A stretch of 64,000 bases of DNA from Xanthobacteraceae bacterium (GTDB taxonomy: Bacteria; Pseudomonadota; Alphaproteobacteria; Rhizobiales; Xanthobacteraceae): contig JAHBZE010000001.1 in the NCBI GenBank assembly GCA_019635585.1, positions 558,001 to 622,000 of the forward strand. The letters are read 5' to 3'. Position 1 is the first letter of the stretch; the number at the start of each line of letters is the position of its first letter. The notes below the pieces were generated by a model. It made no database searches. It was not told where the DNA came from and was given only the letters and a program-made list of their open reading frames with translations. A program made the translations under genes and the position numbers. Shown one piece after another: positions 1-64,000 of the stretch.

Positions 1-940
1 CGTTGGAAACGCGCTTCGGATTCTTGGTGAAAGCCTTCCACTTCTCGATAAACGCCTTGTTCTCCGGCGTGTCGATCGACTGGAAGTAGTTCCAGGCGGC
101 GAGATGGCCGACGAGATTCTTGGTGTCGATGCCGGCGAGTTCTTCTTCGCCGACCGAGAACGCGACGACCGGGATGTCCTTCGCCGACACGCCCTGGTTC
201 GCGAGTTCCTTGTAGAACGGAACGTTCGCGTCGCCGTTGATGGTGGACACCACGGCGGTCTTCTTGCCGCCGGTGCCGAACTTCTTGATCGACGCCACGA
301 TCGTCTGCCAGTCGGAGTGACCGAACGGCGTGTAGTTGATCATGATGTCTTCGTCCTTGACGCCCTTCGACTTCAGGTAGGCTTCAAGAATCTTGTTCGT
401 GGTGCGCGGGTAAACGTAGTCGGTGCCGGCGAGCACCCAGCGCTGAATCTTGTACTCCTTGGCGAGATAGTCGACCGCAGGTATCGCCTGCTGGTTCGGA
501 GCCGCGCCCGTGTAGAACACGTTCTTCTCGGACTCTTCGCCTTCGTACTGCACAGGATAGAACAGGATCGAGTTCAGTTCCTTGAATACCGGCAGCACCG
601 ACTTGCGGGACACCGAGGTCCAGCAGCCGAACACGACCGAAACCTTATCCTTGACGATCAGCTCGCGCGCCTTTTCGGCGAACAGCGGCCAGTTTGAAGC
701 GGGATCGACGACGACGGCTTCGAGTTTCTTGCCGAGCACGCCGCCCTTCTTGTTCTGCTCGTCGATGAGCATGAGCATCACGTCTTTCAACGTGGTCTCG
801 GAAATCGCCATCGTGCCCGACAGCGAGTGCAGGATGCCGATCTTGACGGTCTCCTGCGCGGCCGCGGGCGCGGCCGAGATCGAAACAGCCAGCGCCGCGG
901 CTCCAGCCGTTACGCCAAGCTTTTTGAAGATATTGAACAT
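1..940 (-). CDS. urtA: Urea ABC transporter, substrate-binding protein UrtA (partial, C-terminus outside window)
   Basis: The frame is open from an ATG at 940 to the window edge, so about 313 residues are visible and the C-terminus is missing. Residues 1-28 form a Sec signal peptide (short basic start, Ala-rich core, APAAAQ cleavage region). The mature part begins with [16 protein letters not shown] and continues with [15 protein letters not shown], both typical of UrtA rather than of LivJ or AmiC. The protein should bind urea in the periplasm and deliver it to UrtBCDE, presumably encoded beyond position 1. A sigma-54 promoter-like site lies 80 bases upstream (1020-1035), which fits nitrogen control. 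The close relative FmdD (short-chain amides) is the main alternative. Confidence 0.88.
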
Positions 941-1019
941 GAAAGCTCCCCATGAGGTTCGAGCCGGATGGATCGAAGGCGCGCGAACATTGGCGGACGC
1001 TTACGCCGAGCAAGGGTGT

Positions 1020-1035
1020 TGCAACGCACATGCCA
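1020..1035 (-). promoter_or_regulatory. Sigma-54 (RpoN) -24/-12 promoter of urtA
   Basis: On the minus strand the site reads TGGCATGTGCGTTGCA. It matches the consensus TGGCACG-N4-TTGCW at 11 of 12 defined positions, with GG and GC at the exact required spacing. It lies about 80 bases upstream of the urtA ATG, in the right orientation. Urea transport is classically under NtrC control, so function and site agree. I did not find a clear NtrC dimer site between here and 1159. Confidence 0.75.
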
Positions 1036-1159
1036 GTGCGCGGGCCTTAGAATATCGCCGCTTTTTCCGGCTGTTTCTCCAGGGTCGCTTATTTTTTAAG
1101 CGTCGCTTTGCGGCCTGTATAAAATCTAGGCAGCATATCCGAATTGTATTCAAATGAGC

Positions 1160-2308
1160 CTAGCGGCGGAGGTTTGCCATCCGCTCGATCGCGCCGTCGA
1201 GGGTCGCGTCGTGCTTCGCGAAACAAAAGCGGACCACGCTGGTCACCGCGTCTTCGGCGTAGAAGGCCGAGACCGGAATCGCGGCGACCTTATTCTCGAT
1301 CACGAGCCGCTGGCAGAAGTCGCTGTCGCGTTCGTTGATGCCGAGTGCAGCCAGATCCACGTTCATGAAATAGGTGCCCTGGCTTTCGAGCGGATCGAAG
1401 CCGACCGTCCGCAAGCCCTTGGCAAAGCGATCGCGCGATCGCGCAAGCGTGGAGCGCATATTCAGAAAATAGTCGTCCGCCTTGCCAAGCCCGTAAGCCA
1501 CCGCCGCCTGCAAGTTCGGCGGTGTCGTAAAGGTGATGAACTGGTGCGCCTTCGATAGGCCACGCATCAAGGCGGAAGCAGCGCAGACGAAGCCCACTTT
1601 CCAACCGGTAAGGCAGAAAATCTTGCCGGCAGAGCCGATCTTCACCGTGCGCTCGCGCATTCCGGGAACGCTCAGCATAGAAATATGCTTGCGGCCGTCG
1701 AACACGACATGCTCCCAGACCTCGTCGCAGATCGCGACCGCGTCGAACTCGTTGCAGAAGCGCGCGAGCAGCCTCAGGTCTTCCATCGAATAAACGACGC
1801 CGGCAGGATTGTGCGGATTGTTGAACAGGACCGCCTTGGTCTTCTTTGTGAAGACCTTCTTCAGCGCGTCCTCGGTGATGCGCCAGTGCGGCGGCTCGAG
1901 ACGAACGAGCTTGGGAATGCCGCCTGCCCGCTTCACCATCGGCAGGTAGGAATCATAAAGCGGCTGGAACAGCACCACTTCATCGCCCGGCTCGATCAAG
2001 GTCAGGATCGCGCCGGTCAACGCCTCGGTCGCACCCGAAGTAATCATCACTTCCGAGTCCGGATCGAGCGCGACGCCTTGCCAATGCGCATAGTGTTTCG
2101 CAACGGAAGCGCGTAATTCCGGCAAACCCATCATCGGCGGATACTGGTTCCAGCCGTTGACGACGGCTTCCGCCGCTTTCTGCCGCACGTCTTCCGGGCC
2201 GGGATCGTCCGGAAAGCCCTGACCCAGATTGATCGCGTTGTGCTCGCGTGCGAGCCGCGACATCACCTCGAACACCGTGGTCGGCAGATTGGCGAATACG
2301 GGATGCAT
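1160..2308 (-). CDS. Class I/II PLP-dependent aminotransferase
   Basis: The 382-residue fold-type I aminotransferase begins INLGQGFPD, as in the kynurenine/methionine aminotransferase group (YbdL, KAT-like). Visible active-site elements are NNPHNPAG (Asn that contacts PLP), CDEVWEH (Asp on the pyridine nitrogen) and the SAGK segment carrying the Schiff-base lysine, followed by TGWKVGF. The usual Tyr in DEVY is Trp here. The ATG at 2308 was chosen because the 49 codons upstream are basic, low-complexity and overlap osmC. It lies 37 bases downstream of osmC in the same direction and could be cotranscribed. The amino-acid donor is not determined by sequence. Confidence 0.88.
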   Translation of the reverse strand: MHPVFANLPTTVFEVMSRLAREHNAINLGQGFPDDPGPEDVRQKAAEAVVNGWNQYPPMMGLPELRASVAKHYAHWQGVALDPDSEVMITSGATEALTGAILTLIEPGDEVVLFQPLYDSYLPMVKRAGGIPKLVRLEPPHWRITEDALKKVFTKKTKAVLFNNPHNPAGVVYSMEDLRLLARFCNEFDAVAICDEVWEHVVFDGRKHISMLSVPGMRERTVKIGSAGKIFCLTGWKVGFVCAASALMRGLSKAHQFITFTTPPNLQAAVAYGLGKADDYFLNMRSTLARSRDRFAKGLRTVGFDPLESQGTYFMNVDLAALGINERDSDFCQRLVIENKVAAIPVSAFYAEDAVTSVVRFCFAKHDATLDGAIERMANLRR

Positions 2309-2345
2309 CGAGGGATGTGCCGCGGCTACACGTGCGGAAAACGGA

Positions 2346-2780
2346 TCAGACTTTGGCGTCGACTTCGAGCGTGATCGACGGCACGCCGGCAAGCGCTTTC
2401 GAGACCGGGCAACCGACCTTCGCGCCTTCCGCCGCTTCCTTGATCTTCGCGGCATCGGCGCCGGGAGCGACCACCGCCGTCCTCAGCTTGATCGCGGTGA
2501 TGTTCGCGCCCTTCTCTCCGAGGATCACCTCGACTTCCGCGTCGGTATGGATGGATTTCTGCTCGATGCCTGCGCGCATCAGCGCAAAACCGAACGCCAT
2601 TGTGTAGCAGCCGGCATGCGCCGCGGCGATCAGTTCCTCCGGCGTGGTCTGCGAGGTGCCGCCTTCGAAGCGCGCTTTCGAGCTATAGGGTGAGTTCTTC
2701 AAGACACCCGTGGCGGTCGAGATGGTACCGGTGCCGTCTTTCGGCGAGCCTTCCCACTGTGCGCTGGCGTTGCTTTTCAT
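2346..2780 (-). CDS. OsmC/Ohr-family organic hydroperoxide reductase
   Basis: The 144-residue OsmC-type protein has the two redox cysteines in their family contexts, AAHAGCYTMAFG (peroxidatic) and VGCPVSKAL (resolving). It should reduce organic hydroperoxides in the cytosol with a dithiol donor. The start at 2780 is preceded by a clear AAGGAG ribosome site. The longer frame up to 2837 adds only basic filler. It sits 22 bases after the stop of the antiporter gene, in the same direction. The SxxYSSKARFEGG region marks it as OsmC rather than Ohr. Confidence 0.92.
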   Translation of the reverse strand: MKSNASAQWEGSPKDGTGTISTATGVLKNSPYSSKARFEGGTSQTTPEELIAAAHAGCYTMAFGFALMRAGIEQKSIHTDAEVEVILGEKGANITAIKLRTAVVAPGADAAKIKEAAEGAKVGCPVSKALAGVPSITLEVDAKV

Positions 2781-2802
2781 ATCGACGCTCCTTGTTTTGA
2801 TT

Positions 2803-4611
2803 TTAGTTTTTCGAGTTGCGGGCGACCTTGCGCGCAAGCCGTTTCGGGTAGCCTAGCATCCGGCGTATCGAAGTCGAACGGATGGGTGCAAAGCCGCCCT
2901 TCGGCTCCTGCACGAAATCGAGGCGCGCCTCGGAAACCTTGTCGTCGGCGAGTTCGCGCACGACCAGCCGCGCATGGCCGAAATCAATACGATTGCCGGG
3001 CCGCGGGTTTTCCTCGAAGCGGCTATCGAACAGTTCCGCGACCGTCATTTCGCGCTCCGCAGGCTGAACGTTCAATTCGTACATATCCGCGATGGCGCCG
3101 ATGCGAACATCGCCCTTGAACGGAAATGCCGCCGAGCTCTCCTCGTCGATATAACCTTCGTTCGGCGCGAACAGACGGTCGAGGCGCTCCACGCGCTGGG
3201 GCGGCGCGAGGAAATAGCCGTAATCTCCGACCTGAAGCGCGCCTGCTTCCTGCGGCGAGAGGATCGCCTCGTTGCGGATGATGAGCACCGGCTTCGCCCA
3301 GGCCGGCCAGGTGCCGTGGCCGACCACCGGGCTGCCTTCGACGATCGGATAGCCGACGAGTTCCTCGTCCAACTGTCCGGGCAAATCGATTTCGATGCGC
3401 TTCACCGATGGCGCAGGATCGTCGAGCGCGACGCCGAGCTTCTGCGCGACCGTCGTCAGCGACCAGCCCTGCACGATCAGCGACACCACCACCACGACGA
3501 AGGCAACGCTGAAATAAGTATCCGCATGCGGAACGTTCGAGAGCGTGGGAATAGCGGCAAGAAAAATCGAAACTGCGCCGCGCAAGCCCACCCAGGACAT
3601 GAAAACTTTTTCCGAGGTCTGGAATTTGAACGGCGCAAGACAGAGCCAGACCGCAATGGGGCGCGCGACGACGATAAGAAAAAACGCGATCGCAAAGGCG
3701 GCGGCGAGCGCCGGAACGAGCTTGCTCGGTGTCACCAGCAATCCGAGCATGATGAACATCGCGATCTGGCAGAGCCAGGTCAGCGTATCATGGAACGTCG
3801 TGATCGAGGCGAATGCGCGAACCGGCCGGTTACCGAGTACGATGCCCGCGAGATAGACCGCGAGAAAGCCGGAGCCGCCGATCGTAACCGTCAGTCCGTA
3901 GATGAATAGAGCGCTCGCGACGACGAGAAGCGGGTGCAGGCCGGATGGCAAAGCAATGCGGTTGAGCGCAAACGAAATCGCGAAACCACCGATGATGCCA
4001 ACGAGCGCGCCTTCGAGCGCTTCGCGAAAAACCGAGAACGCGATCACGCCTACCGATGTCTGCCCGCTCGCAAGCACGAGCTGCACCAGCAGCAGCGTCA
4101 TGAAGACCGCGATCGGATCGTTGGTGCCGGACTCCATTTCGAGCGTCGCGGCGACACGGCGTTTCAACTGCTGTCCACCGGCGCGCAACAGAAAGAACAC
4201 GGCAGCGGCATCCGTCGAGGCAACGATCGAGCCGACCAACATGCCTTCGACCCAGCTCAAGTTCAGAAGATAAGCGGCGAGCAAGCCGACCAGTACCGCC
4301 GTGACTACGACGCCGATCGTGGCAAGCGAGATCGCCGGATAGAATGCGCCCCTGAATGCCGCAAAACGCGTCCGCAGCCCGCCGTCGAACAGCACGATCG
4401 CAAGCGCCGCCGATCCGACGAGATAGGTTGAATAGAAATCGTTGAACTTGATGCCGCCCGGTCCCTCCTCGCCCGCAAGAAGGCCGACGAGCAGGAAGAT
4501 GAGAAGCAGCGGAGCACCAATCCGCGAGGCGACGAGACTCGAGAACACGCCAAGCACGGCCAGTGCTGCGCCTACCAGAATCAACAGATTGGCCGAGCCG
4601 ATATTCTCCAT
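2803..4611 (-). CDS. CPA1-family K+/H+ (or Na+/H+) antiporter with TrkA-C domain
   Basis: This is a 602-residue inner-membrane protein. Residues 1-390 hold about 12-13 hydrophobic helices of the Na+/H+ exchanger fold, with the STDAAAVFFLLR segment of the ion-binding core and SGTNDP. Residues about 400-480 form a TrkA-C regulatory domain (QLDEELVGYPIVEGSPV), and the rest resembles the CorC/HlyC-associated domain. This layout is that of NhaP2/CvrA, which exports K+ or Na+ in exchange for protons. The start is ATG 4611, with GTG 4614 directly before it. The ion specificity is inferred from domain layout only. Confidence 0.88.
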   Translation of the reverse strand: MENIGSANLLILVGAALAVLGVFSSLVASRIGAPLLLIFLLVGLLAGEEGPGGIKFNDFYSTYLVGSAALAIVLFDGGLRTRFAAFRGAFYPAISLATIGVVVTAVLVGLLAAYLLNLSWVEGMLVGSIVASTDAAAVFFLLRAGGQQLKRRVAATLEMESGTNDPIAVFMTLLLVQLVLASGQTSVGVIAFSVFREALEGALVGIIGGFAISFALNRIALPSGLHPLLVVASALFIYGLTVTIGGSGFLAVYLAGIVLGNRPVRAFASITTFHDTLTWLCQIAMFIMLGLLVTPSKLVPALAAAFAIAFFLIVVARPIAVWLCLAPFKFQTSEKVFMSWVGLRGAVSIFLAAIPTLSNVPHADTYFSVAFVVVVVSLIVQGWSLTTVAQKLGVALDDPAPSVKRIEIDLPGQLDEELVGYPIVEGSPVVGHGTWPAWAKPVLIIRNEAILSPQEAGALQVGDYGYFLAPPQRVERLDRLFAPNEGYIDEESSAAFPFKGDVRIGAIADMYELNVQPAEREMTVAELFDSRFEENPRPGNRIDFGHARLVVRELADDKVSEARLDFVQEPKGGFAPIRSTSIRRMLGYPKRLARKVARNSKN

Positions 4612-4644
4612 CACGCTTCTTTTTTCGGTTTGCCGCCGAATTTA

Positions 4645-4675
4645 GGGCCGGGAGGCGGAATCCCGTCCCCGGCCC
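4645..4675. terminator. Hairpin between the copper gene and the antiporter gene, possible terminator
   Basis: GGGCCGGG at 4645-4652 pairs with CCCGGCCC at 4668-4675 around a 15-base loop. It lies between the stop of the PCuAC gene (4747) and the antiporter start (4611), both on the minus strand. There is no proper T-run on the minus side, so termination is uncertain. Confidence 0.35.
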
Positions 4676-4746
4676 TGTCGCTCTTCCTCATTATGAGAAA
4701 GATAGAAGCGTTCGTCTCGAAAGTTCTCGGCGATTTCGAGACGTTT

Positions 4747-5229
4747 TTAGTGATTGTGCCCGTGACTTTTCTGCTGACCGGCACCCATGGCGCGAACTTC
4801 GAATTCGACTTCGACAGGTCCAGCTTTTTCGAAAACGAGGGTCGCCTTGTAGCGCTGGCCCGCGACGAGCGGGTTCTTCAGCTTCATCAGCATCAGATGG
4901 TAGCCGGCGGATTGCAGCTTTACCGTCGCACCCGCGGGGATCGCGAGGCCGTTTTTGAGCGGGCGCATTTTCATCACGCCGCCCTCGTTCGACATCTCGT
5001 GTACCTCGGGCTGGCCGGAGATCTCGGTCGAGAACGACACGAGCCGGTCGGCGCTGAGGCCCTTGTTGGTGATGGTGAGGTAACCGGCGGCCACTTCGGC
5101 GCCTGCCGGCGTGGCACGCAACCACGGCGCGGAAATCACGAGATCGCCCTTGGCTATATCGTGGGCCGACAGCGGTTGGGCTGCAAAGACGGCAACAAGC
5201 AGGGCAAAGCCCGCAACGAAAATTCGCAT
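4747..5229 (-). CDS. Copper chaperone PCu(A)C
   Basis: The 160-residue periplasmic protein has a cleavable signal peptide (residues 1-22, ending LSAHD). Its Cu(I) site follows the family pattern: HEM, then MKM about ten residues on, then HLM after another 20 or so, ending LMLMKL. A histidine-containing tail (QKSHGHNH) may be an extra copper site. PCu(A)C proteins deliver copper to cytochrome oxidase subunits. The start at 5229 leaves a normal signal peptide. The upstream DUF2946 gene is 66 bases away in the same direction, a common pairing in copper-handling operons. Confidence 0.9.
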   Translation of the reverse strand: MRIFVAGFALLVAVFAAQPLSAHDIAKGDLVISAPWLRATPAGAEVAAGYLTITNKGLSADRLVSFSTEISGQPEVHEMSNEGGVMKMRPLKNGLAIPAGATVKLQSAGYHLMLMKLKNPLVAGQRYKATLVFEKAGPVEVEFEVRAMGAGQQKSHGHNH

Positions 5230-5295
5230 TTTGAACTCCGTTATTTCGCGTCCGCGCATCGCACGGACGTCAGGACTGACAAGGAAAGTGACTCG

Positions 5296-5658
5296 TCAGT
5301 CCCGCGGCGGAGCCCTCGCGAGCTTAGCGGCAGGAAAAGCGGCGACAGCGGTGCGCGGCTGGAGCGCGTGCCATTCGACCGAATAGAAGGAAACCTCGTG
5401 CGAGAGCAGCGGCACGGGGGCCGGGACCGCAGTCTGACCGCCGCAAAGGCCCGGGCAACAATCCGGCGCGGCATGCGCTGGCAAAGGCGCGGAACCGGTC
5501 CCGCTGTCCGAGTTAGCCGCGCTTGGAGCGCAGATTGGCTGGATATTTCCGGATGCCTGCGCGTAACCGCCGGTAACCCCGCCCAATACGATCGTATAGG
5601 CGACGATTAGGGCGAGCGCTTTACGGAGCGGTCTGGCGGCGGACATGGCGTGACGCAT
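5296..5658 (-). CDS. DUF2946-like membrane-anchored protein
   Basis: This is a small protein of about 120 residues with an N-terminal hydrophobic helix (ALALIVAYTIVLGG) followed by a cysteine cluster DCCPGLCGG and a Pro/Ala-rich tail. The size, single anchor and Cys/His-type centre resemble DUF2946, usually found beside copper chaperones. That is consistent with the PCu(A)C gene directly downstream. The start is uncertain between ATG 5658 and ATG 5646, since neither has a strong ribosome site. The function is unknown. The cysteines could bind copper, which is inference. Confidence 0.65.
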   Translation of the reverse strand: MRHAMSAARPLRKALALIVAYTIVLGGVTGGYAQASGNIQPICAPSAANSDSGTGSAPLPAHAAPDCCPGLCGGQTAVPAPVPLLSHEVSFYSVEWHALQPRTAVAAFPAAKLARAPPRD

Positions 5659-5779
5659 ACCGGATCGGGGTTCGGCTGGCGAGGCGCCCCACGGACGCAG
5701 CGGAGATAGGCCCTGTCGCCAAAACCCTTTCAAATCAGCGGATTCTCCTTCACCGGGGCCTTTCCCCGGCATTGAAAGG

Positions 5780-5817
5780 CCCTATATCGTCCGCTATACG
5801 AACCGCGACATATAGGG
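5780..5817. promoter_or_regulatory. Inverted repeat and probable back-to-back -10 elements between DUF2946 and acpXL
   Basis: CCCTATAT (5780-5787) and ATATAGGG (5810-5817) form an exact 8-base inverted repeat with 22 bases between. Each arm carries a TATA-type -10-like element facing outward or inward, so this could be the divergent promoter region for the copper operon (minus) and the lipid A operon (plus, first codon at 5891). A regulator-binding palindrome is equally possible. Confidence 0.35.
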
Positions 5818-5890
5818 GCGCCGCCAGGGCTTTGGGGGACGCTCTTTTTCCTTTCCCCCGCCTGTCCGGCACCCGAGCGGAGACAAATTC

Positions 5891-6172
5891 ATGGCCTCGA
5901 CCTTCGATACGGTCGCCAACATCATCGCCGAAACCTGCGACATCCCGCGCGAGCAGATCACGCCGGAGAGCCACGCGATCGACGATCTCGGCATCGACAG
6001 CCTCGACTTCCTCGATATCGCCTTCGCCATAGACAAGGCGTTCGGCATCAAGCTGCCACTCGAGCAGTGGACCGCCGAGGTCAACGAGGGCAAGGCGACC
6101 ACCGAACAGTATTTCGTTCTGAAAAATCTCGCCGAGCGCATCGACGGACTCGTCGCCGCCAAGGGCGCATAG
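5891..6172 (+). CDS. acpXL: Acyl carrier protein AcpXL for very-long-chain fatty acids of lipid A
   Basis: This is a 93-residue acidic carrier protein with the phosphopantetheine attachment motif [11 protein letters not shown] (Ser about residue 37). The sequence around it ([16 protein letters not shown]) is characteristic of the special rhizobial AcpXL rather than of housekeeping AcpP. AcpXL carries the growing C26-C28 (omega-1)-hydroxy chain. It is the first gene of a seven-gene operon ending in lpxXL. The next gene begins 11 bases after its stop. Confidence 0.95.
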
Positions 6173-6183
6173 GCCCGGTACCC

Positions 6184-6648
6184 ATGCGGCTCGAATACTT
6201 CGAGCTCGTCGACAAGATCGAAGAGCTGAATCTCGCCGAAGGCCGCATTCTCGTGCGGGGAAACGTCCCCGCGGCGAGTCCCGTATTCGAGGGTCATTTT
6301 CCCGGGCACCCGCTGGTACCCGGAGTTCTGTTCGTCGAATTCATGGCACAGGCGTCCGGCTGGCTTCTGCTTGGCCGGCTGAATTTCGAGCGCATGGCGT
6401 TCCTCGCCTCCGTCAAGGAAGCGAAGATGCGTAACTTCGTGCAACCGGACACGCCGCTGCTCGCCGAAGCCAAAATCGAGCATGAAGGCTCCGGTTACGG
6501 CATCACCAACTGCAAGGTGATGAAACAGGACGGCACGCCGGTCGCGGACGCGACGATCACTCTTCGCATTATGCCCTTCCCCTCCTCCGAATTTTCCGAC
6601 GCCATGCGCGCCCGCGCACGCAAGGTCGGCTTTACGATTCCAGCGTGA
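6184..6648 (+). CDS. FabZ-like 3-hydroxyacyl-ACP dehydratase (VLCFA cluster)
   Basis: This 154-residue hotdog-fold protein has the FabZ active site: FEGHFPGHPLVPGVLF carries the catalytic His, and VEFMAQASG carries the Glu/Gln part. It should dehydrate 3-hydroxyacyl-AcpXL during chain elongation. The ATG at 6184 is close behind acpXL and removes an arginine-rich out-of-character extension. The stop TGA (6646-6648) overlaps a GTG that could start the next gene, suggesting translational coupling. In rhizobia this gene is called fabZXL. Confidence 0.92.
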   Translation: MRLEYFELVDKIEELNLAEGRILVRGNVPAASPVFEGHFPGHPLVPGVLFVEFMAQASGWLLLGRLNFERMAFLASVKEAKMRNFVQPDTPLLAEAKIEHEGSGYGITNCKVMKQDGTPVADATITLRIMPFPSSEFSDAMRARARKVGFTIPA

Positions 6649-6653
6649 GTGTA

Positions 6654-7838
6654 ATGGATACAAGTCGCGAAACCTGGATCACCGGCATCGGCCTGCTCTC
6701 TTCGCTCGGCGAAGGGAAAGAAACGCACCGCACGCGGCTCAACTCCGGCGACGTTCCGGTGACCGAGTCGAATACGTTTCCGGGTTTTCTGTTCCATCCG
6801 CTCGGGCCGGTCGATTTCGACAAGCAGATTCCGAAAAAGGGCGACCAACGCCAGATGGAACTGTGGCAGCGGATCGGCACCTATACCGCAGGTCTTGCGC
6901 TCACCGATGCAGGCGTCGCAGGCAATCAGGAAATCCTGAAGAAGATCGACATGATCGTCGCCGCGGCCGGCGGCGAGCGCGATGTGAAAGTAGATGCATC
7001 GATCGCCGACGAATTGCGCACCGCCAACAATCCCGAAGCGAAGCTGAACGAGCGGTTGCAAGGCGAATTGCGGCCGACGCTTTTTCTCGCACAGCTTTCG
7101 AATCTTCTCGCGGGCAACATCTCGATCGTTCATGGCGTAGTCGGCTCATCGCGCACCTTCATGGGCGAGGAAGGCTCGGGCGTGCAGGCGGTCCAGACCG
7201 CGCATGCGCGCATCCGCGCCGGCCAGAGCGAAATCGCACTCGTCGGCGGCGCCTATAACGCCGCGCGGCCGGACATGTTGGGCTTGTGGGAATTCGCGAA
7301 GATGCATTATCGCGACGAATACAAGCCGGTATTCGCGCCCGGACGAAAAGCCGGCATGGCCACCGGAACGGGTAGCTGCTTTCTGGTTTTGGAATCGCGT
7401 AAGCACGCTGAAGCACGCGGCGCGAAGCCGATCGCGAAAATCACTTATGTGGAGTCGGCCCGCGCGAAGCGCGGCCCGGGCAGCGTGCGCGAAACCGTCG
7501 CCACGTTGCTGGAGGACGCAAAGAAACAGGCGCATGGCGCAGGCGCGATCTATACGAGTGCCACCGGCGTCGAGCCAGTGACTAGCGAGGAAGGCGAAGC
7601 GCTCAAAGCCGCGGGCCTTCCGGTGCGCGCGGTCGTAAGCCGCATCGGCCAGACCTTCGAATCCATGTTCCCGTTCGGCATCGCATTTGCCGCGCTTGCC
7701 GTCGCAGACGGTAAACTCGCGGCAGCCATGCCGAACGTGCCGCTCGAAAGCATGGGTGCGGACGGCGTAAAGTCGATCATCGTATCCACAGTCGGCCACT
7801 GGCGCGGCGAAGGCGTCGGCGTTGTCGAAGCGATCTAA
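6654..7838 (+). CDS. Ketosynthase-like protein of the VLCFA cluster (FabF2XL position), catalytic residues missing
   Basis: A 394-residue protein with the thiolase/ketosynthase fold (TWITGIGLLSSLG start, IALVGGAYNAA, GSCFLVLE). Aligning by the GVQAVQTAHARI and VGGA segments, the position of the nucleophilic Cys (TACTSG in FabF) holds Glu173 in MGEEGSG. The first active-site His (NAHGTST) is replaced in TSATGVE, and the second (KSMTGH) in GQTFESM. The only cysteine is residue 242, far from the nucleophile site. It therefore resembles a chain-length factor and probably pairs with the intact ketosynthase encoded next. The start is ATG 6654, with GTG 6645 overlapping the fabZ stop as alternative. 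Confidence 0.85.
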   Translation: MDTSRETWITGIGLLSSLGEGKETHRTRLNSGDVPVTESNTFPGFLFHPLGPVDFDKQIPKKGDQRQMELWQRIGTYTAGLALTDAGVAGNQEILKKIDMIVAAAGGERDVKVDASIADELRTANNPEAKLNERLQGELRPTLFLAQLSNLLAGNISIVHGVVGSSRTFMGEEGSGVQAVQTAHARIRAGQSEIALVGGAYNAARPDMLGLWEFAKMHYRDEYKPVFAPGRKAGMATGTGSCFLVLESRKHAEARGAKPIAKITYVESARAKRGPGSVRETVATLLEDAKKQAHGAGAIYTSATGVEPVTSEEGEALKAAGLPVRAVVSRIGQTFESMFPFGIAFAALAVADGKLAAAMPNVPLESMGADGVKSIIVSTVGHWRGEGVGVVEAI

Positions 7839-7848
7839 CGAGGTTGTC

Positions 7849-9132
7849 ATGGCAAATAACTTCAAAGATTCCGCAGGCCGCCCGATCGTCGTCGTTACCG
7901 GGATGGGCATGGTGAGCTCGCTCGGTCAGGGCAAGGAAGAAAACTGGAAGAAGCTGACCGCGGGCGTGTCCGGCATCCACCGCATCAATCGCTTTCCACT
8001 CGATGGCCTGCGCACCACGATCGCTGGCACGGTCGATTTCCTGTTCGACAAACCCGTGAGCGCGCCCGAACTCTCGGAGCGCCTCGGCATGCTCGCGATC
8101 GAGGAAGCCGTCGCGCAGTCCGGCATCGGCTCGAAGGGGAATTTTCCGGGCCCGCTCTTTTGCGCAGTCGCACCGGTGGAAATGGAATGGCCGCAGCGCC
8201 GCACGCTCGCAGCCGAAGCCGATCCCGCGAAACCCTACACGCCGGAAGTCGCGCTCGAAGTTTCGGCGCGCGGCAAGCACCCGGAATGGCACGAGCTTTT
8301 CCTCTACGGCACCGTTGCCGATCATCTCGCGGATAAATTCGGCACCAAGGGTATGCCGATTTCGCTCTCGACAGCCTGCGCTTCCGGCGGCACCGCGATC
8401 CAACTCGGTCTGGAAGCGATCCGCCGCGGCGATTGCGATGCGGCGCTCGCGGTTGCGACCGACGGCTCGGTGCATGCGGAGGCGCTGATCCGCTTCTCGC
8501 TCCTCTCTGCACTCTCGACGCAGAACGATCCGCCGGAGCAGGCTTCTAAACCGTTCTCGAAAAACCGCGACGGTTTCGTGATGGCGGAAGGCGCCGGCGC
8601 GCTCGTACTCGAAAGCCTCGAACATGCGGTCGGCCGCGGTGCGAAGATTCTCGGTGTCGTCGCCGGTTGTGGCGAAGTGGCGGACAGCTTCCACCGCACG
8701 CGCTCGAGCCCGGATGGCAAGCCGGTGATTGCCTGCATGCATCAGGCGCTCGCCGACTCGGGCATGCAGACCGGCGACATCGACCACATCAACGCGCACG
8801 GCACCTCGACGCCTGAAAACGACAAGATGGAAACCAATTGCGTGATGGCCGTGTTCGGCGAACGCGCGAAGCAGATTCCGATCTCGTCGAACAAGTCGAT
8901 GATCGGCCATACGCTGACCGCAGCCGGCGCGATCGAGGCGATCGTCTCGCTGCTCACGATCCAGCATCAGCGCATCCCTCCGACAATCAACTACACCGTG
9001 CCGGATCCGACGATCCAGCTCGACGTCGTCGGGAATAAAGCGCGCGATGCGAAAGTTCGTACCGTGCTCTCGAACTCCTTCGGCTTCGGCGGGCAGAACG
9101 TGAGCCTCGTGCTTGCTGGAGAACCGGCTTGA
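7849..9132 (+). CDS. Beta-ketoacyl-ACP synthase of the VLCFA cluster (FabF1XL position)
   Basis: A 427-residue KASII-type enzyme with a complete active site: Cys177 in STACASGG, His317 in NAHGTST, Lys349 and His354 in NKSMIGH. It should condense malonyl units onto the acyl chain, on AcpXL or passed to it. The ATG at 7849 has GAGG just upstream and follows the preceding stop by ten bases. It lies directly after the non-catalytic homologue, an arrangement like KS-CLF pairs. Its stop overlaps the TTG start of the reductase (TTGA). Confidence 0.93.
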   Translation: MANNFKDSAGRPIVVVTGMGMVSSLGQGKEENWKKLTAGVSGIHRINRFPLDGLRTTIAGTVDFLFDKPVSAPELSERLGMLAIEEAVAQSGIGSKGNFPGPLFCAVAPVEMEWPQRRTLAAEADPAKPYTPEVALEVSARGKHPEWHELFLYGTVADHLADKFGTKGMPISLSTACASGGTAIQLGLEAIRRGDCDAALAVATDGSVHAEALIRFSLLSALSTQNDPPEQASKPFSKNRDGFVMAEGAGALVLESLEHAVGRGAKILGVVAGCGEVADSFHRTRSSPDGKPVIACMHQALADSGMQTGDIDHINAHGTSTPENDKMETNCVMAVFGERAKQIPISSNKSMIGHTLTAAGAIEAIVSLLTIQHQRIPPTINYTVPDPTIQLDVVGNKARDAKVRTVLSNSFGFGGQNVSLVLAGEPA

Positions 9133-9872
9133 GCAAGCCGCGCCGCGTTCTTGTAACCGGCGGCGGCCGGGGCCTCGGCGCGCAGATCGTGCGCGAGCTT
9201 GCGGCCGCAGGCCATGAAGTCGTCTTCACCTATCGCAGCGCGCGAGCCGAAGCGGATGCATTAATCAAGGAAATCGGTGGCAAAGTTACCGCGAAGGCGG
9301 TCGATCTCGCAGACGAACAGGCGGTCGAGAAATTCGCGGCCGAACTCGAGAGCGAGGCTCCCCTCTCCGGCTTCGTCCATAACGCCGGCATGAGCTACGA
9401 CGCGCTCGCCGCGGTGATGAAGATTTCCGAAGCCGAGAAAGTCATGCGCGTTAACTTCTGGTCGTTCGTGCGTATCTCGCAGGCGCTGGTGCGCCCGATG
9501 ACGCGCGCGCGCGACGGGAGGATGGTCGTGATCGGCTCGCTCGCCGCCCTCCACGCGAATGTCGGCAACGGCGCCTATGGTGCGTCGAAGGCGGCCCTTT
9601 TCGCCTTCGCTCGTACGCTCGCCACCGAAACCGCGCGCCGCGGCGTTACCGTCAACTATATCGCGCCGGGCTTTCTCGACACCGAGATGCTGACCCCCTA
9701 CGCGCAGTTCCGCGATAAGCTCGAAGGCGGCATTCCCGCCGGGCGCCTCGGCCAGCCCGCCGATGTGGCGGGACTGGTAGCTTTTCTGATGTCGCCCGCC
9801 GCCGCCTATATCACCGGCGCGGTGCTGCCGGTTGACGGCGGCCTCTCCGCTGGCCTAGGCGTCCAGCGCTAA
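9129..9872 (+). CDS. FabG-like 3-oxoacyl-ACP reductase (SDR)
   Basis: This is a 247-residue classical SDR with the cofactor loop TGGGRGLG, the NAG motif (HNAGMSYD), catalytic Ser in GSLAAL, and YGASK with Tyr and Lys. It ends in the family C-terminus ITGAVLPVDGGLS. It should reduce 3-ketoacyl-AcpXL with NADPH. The start is TTG 9129, overlapping the ketosynthase stop by four bases, and there is no later Met in a plausible place. The overlap supports coupled translation within the lipid A operon. Confidence 0.92.
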   Translation: MSKPRRVLVTGGGRGLGAQIVRELAAAGHEVVFTYRSARAEADALIKEIGGKVTAKAVDLADEQAVEKFAAELESEAPLSGFVHNAGMSYDALAAVMKISEAEKVMRVNFWSFVRISQALVRPMTRARDGRMVVIGSLAALHANVGNGAYGASKAALFAFARTLATETARRGVTVNYIAPGFLDTEMLTPYAQFRDKLEGGIPAGRLGQPADVAGLVAFLMSPAAAYITGAVLPVDGGLSAGLGVQR

Positions 9873-9902
9873 TTCAATTTCACAGCCGGACTGGATTTGC
9901 CC

Positions 9903-10925
9903 ATGCGTGCGTTGCGTCTGCTTGGTGACCGCAGGCTCGAAATCTCGGAAGTCGATGCGCCCGCCGCGCCCGGCCCGGGAGAAGTGCAAATCAGGACGCA
10001 CGCGGTCGCGCTCAACCACATCGACGTCTGGGGATGGCGCGGCATGGCTTTCGCCAAGCGCAAGATGCCGCTCGTTGTCGGCGCGGAAGCCTCCGGCGAA
10101 ATCGCAGCCGTTGGCGAAGGCGTAACCGGTTTCAAGGTTGGCGATCCGGTCGTGCCCTATGGCGCGCTTACCTGCGGGCATTGCGCGCAATGCAAAAAGG
10201 GCCGCGATAACCTCTGCGAAAACGTGCAGGGCCTCGCGGGCTTTCATGTCGATGGCTATGCGCAGGATCTTTACAATTGGCCGGCGCGGCTGACGATCAA
10301 AGTGCCGAAGGGCGTATCGCCTTCGGATGCTTCCTGCGCTCCCCTGACCTTCGCCACCGTCGAGCACATGTTCTTCGACAACGCGAAACTCGAACCCGGC
10401 GAAGTCGTGCTGGTCCAGGCAGGAGGCTCGGGCATCGGCTCGGCTGCAATCAAGCTCGCAAAAGCGATCGGCTGCACGGTTTACACGACCGTCGGCGACG
10501 ACGAGAAGGCTGCAAAAGCAAAAGCGCTCGGTGCGGACGAAGTCATCAACTATCGGAAGGACCGCTTCGAAGGCGTGGTTCGCAAGCTGACGAAGAAAAA
10601 AGGTGTCGATGTCGTGTTCGAGCACACGGGTGCCGAAACCTGGAATGGCTCGCTCTTGTCGATGAAGAAAGGCGGGCGTCTTGTCACCTGCGGTTCGACC
10701 TCCGGACCGACGGTGCAGATGAATCTGATGCAGCTTTTCCAGCAGCAGTACAAAATCTTCGGCTCGTTCGGCTTCACCATCAAGAATGTAGCGGATGCGC
10801 TCGCCAAGATCGCGAGCGGCATTTCTCCGGTGATCGATACCGAACTGCCGCTCGCCGAATTCGAGAAGGGCCTCGAACGTCTCGAGAGCCGCCGCGTGTT
10901 CGGCAAGATCGTGGTTCGTTTCTGA
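9903..10925 (+). CDS. MDR-superfamily reductase of the VLCFA cluster (AdhXL-like), catalytic-zinc ligands missing
   Basis: This is a 340-residue medium-chain dehydrogenase/reductase. It keeps the four-Cys structural-zinc lobe (TCGHCAQCKKGRDNLC) and the NADP loop (QAGGSGIGSAA). The usual catalytic-zinc ligands are not seen: the Cys of the CxxD motif is absent in LNHIDVWGWRG, and GHE is GAE. Annotated as an alcohol dehydrogenase in rhizobial clusters, it may instead act as the enoyl-AcpXL reductase of the elongation cycle, as zinc-independent MDR domains do in fatty acid and polyketide synthases. That is inference. The start is ATG 9903, with TTG 9897 as alternative. Confidence 0.85.
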   Translation: MRALRLLGDRRLEISEVDAPAAPGPGEVQIRTHAVALNHIDVWGWRGMAFAKRKMPLVVGAEASGEIAAVGEGVTGFKVGDPVVPYGALTCGHCAQCKKGRDNLCENVQGLAGFHVDGYAQDLYNWPARLTIKVPKGVSPSDASCAPLTFATVEHMFFDNAKLEPGEVVLVQAGGSGIGSAAIKLAKAIGCTVYTTVGDDEKAAKAKALGADEVINYRKDRFEGVVRKLTKKKGVDVVFEHTGAETWNGSLLSMKKGGRLVTCGSTSGPTVQMNLMQLFQQQYKIFGSFGFTIKNVADALAKIASGISPVIDTELPLAEFEKGLERLESRRVFGKIVVRF

Positions 10926-10927
10926 CG

Positions 10928-11902
10928 ATGGGCCTGCCCTTTCGCGTCAAATATTATTACTGGATCAAGCACACTCGACTCGGCCGATTGTACTTGCGCT
11001 ATGTGGCAACGCCATTCGCCAAGATGCGCGATTTCTTCGTCTGGGTTGTCGTGCGGGCGCTGGTCGCGGTTCTTCGCGCAATCGGACCCGACCGCTCCTC
11101 CGACCTCGCGGGTCGCGCCGCGCGGTGGTTGGGGCCGAAGCTATCGAACTCGAGAATCGCTCGCACAAACCTGAAGGCTTCTTTTCCCGAAAAGTCGGAC
11201 GAAGAGATCGAGGAGATCGTTCGCGGTGTCTGGGAAAACTTGGGCCGCGTCGCGGGCGAATTCATTCACCTGCCGAAGATGTGGGACTACGATCCCGACA
11301 AGCCCAACACGGGCCGAATTGAATTCACGCCGCGGACGGCGGAGCTTTATAATCTCCTGCGCGATGACGGAAAGCCCGCGATCTTCGTTTCCGCGCATCT
11401 TGCGAATTGGGAATTGCCTGCGGTCGCTGCCTTCGCGCATGGGCTCGATACGGCCGTCGTTTATAAGGCGCCGACCAATCGCGGCTTTGCCGAACTCGTG
11501 CGCGAAACCCGCACCGGCGCAATGGCCGATCTCATCAGTTCGGATCGGCACTCTGTCTTCACAATGACGAAGGTACTGGAAGAAGGCCGCCATCTCGGCC
11601 TGGTCGTGGATCAGCATTTCGGCGGCGGCGTGCCGATCACAATGTTCGGAAGAAGAGCGCTGGCGAGCCCCCTACCCGCGCGGCTCGCTCGCAATGTCGA
11701 TTGCCCGGTGCACGCGGTGCGCGCAATCCGGCTTCCCGGCAACCGCTTTCGCATGGAACTGACCGAGGAACTGCACCTGCCGCGCGACGCGGAAGGCAAG
11801 ATCGACATCGCCGCGGCGACGCAGAAGATTTCCGACGTATTCGAGGGCTGGATCCGCGATACGCCGGAACAGTGGCTCTGGTTGCATCGCCGTTGGCGGT
11901 GA
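10928..11902 (+). CDS. lpxXL: Lipid A very-long-chain acyltransferase LpxXL (HtrB/LpxL family)
   Basis: A 324-residue membrane-associated acyltransferase with the HX4E catalytic motif (SAHLANWE, about residue 156) and the later DQHFGGG segment typical of the LpxL family. An N-terminal hydrophobic helix (FFVWVVVRALVAVLRAIG) anchors it to the inner membrane. As last gene of the AcpXL cluster, it should transfer the C26-C28 hydroxy acyl group from AcpXL to Kdo2-lipid IVA. The ATG at 10928 is two bases after the MDR stop. It ends six bases before the convergent polyamine-binding gene. Confidence 0.93.
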   Translation: MGLPFRVKYYYWIKHTRLGRLYLRYVATPFAKMRDFFVWVVVRALVAVLRAIGPDRSSDLAGRAARWLGPKLSNSRIARTNLKASFPEKSDEEIEEIVRGVWENLGRVAGEFIHLPKMWDYDPDKPNTGRIEFTPRTAELYNLLRDDGKPAIFVSAHLANWELPAVAAFAHGLDTAVVYKAPTNRGFAELVRETRTGAMADLISSDRHSVFTMTKVLEEGRHLGLVVDQHFGGGVPITMFGRRALASPLPARLARNVDCPVHAVRAIRLPGNRFRMELTEELHLPRDAEGKIDIAAATQKISDVFEGWIRDTPEQWLWLHRRWR

Positions 11903-11908
11903 ACGCTC

Positions 11909-13015
11909 TTACCGCCCGGTTTTCACCCGCGTCCAGACCCGCGTCACCGTCCGCTGCAACTGCGCCGGATACGGCGTCACCGTATAGAGGCGCTTGAACA
12001 CTTCCGCGGGCGGATAGATCGCCGGGTTCTCCAGGATTTCCTTATCGACCGATTTCTGCGACGCGAGGTTGCCGTTGGCGTAGGCAACCGTATTGGTGTT
12101 TCGCGCGGCGATGTCGGGGCGCATCATGAAGTTGATGAAGGCGTAAGCCGCGTCGGGGTTCGGCGCATCCTTCGGGATGGAGAACGAGTCGAACCAGATC
12201 TGCGCACCTTCTTTCGGCACGACGTATTCGATGTCGACCAGCGGCTTCTTGGTTTTCTCGGCCGCTTCCTTCGCGCGCGCTTTCGCCTGAAACACGTCGC
12301 CCGACCAGCCGACCACGAGACAGATTTCGCCGTTCGCGAGCGCGTTGATGTATTCGGAGGAATGGAATTTCTGGATATAGGGGCGCAGCTTCAGGAGCAG
12401 TTCGCCCGCTTTCTCGATATCGGCAGCGTTCTTCGAATCCGGATCGAGGCCGAGATATTTCAGCGCGGCCGGAATCAACTCTTCCGCGGTGTCGAGCACG
12501 TGAACGCCGCAGTTTTTCAGTTTCGCGAGATTTTCCGGCTTGAAGAAAATGTCCCAGCTATCGATCGGCGTGTCGCCGAGGCGTTCCTTCACCTTCGCGA
12601 CGTTGTAGCCGATGCCGGTCGTGCCCCACATGTAGTTCACGGCATATTCGTTGCCGGGATCGTAGGCGGCGAGACGCTGCGTGATTTCCGGCCAGGCGTT
12701 CTTCAGGTTCGGCAGCTTCGACTTGTCGAGCTTCTGGAACACACCGACCGAGAGCAAGCGGCGCAAGACGGTCGAACCCGGCACGACGACATCATACCCC
12801 GTTTTCCCCGCGAGCAGCTTCGCTTCGACGATCTCGTTCGAGTCAAACGTGTCGTAGCGGACCTTGATGCCGGTTTCTTTCGTGAAGTCTTCGAGCACTT
12901 TCGGGTCGATATAGTCCGACCAGTTGAAAACATTGACCACGCGCTCCTGCGCGTTCGCGGCGCCCGCAAGAAGCGCCAATGCAATCGCCGCCGATTTCAA
13001 AATCCGGAAGTCCAT
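11909..13015 (-). CDS. Polyamine ABC transporter, periplasmic substrate-binding protein (PotF/SpuD type)
   Basis: This is a 368-residue periplasmic protein with a signal peptide ending GAANAQ. VNVFNWSDYIDPKVLEDF, then GYDVVVPGSTVLRR and the late NFMMRPDIAARNTN, are hallmarks of PotD/PotF. It should bind putrescine or spermidine. No permease or ATPase genes lie next to it here, so it is either an orphan or serves a transporter elsewhere. The gene converges with lpxXL, with only six bases between the stops. Confidence 0.92.
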   Translation of the reverse strand: MDFRILKSAAIALALLAGAANAQERVVNVFNWSDYIDPKVLEDFTKETGIKVRYDTFDSNEIVEAKLLAGKTGYDVVVPGSTVLRRLLSVGVFQKLDKSKLPNLKNAWPEITQRLAAYDPGNEYAVNYMWGTTGIGYNVAKVKERLGDTPIDSWDIFFKPENLAKLKNCGVHVLDTAEELIPAALKYLGLDPDSKNAADIEKAGELLLKLRPYIQKFHSSEYINALANGEICLVVGWSGDVFQAKARAKEAAEKTKKPLVDIEYVVPKEGAQIWFDSFSIPKDAPNPDAAYAFINFMMRPDIAARNTNTVAYANGNLASQKSVDKEILENPAIYPPAEVFKRLYTVTPYPAQLQRTVTRVWTRVKTGR

Positions 13016-13092
13016 TGAACCCGTCCCCGAGGAATTTTCGCCGGGACGTTAGTCGGCAAAAGGCGGCTACTCAACTCCGGGAAAGAGCCGGA

Positions 13093-13419
13093 TCAACCGT
13101 TTTCGGTTTCGAAGCCGGCCGCCTTCCATGCGAGCAGTCCGCCCGCCATGTGCTCGCGATACGGCAGCCCGGCGGCCTGTGCCGCCTTGGATGCGGTCAC
13201 CGAGCGGCGGCCGGAGCGGCAGGAAAACACCAGCCGTTTGCCCTGCGGGTCCGGCAAGGCCGACGGATCGAACATCGAGAGCGGCATCTCGATTGCACCA
13301 GGGATGCGCTCGGCGGCAAGCTCGTTCGGCTCGCGCACGTCGACGAGCAGGATCGAGCCGTCTTCGAGACCGGCTTTCACTTCCTCGACGCTAAGATCTT
13401 TGACTGCCGGGTCGGACAT
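13093..13419 (-). CDS. Single-domain rhodanese-like sulfurtransferase
   Basis: This is a 108-residue single rhodanese domain. It contains the LLVDVREPNE motif near the N-terminus, the active-site loop FSCRSGRRS with the persulfide-forming Cys, and the C-terminal GGLLAWKAAGF. It is probably cytosolic because there is no signal peptide. The sulfur donor and acceptor cannot be told from the sequence. Neighbouring genes (polyamine-binding protein, MotB) give no functional link. Confidence 0.9.
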   Translation of the reverse strand: MSDPAVKDLSVEEVKAGLEDGSILLVDVREPNELAAERIPGAIEMPLSMFDPSALPDPQGKRLVFSCRSGRRSVTASKAAQAAGLPYREHMAGGLLAWKAAGFETENG

Positions 13420-13477
13420 GAAACGCTCCGCAATACGGGCGCGTTAGATGCGTCGCCATGCTTCTGCGGTCAAGAGA

Positions 13478-14311
13478 TTATGGCCGGATATTCGGAGGTA
13501 CGACCGGCGCTTCTTTCATCAGCGTGATGGTCACGCGGCGGTTCGCGGCCATGTAAGGGTCTTCCGGGAACAGGGGATCGCTATCTGCACGGCCCGCCAC
13601 CATGCCGATCTGCTGCGCACGCACGCCCGCGGACTGTAAAATCTGGCGCACGGCGTTGGCGCGATCTGCCGAAAGATCGAACGCTCCGTAGTCGCCTTTC
13701 GGCGGGGTGCGGAGTGCAGCGGTATGTCCGGTGATAATAACGCGGTTCGGCATCGCGCGGATCGTCTCCGCGATTTTTATCAGGAGTTTGCGCGTGCGCT
13801 CGTACGGCTCTTTTGCGCCTTCCGGAAACATCGAACGGCCGTCCTGATCGACGATTTCGATGTTCAGCCCTTCCTTGGTCTCGGTGAAGAGAATGTGTTT
13901 CGAGAGTTCGGCGATCTCGGGCAGGTCCTGCAGCGCCTGGCGCAGGCTGGCCGCGGCCATCGCGAACTTGCGGTCGCGGATCTGGCGCAGACCTTTCTGG
14001 AGGTCTTCGTCGTTCTCGTCCCTGCCCGGCGTTTCACTGGTTTCTTCGGGGCGCACCTTCTTCGCGTTCTGCAGCTTGGGACGCACCGGAAGCCCGTCGA
14101 CCTCGACCATGCCGGTGAAGCGCTGCTCGCGCTGCGTGCCGAAGGCATCGCGCAGTGAGCCGGTCATCAGCTTCATCTTCTCCTTGTCCATGGTCGAGTA
14201 AGCGGCAAGCATGACGAAGAACGACATCATGAGGCCCATGAGGTCGGCAAACGTCACGAACCAGCCGTGCCCGCCACCGTGGCCGCCGCCGTGCCTGCGT
14301 TTGACGCCCAT
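13478..14311 (-). CDS. MotB-family stator protein with OmpA-like peptidoglycan-binding domain
   Basis: A 277-residue protein with one N-terminal membrane helix (WFVTFADLMGLMMSFFVMLAAYS) carrying the conserved ion-binding Asp of MotB/PomB. A linker of about 100 residues follows, then an OmpA-like domain (IITGHTAAL, DLSADRANAVRQIL, PYMAANRRVTITL). The N-terminus holds two HGGG repeats before the helix, which is unusual. With the MotA-like gene 22 bases upstream it should form a peptidoglycan-anchored ion channel. No other flagellar gene is in the window, so flagellar use is inferred. Confidence 0.88.
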   Translation of the reverse strand: MGVKRRHGGGHGGGHGWFVTFADLMGLMMSFFVMLAAYSTMDKEKMKLMTGSLRDAFGTQREQRFTGMVEVDGLPVRPKLQNAKKVRPEETSETPGRDENDEDLQKGLRQIRDRKFAMAAASLRQALQDLPEIAELSKHILFTETKEGLNIEIVDQDGRSMFPEGAKEPYERTRKLLIKIAETIRAMPNRVIITGHTAALRTPPKGDYGAFDLSADRANAVRQILQSAGVRAQQIGMVAGRADSDPLFPEDPYMAANRRVTITLMKEAPVVPPNIRP

Positions 14312-14333
14312 GTGCGCTTACTCTTCCACGCGC

Positions 14334-15104
14334 TTAGGCCGGAACCGCTTCCGGCTCCGGATGATGCTTCGACGGCAGATAAGCGACGAGCATTTCGCGC
14401 ACGATCGCGGGACTCTTGGCCTCGCGGATCATCAACACGCCGTCGATGATGAGCGTCATGTTGGTTTCTTCGTCGTGGAGCTTCACCTGCAGCTTGTCGG
14501 CGATCGGAAGACAGAACAGGTTCGCGACCAGCGCGCCGTAGAGCGTCGCGAGCAGCGCGATCGCCATGAAGGGGCCGAGTTTGGAAGGGTCCGACATGTT
14601 CGCGAACATCTGCACCATGCCGATCAGCGTGCCGACCATGCCGAAGGCCGGCGCGCAATCGCCGATGGCGCGATAAATTTTCTGGCCTTCGTCGAGATGC
14701 ATAAAGAAAGTTTCGCGCTCGCGCTCCATTGCATCGCGGATGAACGCGGCGTCATAGCCGTCCGCGACATAGCGCACGCCCTTGCCGAGAAACGGATCCT
14801 CGACTTCTTCCTTTTCGAGGCCGAGCGGGCCGGCCTTGCGGGCGACTTCGGCAAGACGCGCGACTTCATCGACCAGATCGCGCGCGGTCATGCGGCGCAT
14901 CGTGAATGCGTATTTCAAGCCGAGCGGCAGGCCATGCATAATCGAGGAAAGCGGAAAGCGGATCAGCGTTGCAGCGAATGCGCCGCCGCCGATCACGATC
15001 ACGGCATGGATGTCGTAGAAGGTCCGAAGGTCGCCGCCCATCAGGATCAGCGCAAGGACCACGATGGTGCCTACGACGAGGCCAATGCCCGTGGTCATAT
15101 CCAT
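14334..15104 (-). CDS. MotA/PomA-family stator channel protein
   Basis: A 256-residue inner-membrane protein with two N-terminal helices (residues about 5-22 and 30-50), a cytoplasmic stretch rich in charged residues (MRRMTARDLVDEVARLAE), and two C-terminal helices around GMVGTLIGMVQMF and ATLYGALVANLFCLP. The GTLIGMV and TLYGA motifs identify the MotA/PomA family. The charged loop would contact the rotor FliG in a flagellar stator. It is encoded directly before the MotB-like partner. Whether protons or sodium drive it is not determined. Confidence 0.9.
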   Translation of the reverse strand: MDMTTGIGLVVGTIVVLALILMGGDLRTFYDIHAVIVIGGGAFAATLIRFPLSSIMHGLPLGLKYAFTMRRMTARDLVDEVARLAEVARKAGPLGLEKEEVEDPFLGKGVRYVADGYDAAFIRDAMERERETFFMHLDEGQKIYRAIGDCAPAFGMVGTLIGMVQMFANMSDPSKLGPFMAIALLATLYGALVANLFCLPIADKLQVKLHDEETNMTLIIDGVLMIREAKSPAIVREMLVAYLPSKHHPEPEAVPA

Positions 15105-15270
15105 GATGGGTTCTCCCGCCTTACGCGCGGCCGTTCCTGGGCCGCCATTACGCCAGGTTCCGATGGTTAGCGGGATGCGCCTAAGAAGGCGTTAAGTGCC
15201 GGATTTTCCTGCGCCAAAGCCATGTCGCCTGCGGTCTTTCGCGCGGCGGGGCGCTACGCTAGGACAAGCC

Positions 15271-15283
15271 TAACGGTCCGTTA
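15271..15283. promoter_or_regulatory. 13-base perfect palindrome upstream of mmsA, possible operator
   Basis: TAACGGTCCGTTA is a perfect palindrome around a central T, located 52 bases upstream of the mmsA ATG in a 231-base intergenic region shared with the divergent motA-like gene. It could be a repressor site for mmsA. No regulator gene lies adjacent. Confidence 0.4.
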
Positions 15284-15335
15284 AAAACAGACGAAAGCGG
15301 CGGGAAACGCTGCGCTTTTCGGGAGGTAGAAGATC

Positions 15336-16832
15336 ATGCGCGAGATCGGTCATTTTGTTGGCGGCAAGCAGATTAAAGGGACATCTGGCCGCACCGGCGA
15401 CGTTTTCCAGCCGATGACGGGCGACATCATCGCCAAGGTGGCGCTGGCCTCGAAAGCCGAGGTCCGGGCGGCGGTCGAAAACGCGAAAGCCGCACAGCCG
15501 GGTTGGGCCGCGACCAATCCGCAGCGGCGCGCGCGCGTGATGTTCAAATTCCTCGAGCTGGTCGCGAAAGAGACCGATAGCCTCGCCGACAGGCTCGCGC
15601 GCGAACACGGCAAGACCATCGCCGACGCGAAAGGCGACATTCAGCGCGGCGTCGAGGTGGTCGAATTCGCATGCGGCATTCCGCATCTCCTGAAGGGCGA
15701 ATACACCGAGGGCGCGGGCCCCGGCATCGACCTCTATTCGATGCGCCAGCCTTTGGGCGTCGTCGCCGGCATCACGCCGTTCAATTTCCCAGCGATGATC
15801 CCGATGTGGAAATTCGCGCCGGCGATCGCCTGCGGTAACGCTTTCATCCTGAAGCCATCCGAGCGCGATCCGGGCGTGCCGATGCGTCTTGCCGAACTCA
15901 TGCTGGAAGCCGGACTGCCCGCGGGCATCCTCAACGTCGTCAACGGCGACAAGGAAGCGGTCGACGCGATCCTCGACGACCCGGACATCCGCGCGATCGG
16001 CTTCGTCGGCTCGACCGCAATCGCAGAATACATTTACACGCGCGGCACTTCGACCGGAAAGCGCGTGCAGTGCTTCGGCGGCGCGAAGAACCACATGATC
16101 GTGATGCCGGACGCAGACATGGACCAGGCAGTCGATGCGCTGATCGGCGCGGGTTACGGCTCGGCGGGCGAGCGCTGCATGGCGATCTCGGTCGCGGTCC
16201 CGGTCGGCAAGGAAACCGCCGACAAGCTGGTCGAGAAACTCATTCCGCGCGTGGAAAGCCTCAAGATCGGACCTTCGACCGATGCCGGCGCGGACATTCC
16301 GCCGATGGTCACGCGCGCGCATCTCGAGAAAGTGAAAAACTACGTCGAGATCGGCATCAAGGAAGGCGCAAAGCTGAAAGTCGACGGCCGCGGCTTCAAG
16401 ATGCAGGGCTACGAAAAGGGCTTCTACATGGGCGGCTGCCTGTTCGACGAAGTGACGCCCGAGATGCGCATCTACAAGGAAGAGATTTTCGGGCCGGTGC
16501 TCTCGGTCGTGCGCGCGAAGGACTACGACGAGGGTTTGAAGCTCGCGAACGACCACGAATACGGCAATGGGGTTGCGATTTTCACCCGCGACGGTGACGC
16601 CGCGCGCGACTTCGCAGCCAAAGTGAACGTCGGCATGGTCGGCATCAACTTCGCGATTCCGGTGCCGCTCGCCTATCACACCTTCGGCGGCTGGAAGCGC
16701 TCCGGCTTTGGCGACCTGAACCAGCACGGACCGGATTCGATCCGCTTCTACACCAAGACCAAAACGGTCACTTCGCGCTGGCCTTCCGGCATCAAGGACG
16801 GCGCCGAATTCACCATTCCGACGATGAAGTGA
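15336..16832 (+). CDS. mmsA: Methylmalonate-semialdehyde dehydrogenase (CoA-acylating)
   Basis: A 498-residue aldehyde dehydrogenase with the MmsA/IolA signatures: HFVGGKQIKG start, ITPFNFPAMIPMW, and the catalytic Cys in GSAGERCMAISVAV. It converts (methyl)malonate semialdehyde with CoA and NAD+ to propionyl- or acetyl-CoA in valine, thymine or inositol breakdown. A strong ribosome site (GGGAGG) precedes ATG 15336. It is followed after four bases by a glutathione transferase gene, an arrangement suggesting cotranscription. No valine-pathway genes such as mmsB are adjacent. Confidence 0.94.
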   Translation: MREIGHFVGGKQIKGTSGRTGDVFQPMTGDIIAKVALASKAEVRAAVENAKAAQPGWAATNPQRRARVMFKFLELVAKETDSLADRLAREHGKTIADAKGDIQRGVEVVEFACGIPHLLKGEYTEGAGPGIDLYSMRQPLGVVAGITPFNFPAMIPMWKFAPAIACGNAFILKPSERDPGVPMRLAELMLEAGLPAGILNVVNGDKEAVDAILDDPDIRAIGFVGSTAIAEYIYTRGTSTGKRVQCFGGAKNHMIVMPDADMDQAVDALIGAGYGSAGERCMAISVAVPVGKETADKLVEKLIPRVESLKIGPSTDAGADIPPMVTRAHLEKVKNYVEIGIKEGAKLKVDGRGFKMQGYEKGFYMGGCLFDEVTPEMRIYKEEIFGPVLSVVRAKDYDEGLKLANDHEYGNGVAIFTRDGDAARDFAAKVNVGMVGINFAIPVPLAYHTFGGWKRSGFGDLNQHGPDSIRFYTKTKTVTSRWPSGIKDGAEFTIPTMK

Positions 16833-16836
16833 TCCG

Positions 16837-17481
16837 ATGCCCGAATACAAACTCTATTGCTTCGCCCAGTCAGGCAATTCCTACAAAGCCGCGCTGATGT
16901 TGAATCTGATCGGCGCTGACTGGGAGCCGGTCGGTGTTGATTTCTTCGCGGGCGAAACCCGCTCGCCGGAATTTCGCGGCAACATCAACGAGATGGGCGA
17001 GGCCCCAGTGCTCGAGCATAAGGGCAAGCGGCTTTCGCAGTCCGGCGTGATCCTCACCTATCTCTCGCGGCTTTCCGGAAAATTCAAAGCGCAGAGCGAA
17101 GACGACGAACTCGAGGTGCTGCGCTGGATTCTGTTCGACAACCACAAGGTCACAAACTTCATGGCGACGCATCGCTTCATGCATTCGCTGATGAAGGGAG
17201 CCAATCCAGCGGTGGTCGAATTCCTGCGCGGGCGTGCGCTGTCGAACCTGAAGATCGTCGACGGTCATCTCGCGAAGCAGCACTGGCTCGTCGGCAAGGC
17301 TCCGACGATCGCGGACATTTCGGTAGCGGGTTACATCTACTACCCGGTGGAAGAACACGGCTTCGACATCGAGAAGGATTTTCCGGCGGTCCACGCATGG
17401 CGCGAGCGCATCAAGGCGCTGCCTGGCTGGAAGCATCCCTACGATCTGATGCCGCAACCCAAGACCGCGCCGCAGAAATAA
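16837..17481 (+). CDS. Glutathione S-transferase family protein
   Basis: A 214-residue two-domain GST: thioredoxin-like N-terminal half (YKLYCFAQSGNSYKAAL, then EAPVLEHKGKRLSQSGVIL with the cis-Pro and Ser that bind glutathione) and an all-helical C-terminal half (LVGKAPTIADISVAGYIY, with the N-capping Asp). The catalytic residue is probably Ser in the SGNSYK region. Translation is likely coupled with mmsA four bases upstream. The substrate is unknown. A second GST gene converges with it on the other strand, with the stops adjacent. Confidence 0.88.
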   Translation: MPEYKLYCFAQSGNSYKAALMLNLIGADWEPVGVDFFAGETRSPEFRGNINEMGEAPVLEHKGKRLSQSGVILTYLSRLSGKFKAQSEDDELEVLRWILFDNHKVTNFMATHRFMHSLMKGANPAVVEFLRGRALSNLKIVDGHLAKQHWLVGKAPTIADISVAGYIYYPVEEHGFDIEKDFPAVHAWRERIKALPGWKHPYDLMPQPKTAPQK

Positions 17482-18132
17482 TCAGCCGCCCTGCGAAGCG
17501 GTAAAGACTGCAAGCTGTGCCGCAAAGGCGCGCTGGAACGCGGGCCGCGCTTCCGCGCGCGCGATATAAGCCGCAAGGTTCGGAAATTCGGCGAGCAGGC
17601 CCGAGCGTCTAAGCCGCTGCAGCGCATGCACCATCATCAGGTCGCCAGCGCTGAACGTGCCCTCGAGCCATTCCTTGCTCTCCATCCAGCAGGAAAGAGG
17701 GCCGAGCCGGTCGCGGACGCGGTCTTTCACGGCAGGCAGGCGCTCGTCGTGCCATGGCTTGTCGCGCTCGAACAGCACGAGGTTCTGGTACTCGAGGATC
17801 GGCGGTTCGAGCGTATTCAGCGCCGCGAACATCCACATGATCGCGCGTGCGCGCGCATTCGCATCGCCGGGCAGCAAGCCGGGATAGCGCTCCGCGATAT
17901 GCAGGATGATGGCGCCTGACTCGAACAGCGCGAGGTCGCCTTCCTCGTAGGTCGGGATCTGACCGAACGGATGCAGCGTAAGGTGCGCAGGCTCCTTCAT
18001 CTGCGCAAACGAAAGCAGCCGGACCTCGTAGGGTTGACCTACTTCCTCGAGCGCCCAGCGCACGCGCATATCGCGGGCCAGCCCCTGACCGCGATCCGGC
18101 GAACTTTCGAAGCCGGTGATGGTGATGGTCAC
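17482..18132 (-). CDS. Glutathione S-transferase family protein
   Basis: A 216-residue GST. The thioredoxin-like half contains MRVRWALEEVGQPYEV and FGQIPTYEEGDLALFESGAI (cis-Pro and the E-S pair binding glutathione). The helical half contains EGTFSAGDLMMVHALQRL. I placed the start at GTG 18132, because the frame remains open far upstream only as an antisense-like shadow of the SDR gene and this start is eight bases after the SDR stop. The stop abuts that of the convergent GST gene. The two GSTs are only distantly similar, so they are not a recent duplication. Confidence 0.85.
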   Translation of the reverse strand: MTITITGFESSPDRGQGLARDMRVRWALEEVGQPYEVRLLSFAQMKEPAHLTLHPFGQIPTYEEGDLALFESGAIILHIAERYPGLLPGDANARARAIMWMFAALNTLEPPILEYQNLVLFERDKPWHDERLPAVKDRVRDRLGPLSCWMESKEWLEGTFSAGDLMMVHALQRLRRSGLLAEFPNLAAYIARAEARPAFQRAFAAQLAVFTASQGG

Positions 18133-18140
18133 CGGAACGG

Positions 18141-18917
18141 CTACGCGTCGCGCTTGATCGCAAACGGTGCCCAGGCCTGCATCGTCGCCATCGCCTCGAT
18201 GCGGTTGATGTTCACGTGACGGGGCATGGTGGTGACGAAGAAAATCTGCTCGGCAATGTCGTCGGCCACCATCGGCTTCACGCCCTTGTAAACGGCGTCG
18301 GCCTTCGCCTTGTCGCCCTTGAAGCGCACTACCGAAAATTCCGTTTCGGCAAGACCCGGCTCGACCGAGGTCACGCGCACGTTCTTGCCGAGAACATCGC
18401 TGCGCAAATTCATCGCAAAGCGCGTGACGAAGGCCTTGGTCGCGCCATAGACGTTGCCTCCGGGATAAGAGTAATTGCCGGCGACCGAGCTGACGGCGAC
18501 GACATGACCCTCGTTGCGCTCGACCATGCCGGGAAGCGTGTTGCGAATAGTATAGACGAGGCCATTGACGTTCATCGCGATCATCTGATCCCAGTCCTCG
18601 ATCTTGGCCTCGTGTGCCGGCTCGAGACCAATCGCGCCACCAGCATTGGCGACCACGACGTTGAGGTTCTTGAAGGCATCGGGAAGCGTATTCAGTGCCT
18701 TGATCGTCGCTGCATTGTCGGTGACGTCGAAATTCAGCGTGTGGCAATTCGCCCCGAGTTCTTTCTTCAGCGCGTCCAGCCGATCCTGGCGGCGGCCGGT
18801 GCCGATCACTTTGGCGCCGGCCTGCGCATAGCGCCGCGCAGTCGCGGCACCGAAGCCGGAGGTTGCGCCGGTGATCAGCACGGTCAAAGTTTTCGGGTCC
18901 AACATCTGAGCAGCCAT
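18141..18917 (-). CDS. SDR-family oxidoreductase (YdfG-like)
   Basis: This is a 258-residue classical SDR with cofactor loop TGATSGFGAATA, an Arg-containing segment GTGRRQDRL suggesting NADP, NAG in VVANAGGA, Ser in VSSVAGNYSYPGG, and the YGATK catalytic motif. The sequence resembles YdfG, which oxidises 3-hydroxy acids and serine. The ATG at 18917 has a strong AGGAGAGG site. It lies between another SDR gene upstream and a GST gene downstream in the same direction, so the three probably form one transcript. Confidence 0.88.
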   Translation of the reverse strand: MAAQMLDPKTLTVLITGATSGFGAATARRYAQAGAKVIGTGRRQDRLDALKKELGANCHTLNFDVTDNAATIKALNTLPDAFKNLNVVVANAGGAIGLEPAHEAKIEDWDQMIAMNVNGLVYTIRNTLPGMVERNEGHVVAVSSVAGNYSYPGGNVYGATKAFVTRFAMNLRSDVLGKNVRVTSVEPGLAETEFSVVRFKGDKAKADAVYKGVKPMVADDIAEQIFFVTTMPRHVNINRIEAMATMQAWAPFAIKRDA

Positions 18918-18970
18918 GAATTCCTCTCCTGAAGAAGCGGCGGTTCGGGTCCGCCTGTTTGTTTGCAAAG

Positions 18971-19687
18971 TCAGCGCGCGGTAAGCCCGCCGTCGATGGG
19001 GATTTCCGCGCCGGTGATGAAAGCGCTCTCATCCGATAGCAGAAATACGGCCAGGTTTGCCACCTCCTCTGGCTGGGCAAAGCGGGCAAGCGGCACATCC
19101 GCAGTCATGCGCTCGCGGGCGGCATCGCGCGACTTCACGTTGGCGAGCATCGCCTCGACCATTGCGCCCTCGACAAAGGTGGGATGCACCGAATTGGAGC
19201 GGACCTGAGGTTTGAGCCGCGCGCCATAGAGCGCCACCGACTTCGACAGCAGGCGCACTGCGCCCTTCGACGCATTGTAGGATGCAAGATTGTGCCCTGC
19301 TACCAGCCCTGAAACAGACGACAGATTGACGATGGAGCCGCCGCGAATTTTCAGAAGCGGCATCGCATATTTGCAACCTAGATAGGTGCCATCCACGTTC
19401 ACGGCCATGGTCTTTTTGTAGCCGGCGAAATCCTCGCTCTCGATAGTGCCGAGCGAGGCGATGCCGGCCGAGTTCACCAGACCGTCAAGGCGGCTGTGCT
19501 GTTTACCGATAGCCTCCGCGACCGATTTCCAGTTCTCCTCGGAAGTGACGTCGAGCGCGTAATCCTGTCCCTTATGCGCGGCGAGATCGGAACGGACCGC
19601 CTTGCCGCCTTCCCGCGCGATCATCTGCGCAATGGCGTTGCCGATCGTGCCTGCGGCACCCGTGATCAGTACGATCTTGTCCTTCAT
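18971..19687 (-). CDS. SDR-family oxidoreductase
   Basis: This is a 238-residue classical SDR with TGAAGTIGNAIA (cofactor), NSAGIAS, catalytic Ser in LSSVSG and YNASK (Tyr, Lys), and the C-terminal ITGAEIPIDGGLTAR. Asp in RSDLAAH after the second strand suggests NAD preference. Start ATG 19687 is preceded by GTG 19693 in frame. The substrate is unknown. It is likely the first gene of an SDR-SDR-GST operon. A strong terminator at 19717-19744 separates it from the TRAP operon upstream. Confidence 0.86.
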   Translation of the reverse strand: MKDKIVLITGAAGTIGNAIAQMIAREGGKAVRSDLAAHKGQDYALDVTSEENWKSVAEAIGKQHSRLDGLVNSAGIASLGTIESEDFAGYKKTMAVNVDGTYLGCKYAMPLLKIRGGSIVNLSSVSGLVAGHNLASYNASKGAVRLLSKSVALYGARLKPQVRSNSVHPTFVEGAMVEAMLANVKSRDAARERMTADVPLARFAQPEEVANLAVFLLSDESAFITGAEIPIDGGLTAR

Positions 19688-19716
19688 CCGCACGGTTCGC
19701 GTTCCCCAAAAAGAAA

Positions 19717-19744
19717 GAGCCCGCCGCGATCATGCGGCGGGCTC
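19717..19744 (-). terminator. Rho-independent terminator of the TRAP transporter operon
   Basis: GAGCCCGCCGC (19717-19727) pairs perfectly over 11 bases with GCGGCGGGCTC (19734-19744) around a six-base loop. On the minus strand it is followed by TTTCTTTTTG, as expected for termination of the operon ending at 19768. Confidence 0.85.
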
Positions 19745-19767
19745 CGTATTTTGCAAGTCGGCCGGGC

Positions 19768-20811
19768 TTACTTCACCGGACCGGCGTATTTCACCATGAG
19801 CGCTTCGACGTCCTTGATCAGCGCTTCGCCGTCGATGCCCTTGCCCTTCATTTCCGCAATCCACGCGGCGATAACCGGTTTGGCGGCTTCCTTCCAGCGC
19901 TTGGTTTCGGCGGCGTCGAGCGTGACGATGGTGTTTTTGCGCGCCTCGGCGAACTTCAGGCCCGGGACGTCGCCCTCATCCATCACCTTGCCGACCCACT
20001 TGGAAATCGCAGGGCCGGAGTTGTCGTCGATCACCTTTTTCAGGTCGGCCGGCAGGCTGTCGTATTTCGCCTTGTTCATCGCGAAGACGAAGAAGGCGAC
20101 ATAGAGCGAGCGGTTACCCGAGAAGGTGGTGTGCGTCTGCACCAGTTCGGCCACGCGCAGCGGCGTCGTGACTTCCCACGGAACGACGGTGCCGTCGATC
20201 ACGCCCTTGGAGAGCGCGTCAGGCATCGCCGGAACCGGCATGCCGACGGGCGTCGCGCCGAGCGCTTCGATCAGCTTGTTGACGACGCGCGACGGACCGC
20301 GAAGCTTCAGACCCTTCATGTCTTCGAGCTTGCGCACGCCGTTGCCCTTGGCGTGGATCAGTCCGGGGCCGTGCGTGTGAACGGCGATGATCTTTACGTC
20401 CTTGAACTCGTCCTTCAGGTGCTTCTCGTAATATTCCCAGGCAGCCTGGCTCGACTGTTCGGCGTTGCCTGCGATGAACGGAAGCTCGAAGGCTTCGGTG
20501 CGCGGGAAGCGGCCCGGCGTATAGCCCGGCAGCGTCCAGATCACGTCAACGACGCCATCCTTCACCTGATCGTAGAGCTGCGGCGGCGTGCCGCCGAGCT
20601 GCATGGACGGATAGAGCTCTACCTTGATGCGGCCCTTGGAATCTTCTTCGATCTTCTTGGCCCAGGGCGCGATAAAGTTTTTCGGTACCGGCGCTTGCGC
20701 CGGCAAAAATTGATGCACGCGAAGCGTGACGGTCTGCGCATTCGCAGGTGCCGAGAACGCTAGCGCAACGGCGGCAATCGCAAGGCCGCCAAGGCGTTTG
20801 GTCAGGTTCAT
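19768..20811 (-). CDS. TRAP transporter solute-binding protein (DctP family)
   Basis: A 347-residue periplasmic protein with a signal peptide (residues 1-25, FSAPANAQ). VTLRVHQFLPAQAPVPKNF and SKGRIKVELYPSMQLGGTPPQLYDQVKDG are DctP family markers. The conserved Arg that clamps carboxylate ligands is likely in LRGPSRVVNKL. The ligand should be a carboxylic acid but is not determined. The ATG at 20811 gives a normal signal peptide. The gene lies downstream of its two permease genes in one operon. Confidence 0.92.
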   Translation of the reverse strand: MNLTKRLGGLAIAAVALAFSAPANAQTVTLRVHQFLPAQAPVPKNFIAPWAKKIEEDSKGRIKVELYPSMQLGGTPPQLYDQVKDGVVDVIWTLPGYTPGRFPRTEAFELPFIAGNAEQSSQAAWEYYEKHLKDEFKDVKIIAVHTHGPGLIHAKGNGVRKLEDMKGLKLRGPSRVVNKLIEALGATPVGMPVPAMPDALSKGVIDGTVVPWEVTTPLRVAELVQTHTTFSGNRSLYVAFFVFAMNKAKYDSLPADLKKVIDDNSGPAISKWVGKVMDEGDVPGLKFAEARKNTIVTLDAAETKRWKEAAKPVIAAWIAEMKGKGIDGEALIKDVEALMVKYAGPVK

Positions 20812-20893
20812 CGTTTTCTCCACATGGCTGTTTACGTTTTTATCCCGCTTCTCCGAGCGGTTTCTTGAAAGGCCCATTCCCTATCCGCCCACG

Positions 20894-22219
20894 CTAGCTC
20901 ACGAAGCGAACGAGGAACAGCGTCAGGATCGGGAAGAACAGAAGCAACAGGACGCGCACAACGTCCGAAAGCAGGAACGGCATGATGCCGCGGTAGATTT
21001 CGCCGATCGGTACATTCTTCGCGATATTGGCGACGACATAGACCGTCAGTCCCACGGGCGGCGCGATCAGCCCCACCGAGACGACGACCAGCATCAGGAT
21101 GCCGAACCAGATCGCCTTGTATTCTGCGGTCAAGCCGAACAGATCGAGGCCGACGATCGTCGGCAGGACGACAGGCAGAAGCAGCAACATCATCGCCAGT
21201 TCGTCGAGCACGCAGCTCAGGATCACGAACAGGATCAGGAATCCGCCGACGATAATGAGCGGATGATAATCCAGGCTGTTCGCCCAGGCCGACAGATCGG
21301 TGGGAATCTGCGACACGGCGAGCGCGGTGTTCATCATCGCGGCGCCGAGCAGCATCGTGTAGATCATCGCAGACGCCTGCGCGGCGGGAAGGAAGCCCTT
21401 CAACGCGCTGCGCCAGGTGATTTTCCGGCGCAAGATCGCAAGCAGAAGCGTAGAACTTGCGCCCACCGCGGCGCCCTCGGTCGCCGTGAACCAGCCCGAA
21501 TAGATACCGGTGAACATGACGAGAAAGATCGCCGCGATCGGCCAAGCCTCAAGTGTTGCTTCGACGATTTCCTTCCGGCTTGCGCGGGCGGACTTCTCCG
21601 GCGCGTGCTCCGGATAGAGCCACAGGTAGATCGAGATCGAGATCATGTAGAGAATCATCGCAAGCACGGCGGGCACGACCGCGGCCGCGAACAGCTTGAT
21701 GATGCTCTGCTCGGCGAGAAACGAATAGATAATGAGAATGAAGGACGGCGGCAGCAGGATGCCGAGCGTACCGCCCGCTGCAAGCGTGCCGGTCGCGAGA
21801 CGATCTGAATAGTTCAGCCGCTTCATTTCGGGCAGCACCACCTGGCTCATGGTCGCGGCGGTCGCGACCGAAGAGCCGGAGATTGCACCGAAGCAGGCGC
21901 AGGCGATGATCGCAGCCTGCGCGACGCCGCCCTTTACCCAGCCGATCCATGCATTCGCCGCGCGGAACAGACTTCGCGAAAAGCCCGCGACCGAGGCGAA
22001 CTGTCCCATCAGCAGGAAAAGCGGAATGACCGAGAGGTCGTAGACCGAGAAGCGCGCCCAGAACAGGCCCTTGAGATAGTTGACCAGCGGCAGATAGCCC
22101 ACGATCCAGCCGTAACCGGCGGCGCCCGCGATGAACATCGCGGCGCCAAGCGGCACGCGCAGCGCGATCAGAACCATCATCCCCGCGGAAACGATGGAGA
22201 TGATTTCTACCTTACTCAT
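20894..22219 (-). CDS. TRAP transporter large permease (DctM family)
   Basis: A 441-residue inner-membrane protein with about 12 hydrophobic helices. Family motifs visible are SVIPLFLLMGQFA near the N-terminus, GAISGSSVATAATM (the substrate/Na+ region) and GGTLGILLPPSFILIIY. It is the main transport subunit, using the sodium gradient. Its ATG (22219) overlaps the end of the dctQ-like gene by eight bases, indicating coupled translation. A gap of 82 bases separates it from the binding-protein gene. Confidence 0.93.
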   Translation of the reverse strand: MSKVEIISIVSAGMMVLIALRVPLGAAMFIAGAAGYGWIVGYLPLVNYLKGLFWARFSVYDLSVIPLFLLMGQFASVAGFSRSLFRAANAWIGWVKGGVAQAAIIACACFGAISGSSVATAATMSQVVLPEMKRLNYSDRLATGTLAAGGTLGILLPPSFILIIYSFLAEQSIIKLFAAAVVPAVLAMILYMISISIYLWLYPEHAPEKSARASRKEIVEATLEAWPIAAIFLVMFTGIYSGWFTATEGAAVGASSTLLLAILRRKITWRSALKGFLPAAQASAMIYTMLLGAAMMNTALAVSQIPTDLSAWANSLDYHPLIIVGGFLILFVILSCVLDELAMMLLLLPVVLPTIVGLDLFGLTAEYKAIWFGILMLVVVSVGLIAPPVGLTVYVVANIAKNVPIGEIYRGIMPFLLSDVVRVLLLLFFPILTLFLVRFVS

Positions 22220-22736
22220 TGGTGACGCGCTCCGAGACGCCAATCAGGCCGAGGCCCTGCGCAAATGCAGTGATGGTTGCGAGCGCGATGCCTGGCAACA
22301 CGCAGGCGTAGCCGACCCAGATCGGGAAACCCATTAACATGCTGGTTTCGCCGCTCTGGCGAATTTCGAGACACCCGAACAAGGTGCGCCAGCCGACGAC
22401 CGCGAACATCGCACCCATCAAGAGCGCGCCGAACTTATCCATCTTGGCTTTCGACTTGTCGCTCGCGCGGATGGTGAAGATGTCGACGAAAATGTTGCCT
22501 GCGGTGATCTGGCAATAAGCGAGGAACAACGAGCCAGCGACAGCGATACCGATTTCCACGAGCTCGAAATCGCCAGTGATCGGCTTCGACCAGAGTGCAC
22601 GCCCAATAATGCTGATCGCGGACATGATGCCGATGCCCGCGACGATCGCGCCGCCCGCATAAGCAAAATTCACCGATGCGCTGTGCAGCGCGTCGTGCAA
22701 ACGGCCCTTGCTCTCGGCCTGTTCAGGCTGATTCAT
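22212..22736 (-). CDS. TRAP transporter small permease (DctQ family)
   Basis: A 174-residue protein with four predicted helices (SVNFAYAGGAIVAGIGIM..., GIAVAGSLFLAYCQ, FGALLMGAMFAVVGW, WVGYACVLPGIALATI), the size and layout of DctQ. It pairs with the large permease encoded immediately downstream. The start ATG 22736 is the best fit, although GGTGGAG is directly adjacent to it rather than at ideal spacing. The upstream open frame is not convincing. It is the first gene of the TRAP operon. Confidence 0.86.
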   Translation of the reverse strand: MNQPEQAESKGRLHDALHSASVNFAYAGGAIVAGIGIMSAISIIGRALWSKPITGDFELVEIGIAVAGSLFLAYCQITAGNIFVDIFTIRASDKSKAKMDKFGALLMGAMFAVVGWRTLFGCLEIRQSGETSMLMGFPIWVGYACVLPGIALATITAFAQGLGLIGVSERVTNE

Positions 22737-22933
22737 CTCCACCCAAGCGGGAGCGTTTTCGGCCGCGCTCTGATGGCGCTTTTGCCCCGGATCGCCCCTC
22801 CCCTGGCCGGATCCGACTGTGGGACGGATAGCTTGGCTCCGGAGAGATTGGCAACGACCGAAACTCGAGTATGGAGCCGGGAAAGGCATAAGTCCCGGCG
22901 TTTCAATCTTTTATTCCAGATGGAACTTACGCC

Positions 22934-22950
22934 TTAACGAGTTGTTAACG
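22934..22950. promoter_or_regulatory. Direct repeat TTAACG x2 with 11-base period
   Basis: TTAACG occurs at 22934-22939 and 22945-22950, one helical turn apart, in the AT-richer stretch between the TRAP operon and the small gene at 23011. This spacing is typical of a regulator-binding direct repeat. It may belong to either divergent gene. Confidence 0.25.
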
Positions 22951-23010
22951 GTTCGAGCACAGCATTTATCGCACCTGCGAACAAAGTCTGCGCTTTCGGA
23001 TTGGGCAGCC

Positions 23011-23217
23011 ATGGCGATCTTTTCAGATCTGCAATTTGTCGACGGTGCACCGGCGCTCGCGCCGCAGGACGCTTCCCCGCTGATCGGCCGGATGCGGCTC
23101 ATGCTTTCGACGCTTGCACCCCGCTCGGACGCGGAAGCGCTGAAGCTGCTCAGGACAAGTTTTCCGGAATCGACGCTCGGCGAGCGGCTGAGCGCCCTGT
23201 CCCGCAACGCCCGCTAA
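23011..23217 (+). CDS. Small conserved-looking protein of unknown function
   Basis: A 68-residue protein beginning MAIFSDLQFVDGAPALAPQD and continuing with a helical stretch (SPLIGRMRLMLSTLAPRSDAE, then ALKLLRTSFPESTLGERLSAL). It has balanced composition, no signal peptide and no cysteine. The start ATG is inside a longer open frame (from 22819), but the upstream part is not protein-like. Codon use and amino acid composition resemble the neighbouring genes. I do not recognise a family. It converges with pssA. Confidence 0.6.
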   Translation: MAIFSDLQFVDGAPALAPQDASPLIGRMRLMLSTLAPRSDAEALKLLRTSFPESTLGERLSALSRNAR

Positions 23218-23234
23218 ACGGCGCCAGATCTCAA

Positions 23235-24098
23235 TCAGTTCAAGCGATCGGGGCGCTGCTCTTCTTCAGCATGCGCCGGCGGCATGAAACCGCCCGCCGA
23301 AAGTACATGCGCTTTCTCCAGACGGCGATAGTGCATGAAAGCGAGCGGAATCGTCGCGAGATAGCCGAGCACCGTCACGGTAAGCAATTCCCACGGATAG
23401 CTCAGCAGCATCGCGACGCCCAGCACGACCAGTACGAGCATCGGCAGGACATATTCGCGGGGAATTCGCGCTGAAAGTTTCTTGCCGGACCAGGTCGGAA
23501 TTTTCGACACCATGATCATCGCGATCGCGAGTGCAAAAATCAGGTAGAGTACCGGGCTGAAAGAGAAACGCGGCACGCCGAGCATCTCGAGATAGACCGG
23601 CAGCAGCACCACTACCGCCGCGGCAGGCGCCGGCATGCCGACGAAGAAGTTTCCGGCGAATGCGGGACGGTTCGGATCGTCGAGCATGACGTTGAAGCGC
23701 GCGAGGCGGAGCGCCGCACAGAGCGCGAAGACCAGCATCACGACCCAGCCCAGTGTCTTCAGCGGGCCGAGGCCCCAGAAGAAAAGAATGAGTGCCGGCG
23801 CGCAGCCGAAATTCATGAAATCGGCAAGCGAGTCGAGCTCGGCACCGAAACGAGACTGCGCCTGCAAATAGCGCGCAAGCCGTCCGTCGACGCCATCCAG
23901 GATCGCGGCAAGCACGATGCCCGCGATCGCAAGATCCATGCGTCCTTCGATCGCCATGCGGATCGCGGTCAGGCCGAGGCAGAGCGCAAGCAGCGTGACC
24001 ATGTTCGGCAGAAGCGCGCGGATCGGAATTTTCCGGAAGCGCTTGCGGGGATTTTCGTCGCCCGGCTCGAAGGGAGGGAATAGCCTGTCCATGCTCAT
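23235..24098 (-). CDS. pssA: CDP-diacylglycerol--serine O-phosphatidyltransferase
   Basis: A 287-residue integral membrane enzyme with the full CDP-alcohol phosphotransferase motif DGVDGRLAR...G...D...D (residues about 98-124). It joins serine to CDP-diacylglycerol to form phosphatidylserine. Several further helices follow, giving the PssA type II layout. The start is ATG 24098 or ATG 24092. It lies 49 bases downstream of psd, which decarboxylates its product, so the two genes form the phosphatidylethanolamine operon. Confidence 0.93.
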   Translation of the reverse strand: MSMDRLFPPFEPGDENPRKRFRKIPIRALLPNMVTLLALCLGLTAIRMAIEGRMDLAIAGIVLAAILDGVDGRLARYLQAQSRFGAELDSLADFMNFGCAPALILFFWGLGPLKTLGWVVMLVFALCAALRLARFNVMLDDPNRPAFAGNFFVGMPAPAAAVVVLLPVYLEMLGVPRFSFSPVLYLIFALAIAMIMVSKIPTWSGKKLSARIPREYVLPMLVLVVLGVAMLLSYPWELLTVTVLGYLATIPLAFMHYRRLEKAHVLSAGGFMPPAHAEEEQRPDRLN

Positions 24099-24147
24099 CA
24101 GAATACGCCTGAAAAGACGCCGAATGAAGGGCGTGTTGCCGGTTTGG

Positions 24148-24846
24148 TTACGCGGCGCGGAAGGCCGGTTCGGCAGCTGCGGACGCAAGGTCCGCGATCA
24201 CGGTTTCGCCGCCCAAGGCGTACTGGCCAACGGCGACCAGCGGCTTCGTGCCCGTGGGGAGGTAAACATCGACGCGGGAGCCGAAGCGGATCAGGCCGAT
24301 GCGTTCGCCTGCCGCGACGAGCTGGCCTTCCTTCACGAAACAGACGATGCGGCGGGCAACCAGTCCCGCGATCTGCACCACGCCGTAGCGTCCGGAAGGC
24401 GTACGGACCACGAGGCCATTGCGCTCGTTGTCCTCACTCGCTTTGTCGAGATCGGCGTTCAGGAATTTGCCAGGGCGATAGACGATGCGCTCGATCTCGC
24501 CCGAAACCGGGCTGCGGTTCACATGCACGTCGAATACGCTCATGAAGATCGAGACGCGCGGCACCGAGGCCGAACCGAGGCCCAGTTCTGCCGGCGGCAC
24601 GGCAAGCGCGACGGAGGAAATCATGCCGTCCGCGGGCGCGATTACGAGGCCGTCGCGCACCGGCGTGGTGCGAACCGGATCGCGGAAGAAATAGACGCAC
24701 CAGAGCGTCATCACGACGCCGATCCAGCCGAGCGGCCGCCACAAGATGAAGAGCACAAGCGAAACCAGCGCGAAAATCCCGATAAAGAGGTAGCCCTCGG
24801 GATGGATCGGCGCGAACTGCTTGCGGATCGAATCGACAATCGACAT
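24148..24846 (-). CDS. psd: Phosphatidylserine decarboxylase proenzyme (short, archaeal-type)
   Basis: A 232-residue protein with one N-terminal membrane region ([18 protein letters not shown]), FFRDPVR, and [17 protein letters not shown]. The autocatalytic cleavage site is RFGSRVD near the C-terminus, where Ser becomes the pyruvoyl group. This is the short Psd form of alphaproteobacteria and archaea, not the LGST form of E. coli. It produces phosphatidylethanolamine from the product of PssA. Start ATG 24846, with TTG 24849 immediately before. Confidence 0.93.
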
Positions 24847-24964
24847 CAAAAATCGTCCTCTCGCCGATCAGCTAATGAGGGCCGGGCGCTGCGTCAACGG
24901 GCGGGGTTTGACGCCTTCCTCCGGTCAATTCTGTGGCATAGAAACGGGCAGAACCGGAGGCAGC

Positions 24965-25987
24965 ATGCTTTCCTACGCCCAGCATTTCGAGGACGTCTAT
25001 CTGATGCGCTGCTTCCGCGAGCGCAAGGATGGCTTCTATATTGATGTCGGCGCCGGGCACCCGGTAATCGACAACGTCTCCTTCGCCTTTTACCTTAAAG
25101 GCTGGCACGGCATCACGGTCGAGCCGAACCCCGCGCTCGCAAGGCTCTCGCGCGCCTTGCGACCGCGCGACACCGGCGCGGAAACGCTGGTCGGCGCCGT
25201 GCCCGGCAAGGCGAAATTCTATCTTGTCGACGACTTTCACGGGCTTTCGACCACCATCGGCGAGAACGCGCGGGCAGCCGCGGAAAACTACGGCAAGAAG
25301 TCGAACAAACTCGAACTCCCCGTCACGACACTCGCCGAGCTTTGCCGCAAGCACGCGCCGAAATCGATCGAATTTCTGAAAGTCGATGTCGAGGGTGCCG
25401 AAAAAGACGTGCTCGAAGGCGCGGACTGGAAGGCTTATCGCCCGCGCGTCGTGGTGATCGAAGCGACCATGCCCGCCTCGCCGGAACCGAACTGGGGCGG
25501 CTGGGAGCCGTTCCTGCTTTCGCAGAAATACCGCTTCGTCTTTTTCGACGGACTGAACCGCTACTACGTCGCGGAAGAAGAAGCGGCGCTCGCCGCGCAC
25601 TTCGAAGCGCCGGTCAACCCATTCGACAAGGCGGTACAGCTTTCCCGCTATCGCAAGGCGCTGGAAGACGGATCGCACCCCGACCACAAACTCGCGAAAG
25701 TCCTGGCGGAAGGATTTCTCACCCGTGGGCCACTGCTCCCGTCCGATCTAATCGCCGATCTTCTGACTGCCGAACTCAATCCGGCTGCGCTCGCGCATCC
25801 CGCAAACGAGCAGGATGTGATCGAGGTGTTCAATCGCCTGCTGGGCCGCGAACCGACGCCAGAAGAAATGTACGAAGTGAAACATGCGGCGAAGGGAAAA
25901 AGCTTACGCGAGCTTTACCGGATCGTGATCGACCTCGATGCAGTGCGCGCGGGGCTAGGACGGATTTCCGGCAGCTACGCCTGGTAA
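24965..25987 (+). CDS. FkbM-family methyltransferase with DUF4214-like C-terminal segment
   Basis: A 340-residue protein. The N-terminal 230 residues are an FkbM-type SAM methyltransferase: SYAQHFEDVYLMRCF, then GFYIDVGAGHPVIDNVS (SAM loop), GITVEPNP, and FLKVDVEGAEKDVLEG. Residues about 285-330 (VFNRLLGREPTPEEM...) resemble DUF4214-type repeats seen in surface glycan and S-layer proteins. It probably O-methylates a sugar or glycan. A GGAGG ribosome site precedes the ATG at 24965. It is divergent from psd and convergent with the ABC exporter gene, whose stop abuts its own. Confidence 0.82.
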   Translation: MLSYAQHFEDVYLMRCFRERKDGFYIDVGAGHPVIDNVSFAFYLKGWHGITVEPNPALARLSRALRPRDTGAETLVGAVPGKAKFYLVDDFHGLSTTIGENARAAAENYGKKSNKLELPVTTLAELCRKHAPKSIEFLKVDVEGAEKDVLEGADWKAYRPRVVVIEATMPASPEPNWGGWEPFLLSQKYRFVFFDGLNRYYVAEEEAALAAHFEAPVNPFDKAVQLSRYRKALEDGSHPDHKLAKVLAEGFLTRGPLLPSDLIADLLTAELNPAALAHPANEQDVIEVFNRLLGREPTPEEMYEVKHAAKGKSLRELYRIVIDLDAVRAGLGRISGSYAW

Positions 25988-27943
25988 TTATTCCGCCGCT
26001 TCGATCTTCTGCGGAGAAGGCTCGGCTACCGGCTCCGGTTCGGCCTGCGCAGCGGCAGGCGGCGTCGCGTTCGGCTTTTCGCGCGGCGTGAGTTCGTCGG
26101 CGACTTCGCGCAGTTTCTCGCGCGCGGCATCGGCTTCGCGCTGGCGATTCCACATGCCGGCGTAGAGGCCGCCTTTTTCGAGCAACTGCGCGTGCGTGCC
26201 ACGCTCGACCACCTGCCCCGCATCAAGCACGATAATCTGGTCGGCATTGATCACGGTCGAAAGCCGGTGCGCGATCACGAGTGTCGTGCGGCCGCGCGCG
26301 ACGCGCTCGAGCGCGTCCTGAATTTCTTTCTCGGTATAGGAGTCGAGCGCGGAGGTCGCTTCATCGAGCAGCAAGATCGGCGGGCCTTTCAGGATCGTTC
26401 GTGCGATCGCGACGCGCTGCTTTTCGCCGCCCGAAAGTTTCAGCCCGCGCTCGCCGACTTCGGTGTCGTAACCCTGCGGAAGAATGCGGATGAAATCGTC
26501 GATCTGCGCGTCTTCCGCCGCCCGGTCGATCTCGGCGTCGGTCGCATCCCAGCGGCCGTAACGGATGTTGTAGCGGATGGTATCGTTGAACAGCACCGTA
26601 TCCTGCGGCACCATGCCGATCGCGGCGCGCAGGCTTGTCTGCTTCACGTCGCGAATATCCTGCCCATCGATGGTGATGCGACCGCCCGCGACATCGTAAA
26701 AGCGATAAATCAGGCGCGAGATCGTGGACTTGCCGGCGCCCGAAGGTCCGACGATTGCAATCGTATGGCCCGCGGGCACTTCGAATGAAATCCCTTTCAG
26801 GATTTCCCGGCCCGGATCGTAGCTGAAGCGCACGTCCTCGAAACGCAACGTGCCCTCGCGCACCTCCAAAGGCTTCGCATCCGGCTTATCCTGAATTTCC
26901 GGATTGCGGTTGAGGATGCCGAACATCTGCTCGATGTCGATCGTCGCCTGCTTTATTTCCCGGTAAAGCATGCCCATGAAATTCAGCGGGATATAAAGCT
27001 GGATGAGCATCGCGTTGATCATGACGAAATCGCCGACAGTGCGGCGGCCGGCCTGAATATCGAACACGCACATCGCCATCATCACGGTCAGGCCGAGCGT
27101 GAAGATCGTCGCCTGTCCCGCGTTCAGGACCGCGAGCGAAGTATAGGTCTGCACGCCTGCCTTCTCGTATTTCGCGATCGAGCGGTCGTAGCGCTCGCTC
27201 TCGCGCTTCTCCGCGCCGAAATATTTCACCGTCTCGAAATTCAGGAGACTGTCGACCGCCTTCGCGGTCGCATCGGTATCGGACTCGTTCATCGCCTTGC
27301 GAATCTTGATCCGCCACTCGGTCGCGCGATAGGTGTAGGCCATGAAGGCGAGCATCGTGACGAGCACCATCGCGGCATAACGCCAGTCGAAGGCAAGCAG
27401 CATCACGCCGATAACGAGTCCGAGTTCAAGGATCGTCGGCGCAAGCTGGAGCACGACGAGACGAACCAGTTCCTCGATGCCGTTTCGGCCGCGTTCGAGC
27501 ACGCGCGTGAGCCCGCCGGTCTTGCGCTCGAGATGAAAGCGCAGCGAGAGCGCATGCATATGATCGAAGGTCAGTTGCGCGAGCCGCCGCACGGCATGAA
27601 GCGCCACTTTTGCGAACAAGCCGTCACGAAGCTGCGTCAGCAGCGCCATCGAAATGCGGATCAGCCCATAGAGCGCAACCAGCGCGAGCGGCGCAGAGGA
27701 GAGGATCGCAAACCACAGATGCGGCACCGGAGTCTTGCCGTCGGAAACCGCGACCAGTGCATCCGTTGCCCACTTGAAGGTGAACGGCATCAATATCGTC
27801 GCAAGCTTCGCGCCCAAGAGCAGCACGAAGGCGAGGAAGACGCGGCGCTTGAGGTCGGGGCGCGTCGAGGGCCACATGTGCGGCCAGAGGCCGATGATCG
27901 TGGACAGGAGCGTCGCGCGGGTGACGGGATTGACTTCTTTCAT
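25988..27943 (-). CDS. Atm1/HMT1-type ABC exporter (fused permease and ATPase)
   Basis: A 651-residue half-transporter with six N-terminal helices (residues about 35-330, including MPFTFKWATDAL, typical of Atm1/ABCB7). The ATPase has Walker A GPSGAGKST, signature LSGGEKQRVAIAR, Walker B ILLLDEATSALD and the H-loop AHRLST. Relatives export glutathione-linked persulfides or metal complexes and confer heavy-metal tolerance. The C-terminal tail is Pro/Ala/Glu-rich. It stands alone, between convergent and divergent neighbours. The exact substrate is inferred from the family. Confidence 0.87.
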   Translation of the reverse strand: MKEVNPVTRATLLSTIIGLWPHMWPSTRPDLKRRVFLAFVLLLGAKLATILMPFTFKWATDALVAVSDGKTPVPHLWFAILSSAPLALVALYGLIRISMALLTQLRDGLFAKVALHAVRRLAQLTFDHMHALSLRFHLERKTGGLTRVLERGRNGIEELVRLVVLQLAPTILELGLVIGVMLLAFDWRYAAMVLVTMLAFMAYTYRATEWRIKIRKAMNESDTDATAKAVDSLLNFETVKYFGAEKRESERYDRSIAKYEKAGVQTYTSLAVLNAGQATIFTLGLTVMMAMCVFDIQAGRRTVGDFVMINAMLIQLYIPLNFMGMLYREIKQATIDIEQMFGILNRNPEIQDKPDAKPLEVREGTLRFEDVRFSYDPGREILKGISFEVPAGHTIAIVGPSGAGKSTISRLIYRFYDVAGGRITIDGQDIRDVKQTSLRAAIGMVPQDTVLFNDTIRYNIRYGRWDATDAEIDRAAEDAQIDDFIRILPQGYDTEVGERGLKLSGGEKQRVAIARTILKGPPILLLDEATSALDSYTEKEIQDALERVARGRTTLVIAHRLSTVINADQIIVLDAGQVVERGTHAQLLEKGGLYAGMWNRQREADAAREKLREVADELTPREKPNATPPAAAQAEPEPVAEPSPQKIEAAE

Positions 27944-28133
27944 TCCATTTCTTTTCGCGGGCGCGTTTTCGACACCAAATGCGGCGAGAGCGCGCCGGGC
28001 TGCCTCAAATTTCAGCGCATCCTAGCACGACTCCCGGAACCGGGGCTGATCGTCGCAATTCCTGCATTTACTCCCGGTACGACACGCGCCAATGCTATCT
28101 AGGTATTCCTCCCTGAAATTCCGAGTCTCCCTC

Positions 28134-28670
28134 ATGCGCCTCGCCGTCCTGCTCACTTCTGCCCTGCTGATTGCTTCCGCCACCAGCCTTTCCGCGCAGG
28201 AGATTGCCGCGCGCACGCCGCAGGGCGCGGCCTCGGTCGTGACCGAGCAGACGGAGGCCGGCGTGCGGCTCACCATTACAGTATCGGGTGGAGAACCGCA
28301 GGTATTCGACGGCGTCGGCGACGCACTGGTGCCCTTGCGCGCCGGCAACCGCTCCGGGCCGGTGCTTGCGCTCGACATCGACCGAGACGGGATCGACGAG
28401 ATTTTCGTGCGGACCTCGACGCAGGGCCAACGCGGCGTGCTCATCGTGTTTCGATGGGATGCGGGCGCAAGCCAATATGCGCCGGTGACCTTCACCGAGG
28501 ACGCAGGCGCGCCGAAGCCTTATCTCCTCGTGCATTTATCGCAGCCGGTTTCGGTCAGTGGCGACACCATCGAAGCCAATCACGACAGCGAAAACGGCGG
28601 CCGCAAGCGTTTGCGCGTGTTCCGCTACCGCTGGGACGGCAACGGCTTCGCCCAGACCACCGATCACTAG
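28134..28670 (+). CDS. Secreted protein of unknown function
   Basis: A 178-residue protein with a signal peptide (residues 1-20, MRLAVLLTSALLIASATSLSAQ). The mature part is beta-rich, with DIDRDGIDEIFVRT resembling an FG-GAP/VCBS calcium-loop repeat, and it ends with an aromatic RYRWDGNGF. ATG 28134 was preferred over ATG 28092 because it starts directly at the signal peptide. The LOG-family gene follows 41 bases downstream in the same direction. I do not assign a function. Confidence 0.7.
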   Translation: MRLAVLLTSALLIASATSLSAQEIAARTPQGAASVVTEQTEAGVRLTITVSGGEPQVFDGVGDALVPLRAGNRSGPVLALDIDRDGIDEIFVRTSTQGQRGVLIVFRWDAGASQYAPVTFTEDAGAPKPYLLVHLSQPVSVSGDTIEANHDSENGGRKRLRVFRYRWDGNGFAQTTDH

Positions 28671-28711
28671 GCGGTCTTGACGCAAGGGCCGCGCGCCGCC
28701 ACATCGAAAGC

Positions 28712-29320
28712 ATGGCTGAAATCAAAACGATCTGCGTCTTCTGTGGCTCGTCGCCGGGGCGAGACGGAAGATTTATCGATGATGCGAAAGCGTTCGGCAC
28801 ACTGCTCGGCAAGGAAAAAATACATCTGGTATTCGGCGGCGGCGGCGTCGGCCTGATGGGCACAGTCGCGCGCGCGGCACGCGATGCAGGAAGCGACGTC
28901 ACCGGCATTATCCCGCGCTTCCTCATCAACCGCGAACGGCCCGAAGCCGCGCATTCGACGAACACCATCGTGACCGAGGATATGCACGAACGCAAACACA
29001 AGATGTTCGAGATGGCGGACGCTTTCGTGGCGCTTCCTGGCGGCATCGGTACGCTCGAAGAGCTGATCGAGCAACTCACATGGATTCAGCTCGGGCAGCA
29101 TCAGAAGCCGCTTCTGATCCTGAATACCGAAGGCTTCTGGGATCCGCTGCTGAAGCTCTTGGAGAATTTCCGCGACATGGGTTTCGTCGGCCAGCACGCG
29201 ATCGATAACCTACTGGTCGCGAACAAGGTCGAGGACATCCTGCCGACGCTTGCGAACGCGGCGAAGCCCGTTTCGCTGTGGGCGCTGCGCGAGGATCAGG
29301 CCGTTTCGGAAAACATGTAA
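28712..29320 (+). CDS. LOG-family protein (TIGR00730, cytokinin-type nucleotide 5'-monophosphate phosphoribohydrolase)
   Basis: The 202-residue Rossmann protein begins ICVFCGSSPG and carries the diagnostic PGGIGTLEEL motif and HERKHKMFE, the nucleotide-binding and catalytic residues of the LOG family. Family members remove the ribose phosphate from AMP or cytokinin nucleotides. In bacteria it may serve nucleotide salvage rather than hormone production. The ATG at 28712 follows the upstream secreted-protein gene by 41 bases. It is convergent with the VOC gene. Confidence 0.9.
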   Translation: MAEIKTICVFCGSSPGRDGRFIDDAKAFGTLLGKEKIHLVFGGGGVGLMGTVARAARDAGSDVTGIIPRFLINRERPEAAHSTNTIVTEDMHERKHKMFEMADAFVALPGGIGTLEELIEQLTWIQLGQHQKPLLILNTEGFWDPLLKLLENFRDMGFVGQHAIDNLLVANKVEDILPTLANAAKPVSLWALREDQAVSENM

Positions 29321-29323
29321 TCG

Positions 29324-29710
29324 TTAAAGTGCGACGAAGGTCACGACTTCGATCTTGTTGCCATCGAAGTCGCGAATGAATGCCGCATAGTAATTTTCGC
29401 TGTAATGCGAGCGGACGCCGGGGGCACCGTCATCAATCGCGCCGAGCCGGATTGCGGCTTCATAGAATGCCGTAACCGCTTCCGCGGTCTTGGTGCGCAG
29501 GCAGATATGCGTACCGGAATCCGCGGGTACTTTTGTCATCTCCGGCCGGGCGTTGAGCCAGAATTCAGAGTGCGATTTTCCGCGGCGGCCGAAGCCGGAC
29601 GTCGCCGGCCGCTCGTCGCGCAATTCGTAGTCCAGTGCGGCAAGCACTTCTTTATAAAAAGCAGTCGAGGCTTTCAGGTTGCGGACACCGATGGAGATAT
29701 GGTCGATCAT
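29324..29710 (-). CDS. VOC/glyoxalase-fold protein
   Basis: A 128-residue single VOC domain: IDHISIGVRNLKASTAFYKEVL at the N-terminus (metal-ligand His), HICLRTKT in the middle and RDFDGNKIEVVTF at the C-terminus (metal-ligand Glu). It is probably a metalloenzyme or resistance-type binding protein; the substrate is unknown. It follows cimA by 12 bases in the same direction and may be the last gene of the cysS-cimA operon. Confidence 0.87.
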   Translation of the reverse strand: MIDHISIGVRNLKASTAFYKEVLAALDYELRDERPATSGFGRRGKSHSEFWLNARPEMTKVPADSGTHICLRTKTAEAVTAFYEAAIRLGAIDDGAPGVRSHYSENYYAAFIRDFDGNKIEVVTFVAL

Positions 29711-29722
29711 CCGGTCGCTCCG

Positions 29723-31318
29723 TCAGATTGGTGCGTTGCTCTTCAGCAATTTCCAGGTGATCGAATCTAGTAGAGCCTGGAACGAGGCATCGATGATGTT
29801 CGGCGAGACGCCGACCGTAGTCCATTGCTCGCCATTCTCGTCGGTCGACTCGATCAGAACCCGCGTTACGGCACCGGTGCCGCCGTCGAGGATACGCACA
29901 CGGAAATCGGTGAGCGAAAGCCCCGAGATATACGACTGATACTTGCCGAGGTCCTTACGGAGCGCAACGTCGAGCGCATTTACGGGACCGTTGCCCTCGC
30001 CTGCCGAGATCAGCACTTCGCCGCCGACACGGACCTTCACGGTCGCTTCCGCAACCGTCGTCAGTTCGCCCTTGGCGTTGTAGCGGCGCTCGACGTTTAC
30101 GCTGAAGCGCTCGACATCGAAATAATCCGGCACCTTGCCGAGCATGCGCCGCGCGAGCAGCGCGAACGACGCGTCAGCCGACTCGTAGGAATAGCCCATC
30201 GACTCGCGGCGCTTCACTTCTTCCAGAAGATAACTGAGACGCGGGTCATTCTTGTCGGCGACGATGCCAAGGCGTTCGAGCTCTGCAAGCACGTTCGACT
30301 TGCCGGCCTGATCAGAAACCATAACCTTGCGGCGATTCCCGACCGCTTCCGGCGGTACATGCTCGTAGGTCGTTGGATCCTTCAGGATCGCGGAGGCATG
30401 GATGCCCGCCTTGGTGGCAAAAGCGTTCTCGCCGACATAAGGCGCGTATTTATCCGGAGCGCGGTTGAGGATTTCATCCAGCGTATGCGCGCAATGGCGC
30501 AGCGTCGTGAGCTGCGAAGGCTTCACGCCGATTTCGAATTTTTCCGCGAAGTCGCCTTTCAGGAGCAACGTCGGAATGATCGAACAGAGATTTGCGTTGC
30601 CGGTGCGCTCGCCGAGGCCATTCAACGTACCCTGAATTTGACGCGCACCCGCGCGGACGGCTGCGAGCGAGTTCGCCACCGCCTGTTCGGTGTCGTTATG
30701 CGCATGGATGCCGACGTGATCGCCCGGGATGAGCTTCACGACATCCTTGACGATAGTCTCGATCTCGTTCGGCAACGTGCCGCCGTTGGTATCGCAGAGC
30801 ACGACCCAGCGCGCGCCGGCATCGTAGGCCGTCTTCGCGCAGGCAAGCGCATATTCTCGGTTGTCTTTGTAGCCGTCGAAAAAATGCTCGCAGTCGATCA
30901 ACGCCTCACGGCCCGAATCGACGACGGCCTTCACGGAGTCCCGGATGCTTTCGAGATTTTCTTCCGGTTTGATTTCCAGCGCGACACGAACCTGAAACGC
31001 CGAAGACTTAGCAACGAGGCAAACCGCGTCGGCTTTCGCAGCGAGCGTTCCGGCCAGCGCTGGGTCGTTCGAAGCCGAACGGCCCGCGCGCTTGGTCATG
31101 CCGAAGGCGGTGAACTTCGCTTTGATCCGATTGTCCTCAGAGAATAACGCGGTATCGGTCGGGTTCGCACCAGGGATGCCGGCTTCGATGTAATCGACGC
31201 CGAGCTCGTCCAGCATCCGCGAGACACGAAGCTTGTCGGTCAGGGTGAAATCGACGCCGTGCATCTGCGCGCCGTCACGCAGCGTAGTGTCGAAGAGGTA
31301 AAGCCGCTCGCGCGCCAT
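29723..31318 (-). CDS. cimA: (R)-citramalate synthase
   Basis: A 531-residue enzyme with the DRE-TIM motif LYLFDTTLRDGAQ, HAHNDTEQAVANS (metal-binding His pair) and NGLGERTGNANL, followed by a C-terminal regulatory domain (residues about 390-530). It condenses acetyl-CoA with pyruvate to start threonine-independent isoleucine synthesis. The C-terminal domain is the LeuA-type allosteric fold. ATG 31318 was preferred to ATG 31324 because GGAG is six bases before it. Its 5' end overlaps the stop of a 41-residue ORF. A 2-isopropylmalate synthase is less likely given the LRDGAQMHGVDFT form. Confidence 0.92.
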   Translation of the reverse strand: MARERLYLFDTTLRDGAQMHGVDFTLTDKLRVSRMLDELGVDYIEAGIPGANPTDTALFSEDNRIKAKFTAFGMTKRAGRSASNDPALAGTLAAKADAVCLVAKSSAFQVRVALEIKPEENLESIRDSVKAVVDSGREALIDCEHFFDGYKDNREYALACAKTAYDAGARWVVLCDTNGGTLPNEIETIVKDVVKLIPGDHVGIHAHNDTEQAVANSLAAVRAGARQIQGTLNGLGERTGNANLCSIIPTLLLKGDFAEKFEIGVKPSQLTTLRHCAHTLDEILNRAPDKYAPYVGENAFATKAGIHASAILKDPTTYEHVPPEAVGNRRKVMVSDQAGKSNVLAELERLGIVADKNDPRLSYLLEEVKRRESMGYSYESADASFALLARRMLGKVPDYFDVERFSVNVERRYNAKGELTTVAEATVKVRVGGEVLISAGEGNGPVNALDVALRKDLGKYQSYISGLSLTDFRVRILDGGTGAVTRVLIESTDENGEQWTTVGVSPNIIDASFQALLDSITWKLLKSNAPI

Positions 31319-31320
31319 CG

Positions 31321-31446
31321 TCATCTCCAGAGCAAGCCGAATACGTAGATCGCGAGCAGCGCGCCCAGGAACAAGATCGCGTATTTCAGCACGACATAAT
31401 AAGTGCGGTGCCGCGGGAACGGCGGCTTATCCAGCTCGCTGTTCAT
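31321..31446 (-). CDS. 41-residue single-span membrane protein, unknown function
   Basis: A short ORF with ATG at 31446 and TGA at 31321-31323, encoding a polar N-terminus ([17 protein letters not shown]) and one hydrophobic helix (AILFLGALLAIYVFGLLW). It starts with an ATGA overlap with the upstream 52-residue ORF and its TGA overlaps an in-frame ATG (31324) of cimA. The layout and membrane helix argue for a real translated product. A role in membrane biology is possible, but nothing specific can be said. It is too small for routine gene callers. Confidence 0.65.
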   Translation of the reverse strand: MNSELDKPPFPRHRTYYVVLKYAILFLGALLAIYVFGLLWR

Positions 31447-31601
31447 GGCTTCACCTTCTGATTCAACAAGTAAGGAATCTGGGCAGCGCTCTCGGGAGAC
31501 TGAGGCGCGAAAAATGATGATTTTTCAGCAACCTGCGCGGAGTCCCGAACCATCAGATTCCGATTCAAATAGCTGAACCCCTGAGTCCGGAGAGTGGTCA
31601 T
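31443..31601 (-). CDS. 52-residue ORF overlapping cysS and the next ORF by ATGA junctions
   Basis: The ATG at 31599-31601 overlaps the cysS stop TGA (31598-31600), and its own TGA (31443-31445) overlaps the ATG of the 41-residue ORF. The product starts [17 protein letters not shown], is polar, has no cysteine and no clear membrane helix. Four-base overlaps on both sides are strong contextual support for translation. The segment has lower GC than its neighbours. I do not recognise a family. It may be a coupled leader-like ORF rather than a functional protein. Confidence 0.5.
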
Positions 31602-33031
31602 CGCGCGATCTCCCAACTCGTGGTGCCGTCCTTATTGTCTTTGATGACAACACCCATGGCTTTGAGTTCGTCGCGGATGCGGTCGGATTCTTTCCAGTCT
31701 TTTTTAGCGCGGGCTGCATTACGCTCCAGAACTTTCTGCTCGACTGCTTTATTCTCGGCATCGGAAAGCTGAGACTGAAGCGAATAGTCATCCTTGAATA
31801 GTCCCAGCACTCGCAATGCATCGGAGAACGCGACAGCACTCTCTTTGCTATGATCATGCACAGCAGCGTTTCGCAATTTGTGAAGTTCAGCGATTGCTAA
31901 AGGAGTGTTTAGATCATCTTGCAGAGCTTTCAGGATGGCCGGGTGTAGCGGCCTACTGGGCAATTTGGACATGTCTTCTAAGACATTCGCGCTTAGCGCG
32001 ATTGCCAAACCCTGCCATTCCCTCCAAGTCTTATCTGCTTCCTCTAGCGCGCGAACTGTCCAATCAATTGGCTGCCGGTAATGCGTCTTGAGCATCGCGA
32101 GACGAAGCGCTTGGCCGTGCCACTTTTGGCCGCCAAATTTCTCTGTCACTAATAGCTCTCGAATAGTGATGAAGTTACCGAGCGACTTCGACATCTTCTC
32201 GCCTTCGACCTGAAGAAAGCCGTTGTGCATCCAGGTCTTCGCCATGATCGGCGCGTGGAAGGCGCAGCGCGATTGCGCGATTTCGTTCTCGTGATGCGGA
32301 AACACGAGATCGATACCGCCACCGTGAATGTCGAAGGTCTCGCCGAGATGCTTCCACGACATCGCGGAGCATTCGATGTGCCAGCCTGGACGTCCCGGCG
32401 CCTTGATGCCCGCGGGCGATGGCCAGCCCGGCTCGTTCGGCTTCGACGGCTTCCACAACACGAAGTCCATCGGGTTGCGTTTATAGGGCGCGACCTCGAC
32501 GCGGGCACCGGCCTCCATCTCATCGAGCGAGCGTCGCGCGAGTCTGCCGTAGTCTTGCATCTTGCCGACTTCGAACAGCACGTGATCCTGCTCGACATAA
32601 GCGAAACCCGCCTTCACCAGCCGGTCGATCAGGTCGCGCATTTCGCCGATGTGCTCGGTCGCGCGCGGCTCTACGTCCGGGCGCAGGCAACCCAGCGCAT
32701 CCACGTCCTCGTGGAACTGCTTCTCGGTCTTTTCGGTGACGAGACGGATCGCCTCGTTCAACGGCAGGTTGGGATATTCCTGTGCCGCACGCGCATTGAT
32801 CTTGTCGTCTACGTCCGTGATGTTGCGGACGTATTTCACTTTGTCCTTGCCGTAGAGATGGCGCAGGAGGCGATAGAGCACGTCGAACACGATGACGGGG
32901 CGCGCGTTGCCGATATGCGCGAAGTCGTAAACGGTTGGCCCGCAGACATACATGCGGACGCCACGCGCGGGATCGAGAGGCGCGAAGACCTCTTTCTCCT
33001 TGGTCAGCGTATTGTAGAGCCGAAGCTCCAT
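31598..33031 (-). CDS. cysS: Cysteinyl-tRNA synthetase
   Basis: A 477-residue class I synthetase with HIGH-type motif AHIGNARP, zinc ligands Cys (YVCGPTVY), Cys (HIECSAMSW) and His/Glu (FPHHENE), KMSKS at [10 protein letters not shown], and a C-terminal helical and anticodon-binding part. It charges tRNA-Cys. By hand count, GC over 31621-32220 is about 51% (304 of 600), against 65% in the next 60-base line, so roughly the last 200 codons look compositionally foreign. The reading frame remains intact. It begins a likely operon with two small ORFs and cimA. Confidence 0.96.
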
Positions 33032-33391
33032 AGAATTCTCCGTCCCGCGGACCGGAACGTTCTCATCTCAGCTTTTAGAGAATAAACGGCCGTCCGCGCC
33101 TGCTATCAGGAGCGAATAATCTCGCGGCAAATGCCGAAGAAAGTGTTGTGGGCCGTGAACATGGGCCGGACCATGCTTTGGCGGCGGCACTCCGTCAAGA
33201 GCGGAGTGTTGCATGCGGGACTCACCTTTTCCGGCGCGCACCGAATGCGGCAATCCTGTCATTGACCCGATTCAGCGCACGCCTTACTCCCTCGCACCGG
33301 GCCGGGAGTCAGCGTTAACGGGCCGTCAACCCAACAGGCGCAACATTTGCACGGAGAGCCAAGGCGCTCCGGGGGAACGGGTTTTTATCTC
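33032..33391. other. Intergenic region between cysS and a divergent small secreted protein
   Basis: This 360-base stretch holds the divergent promoter region for cysS (minus) and the secreted-protein gene (plus). Its only clear structure is a 7-base stem CACTCCG/CGGAGTG at 33188-33208. A minus-strand open frame at 33068-33262 (64 codons) has a histidine- and proline-rich product and no support from a ribosome site or neighbours. I do not call it a gene. Confidence 0.5.
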
Positions 33392-33703
33392 ATGACGACG
33401 CTTCGCTTTTCCGCGCTGGCCGCCTACCTGCTTGCGTCCATCGCACTCGCAAGGGCCGAAACGCGCACCTTCATTCTCGACAGCTCGGACGGATACGGCA
33501 TCGACAACTGCCTCGCCAAAGGCGAAGCCTGCGGCAAGGCCATGGCGACCGCGCTCTGCAAGTCCAATCGCTACGCCGCGGCGGTCGACTACGGCCGCAT
33601 GGATCCGACCGAAATCACGGGCGCGGTGCCGGCAGGCATGAAAGTGAAGGCCTGCGAGGGCGCAGGCTGTCCCGAGAAGGTCGCCATTACCTGTACACGC
33701 TGA
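33392..33703 (+). CDS. Small secreted cysteine-rich protein, unknown function
   Basis: A 103-residue protein with a signal peptide (residues 1-22, LLASIALARAE). The mature part has six cysteines arranged as NCL, EACG, LCK, ACEG, GCPEK and TCTR, consistent with up to three disulfides in the periplasm. SSDGYGIDNC opens the mature domain. It resembles small periplasmic proteins often called hypothetical in Bradyrhizobiaceae. ATG 33392 places the signal peptide at the start. A good terminator follows at 33731. Confidence 0.75.
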   Translation: MTTLRFSALAAYLLASIALARAETRTFILDSSDGYGIDNCLAKGEACGKAMATALCKSNRYAAAVDYGRMDPTEITGAVPAGMKVKACEGAGCPEKVAITCTR

Positions 33704-33730
33704 TCCGACCCGACTGGCGACGAAAAGAAA

Positions 33731-33757
33731 AGCCGGGTTCAAGCCCGGCTTTTTCGT
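33731..33757. terminator. Rho-independent terminator after the small secreted protein
   Basis: AGCCGGG (33731-33737) pairs with CCCGGCT (33744-33750), followed by TTTTCGTTTT on the plus strand. An A-rich stretch precedes it, so it could also act for transcription from the other side. Confidence 0.85.
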
Positions 33758-33779
33758 TTTCAGGCGGCAAAAGGAAATC

Positions 33780-33802
33780 GGGCGGCGCTTGCGGCGCCGC
33801 CC
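33780..33802 (-). terminator. Rho-independent terminator of the porin gene
   Basis: GGGCGGCGC (33780-33788) and GCGCCGCCC (33794-33802) form a 9-base perfect stem with a five-base loop, 26 bases past the porin stop. On the minus strand it is followed by a T-rich stretch (GATTTCCTTTTG). Confidence 0.75.
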
Positions 33803-33827
33803 GTTCCTTCAAGCTTCGTAGGGAAGC

Positions 33828-34685
33828 TTAGTTCTTGATCTTCGACAGAAGCGTGTCGAACGACAGCTTCGCGATGAACGTGCTCGAGCACCAGCGGCTG
33901 GCACCAGCACCGAAACCGGTGAAGGCGACGCACTCGGCCGGGCTCAGGTCGGTGTCGTGATAGCGCAGGTCGAGGGTCAGCGCGCTCAGCGTGAAAGCGA
34001 TACCCGCGTTCCAGTAGGTGTAGCTCACGTCAGCGCCACCGAAGGTCGCCGCGTTCTGCTCGATGTCCCAGTGACCGACGGCGCCGGACACGAAGGTGCC
34101 GAGCGGGCCGTAAGCGGTCGGGCTCGACCACGGCAGCACGTACTTGGCCGACGCTTCGTAGTACACGCCCTGCACGCCGCTGATGCCGGCGGCGGTGCCG
34201 AGGTTCAGCAGGTCAGGAGTGTAGAAGATGCTCGCGCCGAGGGTGAAAGAGTCGGTCACAGCGTAAGAAGCCTTCGCATAGACTTCGAAGAAGTCCGTGT
34301 CGAACGCGGGCTGCTCTTTCGGATACCAGTAGTAGAAGTAGCCGATATCCAGACCGAACTTGCCCCAAGTGTTACGCCAGCCGGCGTACATATCGACTTC
34401 GGTGCCGGTGTTCAGCTCGATCGCGTTGCCGGCGATACCGGCATAGAGCTGACCGAACGCGAAGTTGCGCTGCAGTTCGAAGTAGGCGCCAGCGGACGCG
34501 TGCTTGTCCGACTGCGAAACACCGCGGAAGTTATAGTCGGACGCAACCCAGCCACCGACCGCAACATCCCAGAGCGGCGTCGCCGGCGGCGCAGCCTTGT
34601 AGTAGGCCTTCACCGGCATATCCGCCGCGAAAGCGGTACCGGCCATAAGCGCAAGCGCGACGCCGGTTCCCAGGATTTTCTTCAT
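33828..34685 (-). CDS. Outer-membrane beta-barrel protein (TorF-family porin, TIGR02001)
   Basis: A 285-residue protein with a signal peptide ending GTAFAAD. The mature part is a series of alternating aromatic/polar strands (DVAVGGWVASDYNFRGVSQSD, YFYYWYPKEQ, SYTYWNAGIAFTL, DLRYHDTDLSP), typical of the TorF outer-membrane family. It probably forms a small channel. GAGGGG precedes ATG 34685 at good spacing. The promoter region upstream is AT-rich and long, and a terminator follows, so the gene is an independent transcript, possibly strongly expressed. Confidence 0.87.
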   Translation of the reverse strand: MKKILGTGVALALMAGTAFAADMPVKAYYKAAPPATPLWDVAVGGWVASDYNFRGVSQSDKHASAGAYFELQRNFAFGQLYAGIAGNAIELNTGTEVDMYAGWRNTWGKFGLDIGYFYYWYPKEQPAFDTDFFEVYAKASYAVTDSFTLGASIFYTPDLLNLGTAAGISGVQGVYYEASAKYVLPWSSPTAYGPLGTFVSGAVGHWDIEQNAATFGGADVSYTYWNAGIAFTLSALTLDLRYHDTDLSPAECVAFTGFGAGASRWCSSTFIAKLSFDTLLSKIKN

Positions 34686-35001
34686 TTTGTTACCCCTCAT
34701 CGTGACCCCAATTTCAATCTCTTGAAGTGCCTTTCCTGGAACGGCCGGTGAGTGAGGTCACACTCTCCGGGGCACCCCGAACCTTCGTATTCGAGAGAGA
34801 AAATCCAATATTCACAGGGGTTTTCGCAACGTCACCGTCTAGGCAACGTGCCTAATCGTTATGCAAACTGGGGGGTAAAACGCGGGATTTCGTAGGGCGT
34901 TGCAGAATTGACACAAGTGTGGCGTTCCCAAAAGTCCGAGAAAACGAGGTGGCAACCCTTCACTGGGTCAAAATGACGGGAATCGCGTGCTCTTGCACGA
35001 C
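34686..35001. other. Intergenic region upstream of the porin gene
   Basis: This 316-base AT-richer region holds the porin promoter on the minus strand and the end of the aromatic operon. It contains an inverted repeat TAGGC-N5-GCCTA at 34841-34855, with the direct repeat GCAACGT at 34827-34833 and 34844-34850 (17-base period). A weak minus-strand hairpin around 34960-34975 (GACCC/GGGT) could end the homogentisate operon. No credible gene is present. Confidence 0.45.
34841..34855. promoter_or_regulatory. Inverted repeat TAGGC-N5-GCCTA upstream of the porin gene
   Basis: This short inverted repeat lies about 155 bases upstream of the porin ATG and overlaps one copy of the GCAACGT direct repeat. 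It could be a regulator site for porin expression. It may equally be a chance match. Confidence 0.3.
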
Positions 35002-35196
35002 CTAACCGGCCTTTTTGGCCAGCGAAATCGCCTCTTTCAGCACTTTGAGATCGCCGATGTGATTCGAGAGAATCAGGACGAGCCGCGCGTTCAGGGCCGC
35101 GCTTTCGGCCTCCGCCAAACCGCGATGGGCTTCGACCAGCGCTTCATAGGCCGCGTCGGGGTTTGCAAAGCCGTTTTCGGTTTTGAGCGCGGTCAT
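35002..35196 (-). CDS. DUF2783 small protein, likely coupling partner of the FAD hydroxylase
   Basis: A 64-residue helical protein with the DUF2783 pattern: NGFANPDAAYEALVEAHRGL, then SAALNARLVLILSNHIGD. Its ATG overlaps the stop of the FAD hydroxylase gene (ATGA), so the two are translated together. In Pseudomonas putida U, 3-hydroxyphenylacetate 6-hydroxylase consists of a flavoprotein (MhaA) and a small coupling protein (MhaB). The same size, order and pathway context suggest this is an MhaB-like partner, though this is inference. Confidence 0.8.
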   Translation of the reverse strand: MTALKTENGFANPDAAYEALVEAHRGLAEAESAALNARLVLILSNHIGDLKVLKEAISLAKKAG

Positions 35197-36803
35197 ATTG
35201 CCGATCCTTTCGCACGCGCGAGCGCTTCGCGAATTCTGTTTCCGTCATAGCTGCGCATGCGCGCGCATAGATGATGGTCCGGCCGGAGCAGATAGGCCGC
35301 ACCGGGAGTCGCGTCGAAGCGTTGCGTAAAATGCCCTTCGCGGTCGATCAGGTCCTCGCCGATCACTGTCATCCGCAAGCCTTCGGGAACGTTCGGACGC
35401 GCGCCGTCCTTGACATAAAGAAGCTGGAAGTCCTCGCCGAGCGTCTGGAGAAGGTAGCGTTTTGCGCCGTCACGATCGTCGAGCGGCGCGTCGGGCACGG
35501 GAAGACCGAGCCGCGCGCTGCCAGCGAAGGCTTCGCGATCGGGCGTCGTCAGCGGGGAATCGTATTCGGACGCGACCGACAGCCTGCCCGAATTCACCAT
35601 GCGCCGCGCAAACGCCGCGTGCGGTGCCAATTGCAGCACAGCGTTTCGCAATACCCGCTCCTGCTTCGTGCGCGGCGCGATGAAGTCGGTGGAGCGCGTG
35701 GAATGGCCGATGTTCTCGTCGGCCGCCTGCCCGCGCTCGAGCTCGTAGCTATCGAGCAGGCTTTCCGGAGCTTCGCCATTCAATACGAGTGCCAGCTTCC
35801 AGACGAGATTCTCCGCATCCTGAATACCGGAATTCGCGCCGCGCGCACCAAAGGGTGAGACCTGATGCGCGCTGTCGCCGACGAAAATCACGCGGCCGTG
35901 CACGAATTTTTTCAGGCGCGCACAATTGAAGCGGTAAACCGAAACCCATTCGAGTTCGAACTTCCGCTCGCCGAGCATTCGTTCGAGCCGCGGCCGTACG
36001 CGCTCCGGCTTCTTTTCTTCATCGGGATCGGCGTCGGGACCCAGTTGCAGATCGATGCGCCAGACATTGTCCGGCTGGCGATGCAAAAGGGCGGACTGGC
36101 CCGAGTGAAACGGTGGGTCGAACCAGAACCAGCGTTCGGTCGGATATTCGGCGGACATCTTCACGTCCGCGATCAGGAAGCGTTCCTCGAACGTATGGCC
36201 TTCGAATTTCAGCCCCAGACAATCGCGCACCTTCGAGCGCGCGCCGTCACAGGCAAGGCACCAATCCGTATCGAGCCTGTATTCGCCCTCGGGTGTTTCG
36301 ATCGTCAGCCGCACGAAATCGTCATGCTTTTCAACCGCCGTCACGCGATTGCGCCAGCGCAGATCGATGAGCGGCAATTCCGCCGCGCGTTCGACCAGAT
36401 AGCCTTCGAGGTAATATTGCTGGAGATTGATAAAGGCCGGCATGCGGTGACCGGCCTCCGGCAACAGATCGAACGAGTAAACCTGATGCTCGCCTAGAAA
36501 GACTTTGCCGAGCTGCCAAACTACGCCCTTCTCGACCAGCCGGTCCCCGAGACCAAGACGATCCATGATTTCGAGCGAGCGTTTTGAGAAACAGATCGCG
36601 CGCGAGCCCTCGCCGATGCGATCGGCGTCGTCGAGAATGATGGCGGGTATGCCACGCTTGGCGAAATCGATCGCGGCGGTAAGCCCGACCGGTCCCGCGC
36701 CGACGATAACGACGGGGCGCCGCACGGGCCGCGACGCATCCTGGTCGGCGCTACGGCGATAGCCGAATTGATAGACGGTTTTGTTCGCGGCGGATCGGTT
36801 CAT
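35193..36803 (-). CDS. FAD-dependent aromatic hydroxylase (MhpA/MhaA type)
   Basis: A 536-residue flavoprotein monooxygenase with the Rossmann motif VVIVGAGPVGLTAA (residues about 31-44), the DG segment CLACDGARSKVR and the GD motif RVIFVGDSAHQVSPFGARG, followed by a thioredoxin-like C-terminal part. It should hydroxylate an aromatic acid with NAD(P)H and O2. Its place in the hmgA-fahA operon and the DUF2783 partner suggest 3-hydroxyphenylacetate 6-hydroxylase forming homogentisate. An MhpA-type 3-hydroxyphenylpropionate activity is the alternative. Confidence 0.83.
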   Translation of the reverse strand: MNRSAANKTVYQFGYRRSADQDASRPVRRPVVIVGAGPVGLTAAIDFAKRGIPAIILDDADRIGEGSRAICFSKRSLEIMDRLGLGDRLVEKGVVWQLGKVFLGEHQVYSFDLLPEAGHRMPAFINLQQYYLEGYLVERAAELPLIDLRWRNRVTAVEKHDDFVRLTIETPEGEYRLDTDWCLACDGARSKVRDCLGLKFEGHTFEERFLIADVKMSAEYPTERWFWFDPPFHSGQSALLHRQPDNVWRIDLQLGPDADPDEEKKPERVRPRLERMLGERKFELEWVSVYRFNCARLKKFVHGRVIFVGDSAHQVSPFGARGANSGIQDAENLVWKLALVLNGEAPESLLDSYELERGQAADENIGHSTRSTDFIAPRTKQERVLRNAVLQLAPHAAFARRMVNSGRLSVASEYDSPLTTPDREAFAGSARLGLPVPDAPLDDRDGAKRYLLQTLGEDFQLLYVKDGARPNVPEGLRMTVIGEDLIDREGHFTQRFDATPGAAYLLRPDHHLCARMRSYDGNRIREALARAKGSAI

Positions 36804-36834
36804 TTCAGACGCATGGTGGCCGTCCGCCGCGAGA

Positions 36835-37293
36835 TCAGGGCTTGAAGTCGAGCTTCGACTCGAGATCCTTCTTGATCTCGTCGGGGCACGGGCCTTTGGT
36901 GGAGAAATTCGCGGTAATCTGTTCGATCATGATGCCGTGGATGATTTCGATCAGCGCGAGTTGGCGCGCGTTCTTTTTCTTTTCATTGCGCCAATACGCC
37001 ATCATCGGCTCGAAATTGCGCTTCTGCCAGTTCATGCCGCAATAGGCGGCACCGCCTGAGAAAATTCCGCGCCCGACGATCTTGCTGGTTTCAGCAAGCG
37101 TGAGCGGCGGATTCTTTTTCTCCGCTTCAGTCGCCGGCGCGCAACGCTCGCCTTTCTCGCAGCGGGCATTGTGCAGATTATCGAGCGCGATCTGCAGGAT
37201 TTTCTGCATGTACTCTTCGCGGTTCTTCGGCACCTGCGCGAAGGCGCCGGTGACGGTGGCGAAAAGGAAGATGATGACGGCAAGCAAGCGCAT
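36835..37293 (-). CDS. Secreted protein of unknown function in the homogentisate operon
   Basis: A 152-residue protein with a signal peptide (residues 1-20, TVTGAFAQ). The mature part is helical and charged with four cysteines (NARCEKGERC, AAYCGMNW, GPCPDEI), likely in two disulfides. It lies between the MBL-fold gene (11 bases) and the FAD hydroxylase gene (31 bases), so it is cotranscribed with aromatic catabolism. I recognise no family. A periplasmic role is inferred from the signal peptide only. Confidence 0.75.
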   Translation of the reverse strand: MRLLAVIIFLFATVTGAFAQVPKNREEYMQKILQIALDNLHNARCEKGERCAPATEAEKKNPPLTLAETSKIVGRGIFSGGAAYCGMNWQKRNFEPMMAYWRNEKKKNARQLALIEIIHGIMIEQITANFSTKGPCPDEIKKDLESKLDFKP

Positions 37294-37303
37294 GGCGATA
37301 TCT

Positions 37304-38251
37304 CTACTGCTGTAACGCCTTCCACATCTCGCGGTCGCGCTCGGCCGTCCAGATCACCGGATGGTCGATGCCTCTCGCCTCGTCATAGGCCCGCGAAACA
37401 TTGAACGGCATACAATGCTCGTAGATCGCGAATGATGCGTATTTTGTGTCCATCGCGGCGCGGGCTGCATTCCAGGCGTCTTTCAGGTTACCGCCCTTCT
37501 GGGCCACCGGTAAAATGCTGCCGTAAAGGTCCGAAAGAAACGCCTTGGTCAGCTTGATTCCGTCGGTGACCTGGGAAGCGCTTTTGAGCGCCGCGCCGCG
37601 GCCCGGCACCAATGCCGCCGAGCCGAATTCAGTCAAATTATTCAGGGTATTCGGCCAGTCCTTGAGGTGTGCGTCACCGCAGTAGCAGGCCGAGTGATAT
37701 TCGACGAGATCGCCCGAAAAGACGACGTTGGCGTCGGGCACATAGGCGACCACGTCACCGGCGGTATGGCCCCGGCCGATGTGGCGGATTTTTACCTCGC
37801 GCTTGCCGAGCCAGACCGTCATTTCCTTGGGAAACGTAATCGTCGGCCAGGTCAATCCGGGAATCGATTCCTGCGCGCGGAACAGGCGCGGAAAACGGCC
37901 GATTTCCGAATCCATGTCCTGCTGGCCACGCTCGGCGATCAGTTCGCGCGTTGCGTCGGACGCGAGAATGGCTTTTGCATCGTAAGCGGAAGCGCCGAGC
38001 ACGCGCACGGCATGGTAGTGCGTGAGCAGCACATGCGTGATCGGTTTGTCGGTCACCTTCTTCACGCGCGCGATCACATCCTGCGCCATCACTGGGGTCG
38101 CCTGCGCGTCGATCACCATGACGCCGTCATCGCCGACGATGATGCCGGAGTTCGGATCGCCTTCCGCGGTGAAGGCATAAAGATCGCGGCCGATCTCTTC
38201 GAAGGTGACTTTTTTTTCCGAGAGATCGCCGGTCGAAGCAAATGTCGCCAT
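37304..38251 (-). CDS. MBL-fold hydrolase-like protein with incomplete metal site
   Basis: A 315-residue metallo-beta-lactamase-fold protein. The usual HxHxDH motif reads HYHAVR, so the second-zinc ligands Asp and His are replaced. His in GRGHTAGD and Asp in FSGDLVE remain. It therefore may bind one metal, or none. The gene starts at ATG 38251, overlapping the fahA stop, and lies in the homogentisate operon. The role in that pathway is unknown; a thioesterase or lactone hydrolase activity is possible. Confidence 0.83.
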   Translation of the reverse strand: MATFASTGDLSEKKVTFEEIGRDLYAFTAEGDPNSGIIVGDDGVMVIDAQATPVMAQDVIARVKKVTDKPITHVLLTHYHAVRVLGASAYDAKAILASDATRELIAERGQQDMDSEIGRFPRLFRAQESIPGLTWPTITFPKEMTVWLGKREVKIRHIGRGHTAGDVVAYVPDANVVFSGDLVEYHSACYCGDAHLKDWPNTLNNLTEFGSAALVPGRGAALKSASQVTDGIKLTKAFLSDLYGSILPVAQKGGNLKDAWNAARAAMDTKYASFAIYEHCMPFNVSRAYDEARGIDHPVIWTAERDREMWKALQQ

Positions 38252-39249
38252 CACGCCTTTTCCACTTTGTGATCGATCGCGCCGAAGATGGTCTTGCCCG
38301 ACGCGTCGAGCATTTCAATTTTTACGCTGTCGCCGAAGGACAGAAACGGCGTCGAAGGCTTGCCGTTGCGGATCGTTTCGACAGCACGGATTTCTGCGAT
38401 GCAGGAGTAACCCACCCCGCCCTCGTCCACAGTTCTGCCCGGACCGCCATCAGCGTCTTTATTCGACACCGTGCCGGAGCCGACAATCATTCCGGCCGAT
38501 AGCGGACGCGTGGCTGCTGCATGCGCGATCAATTTTCCGAAGTCGAAGGTCATGTCGGTTTTGGCATTCGGTTTTCCGAACAGCTTGCCGTTTACATAAG
38601 AGAGCAGCGGCAGATTAAGCGTCGCGCCGTCCCACGCGTTGTCAAGTTCGTCCGGCGTCACGGCAACCGGAGAAAACGCGGTCGGTGCCTTGCCCTGAAA
38701 GAAGCCGAAGCCTTTGGCAAGTTCGCCGGGAATGAGGTTGCGCAGACTGACGTCGTTCACGAGCATGACGAGCAAAATCTTCTTGCGCGCTTCTTCTGCT
38801 GAAATGCCCATCGGCACATCGTCCACGATGACGGCCACTTCCGCCTCGAAGTCGATGCCCCAGGCGATGTCGCCGAGCTTCGACGGCTCGCGCGGCCCAA
38901 GGAAACGATCCGAGCCGCCGCGATACATCAAAGCGTCGGTCCAGAAACTCTGCGGCATCTCGGCATTGCGCGCTTTGCGGACGAGTTCGACGTGATTGAC
39001 GTAGGCCGAGCCATCGGCCCAGCCGAACGAGCGCGGCAGGGGTGCCGCGCAATCGGCGGGATCGAACGGCGCGGCGTCGATCTTGCCTTCTTCCAGCGCC
39101 TTCGCGATCTCGCGAAGCTCCGGCTCCGCCTCGTCCCAGTGTTCGATCGCGACCTGCAAGGTCGCGGCGGCGTCGGCGTAGCGAGTAAGATCGCGCGATA
39201 CGACGACAAGCTGGCCGTCGCGGCCTTCCTTCAGGGATGCGAGCTTCAT
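38251..39249 (-). CDS. Fumarylacetoacetate hydrolase family protein (fumarylacetoacetase)
   Basis: A 332-residue FAH-fold protein: FWTDALMYRGGSDRFLGP, then DFEAEVAVIVDDVPMG (metal-binding Glu/Asp), LVNDVSLRNLIP, KDMTFD-like region and GSGTVSNKD. It should cleave fumarylacetoacetate into fumarate and acetoacetate, the last step of homogentisate breakdown. It follows hmgA by 12 bases in the same direction. Together with maiA at 43888 and hmgA, the pathway is complete in this window. Confidence 0.9.
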   Translation of the reverse strand: MKLASLKEGRDGQLVVVSRDLTRYADAAATLQVAIEHWDEAEPELREIAKALEEGKIDAAPFDPADCAAPLPRSFGWADGSAYVNHVELVRKARNAEMPQSFWTDALMYRGGSDRFLGPREPSKLGDIAWGIDFEAEVAVIVDDVPMGISAEEARKKILLVMLVNDVSLRNLIPGELAKGFGFFQGKAPTAFSPVAVTPDELDNAWDGATLNLPLLSYVNGKLFGKPNAKTDMTFDFGKLIAHAAATRPLSAGMIVGSGTVSNKDADGGPGRTVDEGGVGYSCIAEIRAVETIRNGKPSTPFLSFGDSVKIEMLDASGKTIFGAIDHKVEKA

Positions 39250-39261
39250 TCCTTATTCCGC

Positions 39262-40638
39262 TTATTTGGGCTCGCGCCGATTCGGATCGAAGTGCTTCTT
39301 CAAGCCGCTCCAGCAGTCGATGTAGTCGTCCTGCAACGCGGGCGACGTCGCGGCGTACTTGGTGACGCGCTGGCGGAAGCGGGTTTCGAACATGAAAGCG
39401 AGCGTGTTCTTGAGCTTCACGGGCTTAAGCTCGACATTGCTCGCGTGCTCGAATGCATCGACGTCCGGCCCGTGCGGCAGCATCGTGTTGTGCAGACTGA
39501 TGCCGCCCGGCGTGAAGCCTTCGGGCTTCGCGTCGTAGACGCCATACACGTTGCCCATGAACTCCGACATGATGTTGCGGTGATACCACGGCGGACGGAA
39601 GGTATTTTCCGCTACACCCCAGCGCTCGGGGAAAATCACGAAGTCGATGTTCGCGGTGCCGGGCGTCTCCGAGGGCGAGGTCATCACCGTGAAGATCGAC
39701 GGATCGGGGTGATCGAACAAGATTGCGCCGACCGGCGAGAAGTGCCGCAGGTCATATTTATACGGATAATAGTTTCCGTGCCATGCAACGACGTCGATCG
39801 GCGAATGACCGGTCTCGGTTTTATAAAGCTCGCCGCCCCATTTCACATAAAGCGTGTGCTTGCCCTCGACGTCTTCGTAGCTCGCAACCGGCGTATGGAA
39901 GTCGCGCGGATTGGCGAGGCAGTTCGCGCCGATCGGACCACGATCCGGCAGCGTGAAGGCGCCGCCGTAGTTTTCGCAGACATAGGCGCGCGCAGGGCCG
40001 TTCAGCAGTTCGACGCGGAAGATCACGCCGCGCGGAATGATGCATATTTCGCCGGGGCCAATGTCAATCACGCCGAACTCAGTGCGGAAGCGAAGCGAAT
40101 TCTCCTGTGCGACGATCAGGAATTCGCCGTCGGCATTGAAGAAATGCTCGCGGCTCATCGACTCGTTCACGAACAGCATGTGCGCGGCCATGCCGCTCAT
40201 CGACTCGCAGTCACCCGCCACCGTGACGGTACGAAGGCCATTGACGAAGGTAGTCTTTTCCTTCGGCATTTCCATCGGCGACCAGCGAAGTTGGCCGATC
40301 GGCATTTCGGTTTCATCGCGCTCCGGCGCGGTCCGGATGAAGCCGCGGTCGATGCGCGTGAAGCGCGCGGTGTGGCGCACGCCGGGACGCACGCGATAAA
40401 GCCATGAGCGCTGGTTCGTCGCTTGCGGCGCGGTGAAAGGCGAGCCGGAAAGCTGCTCGGCATAGAGGCCGTAGTTCACCTTTTGCGGCGAGTTGCGGCC
40501 GATGGGGAGCGCGCCCGGGAGCGCCTCGGTCTCGAACGAGTTGCCGAAGCCGGACATGTAGCCCGGAAGAATCGCACTTTCGATTTCTCCGGCGGGTCTG
40601 CGGGATTCTGCGGGTGCGCTTCTGCGGTCGCTTGCCAT
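39262..40638 (-). CDS. hmgA: Homogentisate 1,2-dioxygenase
   Basis: A 458-residue cupin-fold dioxygenase with [21 protein letters not shown] and [17 protein letters not shown] at the N-terminus and the iron-binding region [18 protein letters not shown], including [19 protein letters not shown]. It opens the ring of homogentisate to maleylacetoacetate with Fe(II) and O2. The length is close to the family's 430-445. It is the first gene of a six-gene minus-strand operon and faces a MarR regulator gene 102 bases away. Confidence 0.96.
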
Positions 40639-40724
40639 GGCGTTCTCCCTTCACGCGATTGCTCGCGGATATCTTTCGATTATTGTTCGCGCGGACGTTA
40701 TCGGTTGCCGCGCACAGGCTTTCG

Positions 40725-40739
40725 TGTAAACTAGTTACA
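40725..40739. promoter_or_regulatory. Inverted repeat TGTAA-N5-TTACA, likely MarR operator
   Basis: TGTAA (40725-40729) and TTACA (40735-40739) form an inverted repeat directly before the ATG of the MarR-type regulator and within the divergent region with hmgA. This position suits autorepression and control of the homogentisate operon. The half-site size and spacing are reasonable for a MarR dimer. Confidence 0.55.
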
Positions 40740-40740
40740 A

Positions 40741-41229
40741 ATGAAACCAATGTCAAACAACGAAGGTTTCGTGCTGCGGCTGGAGAGTTTCCTGCCCTAC
40801 CGGCTGGTGGTGGCGGCGAGCCTCGTCAGCCAGGCAACCGCACGAACCTACGCCACCAAATACGGAATCGGCATCGCAGAATGGCGCGTGATCGCGCAGC
40901 TCGGCGAATTCGGCACCATGACCGCGAAGCAGATCGGTGCGCGCAGCCACATGCATAAAACGAAGGTGTCGCGCGCGGTGGCGCTGCTGACGAAAAAGAA
41001 AATGCTCGCGAAACGCGCGAACCGTGACGACAAGCGCGAGGCGTTTCTTTCGCTGAGTCCGGTCGGGCTAGAAGTGTACGAATCCATCGCGCCTTCCGCG
41101 CAGGCGCTTTCGCAGCGCATGTTCGGCGAAGTCTCTAGCGAAGACCGCGCCGCGTTTGAGCGCGTACTCGATACCGTAACCGCGCGCGCCGCAGCACTCG
41201 CCGATACCGGCGCGGAATTGCCGGATTAA
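40741..41229 (+). CDS. MarR-family transcriptional regulator (likely controls hmgA operon)
   Basis: A 162-residue winged-helix protein with the family core: IAEWRVIAQLGEFGTMTAKQIG, then HMHKTKVSRAVALL (recognition helix) and RDDKREAFLSLSPVG (wing). It should bind DNA as a dimer and release it with an aromatic ligand, probably homogentisate or a precursor. The start is ATG 40741 or ATG 40750, and the operator-like repeat ends right at the first, leaving little room for a leader. It is divergent from hmgA. Confidence 0.87.
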   Translation: MKPMSNNEGFVLRLESFLPYRLVVAASLVSQATARTYATKYGIGIAEWRVIAQLGEFGTMTAKQIGARSHMHKTKVSRAVALLTKKKMLAKRANRDDKREAFLSLSPVGLEVYESIAPSAQALSQRMFGEVSSEDRAAFERVLDTVTARAAALADTGAELPD

Positions 41230-41232
41230 ACG

Positions 41233-41877
41233 ATGCTCTATAATCCGCCCGCGTTTCGCGAAACCGATCTCCCCGCGTTGCAGGCACAGATCGCGGCTTC
41301 CGGGCTGACCACGCTCGTTTCGGTCGGTGCGCAGGGGCCGATCGTGAGCAATCTTCCGATCGTGTTCGATGCGAGTACTGGACCTTACGGCGTGATCGCG
41401 GGGCATCTCGCGCGCGGCAATCCGCAATGGCGCGAAAGCAATCTTTCGATTCCGGCGATTGCAGTCTTCATGGGGGCTGACGCCTACGTTTCGCCCGGCT
41501 GGTATCCATCGAAGCAGGAGCACGGCAAGGTCGTGCCGACCTGGAATTACTCGATGATCGTCGCGCGCGGCCGGCTCGAAATCTTCGAAGATGCAGAGAC
41601 CTTGCTTGCGCAGGTCGAGACGCTGACCAAGCGCTTCGAAGCACGCTTCGAGAAGCCGTGGGCCGTTTCCGATGCGCCGGAAGATTACGTCGCGCGACAG
41701 ATCAAGGGCATCGTCGGGATCCGGCTTCACATCGAAAGCCTCGAGGGCAAGGCGAAGCTCAACCAGAATAAAACCGCCGCCGATCAAGAAGGCGTCGCCG
41801 CCGGGCTCTCGCCCTCGCCGCGCGCTGCCGACCGCGAAGTTGCGGAAGCCATGCGCGAGCGCCTCAAGCGCGGTTAA
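41233..41877 (+). CDS. PaiB-like FMN-binding protein
   Basis: A 214-residue split-barrel flavin-binding protein with the PaiB signatures LYNPPAFRETD at the start, SNLPIVFD, GHLARGNPQW, VSPGWYPSKQEHGKVVPTWNY in the middle and GIVGIRLHIESLEGKAKLNQN. In Bacillus PaiB is a transcriptional regulator; in many bacteria the function is unknown. It starts three bases after the MarR gene, so the two are cotranscribed. A role in the homogentisate system is possible but unproven. Confidence 0.85.
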   Translation: MLYNPPAFRETDLPALQAQIAASGLTTLVSVGAQGPIVSNLPIVFDASTGPYGVIAGHLARGNPQWRESNLSIPAIAVFMGADAYVSPGWYPSKQEHGKVVPTWNYSMIVARGRLEIFEDAETLLAQVETLTKRFEARFEKPWAVSDAPEDYVARQIKGIVGIRLHIESLEGKAKLNQNKTAADQEGVAAGLSPSPRAADREVAEAMRERLKRG

Positions 41878-41878
41878 T

Positions 41879-41896
41879 CTGTCGTCAAACTGACAC
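41879..41896 (+). promoter_or_regulatory. Pho-box-like site upstream of btaAB
   Basis: The sequence CTGTCGT-CAAA-CTGACAC matches the PhoB consensus CTGTCAT-N4-CTGTCAT in 11 of 14 positions with the correct 11-base period. It lies 55 bases before the btaA start codon. Betaine-lipid synthesis is known to be switched on by phosphate starvation through PhoB in other alphaproteobacteria, so site and function agree. Confidence 0.6.
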
Positions 41897-41951
41897 CGGC
41901 CGTCCGCTAGACGGAATCAAAAGGCCCGTAACGATTCCGAAGGGACACGCC

Positions 41952-43181
41952 TTGTCCGGAGAAATTTCCATATCCGAACGCCTGCGGAACGCCGTCGGCT
42001 ACCGCCGCTCGCTTACTTCGGCCAATCTGATGAACGCGGTTTTCGCGTCGCTTTTCAAGGGGCTGGTCTATCCGCAAATCTGGGAAGACCCGGAAATAGA
42101 CATGGCGGCACTCGCCATCGCGCCCCACAACCATATCGTCGCGATCGCGTCCGGTGGCTGCAATGTTCTTTCCTATCTGACCGCCAACCCAGCGCGGATC
42201 ACCGCGCTCGACCTCAACCCAACGCATGTCGCGCTGAACAAGCTTAAGCTCGCCGCCGCGACGCATTTCCCGACGTGGAACGAGTTTTACCGCTTCTTCG
42301 GCGTCGCGAACGAGAAAGCGAACATCGCCGCCTATGATCGCTGGCTCGCGGAACATCTCGACGAGAAGTCGCGTGCCTACTGGGAGCGCCGCCGTTTCGG
42401 CATCGGCGCGCGGCGTATCGGTGTGTTCGCGCGCAATTTCTACCGCCACGGCCTGCTCGGCCGCTGCATCGGGCTCGGCCATTTCGTTGCGAAAGCCTAT
42501 GGCGTCAATCCGCGCGATCTCTTGCGCGCGCGTTCGCTCGAAGAACAGAAAATCTACTTCGCAACTGCGCTCGCCCCGCTGTTCGACCGGCGGCTGATCC
42601 GCTGGGCGCTCGCGCGGCAATTCTCTCTGTTCGGTCTCGGCATTCCGCCCGCGCAATACGAAGCGCTTGCAGGCGCCGGTAACGGGAGCATGGCCGCGGT
42701 GATTTACGAACGGCTCGAAAGGCTCTCCTGCAACTTCAGTCTCAAAGACAATTATTTTGCCTGGCAGGCGTTCGACCGCGGCTATTCGCGTGACGAGGAA
42801 GGTCCACTGCCGCCCTATCTGCGGCGCGATAATTTCGAGACTATCAAGGCGCATGCAAATCGCGTCGAGGTGCTGAACCGCTCCTTCACCGAATATCTCG
42901 AAATGCAAGCGGAGGTTTCCTGCGACCGCTATGTTCTGCTTGACGCGCAGGACTGGATGGACGACCGGCAACTCAATTCGCTGTGGCGCGAAATTACGCG
43001 CACCGCGAAGCCCGGCGCACGGGTAATCTTCCGCACGGCGGCGAAGCCTTCGCTTCTGCCCGGACGCGTCGCGCCGGAGATTCTAGAGCGGTGGGGCTAT
43101 CGTGAAGCGGAATCGCTTGCATTTACCGCGCTCGACCGCTCGGCAATTTATGGCGGATTTCACCTCTATGTCCTCAAGTGA
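41952..43181 (+). CDS. btaA: BtaA-type diacylglycerol 3-amino-3-carboxypropyl transferase (DUF3419)
   Basis: A 409-residue protein with a SAM-binding segment (VAIASGGCNVLSYLTANPARITALDLNP) and the DUF3419 pattern NLMNAVFASLFKGLVYPQIWEDPEID. It should transfer the 3-amino-3-carboxypropyl group from SAM to diacylglycerol, the first step to the betaine lipid DGTS. The start is TTG 41952, preceded by AAGGGA. It overlaps the methyltransferase gene btaB by 14 bases. A Pho-box-like site lies upstream. BtaA proteins replace phospholipids under phosphate stress. Confidence 0.88.
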   Translation: MSGEISISERLRNAVGYRRSLTSANLMNAVFASLFKGLVYPQIWEDPEIDMAALAIAPHNHIVAIASGGCNVLSYLTANPARITALDLNPTHVALNKLKLAAATHFPTWNEFYRFFGVANEKANIAAYDRWLAEHLDEKSRAYWERRRFGIGARRIGVFARNFYRHGLLGRCIGLGHFVAKAYGVNPRDLLRARSLEEQKIYFATALAPLFDRRLIRWALARQFSLFGLGIPPAQYEALAGAGNGSMAAVIYERLERLSCNFSLKDNYFAWQAFDRGYSRDEEGPLPPYLRRDNFETIKAHANRVEVLNRSFTEYLEMQAEVSCDRYVLLDAQDWMDDRQLNSLWREITRTAKPGARVIFRTAAKPSLLPGRVAPEILERWGYREAESLAFTALDRSAIYGGFHLYVLK

Positions 43182-43857
43182 AACTCTGGCGCGCGACGAT
43201 AGCGCAGTAGCCGCCCGGAATATGGACCGGATGTACCGCTATCAGCGGCGCATCTACGATCTCACGCGCAAGTTCTATCTGCTGGGACGCGACGGAATGA
43301 TCGATGGACTTCGTCCCACCCCCGAAATGTCGGTGCTCGAGATCGGCTGCGGCACCGCACGCAATCTCATTCTCGCCGCCAAGCGATTTGCCGACACGGA
43401 TTTTTTCGGCATCGATATTTCCGAGGAAATGCTGCGCACCGCGCAAATCAACATCGCGCGCGACATGCTGGAAGACGCGATCGAGGTCGCCTATGCGGAT
43501 GCGGCTAGCTTCGATCCGAAATCGCTGTTCGGCGTCCAACAGTTCGAGCGGATTTTCGTTTCCTACAGTCTTTCGATGATCCCGGCTTGGCGCTCCGTGT
43601 TGCAAAACGCGCTGACGCTTCTCACGCCGAACGGCGAACTACACATCGTCGATTTCGGCGACCAGCGTGGCTTGCCGGGATTTTTCGCGCGCGCGCTATG
43701 CGGATGGCTACGGCTTTTTCATGTTACCCCGCTCGCCGACCTGGAATTGCAGCTTCGGACGCTTGCCGACTTTCATCATGCCGAACTCAACTTTACCCGC
43801 CCGTTTCGCGGCTATGCACAATATGCCGTGCTGCGGTTTTCACACGTAGCCGCTTGA
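43168..43857 (+). CDS. btaB: BtaB-type SAM-dependent N-methyltransferase
   Basis: A 229-residue class I methyltransferase with RMYRYQRRIYDLTRKFYLLGRD typical of BtaB, SAM loop VLEIGCGTARNL, FFGIDISEEML and a late DFGDQRGLPGFF. It should trimethylate the BtaA product to diacylglyceryl-trimethylhomoserine. The ATG at 43168 overlaps the btaA stop by 14 bases, and an earlier ATG at 43150 is an alternative. The order btaA-btaB matches that in Rhodobacter and Sinorhizobium. Confidence 0.88.
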   Translation: MSSSETLARDDSAVAARNMDRMYRYQRRIYDLTRKFYLLGRDGMIDGLRPTPEMSVLEIGCGTARNLILAAKRFADTDFFGIDISEEMLRTAQINIARDMLEDAIEVAYADAASFDPKSLFGVQQFERIFVSYSLSMIPAWRSVLQNALTLLTPNGELHIVDFGDQRGLPGFFARALCGWLRLFHVTPLADLELQLRTLADFHHAELNFTRPFRGYAQYAVLRFSHVAA

Positions 43858-43887
43858 ATCTCCCGCCGCTTCAAGCGATGAAGTGGC

Positions 43888-44517
43888 ATGCAGCTTTATT
43901 CCTACTGGCGCTCGTCGGCGAGCTACCGCGTCCGCATCGCGCTCGCGCTCAAAGGTTTGTCTTACCAAACAATCGGCATCCATCTGGTGAAGGGCAAGCA
44001 CACTGAGAAGTCCTTTGTCGCGATCAATCCGCAAGCACGCGTGCCGGCGCTGAAGCTCGACTCGGGCGACGTGCTGATCCAATCGCTCGCAATTATCGAC
44101 TATCTCGACGAAGTTTATCCTTCGCCGCCGCTGCTCCCGGCCGATCCGCTCCTGCGCGCACGCGTGCGCGCGGTATCCCAGGTGGTGGCGATGGACATCC
44201 ATCCGCTCGGCAACACCGGCCCGCGCAACTACATGCTCAAGACGCTGAACCTCGATCTGGAAACCGTCGATGGCTGGACCCGGCACTGGATCGAAAATGG
44301 ATTCGCGGCCGTCGAGAGAATGATCTCGCCGGGGCCTTATTGCTTTGGCGCGCAACCGACGCTTGCGGACATCGTACTCGTGCCGCAGGTCTTCAACGCG
44401 CGGCGCTACAAGGCCGACATGACGAAGTTCCCCAAGATCGTGGCCATCGACGAAACCTGCCAGAAGCACCCCGCGTTCGCAGCTGCGGCCCCCGCGGTGC
44501 AGCCTGACGCCGAGTAA
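43888..44517 (+). CDS. maiA: Maleylacetoacetate isomerase (zeta-class GST)
   Basis: A 209-residue GST with the zeta-class motif YSYWRSSASYRVRIAL (catalytic Ser and glutathione-binding residues), NPQARVPALKL and the C-terminal CFGAQPTLADIVLVPQVFNA. It isomerises maleylacetoacetate to fumarylacetoacetate with glutathione. It supplies the step between hmgA and fahA, which lie in the operon at 38-41 kb on the other strand. It is 30 bases after btaB, so it may be transcribed from the same promoter, an odd mixture of lipid and aromatic functions. Confidence 0.92.
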   Translation: MQLYSYWRSSASYRVRIALALKGLSYQTIGIHLVKGKHTEKSFVAINPQARVPALKLDSGDVLIQSLAIIDYLDEVYPSPPLLPADPLLRARVRAVSQVVAMDIHPLGNTGPRNYMLKTLNLDLETVDGWTRHWIENGFAAVERMISPGPYCFGAQPTLADIVLVPQVFNARRYKADMTKFPKIVAIDETCQKHPAFAAAAPAVQPDAE

Positions 44518-44591
44518 ACGGCTCGTCACCATCATTCCGTCACGTTATTCTGTGTTTTAGCGACGAATCCACGTATCTAGCGGCAAGATTC

Positions 44592-45764
44592 ATGGCTCTT
44601 GAGCGGCGCAACGGCTTGGCGATGGCGGCTCTCGTGGCGCTGATGGGCGCGGCGGGCGCACAACCTTTGCCGCCTGCGAATATCCCGGACGCGCCGCCGC
44701 CCCCGCCGCAGCAGAATCAGCAGCCCTTCCCGCAACAGCGTACCCAGCAGGCGCCGACGCCCAACTCCAGCCCGGTATGCCAGCGGCTCGAGGCAGCGCT
44801 CGCCGAAGTGAACCGTGGCCCCGCCGGCGCGAACAACGACACCATCTCGCGCTATGAAGACGCGATCGTGAAGCAGCGGCAGGAACTCGACCAGGCGCTC
44901 GCGACCTCGCGGCGGCTGGGCTGCGAACGCCGCGGCTTCTTCATCTTTGGCGGCAGCCAGCGCCCCGAGCAGTGCAACCAGCTCGAGCCGCAGATCGATC
45001 GCATGCGCGCCAATCTCGACCGCATGCAGCAGGAGCTTTCGCAGGTTCGCGGCGGTAACACCGACGCGAACTACACGCGCGACCTACAGCGGCGTCAGAT
45101 TCTCACGTCGCTGAACCAGAACAACTGCGGGCCGCAATATCGCAACGTGGCGCTGCCGCCGTCGCGTCCGCGCGGCTTCCTGGACAGGCTGTTCGGCAAC
45201 ACCGACGAAAATCCGGACGTCGCGCCAAACGAGATGCCGGAAGGCGCAGGCTTCCGCACCGTCTGCGTACGCATGTGCGACGGCGCATTCTTCCCGATCA
45301 GCTTCTCGACCGTGCAGTCGCACTTCGGCGAAGACGAAGCGCTGTGTAAGCGCCAGTGTCCCGCGGCGGAAGTCGCGCTCTATACCTATAGCAATCCGGG
45401 TCAGGATATTCAGCAGGCGGTTTCGCTTTCGGGCCAGCTTTATTCGGCGCTACCGAATGCCTTCAAATACCGCACCGAATACAATCCCAGCTGCTCGTGC
45501 CGCGGTCCCGGCCAAAGCTGGGCTGACGCGCTAGGACAGGATCAGACGATCCAGCGCGGCGACATCATCGTCACCGAGCAGCAGTCGAAACAGCTCTCGC
45601 AGCCGAAGCAGGGCCCGATGACGCCGCGCCCGAAGAACCAACCGAATACTTCGGTGTTCGAGCCGCCGGTGCCGACGCCGCCCGCGGCCGAAAGTCCGCC
45701 GCTGACACCAGACGGCAAGCGCAAGGTGCGCGTGGTCGGCCCGCAGTTCTTTACCGGACGCTAA
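44592..45764 (+). CDS. DUF2865 secreted protein
   Basis: A 390-residue protein with an N-terminal hydrophobic signal (AMAALVALMGAAGAQ) and a proline/glutamine-rich stretch (residues 25-60). A helical region with heptad character (residues 75-160, RQELDQALATSRRLG) follows, then a cysteine-containing core: CVRMCDGAFFPISFST and LCKRQCPAAEVALYTYSNPG. These core motifs are typical of DUF2865, confined mainly to Hyphomicrobiales. A coiled coil plus a C-terminal Pro-rich tail suggests an envelope role. It converges with gltX, with the stops two bases apart. Confidence 0.85.
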   Translation: MALERRNGLAMAALVALMGAAGAQPLPPANIPDAPPPPPQQNQQPFPQQRTQQAPTPNSSPVCQRLEAALAEVNRGPAGANNDTISRYEDAIVKQRQELDQALATSRRLGCERRGFFIFGGSQRPEQCNQLEPQIDRMRANLDRMQQELSQVRGGNTDANYTRDLQRRQILTSLNQNNCGPQYRNVALPPSRPRGFLDRLFGNTDENPDVAPNEMPEGAGFRTVCVRMCDGAFFPISFSTVQSHFGEDEALCKRQCPAAEVALYTYSNPGQDIQQAVSLSGQLYSALPNAFKYRTEYNPSCSCRGPGQSWADALGQDQTIQRGDIIVTEQQSKQLSQPKQGPMTPRPKNQPNTSVFEPPVPTPPAAESPPLTPDGKRKVRVVGPQFFTGR

Positions 45765-45766
45765 GT

Positions 45767-47113
45767 TCAGGCTGTCTCGCCGCGTAGCCGCGCCGACGCG
45801 CGCGCACGGCCGATCAGCGGAAGAAGTGCCCGCAATTCGGGGCCGTTTTCACGGCCGGTAAGCGCAATCCGGAGCGGGTGAAAAAGCTCGCGCCCTTTCC
45901 TGTTCGCGGCCGGCTTGATCGCGGCAAGCCACTCGTCCCAGACCTTGCCGCTCCAGGGCTCCGCGGGGAGCAGCGCTTCCGCTAGCTTGCAGAAGTCGCG
46001 GTCTTCGTTCGCGATCTGCGACGCCATCGGCGCGGACACGACCTCCCACCAATCCTTCGCATCCGAAAGCCGCGCAAGATTGCCGCGCACGGCGAGCCAG
46101 AATTTCTCACCGCCGCCGACGCCGAGCGCATCCAGACGTTCCGCCACTGAAGCGTAGGTCTCGCCGTGCAGCGTCTTCGCCGTCAGCGCGTCTAGATCGG
46201 CGGGATCGAAACGCGCGGGCCCGTGCGAAATCTTTTTGAAATCGATCTTGTCCGCGAGCGCATCGAGCGTTTGCACTGGCTCGACCGCGAGCGAAGTACC
46301 GGTGAGCACGGCGGCAGCCGCAATCGCCAACGCTTCGTGCCCCGCCTGGCACAACGACTGGATCGAAAGCGAACCGAAGCGCTTGGAAAGTCCCTCGCCG
46401 CCCGGCAGCGTCAGAAGATTATGATGCGCGAACACCGGCGCCTTGCCGCCGAGCGCATCGAACATATCGAGTTGCGCCGCCGTATTGGTGATGTGATCCT
46501 CGCCGCGGATGACGTGCGTCACGTTCATGTCGATGTCGTCGATCACCGAGGACATCGAGTAGAGCCAGGTGCCGTCGGCACGGCAGATCACAGGATCGGA
46601 GAGCGAGGCGGTATCGATCGAGATTTCGCCGCGCACCAGATCATTCCACTTCACCAGGCGATGATCGAGCTTGAAGCGCCAGTAAGGCTTGCGGCCTCCG
46701 CTCTCGTATTTCGCGCGGTCTTCATCGCTCATCGCGAGCGCGGCACGGTCATAGACCGGCGGCAGGCCGCGCCCGAGCTGGCGCTTGCGCTTGCGGTCGA
46801 GTTCTTCCTCGGTCTCGTAGCAGGCATAGACGCGGTTCATGCCGCACAGTTTTTCGAGTGCTGCCTCGTAGCGCGCGACCCGTGCCGACTGCTTTTCAAT
46901 TTTGTCGGGCGGAATGCCGAGCCAGACGAGATCCTGCTTGATCGCCTCGGCAAAGCGCTCTTCCGAGCGGGCGCGATCGGTGTCGTCGAGGCGCAGGATG
47001 AAGGTGCCGCCCGCTTTCCGCGCGTAAAGCGCGTTCAGGAGCGCGGTCCGCGCGTTGCCAATGTGGATCAGGCCAGTCGGAGAAGGCGCAAAACGGACGA
47101 CGGGGCCAGACAT
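45767..47113 (-). CDS. gltX: Glutamyl-tRNA synthetase (alphaproteobacterial, 448-residue form)
   Basis: A 448-residue class I synthetase with FAPSPTGLIHIGNARTALL (HIGH motif), LRLDDTDRARS, VIRGEDHITNTAAQLDMF and GEGLSKRFGS (KMSKS motif). Many alphaproteobacteria carry two gltX copies, one charging tRNA-Gln for the GatCAB amidation route, and this shorter form could be either. It is divergent from the tadE-like gene, with a 194-base AT-rich spacer. No neighbouring gene clarifies which tRNA is used. Confidence 0.93.
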   Translation of the reverse strand: MSGPVVRFAPSPTGLIHIGNARTALLNALYARKAGGTFILRLDDTDRARSEERFAEAIKQDLVWLGIPPDKIEKQSARVARYEAALEKLCGMNRVYACYETEEELDRKRKRQLGRGLPPVYDRAALAMSDEDRAKYESGGRKPYWRFKLDHRLVKWNDLVRGEISIDTASLSDPVICRADGTWLYSMSSVIDDIDMNVTHVIRGEDHITNTAAQLDMFDALGGKAPVFAHHNLLTLPGGEGLSKRFGSLSIQSLCQAGHEALAIAAAAVLTGTSLAVEPVQTLDALADKIDFKKISHGPARFDPADLDALTAKTLHGETYASVAERLDALGVGGGEKFWLAVRGNLARLSDAKDWWEVVSAPMASQIANEDRDFCKLAEALLPAEPWSGKVWDEWLAAIKPAANRKGRELFHPLRIALTGRENGPELRALLPLIGRARASARLRGETA

Positions 47114-47218
47114 TCGGAAAACTCTCGGAATCGCAGTGCAAGCGAAGCTCTAGGCCAGCAAAGGCCTGACGCGCCATCGAAAAGCGCACCGGTAACCTCT
47201 CGTTAAGAAACACACTAA

Positions 47219-47248
47219 TAGGTTGAGTATATCGATCAATTTAACCTA
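47219..47248. promoter_or_regulatory. Inverted repeat in the gltX-tadE intergenic region
   Basis: TAGGTT (47219-47224) and AACCTA (47243-47248) form an inverted repeat with an 18-base AT-rich spacer in the divergent promoter region. It may be an operator for one of the flanking genes. No family can be named. Confidence 0.3.
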
Positions 47249-47307
47249 GGCGTTATTTTCTCGCGGTACGGTCGCCGCTGTTCCGATCTCGTTGTGTGAG
47301 CAGGACC

Positions 47308-47796
47308 ATGCCTGAGCAAACCCAGAAGGCCTCTGCCCGACTTCAGCGGATCCCGGCATGGCGCCTACCGTGGCGCAAGCTGCCTCGTGGCTTCAGCGAC
47401 CGCTCAGGGGCCGCCGCCATCGAGTTCGCCATCGTCGGGCCGCTCTTTTTCATGGTGCTGCTGGGCGTCCTGATCTTCGCGATCTATTTCGGCACCGTTC
47501 ATTCGGTGCAGCAGATCGCGGCGGAGGCGGCGCGGGCGACCGTGCAGGGCCTGAGCGAAACCGAGCGCGCGGAACTCGCGCAGAACCAGGTGCGAAACAT
47601 CGTCGGCAGCTATCCGCTGATCGACCCGAATTATCTCACCGTGACGGCCGCGACCTCGCAGACCGACGCCAACCTCTTCAACGTATCCATCAGCTACGAC
47701 GCCTCGCGCTCGATCGTATTCGCATTCGAAGGCTTGATCCCCATGCCTCCGAAAACGATCGCACGCAGCGCCGTCGTCCGGCGGGGCGGTTACTGA
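47308..47796 (+). CDS. TadE-like pilus protein
   Basis: A 162-residue protein with the TadE pattern: basic N-terminus, then SGAAAIEFAIVGPLFFMVLLGVLIFAI, a prepilin-like helix with the conserved Glu five residues in. After it there is a periplasmic domain (residues 70-160). It should be a minor pseudopilin of a Tad/Flp pilus. Only the TadG-like gene is adjacent. The remaining tad genes are not in the window. ATG 47308 was chosen over TTG/ATG 47296. Confidence 0.85.
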   Translation: MPEQTQKASARLQRIPAWRLPWRKLPRGFSDRSGAAAIEFAIVGPLFFMVLLGVLIFAIYFGTVHSVQQIAAEAARATVQGLSETERAELAQNQVRNIVGSYPLIDPNYLTVTAATSQTDANLFNVSISYDASRSIVFAFEGLIPMPPKTIARSAVVRRGGY

Positions 47797-47798
47797 CA

Positions 47799-49499
47799 AT
47801 GCCCCGCCGGCTCCCTTTCCGCGCGGCGGCGCTGCGCGGCTTTCTGCGCGACGAGCGCGGCGGCATCGCAATCATGGCCGCTGCATTCGCGATCTGTGGG
47901 ATCGCTGCTCTCGCCGTCGGCGTCGATGTCGCGTCGGTTTTCGTGGAACGGCGGCGGGCGCAAGGCGCGGTCGATCTTGCAGCGATAGCCGCCGCGCGCG
48001 ATCCCGAAAAAGCGCTGCAGGCTGCAACCGCGACCGTGAACGACAACGGCGTATACGGCGTACGGCAGATCCGTATCACCAAAGGCAATTACGTTCCCAA
48101 TCCAGCGGTACCGGCAAATTTGCGTTTTGTCGCGAACGGCACGCCGGTGAACGCGGTCATGGTCGAACTCGACAGCAAGGCGCAAACCTATTTCGGAAAA
48201 AGCTTTCTGCCCGAAGGCACCTTCGACGTCGCAACGCGCGCGACCGCCGTTTCCACCGCGCAGGCCGCTTTCACGGTCGGCTCACGACTCTTATCGCTCG
48301 ACGGCGGGATCCTGAACGCGTTCTTGAGTGGACTGCTCGGCGGGAATGTCTCGCTGACCGTGATGGATTACAACGCGCTCGCCGGATACAACGTCGATCT
48401 CTTCAAGTTTTCGAACGCGCTTGGCACGTCCGTTGTCGGTCAGGCCGGTACCTACGAACAGCTTGCGGCGACGCAAGTTTCTGTCGGCCAGATCATCGAC
48501 GCGATGATCAGTGTCGCGCAGGCTAACGGCGGCGGTGCGCAGGTCGATTTCGCGCTCCGGCAACTGAAGAATTATTCCGACGCCAATAACGTGAAGCTCT
48601 ACGTGAACAAGCTGTTCGATTTCGGACAGAGCAATTCGCTGCAATTCGGACAGGGTGCCGCCGCGTTGCAGGCGAAAGCGACCGCGCTTTCGCTCGTCCT
48701 GGCGGCGGCGGAAGTCGCGAACGGCGCCAATCAGGTGGACATCACGTCAAACCTGAATGTGCCTGGGCTGCTCGGCACGCAACTCGGCATTACGATCGGC
48801 GAGCGGCCGCAGTCGTCGCCGTGGATTCGTTTCGGCGCGGAAGGCGTCGAAGTTTATACCGCGCAGACGCGCGTGCGGTTGATCGCGCAGGTCGGCGGCT
48901 CGGGTCTCTTGTCTGCGGTCACGCTGCGCGCACCGCTTTACGTCGATATTGCCGCGGCCCGCGCGCGGCTTGCGGATATTTCCTGCGGAGCAAATCCCGT
49001 AAACGACATGCGGGTGACGCTCGCCGTCCGGCCTTCGCTCGTGAATGCGTGGATCGCCGAACCGGTCACGCTCGCCGGCTGGAAAACGCTCGGCAGCCCG
49101 CCGAACATGACCAATGCGTCGATTGCGAATGTTGCGGGCCTCATTACCGCGACGGGCAAGGCGAACGCGGAAATCACGAATATGAGCGACACGAATGTCG
49201 TGTTTCGCTATGCCGATATTTCCGGTCTCACTGCGAAGAACGTAAAGACCCACGATTTCACGCAATCGCTGACCGCGAGCCTGCTCGGCAATCTCACGCT
49301 GAACGTCGGCGTCGGCGGCCTGCTCAGCCTCACGCCAACTACTGTCGTCGCAGCACTGATCCGTTCGATCCTGACGCCGGTCGCGCCGACAATCGATAAC
49401 GTGCTGAACAACGTGTTGAAGACGCTCGGCATCGGGCTCGGCGAAGCGGATGTCTGGGTGAACGGCGTCCGCTGCGATGGTGCGGCGCTGGTGCGCTGA
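47799..49499 (+). CDS. TadG-like pilus/surface protein
   Basis: A 566-residue protein. Its N-terminus resembles TadE/TadG: DERGGIAIMAAAFAICGIAALAVGVDVASVFVERRRAQGAVDLAAIAAAR, a single membrane segment and the AVDLAALAA-type motif, followed by a long extracytoplasmic domain rich in Ala, Val, Thr and Asn with few cysteines. It follows the tadE-like gene by two bases. TadG-type proteins stabilise Flp pili. The large C-terminal domain has no family I recognise. Confidence 0.8.
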   Translation: MPRRLPFRAAALRGFLRDERGGIAIMAAAFAICGIAALAVGVDVASVFVERRRAQGAVDLAAIAAARDPEKALQAATATVNDNGVYGVRQIRITKGNYVPNPAVPANLRFVANGTPVNAVMVELDSKAQTYFGKSFLPEGTFDVATRATAVSTAQAAFTVGSRLLSLDGGILNAFLSGLLGGNVSLTVMDYNALAGYNVDLFKFSNALGTSVVGQAGTYEQLAATQVSVGQIIDAMISVAQANGGGAQVDFALRQLKNYSDANNVKLYVNKLFDFGQSNSLQFGQGAAALQAKATALSLVLAAAEVANGANQVDITSNLNVPGLLGTQLGITIGERPQSSPWIRFGAEGVEVYTAQTRVRLIAQVGGSGLLSAVTLRAPLYVDIAAARARLADISCGANPVNDMRVTLAVRPSLVNAWIAEPVTLAGWKTLGSPPNMTNASIANVAGLITATGKANAEITNMSDTNVVFRYADISGLTAKNVKTHDFTQSLTASLLGNLTLNVGVGGLLSLTPTTVVAALIRSILTPVAPTIDNVLNNVLKTLGIGLGEADVWVNGVRCDGAALVR

Positions 49500-49508
49500 C
49501 GACGTACG

Positions 49509-51248
49509 CTAGAAGTCGATCACTTCCGTCCGCGCGGCGACGGCGCCCTGCGAGAGCGACTTGTCCGGCTCAGCGGCCTTTGTGCCTGGATCGCGGAAGC
49601 GGTTGGTGATCGGATAGCGCCGGTCGCGGCCGAAATTCTTCAGGGTCACTTTCACGCCGGGCGCTGCCTGCCGGCGCTTATACTCGGCAATATCGAGCAG
49701 ACGCGCGACCTTCATCACGGTTTCTTTCTCGAAGCCTGCCTCGACGATCTGCGCGACCGACTCTTCTTTTTCAACGAGGCGCTCGAGGATGGCGTCGAGA
49801 ATGTCGTAAGGCGGAAGCGAGTCCTGATCTTTCTGGTTCTCGCGCAGCTCCGCCGACGGCGCCTTGGTCAGAATATTTTCCGGGATGACGATGCCGTCCG
49901 GCCCCATCGCGTCCGCCGGCTTCCAGCGGTTACGCAACGCCGAGAGCCGGAACACTTCGGTCTTGTAGAGGTCCTTGACCGGATTGTAGCCGCCGTTCAT
50001 GTCGCCATAGAGCGTCGCGTAACCCACCGACATTTCCGACTTGTTGCCGGTCGTCACCACCATCGGCCCGAACTTGTTCGAGATCGACATGAGAATCGTG
50101 CCGCGCGCGCGCGATTGCAGATTTTCTTCGGTGATGTCGCGGTTCGTGCCCTTGAACATCTCGCCGAGCGTTTTCTCGAGCCCCTCGACCGCGTCCGCGA
50201 TCGGCACGATGTCGTAGCGCACGCCGAGTGCCGCCGCGCAATCCTTCGCGTCTTTGAGCGACTCCTCCGACGTATAGCGATAAGGCAGCATCACACAATG
50301 CACGCGATCGGCACCCAGCGCATCGACCGCCATCGCGGCGCAGAGTGCGGAGTCGACGCCGCCGGAAAGCCCGAGCACCACGCCCTTGAAGCCGTTTTTG
50401 TTCACGTAGTCGCGCAGGCCCAGTACGCAGGCGGAATAATCCGCCGCATCGCCTTCGATGTCGGGCACCACCGGACCATTCTCGCAACGCCAGGTGCCGC
50501 CCTCGCGCTTCCAGTCGGTGATGACTATGCTTTCCTGAAACGACGGAAGCTGGAACGCGAGCGAACGGTCGGCATGTAGCGCGAACGAAGTGCCGTCGAA
50601 GACAAGCTCGTCCTGCCCGCAGACCTGATTGACGTAAATGAACGGTAATCCGCTTTCCGTGACGCGCGCGACCGCGTGCGAAAGCCGCACGTCCTGCTTA
50701 GTGCGGTCGTAAGGCGAGCCGTTCGGCACGATCAGGATTTCTGCACCGGTTTCGCTCAAACATTCGACGACGTCCGGCGTCCAGATATCTTCGCAGACCG
50801 GACTGCCGATGCGAACGCCGCGAAAATCCATCGGCCCCGGCAACGGCCCCGGAACGAAAACGCGCTTCTCGTCGAACACGCCGTAATTCGGCAGATCCAC
50901 TTTGAAACGCACTGCGGAAATCTTGCCGCCGTCGAGCAAACAGACGGCGTTATAGAGCTTGCGGTCTTCGACCCACGGCGTGCCGATCAACACGGCCGGA
51001 CCGCCGTCCGCGGTTTCGCGCGCAAGCGCCTCGATCTCGGCGCGGCATGCTGCCTGAAACGCTGGCTTCAGCACGAGGTCTTCGGGCGGGTAGCCCGCGA
51101 TGAAAAGCTCGGATAGCACCAGCAGATCGGAGGTCCCTTTTGCCGCCACCGCGCGCGCACGGCGCGCCTTCTCCGCGTTTCCGGCGATGTCGCCGACCGC
51201 GGGATTGAGCTGTGCGATGGCAAGCCTGAGCCGGTCTTTCGCTGTCAT
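49509..51248 (-). CDS. nadE: Glutamine-dependent NAD+ synthetase
   Basis: A 579-residue two-domain enzyme. The N-terminal nitrilase-type glutaminase (residues 1-270) shows the Glu, Lys and Cys (SPVCEDIWTPDV) triad regions. The C-terminal synthetase has the ATP-binding loop LGLSGGVDSALCAAM and GNKSEMSVGYATLYGDM. It makes NAD+ from nicotinic acid adenine dinucleotide with glutamine and ATP. It is divergent from the membrane protein gene at 51348 by about 100 bases. Confidence 0.95.
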   Translation of the reverse strand: MTAKDRLRLAIAQLNPAVGDIAGNAEKARRARAVAAKGTSDLLVLSELFIAGYPPEDLVLKPAFQAACRAEIEALARETADGGPAVLIGTPWVEDRKLYNAVCLLDGGKISAVRFKVDLPNYGVFDEKRVFVPGPLPGPMDFRGVRIGSPVCEDIWTPDVVECLSETGAEILIVPNGSPYDRTKQDVRLSHAVARVTESGLPFIYVNQVCGQDELVFDGTSFALHADRSLAFQLPSFQESIVITDWKREGGTWRCENGPVVPDIEGDAADYSACVLGLRDYVNKNGFKGVVLGLSGGVDSALCAAMAVDALGADRVHCVMLPYRYTSEESLKDAKDCAAALGVRYDIVPIADAVEGLEKTLGEMFKGTNRDITEENLQSRARGTILMSISNKFGPMVVTTGNKSEMSVGYATLYGDMNGGYNPVKDLYKTEVFRLSALRNRWKPADAMGPDGIVIPENILTKAPSAELRENQKDQDSLPPYDILDAILERLVEKEESVAQIVEAGFEKETVMKVARLLDIAEYKRRQAAPGVKVTLKNFGRDRRYPITNRFRDPGTKAAEPDKSLSQGAVAARTEVIDF

Positions 51249-51347
51249 GGAATGGGTCTAACGCCGCGCCGGACAGGCGGCAATGCCAGCCTTCCGTCGT
51301 GCAGCCTTTGCGGTAGTATAGCGGCAAATCAAGGGAGGCCTGCGGCA

Positions 51348-51893
51348 ATGGCGAAGCGCAAATACCAGACCCGGAAGGAAGCCGGAATCATCCTCGCGGT
51401 CTGCGGCGTCATTTCGGGCCTGCTCTCCGCCTACGTGACGATCGAAGGCACCGAACTTTTCGGGGTGCCGATGCTGCCTGCCTTGTTCTTCGGAATCGTC
51501 ATTGCGCTCGGCATCTATTCGTGGGAGTCGCATAATCCGATCCCAATGCTGATCGTGTTCGCGGGCGTCGTCATCGCCTGGTGGTGCGCGTTCCGGCTCG
51601 CCGTTTCGCTTTACGACGAAAAAAACAAGCTCGCGCTCATCTGGATCGGCGCTATCTCGGGCTTCGCGGGCGCGCTGCTCACCTCGATCACGCTGTGGGT
51701 CGCGAGCGAGGACTTCCGCGCCAACAAGAGCATCGTGAAGACGGTGATCTTCGGCACGCTTGCCGGCACGCTGCTCTATTTCATGGAAAGCGCTGGGCCG
51801 ATCCACGGGCTGACGCCGCTGTTCGTGGTCTGGCAGGCGGGTATTGCCGGTGTCGTCGGCTACGCGCTTGCGTTCCGGCCGATACCGGACTGA
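51348..51893 (+). CDS. Multi-span membrane protein of unknown function
   Basis: A 181-residue protein with about six hydrophobic helices (GIILAVCGVISGLLSAYV, ALFFGIVIALGIYSW, IPMLIVFAGVVIAWWCAF, LIWIGAISGFAGALLTSI, TVIFGTLAGTLLYFM, LFVVWQAGIAGVVGYALAF). Its N-terminus is basic (MAKRKYQTRKE), placing it in the cytosol. No motif of a known transporter or enzyme is visible. GGGAGG precedes ATG 51348. A strong terminator follows at 51914-51940. Confidence 0.75.
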   Translation: MAKRKYQTRKEAGIILAVCGVISGLLSAYVTIEGTELFGVPMLPALFFGIVIALGIYSWESHNPIPMLIVFAGVVIAWWCAFRLAVSLYDEKNKLALIWIGAISGFAGALLTSITLWVASEDFRANKSIVKTVIFGTLAGTLLYFMESAGPIHGLTPLFVVWQAGIAGVVGYALAFRPIPD

Positions 51894-51913
51894 ATTTTCT
51901 AGAACGGGAAAGG

Positions 51914-51940
51914 AAAATGGCCGGGTCACCCGGCCATTTT
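51914..51940. terminator. Bidirectional rho-independent terminator between the membrane protein and DAHP synthase genes
   Basis: A perfect 12-base stem AAAATGGCCGGG/CCCGGCCATTTT with a three-base loop is followed on the plus strand by TTTTTATTTTC. On the minus strand it is followed by TTTTCC. It stops both convergent transcription units, and its right end is only six bases from the DAHP synthase stop. Confidence 0.9.
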
Positions 51941-51945
51941 TATTT

Positions 51946-53331
51946 TCAGAAGCCTGCGACCGCCGAGATCGGCCGCGCACGCTCTACACGTTCGCGCTTG
52001 AGCAGGTCGGCAACCAGGAAAGCCATCTCGATCGCCTGCTCCGCATTGAGGCGCGGATCGCAATGCGTGTGATAGCGGTCGCCGAGATCGGTGTCGGAAA
52101 TCGCGCGCGCGCCGCCCGTACATTCGGTGACGTTCTGGCCCGTCATTTCGAGATGAATGCCGCCGGCATGCGTGCCTTCCGCGGCATGCACCGCGAAGAA
52201 CTCGCGCACTTCCTGCAGGATGAGATCGAATGGCCGCGTCTTGTAGCCGCCCGCGCTCACCGTGTTGCCGTGCATCGGATCGCAGGACCACACGACCTTG
52301 CGGCCGTCCTGCTTCACCGCGCGGATCAGGCGCGGCAGATGCTCGCCGACCTTGCCCGCGCCGAAGCGAGCGATCAGCGTGATGCGGCCCGGCTCCCGCT
52401 CCGGATCGAGAATCTCGAGCAGCTTCAGCAAGCCCTCGGCGGTCGTAGAAGGACCGCACTTTATGCCGAGCGGATTCTTGATGCCGCGCGCGAACTCGAC
52501 ATGCGCGTGATCGGGCTGGCGCGTGCGGTCGCCGATCCAGACCATGTGACCGGAGGTGTCGTACCAGTCGCCGGAAGTGGAATCGACGCGCGTCAACGCC
52601 TGCTCGTAGCCGAGCAGCAATGCCTCGTGCGAGGTGTAGAAATCGGTCGTGCGCATTTCCGGATGCACTTCCGGGTCGATGCCACAGGCGCGCATGAAAT
52701 CGAGCGTCTCGGTGAGACGTGTCGCCAGCGCTTCGTAGCGCTCCGACTGCGGACTGTCCTTCACGAAGCCGAGCATCCACTGATGCGCGTTGGAAATGTT
52801 CGCGTAACCGCCGGTCGCGAAAGCGCGCAGGAGATTGAGCGTCGCCGCTGATTGGCGGTACGCTTCCAATTGGCGCTTCGGATCGGGAATGCGCGCTTCC
52901 TCGGTGAACTCCGGGCCGTTGATGATGTCGCCGCGATAGCTCGGCAATTCCTTGCCACCCTGCTTCTCGGTCGGAGACGAGCGCGGCTTTGCGAACTGAC
53001 CGGCGATGCGGCCGACCTTCACCACCGGCGAGGCGGCCGCGAACGTCAGCACAACCGACATCTGTAGGAAGACGCGGAAGAAGTCGCGAATGTTATCGGC
53101 GCGGTGCTCGGCGAAGGACTCGGCGCAATCGCCGCCCTGAAGCAAAAAAGCGTCCCCGGATGCAACGGCGCCAAGCGCGCGCTTCAGCGCCCGCGCCTCG
53201 CCCGCAAAAACCAGCGGCGGAAAGCTCGCAAGCTGCTTCTCGACAGCCTCTAGCGCCTTCTGATCGGGGTAATCCGGGACCTGGACGATGGGCTTTTTGC
53301 GCCAGGAATCCGGGCTCCAACGCTCTTTCAT
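51946..53331 (-). CDS. Class II 3-deoxy-7-phosphoheptulonate (DAHP) synthase
   Basis: A 461-residue class II (plant-type) DAHP synthase: [50 protein letters not shown], and the late [10 protein letters not shown] and [15 protein letters not shown]. Class II enzymes are the usual single shikimate-entry enzyme in alphaproteobacteria. It condenses PEP and erythrose 4-phosphate. Start ATG 53331 with GGAG nine bases upstream. The C-terminal [20 protein letters not shown] region is complete. Confidence 0.94.
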
Positions 53332-53522
53332 CACGCGAAACTCCACTTGCGGGCGGACCCGCTTGAGGCCGGGGGTTATAGCGGGGGTCGCCGGAGGATG
53401 CCAGTTTTGCGGCGGAGCCCGCCTTGCGGGCGCTCAATGTTACGTCGCGGCCCCTAGCGGCGCGGTTAACGCGCTTGAAGGCCCCGTTTTCGCGTGGAGA
53501 ATGCGCGGCCAAGGACAGGCAA

Positions 53523-54389
53523 ATGACCACGCCCACGCTGGGAAATCGCGCCGAATTCGCCGCCACCGACGGCTATCCGCTCGCCGCGACGGTCTTCGAG
53601 CCGTCGCAGCCGTTTCGCGCACTCGTGCTGATCGCATCCGCGACCGCGGTGCCGCGCGGCTTCTATGCGCGTTTCGCCCGCTATCTCGCGAGCCAGGGCT
53701 TCAAGGCAATCACCTTCGACTATCGCGGCATCGGCGGCTCGAAGCCGAAAGGCGGCCTGCGCGGCTTCGATGCGAAGATGCGCGACTGGGCGGCGCTCGA
53801 TCTTGTGGCTGCGGTCGATTACGCCGCAGCGCTGGCAGGCGACAAGCCACTTCTCTATGTCGGTCACTCCTTCGGCGGACAGGCGCTCGGGCAACTGCCG
53901 AACAACCAGAAGGTCAGCCGCGCGCTCTTCGCCGCGTCACAGATCGGCTACTGGAATTTGTTTCCCACACCGGAAAAATATCGTGTTTGGTTTCTGCTCC
54001 GCATTCTCGGGCCACTCACCTACACGCTGTTCGGCTATGTCCCCGGCAAGCTCGGCATGGGCGAAGACTTGCCGAAGGGCGTGTTCAAGGAGTGGGCCGG
54101 CTGGTGCATGAAGCCGCGCTATCTCTATGACGACGAGACGCTCGACGCGCGCAAGTATTTTCCTAATTACAAAGGTGCGCTGCGCGCGATCGGAATGAGC
54201 GACGACGACTGGGCGCCGCCGGTCACCGTCGCCGGATTGCTCGCGGGCTATACTGGCACCTCGCCCGAACACATCACCATCACGCCGGAGGCTGCCGGCC
54301 AAAAGAAGATCGGCCACTTCGGCTATTTTCGTGAACCGTCGCGCGAGCCGTTATGGCGCGAGGCTGCGGAGTGGCTGGGGCGCGATTAA
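53523..54389 (+). CDS. Alpha/beta hydrolase
   Basis: A 288-residue alpha/beta hydrolase fold protein with the nucleophile elbow VGHSFGGQA (Ser), ITFDYRGIGGS and late catalytic-His region KIGHFGYF. The N-terminal residues lack a signal peptide. Substrate is not predictable. Its stop overlaps that of the convergent amine oxidase gene by four bases. Codon use is like its neighbours. Confidence 0.86.
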   Translation: MTTPTLGNRAEFAATDGYPLAATVFEPSQPFRALVLIASATAVPRGFYARFARYLASQGFKAITFDYRGIGGSKPKGGLRGFDAKMRDWAALDLVAAVDYAAALAGDKPLLYVGHSFGGQALGQLPNNQKVSRALFAASQIGYWNLFPTPEKYRVWFLLRILGPLTYTLFGYVPGKLGMGEDLPKGVFKEWAGWCMKPRYLYDDETLDARKYFPNYKGALRAIGMSDDDWAPPVTVAGLLAGYTGTSPEHITITPEAAGQKKIGHFGYFREPSREPLWREAAEWLGRD

Positions 54390-55726
54390 CCCAGCTTCTT
54401 GATCGCCGCGTTCGCGGCTTCCGCACCAGTCAGCACCGCACCACCGCAGGTCTGCGCGAAGGGGCCTGCCATCGCCTCGCCCGCAAAGAAAACTTTTTCT
54501 GCAAGCGGCCGTTTCAGCATCGCGCGAGCAGAGAAATGTCCGGGTGCGGCCGCGGAGTACGCGCCGCGAATCCACGGATTACGAGGCCATTGCGTGAAGT
54601 CGGCTTTGACAATGTGCTTGCTCGCGCTGGAGCCGAAAACGCGATTGAGCGCGGATGATGCAAAATCGACCGCCGCCTCGCGGCCCTGCGCAGTCAGATT
54701 CCATGCAAAATCGCCGCCCACAAAACCTATCATCATCGGAAACTCGAACGGATGGCAGATGAAATAGATGTCCTGTTTGCCGGGCTGCTCCAGCAGAATG
54801 TCCTCGAACGGCTTCAGCCCGAAGCGCTCGCCGTCCAAGAGCAGCGGAATCTTAGCAAGCAGCGCCATCGGGATATTGTGGATCGCGCTTTCCTTCCACT
54901 CTGGCAGGACCGGATCCCATTTGATGTAGCCCGATTGCAGCGCGCCGGTTGAACACGTCACGATCGCCGCCTTCGCACTTACGGTTCCCTGATCGGTCTC
55001 GACCTGAACGCCCTGCCCGCCGTAGCGGATTTTCTTCGCTGGCGTTTTCAGAAACACTGGCACGCTCTCGCCGAATTTCGCGACGACCGCGCCGAAACCT
55101 TCCTTCACCAGATAATTCGGCGGCAGTTCCGCCTGATCGTCGTAATCCTGAATCGAGAGGTCGTTGAAATCGACCGCCATGTCCATCGGACCCATCGCGG
55201 TGGCGGTCGCCTGCTCTTCCTTGGTGCGGATCGGACGGATCTCGGAGACGGCACCGTCACGCTTCTTCGCAACTTTCGAGTTCGCGTTGACGATCTCCTC
55301 GGTCAGGCGCTTCACGCTCTGGGTCTGCTTGTCGGTAAATTTTTCGCGGCCGTACCAGATATGATCGAGCGCATCATCGTGAAGCTGCAGCGTGAAGCCG
55401 TGCTGCTTCGCGACCGGCAGCATCGGATTCCTGTCGGCGGAATGAATCCAGGCACAACCCCGATCGAATGCGATACCGGGGAAGGTTTCGGTGTCGGTAT
55501 GTGCGCGGCCGCCTTTACGGTCGTCGGCTTCCAGCACGACGAAAGTCTTTCCGGCGGCGGCGAGCGTGCGCGCTGCCGAAAGCCCCGCTGGGCCTGAGCC
55601 TATAATCACGACATCGGGGTTCGCCGGAATCAATTGCGCCACAGCAAACCTGCTCGCGAAAGGCGTGAAAGCGGTTGCTCCCAGCCCTGCGAGAATCTCG
55701 CGGCGTGACGGATTGCGAAAATTCAT
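54386..55726 (-). CDS. Tat-exported flavin amine oxidase-like protein
   Basis: A 446-residue FAD protein with a twin-arginine signal at the N-terminus (SRREILAGLGATAF). This is followed by the Rossmann motif VVIIGSGPAGLSAARTL and GRAHTDTE typical of the monoamine oxidase family, and FFAGEAMAG near the C-terminus. The protein should be exported folded with FAD to the periplasm. Substrate could be an amine or amino acid. It is convergent with the hydrolase and 19 bases downstream of gor. Confidence 0.85.
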   Translation of the reverse strand: MNFRNPSRREILAGLGATAFTPFASRFAVAQLIPANPDVVIIGSGPAGLSAARTLAAAGKTFVVLEADDRKGGRAHTDTETFPGIAFDRGCAWIHSADRNPMLPVAKQHGFTLQLHDDALDHIWYGREKFTDKQTQSVKRLTEEIVNANSKVAKKRDGAVSEIRPIRTKEEQATATAMGPMDMAVDFNDLSIQDYDDQAELPPNYLVKEGFGAVVAKFGESVPVFLKTPAKKIRYGGQGVQVETDQGTVSAKAAIVTCSTGALQSGYIKWDPVLPEWKESAIHNIPMALLAKIPLLLDGERFGLKPFEDILLEQPGKQDIYFICHPFEFPMMIGFVGGDFAWNLTAQGREAAVDFASSALNRVFGSSASKHIVKADFTQWPRNPWIRGAYSAAAPGHFSARAMLKRPLAEKVFFAGEAMAGPFAQTCGGAVLTGAEAANAAIKKLG

Positions 55727-55745
55727 CTGGCACCCCCGAACGTTA

Positions 55746-57107
55746 TTAATCTGTGACTTTATTTCTCAATGTCACCAGTTCTTCCGCTGCGGTCGGATGC
55801 AGCGCGACAGTATTGTCGAAATCGCGTTTCGTCGCACCCATCTTCACGGCAATCGCCGCAAGCTGCGCCATTTCCGCGGCACCCTCGCCGACAATATGCA
55901 CGCCGAGCACCTTTTCGGTGTTCTGCTCGACGACCAGCTTCATCAGGATCGCGGTGTCGCGGCCCGAGAGCGTCGCCTTCATCGGCTTGAAGCGGGTGCG
56001 GTAGATGTCGATCTGCTTGCCCGCTTTCTTCGCGGCAGCTTCGCTTAAGCCCACCGTACCGATCTCCGGCTCCGAGAACACCGCGCTCGGCACATTCTTG
56101 TGATCGACGTTCCAAGGCTTGTTGCCGAACAGCGTGTCGGCGACTGCGTGACCTTCGCGGATCGCAACCGGGGTCAGCGCGATGCGGCCGCTGACGTCAC
56201 CGATCGCATAGATCGACGGCACGTTGCTGCGCGAAGTCTCGTCCACCGCAACCGCGCCGGAAGGTGCGAGCTTCACGCCGGCGGATTCGAGCCCGATGTT
56301 CTTCGTGTTCGGGCTGCGGCCGACCGCGAGCATAACCTGATCTGCTTCGATCGCGGCTCCGTCGGAAAGGAACGCGCAGCGGTGTGACTTGTGATCCTCG
56401 ATTTTCTGGATCGTGTCGTTGAGCCGAACATCAATACCGCGCGCGACCATCTCGCCGCGGACGTGCGCGCGCAGATCGTCGTCGAAACCGCGCAGGATTT
56501 CGTCGCCACGGTGTACGAGCGTCACCTTGCTCCCCAAGCCCGAGAACAGGCACGCGAACTCGACCGCGATAAAGCCGCCGCCCTGAATCACGATCCGGCG
56601 CGGCAGCTCTTTGAGATGAAATGCCTCGTTCGAAGTGATGCCGAGTTCCTTGCCCGGAATATCGAGCAATGTGGGATGCCCGCCGGTCGCAACCAGAATG
56701 TATTTCGCATTCAACTTGGCGCCGGTTTTCAGAATCCGGACCGTGTTCGGACCTTCGATCACCACGCGTGAGTCGATGATCTCTGCGCCTGCGCCGCCGA
56801 CATTGCGGCGGTAAGCCGCCTCGAGCCGTGCGATTTCCTTATCCTTGTTCGCGATCAGCGTCGGCCAGTCGAATTTCGCGCCCTCGACCGTCCAGCCGAA
56901 TCCAGCGGCATCCTCAAACTCGTGCGCGAAGCGGCTTGCGTAAACCAGAAGCTTCTTCGGCACGCAGCCGCGGATCACGCAGGTGCCGCCCATGCGGTAT
57001 TCTTCGGCGAGCGCGACCCGCGCGCCGTGCGTCGCGGCGATGCGCGCGGCACGCACACCGCCGGAGCCGCCGCCGATTACGAAAAGGTCGAGGTCGAAGT
57101 CAGCCAA
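55746..57107 (-). CDS. gor: Glutathione-disulfide reductase
   Basis: A 453-residue pyridine-nucleotide disulfide oxidoreductase with GGGSGGVRAARIAA (FAD), the redox site GGTCVIRGCVPKK, the NADPH loop GGGFIAVEFACLF with downstream VHRGDEILRGFD, and the C-terminal His-Glu-containing VALHPTAAEEL. It keeps glutathione reduced. Glutathione use elsewhere in the window (GSTs, maiA) agrees. The start codon appears to be TTG (57105-57107), with GGGAG ten bases upstream, and the leader carries a possible hairpin at 57128-57149. Confidence 0.94.
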   Translation of the reverse strand: MADFDLDLFVIGGGSGGVRAARIAATHGARVALAEEYRMGGTCVIRGCVPKKLLVYASRFAHEFEDAAGFGWTVEGAKFDWPTLIANKDKEIARLEAAYRRNVGGAGAEIIDSRVVIEGPNTVRILKTGAKLNAKYILVATGGHPTLLDIPGKELGITSNEAFHLKELPRRIVIQGGGFIAVEFACLFSGLGSKVTLVHRGDEILRGFDDDLRAHVRGEMVARGIDVRLNDTIQKIEDHKSHRCAFLSDGAAIEADQVMLAVGRSPNTKNIGLESAGVKLAPSGAVAVDETSRSNVPSIYAIGDVSGRIALTPVAIREGHAVADTLFGNKPWNVDHKNVPSAVFSEPEIGTVGLSEAAAKKAGKQIDIYRTRFKPMKATLSGRDTAILMKLVVEQNTEKVLGVHIVGEGAAEMAQLAAIAVKMGATKRDFDNTVALHPTAAEELVTLRNKVTD

Positions 57108-57153
57108 GGCTTGTCGCTCCCGCTATGTTGCCGCTCCTTGTAGCGGCAAAAAA

Positions 57154-57182
57154 AGCCGGGCGGAACTCTCGTTCGCCCGGCT
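57154..57182 (-). terminator. Rho-independent terminator of the DUF2059 gene
   Basis: AGCCGGGCG (57154-57162) and CGCCCGGCT (57174-57182) form a 9-base stem. Read on the minus strand it is followed by a run of seven T, 29 bases past the DUF2059 stop. A second small stem (57128-57149) lies just beyond, in the gor leader. Confidence 0.85.
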
Positions 57183-57210
57183 CTCGTTCACGGAAGGTTG
57201 AAGGCGACAC

Positions 57211-57717
57211 TCAGATGGTGTGGCCCTTCTTCTTCATTTCTTCCTTCAGACGCTTGTCGAGTTGCTGCGTGAGCTTACCGCTCCATTCCTGCGTCTTGGT
57301 ATAGGCGTCGCGGAGAATCTCGGGGTTCTGCGCAATCAGCTTCTTGCCGGTCGGCGAATTGTAGAAGGTCAGCAGATCGTTCAGCTCGGCCTCGGTGAAT
57401 TTCTCGGCGAAGGCCCGCGAAACGATGACAGCGATCTCTTCCTTCCGCTTTTCGAATTCGGGAATCAGCGTCTCGAGCGTGCCGGCCAGCTCCTTGGAGA
57501 GATCCGGATTCTGCTGCGCGTAGGTCGCATACATCTGCCGGAAAAGCTGCGGGATGACGCTATCGAAAGCGCGGGCCGAACCGGACACCTCGACCACCTG
57601 CTGCGCCAGCTTCAACTGATTGGCGCTCGGCGCCTGGGCATGCGCCGCGGCGGCAAAGCCGAACAGCGCGAAAAGAATTGCTCCCGCCCTTACGGCGCGG
57701 ATTGCAAACGAAAACAT
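57211..57717 (-). CDS. Secreted DUF2059 protein
   Basis: A 168-residue protein with a signal peptide (ending AAHAQ, residue about 29). The mature part is helical and matches the DUF2059 pattern, with EKFTEAELNDLLTFYNSPTGKKL characteristic of the domain. It is probably periplasmic. ATG 57717 is preceded by AAGGAG. The gene lies between gor and rpiA, with its own terminator downstream. The function of DUF2059 is unknown. Confidence 0.85.
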   Translation of the reverse strand: MFSFAIRAVRAGAILFALFGFAAAAHAQAPSANQLKLAQQVVEVSGSARAFDSVIPQLFRQMYATYAQQNPDLSKELAGTLETLIPEFEKRKEEIAVIVSRAFAEKFTEAELNDLLTFYNSPTGKKLIAQNPEILRDAYTKTQEWSGKLTQQLDKRLKEEMKKKGHTI

Positions 57718-57742
57718 CTCGAAAACTCCTTCCCGTGAATTC

Positions 57743-58441
57743 CTAGGGCCGTTCGATGACACGGATACCCTCGCTTCCCGCTAGGATTGCCCGTGTGGCG
57801 AGCCCAATGAAGAGGCCGTGTTCCACGACGCCGGGGATTTGCGCAAGTCCCCTTGCCAGATCCGGCACGTCGGGGATTCGACCGAAATGCGCGTCCAGGA
57901 TCAGGTGTCCCTGATCCGTGACGAAAACATGGCCGTCCGTCTTTTTGCGTAATTTCATTTCGCCGCGGCAGCCGGCCGCCTCCGCGATCCGCAAAATCGC
58001 CCGCCGGGTCGCTTCCAGGCCGAAGTCGATCACCTCGACCGGCAGCGGAAAGCGGCCAAGGGCCGCCACCGCCTTACTCTCGTCGGCGATCACGATCATC
58101 TCACGCGAGGCGGCGGCAACGATCTTTTCGCGCAGCAGCGCACCACCGCCCCCCTTGATAAGGTTCAGGGCCGGGTCGAGTTCGTCCGCCCCATCGACGG
58201 TCAGATCGACTTCGGGGGTCTCATCAAGCGTGGTCAGCCGGATGCCGGCGGCCTCGGCCTGTTTCCGGGTGGTTTCCGAGGTGGGTACGCCCACGACGTC
58301 GAGGCCGGCGCGCACCTTCTCGCCAAGCAGATCGACGAAATGGGCGGCGGTCGATCCGGTACCGAGCCCCAGCTTCATGCCGTGCCGGACGTGATCCAGC
58401 GCGCGGCGGGCGGCTTCGCGCTTCAGCGCATCGGCGTTCAT
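57743..58441 (-). CDS. rpiA: Ribose-5-phosphate isomerase A
   Basis: A 232-residue enzyme with [14 protein letters not shown] (phosphate loop), [29 protein letters not shown] (catalytic Asp, Glu and Lys region) and ADESKAV. It interconverts ribose 5-phosphate and ribulose 5-phosphate in the pentose phosphate pathway. ATG 58441 fits the family start. It is divergent from gph, with about 100 bases between, including a TATATA stretch that may hold a promoter -10 element. Confidence 0.95.
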
Positions 58442-58539
58442 AGGGCGTCCTGTGGCGGAGATATATATAGAGCGGCGTGCTTCTACCATGACAAGCGCCG
58501 CACTCGCCACGGCCCGCGCTTTCCGCTACCCAGCTTTCC

Positions 58540-59220
58540 ATGCGACCGACCATCGTCTTCGATCTCGACGGCACGCTCGTCGATACGGCCCCCGATCTCC
58601 TCCGGGCGCTCGACTTCACGCTCGAACATGAGGGACTGAATCCGCCGGAAGACCACGAGGCGCGGAATTTCATCGGCAGCGGCGCCCGTGCGATGATCGA
58701 ACGGGCGCTTGCATATTCGCAGGTACAGTTCGGCAAGGAAAAAATCGACGGCATGTTTCGCCAATTCCTCGTCTATTACGAGGAACACATCGCCGATCAC
58801 TCGCGCCCCTTCCCTGGGGTCGAACAGGCCTTGGTCCGGCTCAAGGGCGAAGGCGCGTTACTCGCAGTCTGCACCAACAAGCATGCAAAATACGCCGAGA
58901 AACTTCTGCGCGCGCTTAACCTTGCTGATCACTTCACCTTCATCGCGGGCGGCGACACATTCGCATTTAAGAAGCCCGACCCGCGGCATCTCACGGGCGC
59001 GATCGAAGGCGCGGGCGGCGCGCTGGAGCGCGCGGTGCTGATCGGGGACTCGGAGACTGACGTGATCACCGCGAAGGCCGCGGAAATTCCGGTGGTGGCG
59101 GTCTCGTTCGGCTACACCGATATTCCGCCGGCGGCGCTCGGGGCCGACCGGCTGGTTCACAAATTCGAGGAAGTGCCCGCCGCGGCGATGGATCTGATCG
59201 CGGCACGCCGGCTTGCTTGA
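58540..59220 (+). CDS. gph: Phosphoglycolate phosphatase-type HAD hydrolase
   Basis: A 226-residue HAD phosphatase with motif I VFDLDGTLVDTAPDL, motif II VCTNKH, and motifs III/IV FAFKKPDPRHL and IGDSETDVITAKAA. The helical cap is in the Gph position and size, so phosphoglycolate is the likely substrate, though other small phosphates are possible. It ends 38 bases before tRNA-Val. Confidence 0.9.
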   Translation: MRPTIVFDLDGTLVDTAPDLLRALDFTLEHEGLNPPEDHEARNFIGSGARAMIERALAYSQVQFGKEKIDGMFRQFLVYYEEHIADHSRPFPGVEQALVRLKGEGALLAVCTNKHAKYAEKLLRALNLADHFTFIAGGDTFAFKKPDPRHLTGAIEGAGGALERAVLIGDSETDVITAKAAEIPVVAVSFGYTDIPPAALGADRLVHKFEEVPAAAMDLIAARRLA

Positions 59221-59258
59221 CAGTGCAAGGCCGCATTCCTTACATCGCGGCTTCTAAC

Positions 59259-59333
59259 GGGCGCGTAGCTCAGCGGTAGAGCACTCCCTTCACACGGGAG
59301 GGGTCACAGGTTCAATCCCTGTCGCGCCCACCA
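59259..59333 (+). tRNA. tRNA-Val (anticodon CAC)
   Basis: The cloverleaf is complete: acceptor stem GGGCGCG/CGCGCCC, D-stem GCTC/GAGC, anticodon stem CTCCC/GGGAG around loop TTCACAC (anticodon CAC, reading GTG valine codons), T-stem ACAGG/CCTGT with loop TTCAATC, and encoded ACCA at the 3' end. It lies between gph and the PilZ gene. No integrase or repeated 3' end is seen nearby, so it is not an obvious integration site. Confidence 0.96.
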
Positions 59334-59383
59334 TTTTCTTTCAGCAACCACGACAAATGCGGCCGAGCTGCCACTGCTAGTCC

Positions 59384-59695
59384 CTATATATCGGAATACG
59401 GCCGCCTGCCGGGAAACTGCACGCCGATCTTGCCTTCCCGTTCCCACACGACACGGCATTCGCGAACTACGCTTAGTGTTTCGTTCAAAGCATTCTCGTC
59501 GAACGTAAAGGACAAAATGAACTCGGGCGGAAGCTCCGGCGTTTCATCGATATCCTTTGCTTCGATCGTGAGCCGCGCTCCGGTATCGGAAATATCAAGC
59601 ACAGTACATGCACAGACGAATTCACGCTCCTGGCTATAAATCTTGGCCGGACGGCTTACCTGCTTGCGTTCGCTGTTTCGTTTCGTGAAGCGCAT
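59384..59695 (-). CDS. PilZ-domain protein
   Basis: A 103-residue single PilZ domain. The c-di-GMP-binding elements are present: an Arg-rich N-terminal stretch (NSERKQVSR) and the D-x-S-x-x-G motif (LDISDTGARL), followed by beta strands and VVWEREGKIGVQF. It probably binds cyclic di-GMP and acts on a partner protein. It lies six bases after the stop of a DUF2336 gene in the same direction, suggesting a link with the DUF2336 pair. Confidence 0.87.
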   Translation of the reverse strand: MRFTKRNSERKQVSRPAKIYSQEREFVCACTVLDISDTGARLTIEAKDIDETPELPPEFILSFTFDENALNETLSVVRECRVVWEREGKIGVQFPGRRPYSDI

Positions 59696-59701
59696 CTTCG
59701 A

Positions 59702-60796
59702 TCAGCCCGCCTGGCGCCCGAATTCCTGAACCAGCATGAAACGCATCGTCCGTTGCGCGGACGCCTGCGACAGCGCGAGGAACGCGCGGCGCGCTTCTTC
59801 GAGTTCGTTTTCCGAGATCGAATAATGCGCGAAGCGAAACCGCAAAATCGTGCTTACGGTCGGCCAGGACAATTTCGCCGCCTTGCAGGCGACGAGAACG
59901 CCGTCAAAGCTTTTGTTCTTCATCAACCGGCTGATCGTCTTCGGCGGCGCGCTACAAAATAACGCCAGCGCGGAAACAGCTTCCTCGTAACGGCGTTCGC
60001 AAACGAAGCCGAGCAAAATCTGCTCGTTCAGCTTGCCGTCGCGATTGAGCCGCTTCACCAGATCGTCGGCGGAGGAGAAGTCATAGGCTTTCGTCACGTC
60101 GCGGCTGACGTCCGCCGCGATGTCGGCGAGCGCATGCTCGATCTGGTTGCGCCGTTCGGCTGGCGCATTAGCGAGCAGCCGTTTGCGAACGAGTTCGGTG
60201 GCACGCAGTAGAAGTTGCTTCAGCAGCTGTATCGGAAGGTCGAGCCGGAAACCGAGCGCCTCTGCAAGATCCGGATTTTTTTCCGCCCTCGCGGCCAGAT
60301 AGACAAAATTATCGTTCGAGAGACGCGCACCCGCGTTACTCGCGAGCCGAAGCGCCACGCGGGCACTGCCGCGGTCGATCAGGATATCGCTCACGGTTTC
60401 GGCGATCTGGGTGCGACCGGAAATCGCAAGCAGATGATCGTCGCTCTTCGTCCGGGCTATATCGATAAGGTCGGTATCCGTCAGCCGCGGCGAGTGCTGC
60501 AGAACCGGACCAGCGATCGCGATTCGGTCGTCAAAGGCGAGTTGACGCACAGTCGCGAGGGGAGCGTTATCGATGTTGCAGAGACTGTTGCTAAGCTGGA
60601 CCAGCGCCTTGGCCTCGATCCGCTTCATCAGATGCACGAGCACGTCGTCGAAGACGCCGATCTGCTCGTCGTTCAGTCTGTCCGATTCATCCAGAAAAAG
60701 CGTCGTAACGCGGCGAAGAATGTCGGTTCGCCGCTGCGGCGCGCCGGAAACGACTGCCGCTTCGAGTTCTGCAAGTAATGACCAAGTATCGCTCAT
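59702..60796 (-). CDS. DUF2336 protein (first of two paralogues)
   Basis: A 364-residue helical protein. The N-terminal part (LLAELEAAVVSGAPQRRTDIL, then FLDESDRLNDEQIGVFDDVLVHL) is the DUF2336 repeat-like region. It shares the same layout and many residues with the protein encoded at 60991-62085, and both are 364 residues. The family is common in Hyphomicrobiales, with unknown function. The PilZ gene follows by six bases, suggesting c-di-GMP signalling. No signal peptide. Confidence 0.83.
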   Translation of the reverse strand: MSDTWSLLAELEAAVVSGAPQRRTDILRRVTTLFLDESDRLNDEQIGVFDDVLVHLMKRIEAKALVQLSNSLCNIDNAPLATVRQLAFDDRIAIAGPVLQHSPRLTDTDLIDIARTKSDDHLLAISGRTQIAETVSDILIDRGSARVALRLASNAGARLSNDNFVYLAARAEKNPDLAEALGFRLDLPIQLLKQLLLRATELVRKRLLANAPAERRNQIEHALADIAADVSRDVTKAYDFSSADDLVKRLNRDGKLNEQILLGFVCERRYEEAVSALALFCSAPPKTISRLMKNKSFDGVLVACKAAKLSWPTVSTILRFRFAHYSISENELEEARRAFLALSQASAQRTMRFMLVQEFGRQAG

Positions 60797-60990
60797 CGCA
60801 ATATGAAATGGCTGGTAATAGAATACGCATGTTCTTCAAATTCAGGCTTGATATTGCGTCTGCTTAAACGCGCGCAACATTCTGACGCATACATATTCGC
60901 AAGCGGAGATTAATAAACGGATAAACTGTAAGAAAGCCGACTTACTAGCCGGCGCGGAAGGTAAGCAGTGAGCAGGTTGGCGTTCCCGCC

Positions 60991-62085
60991 TTAGCTCGCC
61001 TGCTTGGTGGTGACGCGCGAAATCATCACCTGCAATTTGCGCTGCGCTGAGAGTTCTGAAAAGAGCCAGTACGACTTCTCGGCTTCTTCGAGCGCCGTGC
61101 CGCTAAGACCGTGGTTCGAGAAGTTTGCAGACAGAATCGTAGCCGCCGTCGGCCAACTCATCTTGCCGGCCTTGCAGGCGACCAGAAGCCCGACGTGATG
61201 ATCGTCCTGCAGCAGCCCCGCGACGAAATCGACCGGGGCGCCGCAGAACAAAGAAAGCGTCGCACTTACCTCATCGAACTTCTTCTGCTGCGCGAAGCCG
61301 ACGAGTACGCGCTCGTTCAGCTTGCCTTCACGATTGAGACGCTTGACGATGTTCTCCGCAGCAGCGAGATCGCGATAGCCAAACGCACCGAGCCCCAGTT
61401 CTTCAGCGACCGACATCATCGCTTCCTGAATCTGTCTCTGCTTTTCCGGGTCGGCCGAAGCTAGCAGCCGCGAACGCACCAGATTTGTCGCACGCATGAG
61501 TAACTGCTTCAGCAAAGAAAGCGGAATGTCGATTCGCAAGCCGAGATTTTCTGTCAGCTCGTCATCGCCGTCGGCGCGGCTCACGATCATTTCGTAACCG
61601 CCTTGCGAGAAGCGGGCGCCGGAATTGCGCGCGAGCTTGCCGACCACGCGCTTGTCGCCACGCTCGATCAGAATGTCGGTGATCGCTTCGCTGAGCTGCG
61701 CGCGAATTGCGATGGCAAGAAGATGTGTCTGCCCTTTCGACTTTGCGATTTCAATCAGGTCGTGTTCGGCGAGACGGTCCGACTGCGCGAGCACCGGCCC
61801 TGCCACCGCTATATTATCGTCGCTCGCGAGCAACGTGATCATGTTCGGCGGTGCGTTTCTGACCGGCGCGAGTTTGAGACTGATCTGCGAAAGCACCCGC
61901 TCTTCGATACGGTGCGCGAGATGGGTCAGGATCTCGTCGAAAACGCCGACCTGCGCTTCGTTCAGACGGTTGGCGTCATTCAAAAAGAGATCGGTGATCC
62001 GGCGCAGAAGCTCGACGCGGCGTTCGGGCGCGCCGCTCTGCAGCGCGTCTTCGAGCTCCGACATCAACGCCAGGGTAAATTTCAT
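60991..62085 (-). CDS. DUF2336 protein (second paralogue)
   Basis: A 364-residue helical protein starting MKFTLALMSELEDALQSGAP and continuing RRVELLRRITDLFLNDANRL. It is similar to its neighbour at 59702-60796 over the whole length, including SRLLA/KRLLA and SKGQTHLLAIA. It is a tandem duplicate that has diverged considerably. A 194-base intergenic stretch separates the two, and I see no terminator in it. Function is unknown. Confidence 0.83.
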   Translation of the reverse strand: MKFTLALMSELEDALQSGAPERRVELLRRITDLFLNDANRLNEAQVGVFDEILTHLAHRIEERVLSQISLKLAPVRNAPPNMITLLASDDNIAVAGPVLAQSDRLAEHDLIEIAKSKGQTHLLAIAIRAQLSEAITDILIERGDKRVVGKLARNSGARFSQGGYEMIVSRADGDDELTENLGLRIDIPLSLLKQLLMRATNLVRSRLLASADPEKQRQIQEAMMSVAEELGLGAFGYRDLAAAENIVKRLNREGKLNERVLVGFAQQKKFDEVSATLSLFCGAPVDFVAGLLQDDHHVGLLVACKAGKMSWPTAATILSANFSNHGLSGTALEEAEKSYWLFSELSAQRKLQVMISRVTTKQAS

Positions 62086-62185
62086 GTAGCCGCAATAGCA
62101 GCCGAGGCGCTAACAAGCGCTTAAACAGTGTGGTTACTAGCGCTCACGAAAGTGGCGCATCTGCCGCTAAAGATAGCGGAAAATT

Positions 62186-63148
62186 TTATCCAATCTTGGC
62201 GACGGGCGGCGTGCCGTGCGTATGGAAGCTCTCGATCGTCTTCAGGCCCCAGGCCTGACCTTTCTTGCGCTCGGTCTCGGTCCAGGTGACCGTTTTCCAG
62301 TCGGGATCGAGGATCAAGCGCGCGCCCGCATTCGCAACTTCGACGCGATTTCCGGCCGGCTCATAAACATAGAGAAAGAATGTCTGCTGGATCGCATGCT
62401 TATGCGGACCGGTTTCGATGAAGACGCCGTTCTCGAGAAACACATCGGCAGCGCGCAGCACATATTCGCGCTGGTCGACCGCATAAGTAATGTGATGGAA
62501 GCGGCCGCGCTCCTTCGTATTGTCGCGCGTATAGGCGACGTCGTAACTCTTGTTGTTCACCGTAAACCAGCAGCCGCCATAGCTGCCGTCGTCGAGCAGG
62601 ATTTCCTCGGTGACGCGGCTGCCGAGTGCCGCCGGAAGAAATTCGCGGATCTTGCCGACATCCTGCGCCAGCAGATTGAAGTGATCGAGGCGGCGCACGC
62701 CGACGCCCCGGCCATGAAAGCGCTGCGCCTGGTTTTTCAGCGAAGGCTTCTCCGCTTCGGGCGCCTGATATTTTTTCGTGTCGAAATAGATTTCGAACAC
62801 ATGATCGTCGGGATCGCGGAAGCGATAGGACTTGCCGTGGCCGAGATCGCCATCGGTCCAGCCGATGCCGGTGCCGAGTTTCTCGATCGCAGCAACGCGT
62901 CGCATCAGCCCCTGCTCGCTCGACGCCCGATAGCCGACATGCGCAAGGCCGGTCGTGTTCGACGCGGTCAGCTTCAGCGAATGAAACTCGTAATCGTCAT
63001 AAGCGCGCAGATAAACGCTGTCGCCTTCGCGGCCGCTTTCGGTGAGGCCGAGGACGTTCACGAAGAAATCGAGGCTCTCCTGCGGCTTGTTCGTCAGCAT
63101 CTCGATATGGCCGAGATGCGCGATGTCGAAGCAAGGTTCGTTCTTCAT
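62186..63148 (-). CDS. Extradiol (VOC-type) ring-cleavage dioxygenase
   Basis: A 320-residue two-domain VOC dioxygenase. The active domain carries the metal ligands: His in RRLDHFNLLA, His in FHHITYAVD and Glu in YEPAGNRVEV. The N-terminal domain (AHLGHIEMLTNKPQESLDFF) is the non-catalytic one. It should open a catechol-type ring by meta cleavage. It is followed upstream on the same strand by an RraA-family aldolase, ten bases away. The aromatic substrate is not determined; catechol 2,3-dioxygenase-like enzymes of this kind are diverse. Confidence 0.86.
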   Translation of the reverse strand: MKNEPCFDIAHLGHIEMLTNKPQESLDFFVNVLGLTESGREGDSVYLRAYDDYEFHSLKLTASNTTGLAHVGYRASSEQGLMRRVAAIEKLGTGIGWTDGDLGHGKSYRFRDPDDHVFEIYFDTKKYQAPEAEKPSLKNQAQRFHGRGVGVRRLDHFNLLAQDVGKIREFLPAALGSRVTEEILLDDGSYGGCWFTVNNKSYDVAYTRDNTKERGRFHHITYAVDQREYVLRAADVFLENGVFIETGPHKHAIQQTFFLYVYEPAGNRVEVANAGARLILDPDWKTVTWTETERKKGQAWGLKTIESFHTHGTPPVAKIG

Positions 63149-63158
63149 TATTGTTCTC

Positions 63159-63863
63159 TCACTTCTTCAGATCGTCGAGGCTGTCGACATATTTGAGACC
63201 GGCCTTTTCCAGGCCCTCGCGCATTTTGTACATATCGAGGCCGAGCTCGCCTTTGCCGAGCCGCGACCGCTTTTCGTCTTCGTTGGCGACGCGGGTCTGC
63301 GCGGCTTTGAGCACCTTGTCGGCATCCGCGCGCGGCACGAAGACGACGCCATCCTCGTCGGCGACCACAACGTCGCCCGGATTTACGAGCGCACCTGCGC
63401 AGACGACCGGGATATTCACAGCGCCGAGCGTCGCCTTCACCGTGCCTTTCGCCGAAATCGCGCGCGACCAGACCGGGAATTTCAGTTCGCGAATCGGGCG
63501 CACGTCGCGGCAGCCGGCGTCGATGACAAGACCCGTGACGCCGCGCGCTTTGAGTGAGGTCGCGAGCAATTCGCCGAACATGCCGTCTTCGTTATCGGCG
63601 GTGCAGGCGACCACCATCATGTCGCCGGGCTGGCACTGCTCGGCGGCGACATGGATCATCCAGTTGTCGCCGGGCTGCGCGAGCACGGTGATGGCGGAGC
63701 CGGAAGCTTCCGCGCCCTGCCAAACGGGACGCATGTAATTCTTTGCAAGACCAATGCGGCCCATGGCTTCATGCACGGTCGAGACGCCGAGCTTGCCCAG
63801 CGCTTCGACGGTCGCTCTGGAAGCGCGCTCAACTTTGCGAACGACGACAGGTTGAAACGTCAT
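63159..63863 (-). CDS. RraA-family aldolase (4-hydroxy-4-methyl-2-oxoglutarate / 4-carboxy-4-hydroxy-2-oxoadipate aldolase-like)
   Basis: A 234-residue RraA/HMG aldolase-type protein with [47 protein letters not shown] and the GCRDVRPI segment with the catalytic Arg-Asp pair. In protocatechuate and gallate pathways such enzymes release pyruvate and oxaloacetate. With the downstream extradiol dioxygenase this points to an aromatic meta-cleavage operon. Its ATG overlaps the stop of the next gene (ATGA). Confidence 0.87.
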
Positions 63864-64000
63864 GCCAGCGTCTCCACGACGTCGGGGAAGAGACGCTGAT
63901 AGGCCTCACCATAGGTCATCGGTTTTCCGGAATTGCGCCCGCCCTGCATGCCGCGGTTCAGCGCAACGCGGGTGTAATATTCCCATAGGTGCTTCTGCGC
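63861..64000 (-). CDS. C-terminal end of an unidentified gene of the meta-cleavage operon (partial)
   Basis: An open frame enters from the window edge and ends at a TGA (63861-63863) that overlaps the aldolase start. The last 45 residues read, in part, [14 protein letters not shown] followed by [17 protein letters not shown]. The rest lies outside the window, so I cannot name the family. An amidohydrolase or class II aldolase of the same pathway are possibilities only. Confidence 0.55.

Follow-up and report, generated by a model that had tools for sequence, protein, structure and literature searches.

The window analysed here, a 64,000-nucleotide stretch of a contig from a Xanthobacteraceae bacterium, includes a run of seven genes on the plus strand that code for AcpXL, FabZXL, FabF2XL, FabF1XL, a FabG-like reductase, AdhXL, and LpxXL. 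AcpXL, the dedicated acyl carrier protein of very-long-chain fatty acid (VLCFA) synthesis, is encoded by nucleotides 5891 to 6172 (175 bits with NCBIfam NF005079/PRK06508, whose cut-off is 83), and FabZXL, a 3-hydroxyacyl-ACP dehydratase, by nucleotides 6184 to 6648 (Pfam FabA-like; FabZ models score 76 bits, below the equivalog cut-off). The gene fabF2XL (nucleotides 6654 to 7838), located between fabZXL and fabF1XL within this acpXL-lpxXL cluster, codes for a 394-amino acid protein that matches NCBIfam NF005084/PRK06519 with 527.5 bits against a cut-off of 320, and that is described below as a putative non-catalytic partner with the ketosynthase (KS) fold, or pseudo-KS, resembling a chain-length factor (CLF). 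Its closest named relative is that of Xanthobacteraceae bacterium ACE_PRO33 (96% identity). The fabF1XL gene (nucleotides 7849 to 9132; NF005076/PRK06501, 744 bits against 629) overlaps by 4 bases the gene for the FabG-like 3-oxoacyl-ACP reductase (nucleotides 9129 to 9872), which reaches about 200 bits with FabG models, below their equivalog cut-offs. AdhXL (nucleotides 9897 to 10925) is a zinc-type MDR dehydrogenase with the Pfam domains ADH_N and ADH_zinc_N and is a candidate enoyl-ACP reductase, and LpxXL, the lipid A very-long-chain acyltransferase, is encoded by nucleotides 10928 to 11902 (NF005120/PRK06553, 389 bits against 273), its start codon being taken from the open reading frame.

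The cluster has its own FabG-like ketoreductase gene, between fabF1XL and adhXL, and therefore a full elongation cycle is encoded. This gene is present in the Rhodoplanes, Bosea, and Ancylobacter relatives and absent from the Rhizobiaceae and Phyllobacterium clusters. A rearranged order, with lpxXL adjoining acpXL at the opposite end of the cluster, was found in loci from members of the class outside the order (L018 and L009-L012).

The active-site positions of FabF2XL were read against the numbering of E. coli FabF, using homologues from the class and the order of the window and from named genomes. In the window protein the nucleophile Cys163 is replaced by Glu173, His303 by Thr304, Lys335 by Val328, and His340 by Gln333; the first His motif reads TSATG and the second IGQ, and the sole cysteine is Cys242. 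HMMER profile alignments to solved FabF chains gave the same placement of the motifs, while a smaller alignment put Ser302, and not Thr304, opposite His303. The original prediction that the catalytic triad is lost, with Glu173 at the nucleophile position and the only cysteine at residue 242, was thus borne out by the FabF alignments and by the homologues. The change at the nucleophile position is not a chance one, since Glu stands there in all 126 homologues (99 of the 99 non-redundant ones). It is directly preceded by another invariant Glu, so that Gly171-Glu172-Glu173 (nucleotides 7164 to 7172) form an invariant GEE in place of the TAC of active ketosynthases. Thr, Ser, Cys, or Ala takes the place of His303 in 126/126, Lys335 is gone in 126/126, and no column of the alignment of the 126 sequences contains a conserved cysteine. 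The loss of Cys, first His, and Lys is therefore universal among these homologues, but that of the second His is not: the claim that both His motifs are replaced holds for the window protein and fails for the family, since His340 has an equivalent in 114 of the 126 sequences and is Gln in nine, the lineage of the window among them. The loss of the second His is for this reason lineage-specific, being peculiar to the lineage of the window and a few others. The disappearance of the triad is thus an old and fixed trait, whereas the second His is a residue that the family can do without but has mostly kept.

FabF2XL does not have the Cys-His-His plus Lys centre of an active beta-ketoacyl-ACP synthase. 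A set of charged, invariant or near-invariant residues (Arg167, Glu172, Glu173, Arg273, Arg325, Glu336, and Glu386) is found round the former site, where they may make a salt-bridge cluster. The 265-268 active-site loop and the FGFGG loop are missing from the family, and a Pfam search recognised the N-terminal ketosynthase domain only.

The next gene encodes an intact ketosynthase, as had been proposed: the sequence from the ATG at 7849 to the stop at 9132 includes the active residues Cys177, His317, Lys349, and His354. The FabF1XL homologues retain these positions almost without exception (Cys in 124/124, the equivalent of His303 in 123/124, Lys in 124/124, and that of His340 in 124/124). FabF1XL also has an invariant Glu and an invariant Arg (124/124) at the positions of E. 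coli FabF residues 197 and 201, where FabF has Leu and Gly. These residues lie near the acyl pocket and the partner interface, and could possibly be a partner- or substrate-specific feature.

The two genes are strictly paired. When genomes of the order were searched with matched thresholds, FabF2XL and FabF1XL were found in the same 49 of the 199, and none had one of them alone. In the class FabF2XL was found in 15 genomes and FabF1XL in 14 of those; in the exception, the match to FabF2XL stops 12 bases before the end of the contig. An intact FabF1XL is encoded next to FabF2XL, on the same strand, in 123 of 126 cases, and the remaining three are apparently L082, L090, and L125, in which the adjoining FabF1XL is truncated or split. 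In L125 (Phyllobacterium sp. 628) FabF1XL is spread over two open reading frames and FabF2XL is intact, possibly as a result of a frameshift or a sequencing error. Duplication also involves the pair, since two tandem FabF2XL-FabF1XL pairs with AdhXL between them are found within one VLCFA cluster of Hyphomicrobium sp. (L101 and L126, about 1200 to 7490). Double copies were seen as well in several genomes of one family in the search of the order. No natural fusion of fabF2XL and fabF1XL was recognised, as judged by the length of open reading frames only.

In FabF homodimers, residues of about 140 to 180 touch loops 260-270 and 398-402 at the active site of the partner, whose a8 packs against helices a4 and a5 (PMC5206705). 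Conservation was compared in 99 non-redundant FabF2XL/FabF1XL pairs taken from the same loci, with a separate alignment for each protein anchored on the nucleophile. The segment from -34 to -14 relative to the nucleophile, nearly gap-free, corresponds to residues 139-159 of FabF2XL (LRPTLFLAQLSNLLAGNISIV, nucleotides 7068 to 7130) and to residues 129-149 of E. coli FabF; in FabF its homologue is the dimer-crossing segment, which reaches into the partner subunit. It is the most conserved 21-amino acid window of FabF2XL, with a mean entropy of 0.17 bits, the minimum of 379 windows. In FabF1XL the same segment has 2.15 bits and is within the 9% most variable windows, although over the whole protein it is FabF2XL that is less conserved (1.61 versus 1.21 bits). 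The FabF1XL segment is often charged, with Asp, Glu, and Arg at 132, 135, and 136, unlike the wall of a fatty-acyl pocket. Homodimeric FabF homologues keep the FabF residues of the segment (F132 in 17/17, P135 in 17/17, and L138 in 16/17). Opposite conservation of this kind, together with the missing 265-268 and FGFGG loops of FabF2XL, is expected if FabF2XL, and not a second FabF1XL, completes the tunnel of FabF1XL; there would then be one live site, and the FabF1XL segment would face the dead one. The result rests on the nucleophile-anchored alignments, because one alignment made for tree building misplaces FabF1XL upstream of the segment. Position 116, within the stretch of helix a4, is Asp in 99/99 FabF2XL and Arg in 96/99 FabF1XL sequences. 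Helix a4 of FabF packs on its counterpart (PMC5206705), and the opposite charges are suggestive of a preference for the heterodimer.

The AlphaFold2 model of the FabF2XL monomer, made with 70 homologues, is a confident, complete two-domain KS fold (pLDDT 91.8, pTM 0.91) in which the block that contains residues 139-159 is the least confident (pLDDT 60). Its TM-score against FabF is about 0.8, and comparison of folds as a means of telling KS from CLF was uninformative since the KS fold matches everything at about this value. For the pair, the window fabF2XL and fabF1XL were read as a fused chain in which a single step of four bases passes the fabF2XL stop, and the paired alignment consisted of the window and 25 relatives with both genes in frame, read through the stop. 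The resulting 825-residue model has a pTM of 0.88 and two halves of about 400 amino acids, with pLDDT below 50 only in the linker and one short loop. Foldseek matched it to the KS-CLF didomain of PfaC, from a PUFA synthase (PDB 6RIW), over 958 columns with a TM-score of 0.71 and 14% identity. PfaC was the only natural KS-CLF chain matched over both halves. Single FabF chains, or one half alone, reach about 0.46 against the fused model, and both halves therefore fit a natural KS-CLF simultaneously. Since the window has CLF-KS order and PfaC the reverse, KS-CLF, the match depends on pseudo-two-fold symmetry. The model, a prediction only, supports, and does not prove, a pseudo-two-fold, KS-CLF-like packing of FabF2XL and FabF1XL, because AlphaFold2, which has seen KS homodimers in training, may pack any two KS folds in this way.

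The KS-CLF of PfaC also serves long-chain fatty acid synthesis, and among fatty acid synthases the PUFA synthase KS-CLF is the closest parallel in function, although PfaC is one polypeptide of a large multidomain synthase while FabF2XL and FabF1XL are separate type II proteins. FabF2XL shares with CLF proteins that it is a KS-fold paralogue without the nucleophilic Cys and that its gene never occurs without that of an intact KS, to which it is adjacent. The KS-CLF pairs of type II polyketide synthases (actinorhodin, PDB 1TQY; ishigamide Iga11-Iga12; anthraquinone AntD-AntE) are likewise adjacent and obligate and consist of an intact KS and a KS-fold partner that lacks the nucleophile, but what the FabF2XL pair makes is a saturated acyl chain destined for lipid A. 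The actinorhodin (act) CLF, the only CLF aligned, has Gln at the nucleophile position, where FabF2XL has Glu in 126/126, and keeps the catalytic Lys that FabF2XL has lost. The actinorhodin KS, unlike FabF1XL, keeps its own dimer-crossing segment, and therefore the asymmetry between FabF2XL and FabF1XL is not a general signature of CLF proteins. ApeO-ApeC is also a KS-CLF pair, from a type II, multi-cycle pathway of Gram-negative bacteria; its product, in contrast, is an aryl polyene, and ApeC is without most of the second thiolase domain, while FabF2XL is predicted to retain the whole two-domain fold (PMC8358021). The solved sequences nearest to FabF2XL and FabF1XL are those of the FabF/FabB homodimers, which have the same fold and two live sites, whereas FabF2XL has none. 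As to descent, FastTree joins FabF2XL and the act CLF with a support of 0.68, both being very long branches, while a mixture-model tree does not place them together and groups FabF2XL with FabF1XL (support 70/81). The grouping of FabF2XL with the act CLF has a p-AU of 0.5, and neither alternative placement of these very long branches is rejected.

Insertion mutants of fabF2XL in Agrobacterium fabrum lost the 28:0(27-OH) acid and were partially rescued by fabF2XL in trans (PMC11901934). The mutation could be partly polar because fabF2XL is upstream of fabF1XL; the partial rescue in trans argues against this. In Bradyrhizobium ORS278 no acpXL, fabZXL, fabF1XL, or fabF2XL mutants were obtained (PMC5613085). 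VLCFA synthesis therefore seems to require a protein that has no catalytic centre, which is what one would expect of a structural partner.

The explanation that we favour, with a probability of roughly three in four, is that the catalysis of FabF2XL is gone for good and that the protein pairs with FabF1XL in an obligate heterodimer, which works like a KS-CLF. The original prediction of such a pair gains from co-occurrence, adjacency, duplication of the pair, the asymmetry of the segment, and the AlphaFold2 match to PfaC; against it counts that the nearest solved sequences and folds to FabF2XL are FabF and not CLF. In the proposed mechanism the invariant segment 139-159 of FabF2XL would cross the interface and form the far wall of the acyl tunnel of FabF1XL, the dead site of FabF2XL itself would be filled by its invariant charged residues, and the AcpXL-borne chain would be extended solely at Cys177 of FabF1XL. 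Less certainly, the shape of the joint tunnel would allow growth to C26-C30 before transfer to lipid A by LpxXL. Control of chain length by FabF2XL, which the original prediction had put forward for C26-C28, is plausible, and FabF2XL may act as a chain-length factor that sets C26-C30, with the lower certainty of that step. A bolder proposal, which we think improbable, is that the AcpXL pathway is a CLF-controlled type II fatty acid synthase in which a charged loop of FabF2XL closes the tunnel, reads the omega-1 oxygen, and so sets C26-C30. This near-invariant loop consists of Glu108-Arg109-Asp110, plus Asp114, and in the alignment with the act CLF, Arg109 lies opposite Phe109; the sensing of the omega-1 oxygen is speculation.

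The same heterodimer is assumed by an explanation that differs in the last step only, namely that FabF2XL is a partner or scaffold acting in FabF1XL stability or AcpXL docking, and that it is FabF1XL itself, or the range of chains acceptable to LpxXL, that determines length. All the evidence for pairing is compatible with it, and several invariant residues of FabF2XL are charged and not pocket-like, but the invariant segment is the expected tunnel lining and the corresponding stretch of FabF1XL has ceased to be conserved, so that we regard the scaffold as possible but on the unlikely side. The invariant charged residues in the dead site suggest a selected structure and would also suit a FabF2XL homodimer serving as a separate non-catalytic carrier or regulator of acyl-AcpXL; this we consider very unlikely given the strict one-to-one pairing and the drift of FabF1XL in a segment that its own homodimer would need to line its pocket.

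Little credence, too, can be given to FabF2XL being a KSQ-type decarboxylase that primes the cluster by converting malonyl-AcpXL to acetyl-AcpXL. Glu173 does occupy the position of the KSQ/CLF Gln, beside another Glu as in the 'AEQ' of the act CLF, where a Glu likewise directly precedes the position of the lost Cys; moreover, 114/126 sequences have the second His. However, the first His and the Lys are gone in 126/126, and the second His is gone as well in the lineage of the window; the pair of His that binds the thioester is therefore absent. Elongation by FabF2XL and FabF1XL independently, each being an enzyme of its own, is what their names and database entries imply: NCBIfam calls both PRK06519 and PRK06501 'beta-ketoacyl-ACP synthase', and both proteins have been termed 'fatty acid elongation proteins' (PMC5613085). 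With no nucleophile and no conserved cysteine in FabF2XL, this explanation is close to refuted by sequence and we hold it to be extremely improbable; the name attached to NF005084/PRK06519 is probably misleading for FabF2XL.

The literature searched, which left most subscription papers outside and whose silence is not proof, contained nothing that ties the AcpXL cluster to ketosynthase heterodimers or to CLF proteins, and within it FabF2XL as a pseudo-KS partner is unreported. Many Hyphomicrobiales depend on the very-long-chain acid of lipid A for a strong envelope and for symbiosis. Viewing FabF2XL as a dead, obligate partner would correct a widely propagated annotation as an elongation enzyme and would explain why the two ketosynthase genes are constantly retained together, and the unexplained C26-C30 length becomes testable through one gene, fabF2XL. 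If this reading is true, the logic of KS-CLF pairs, familiar from polyketides and PUFA synthases, would hold for lipid A as well.
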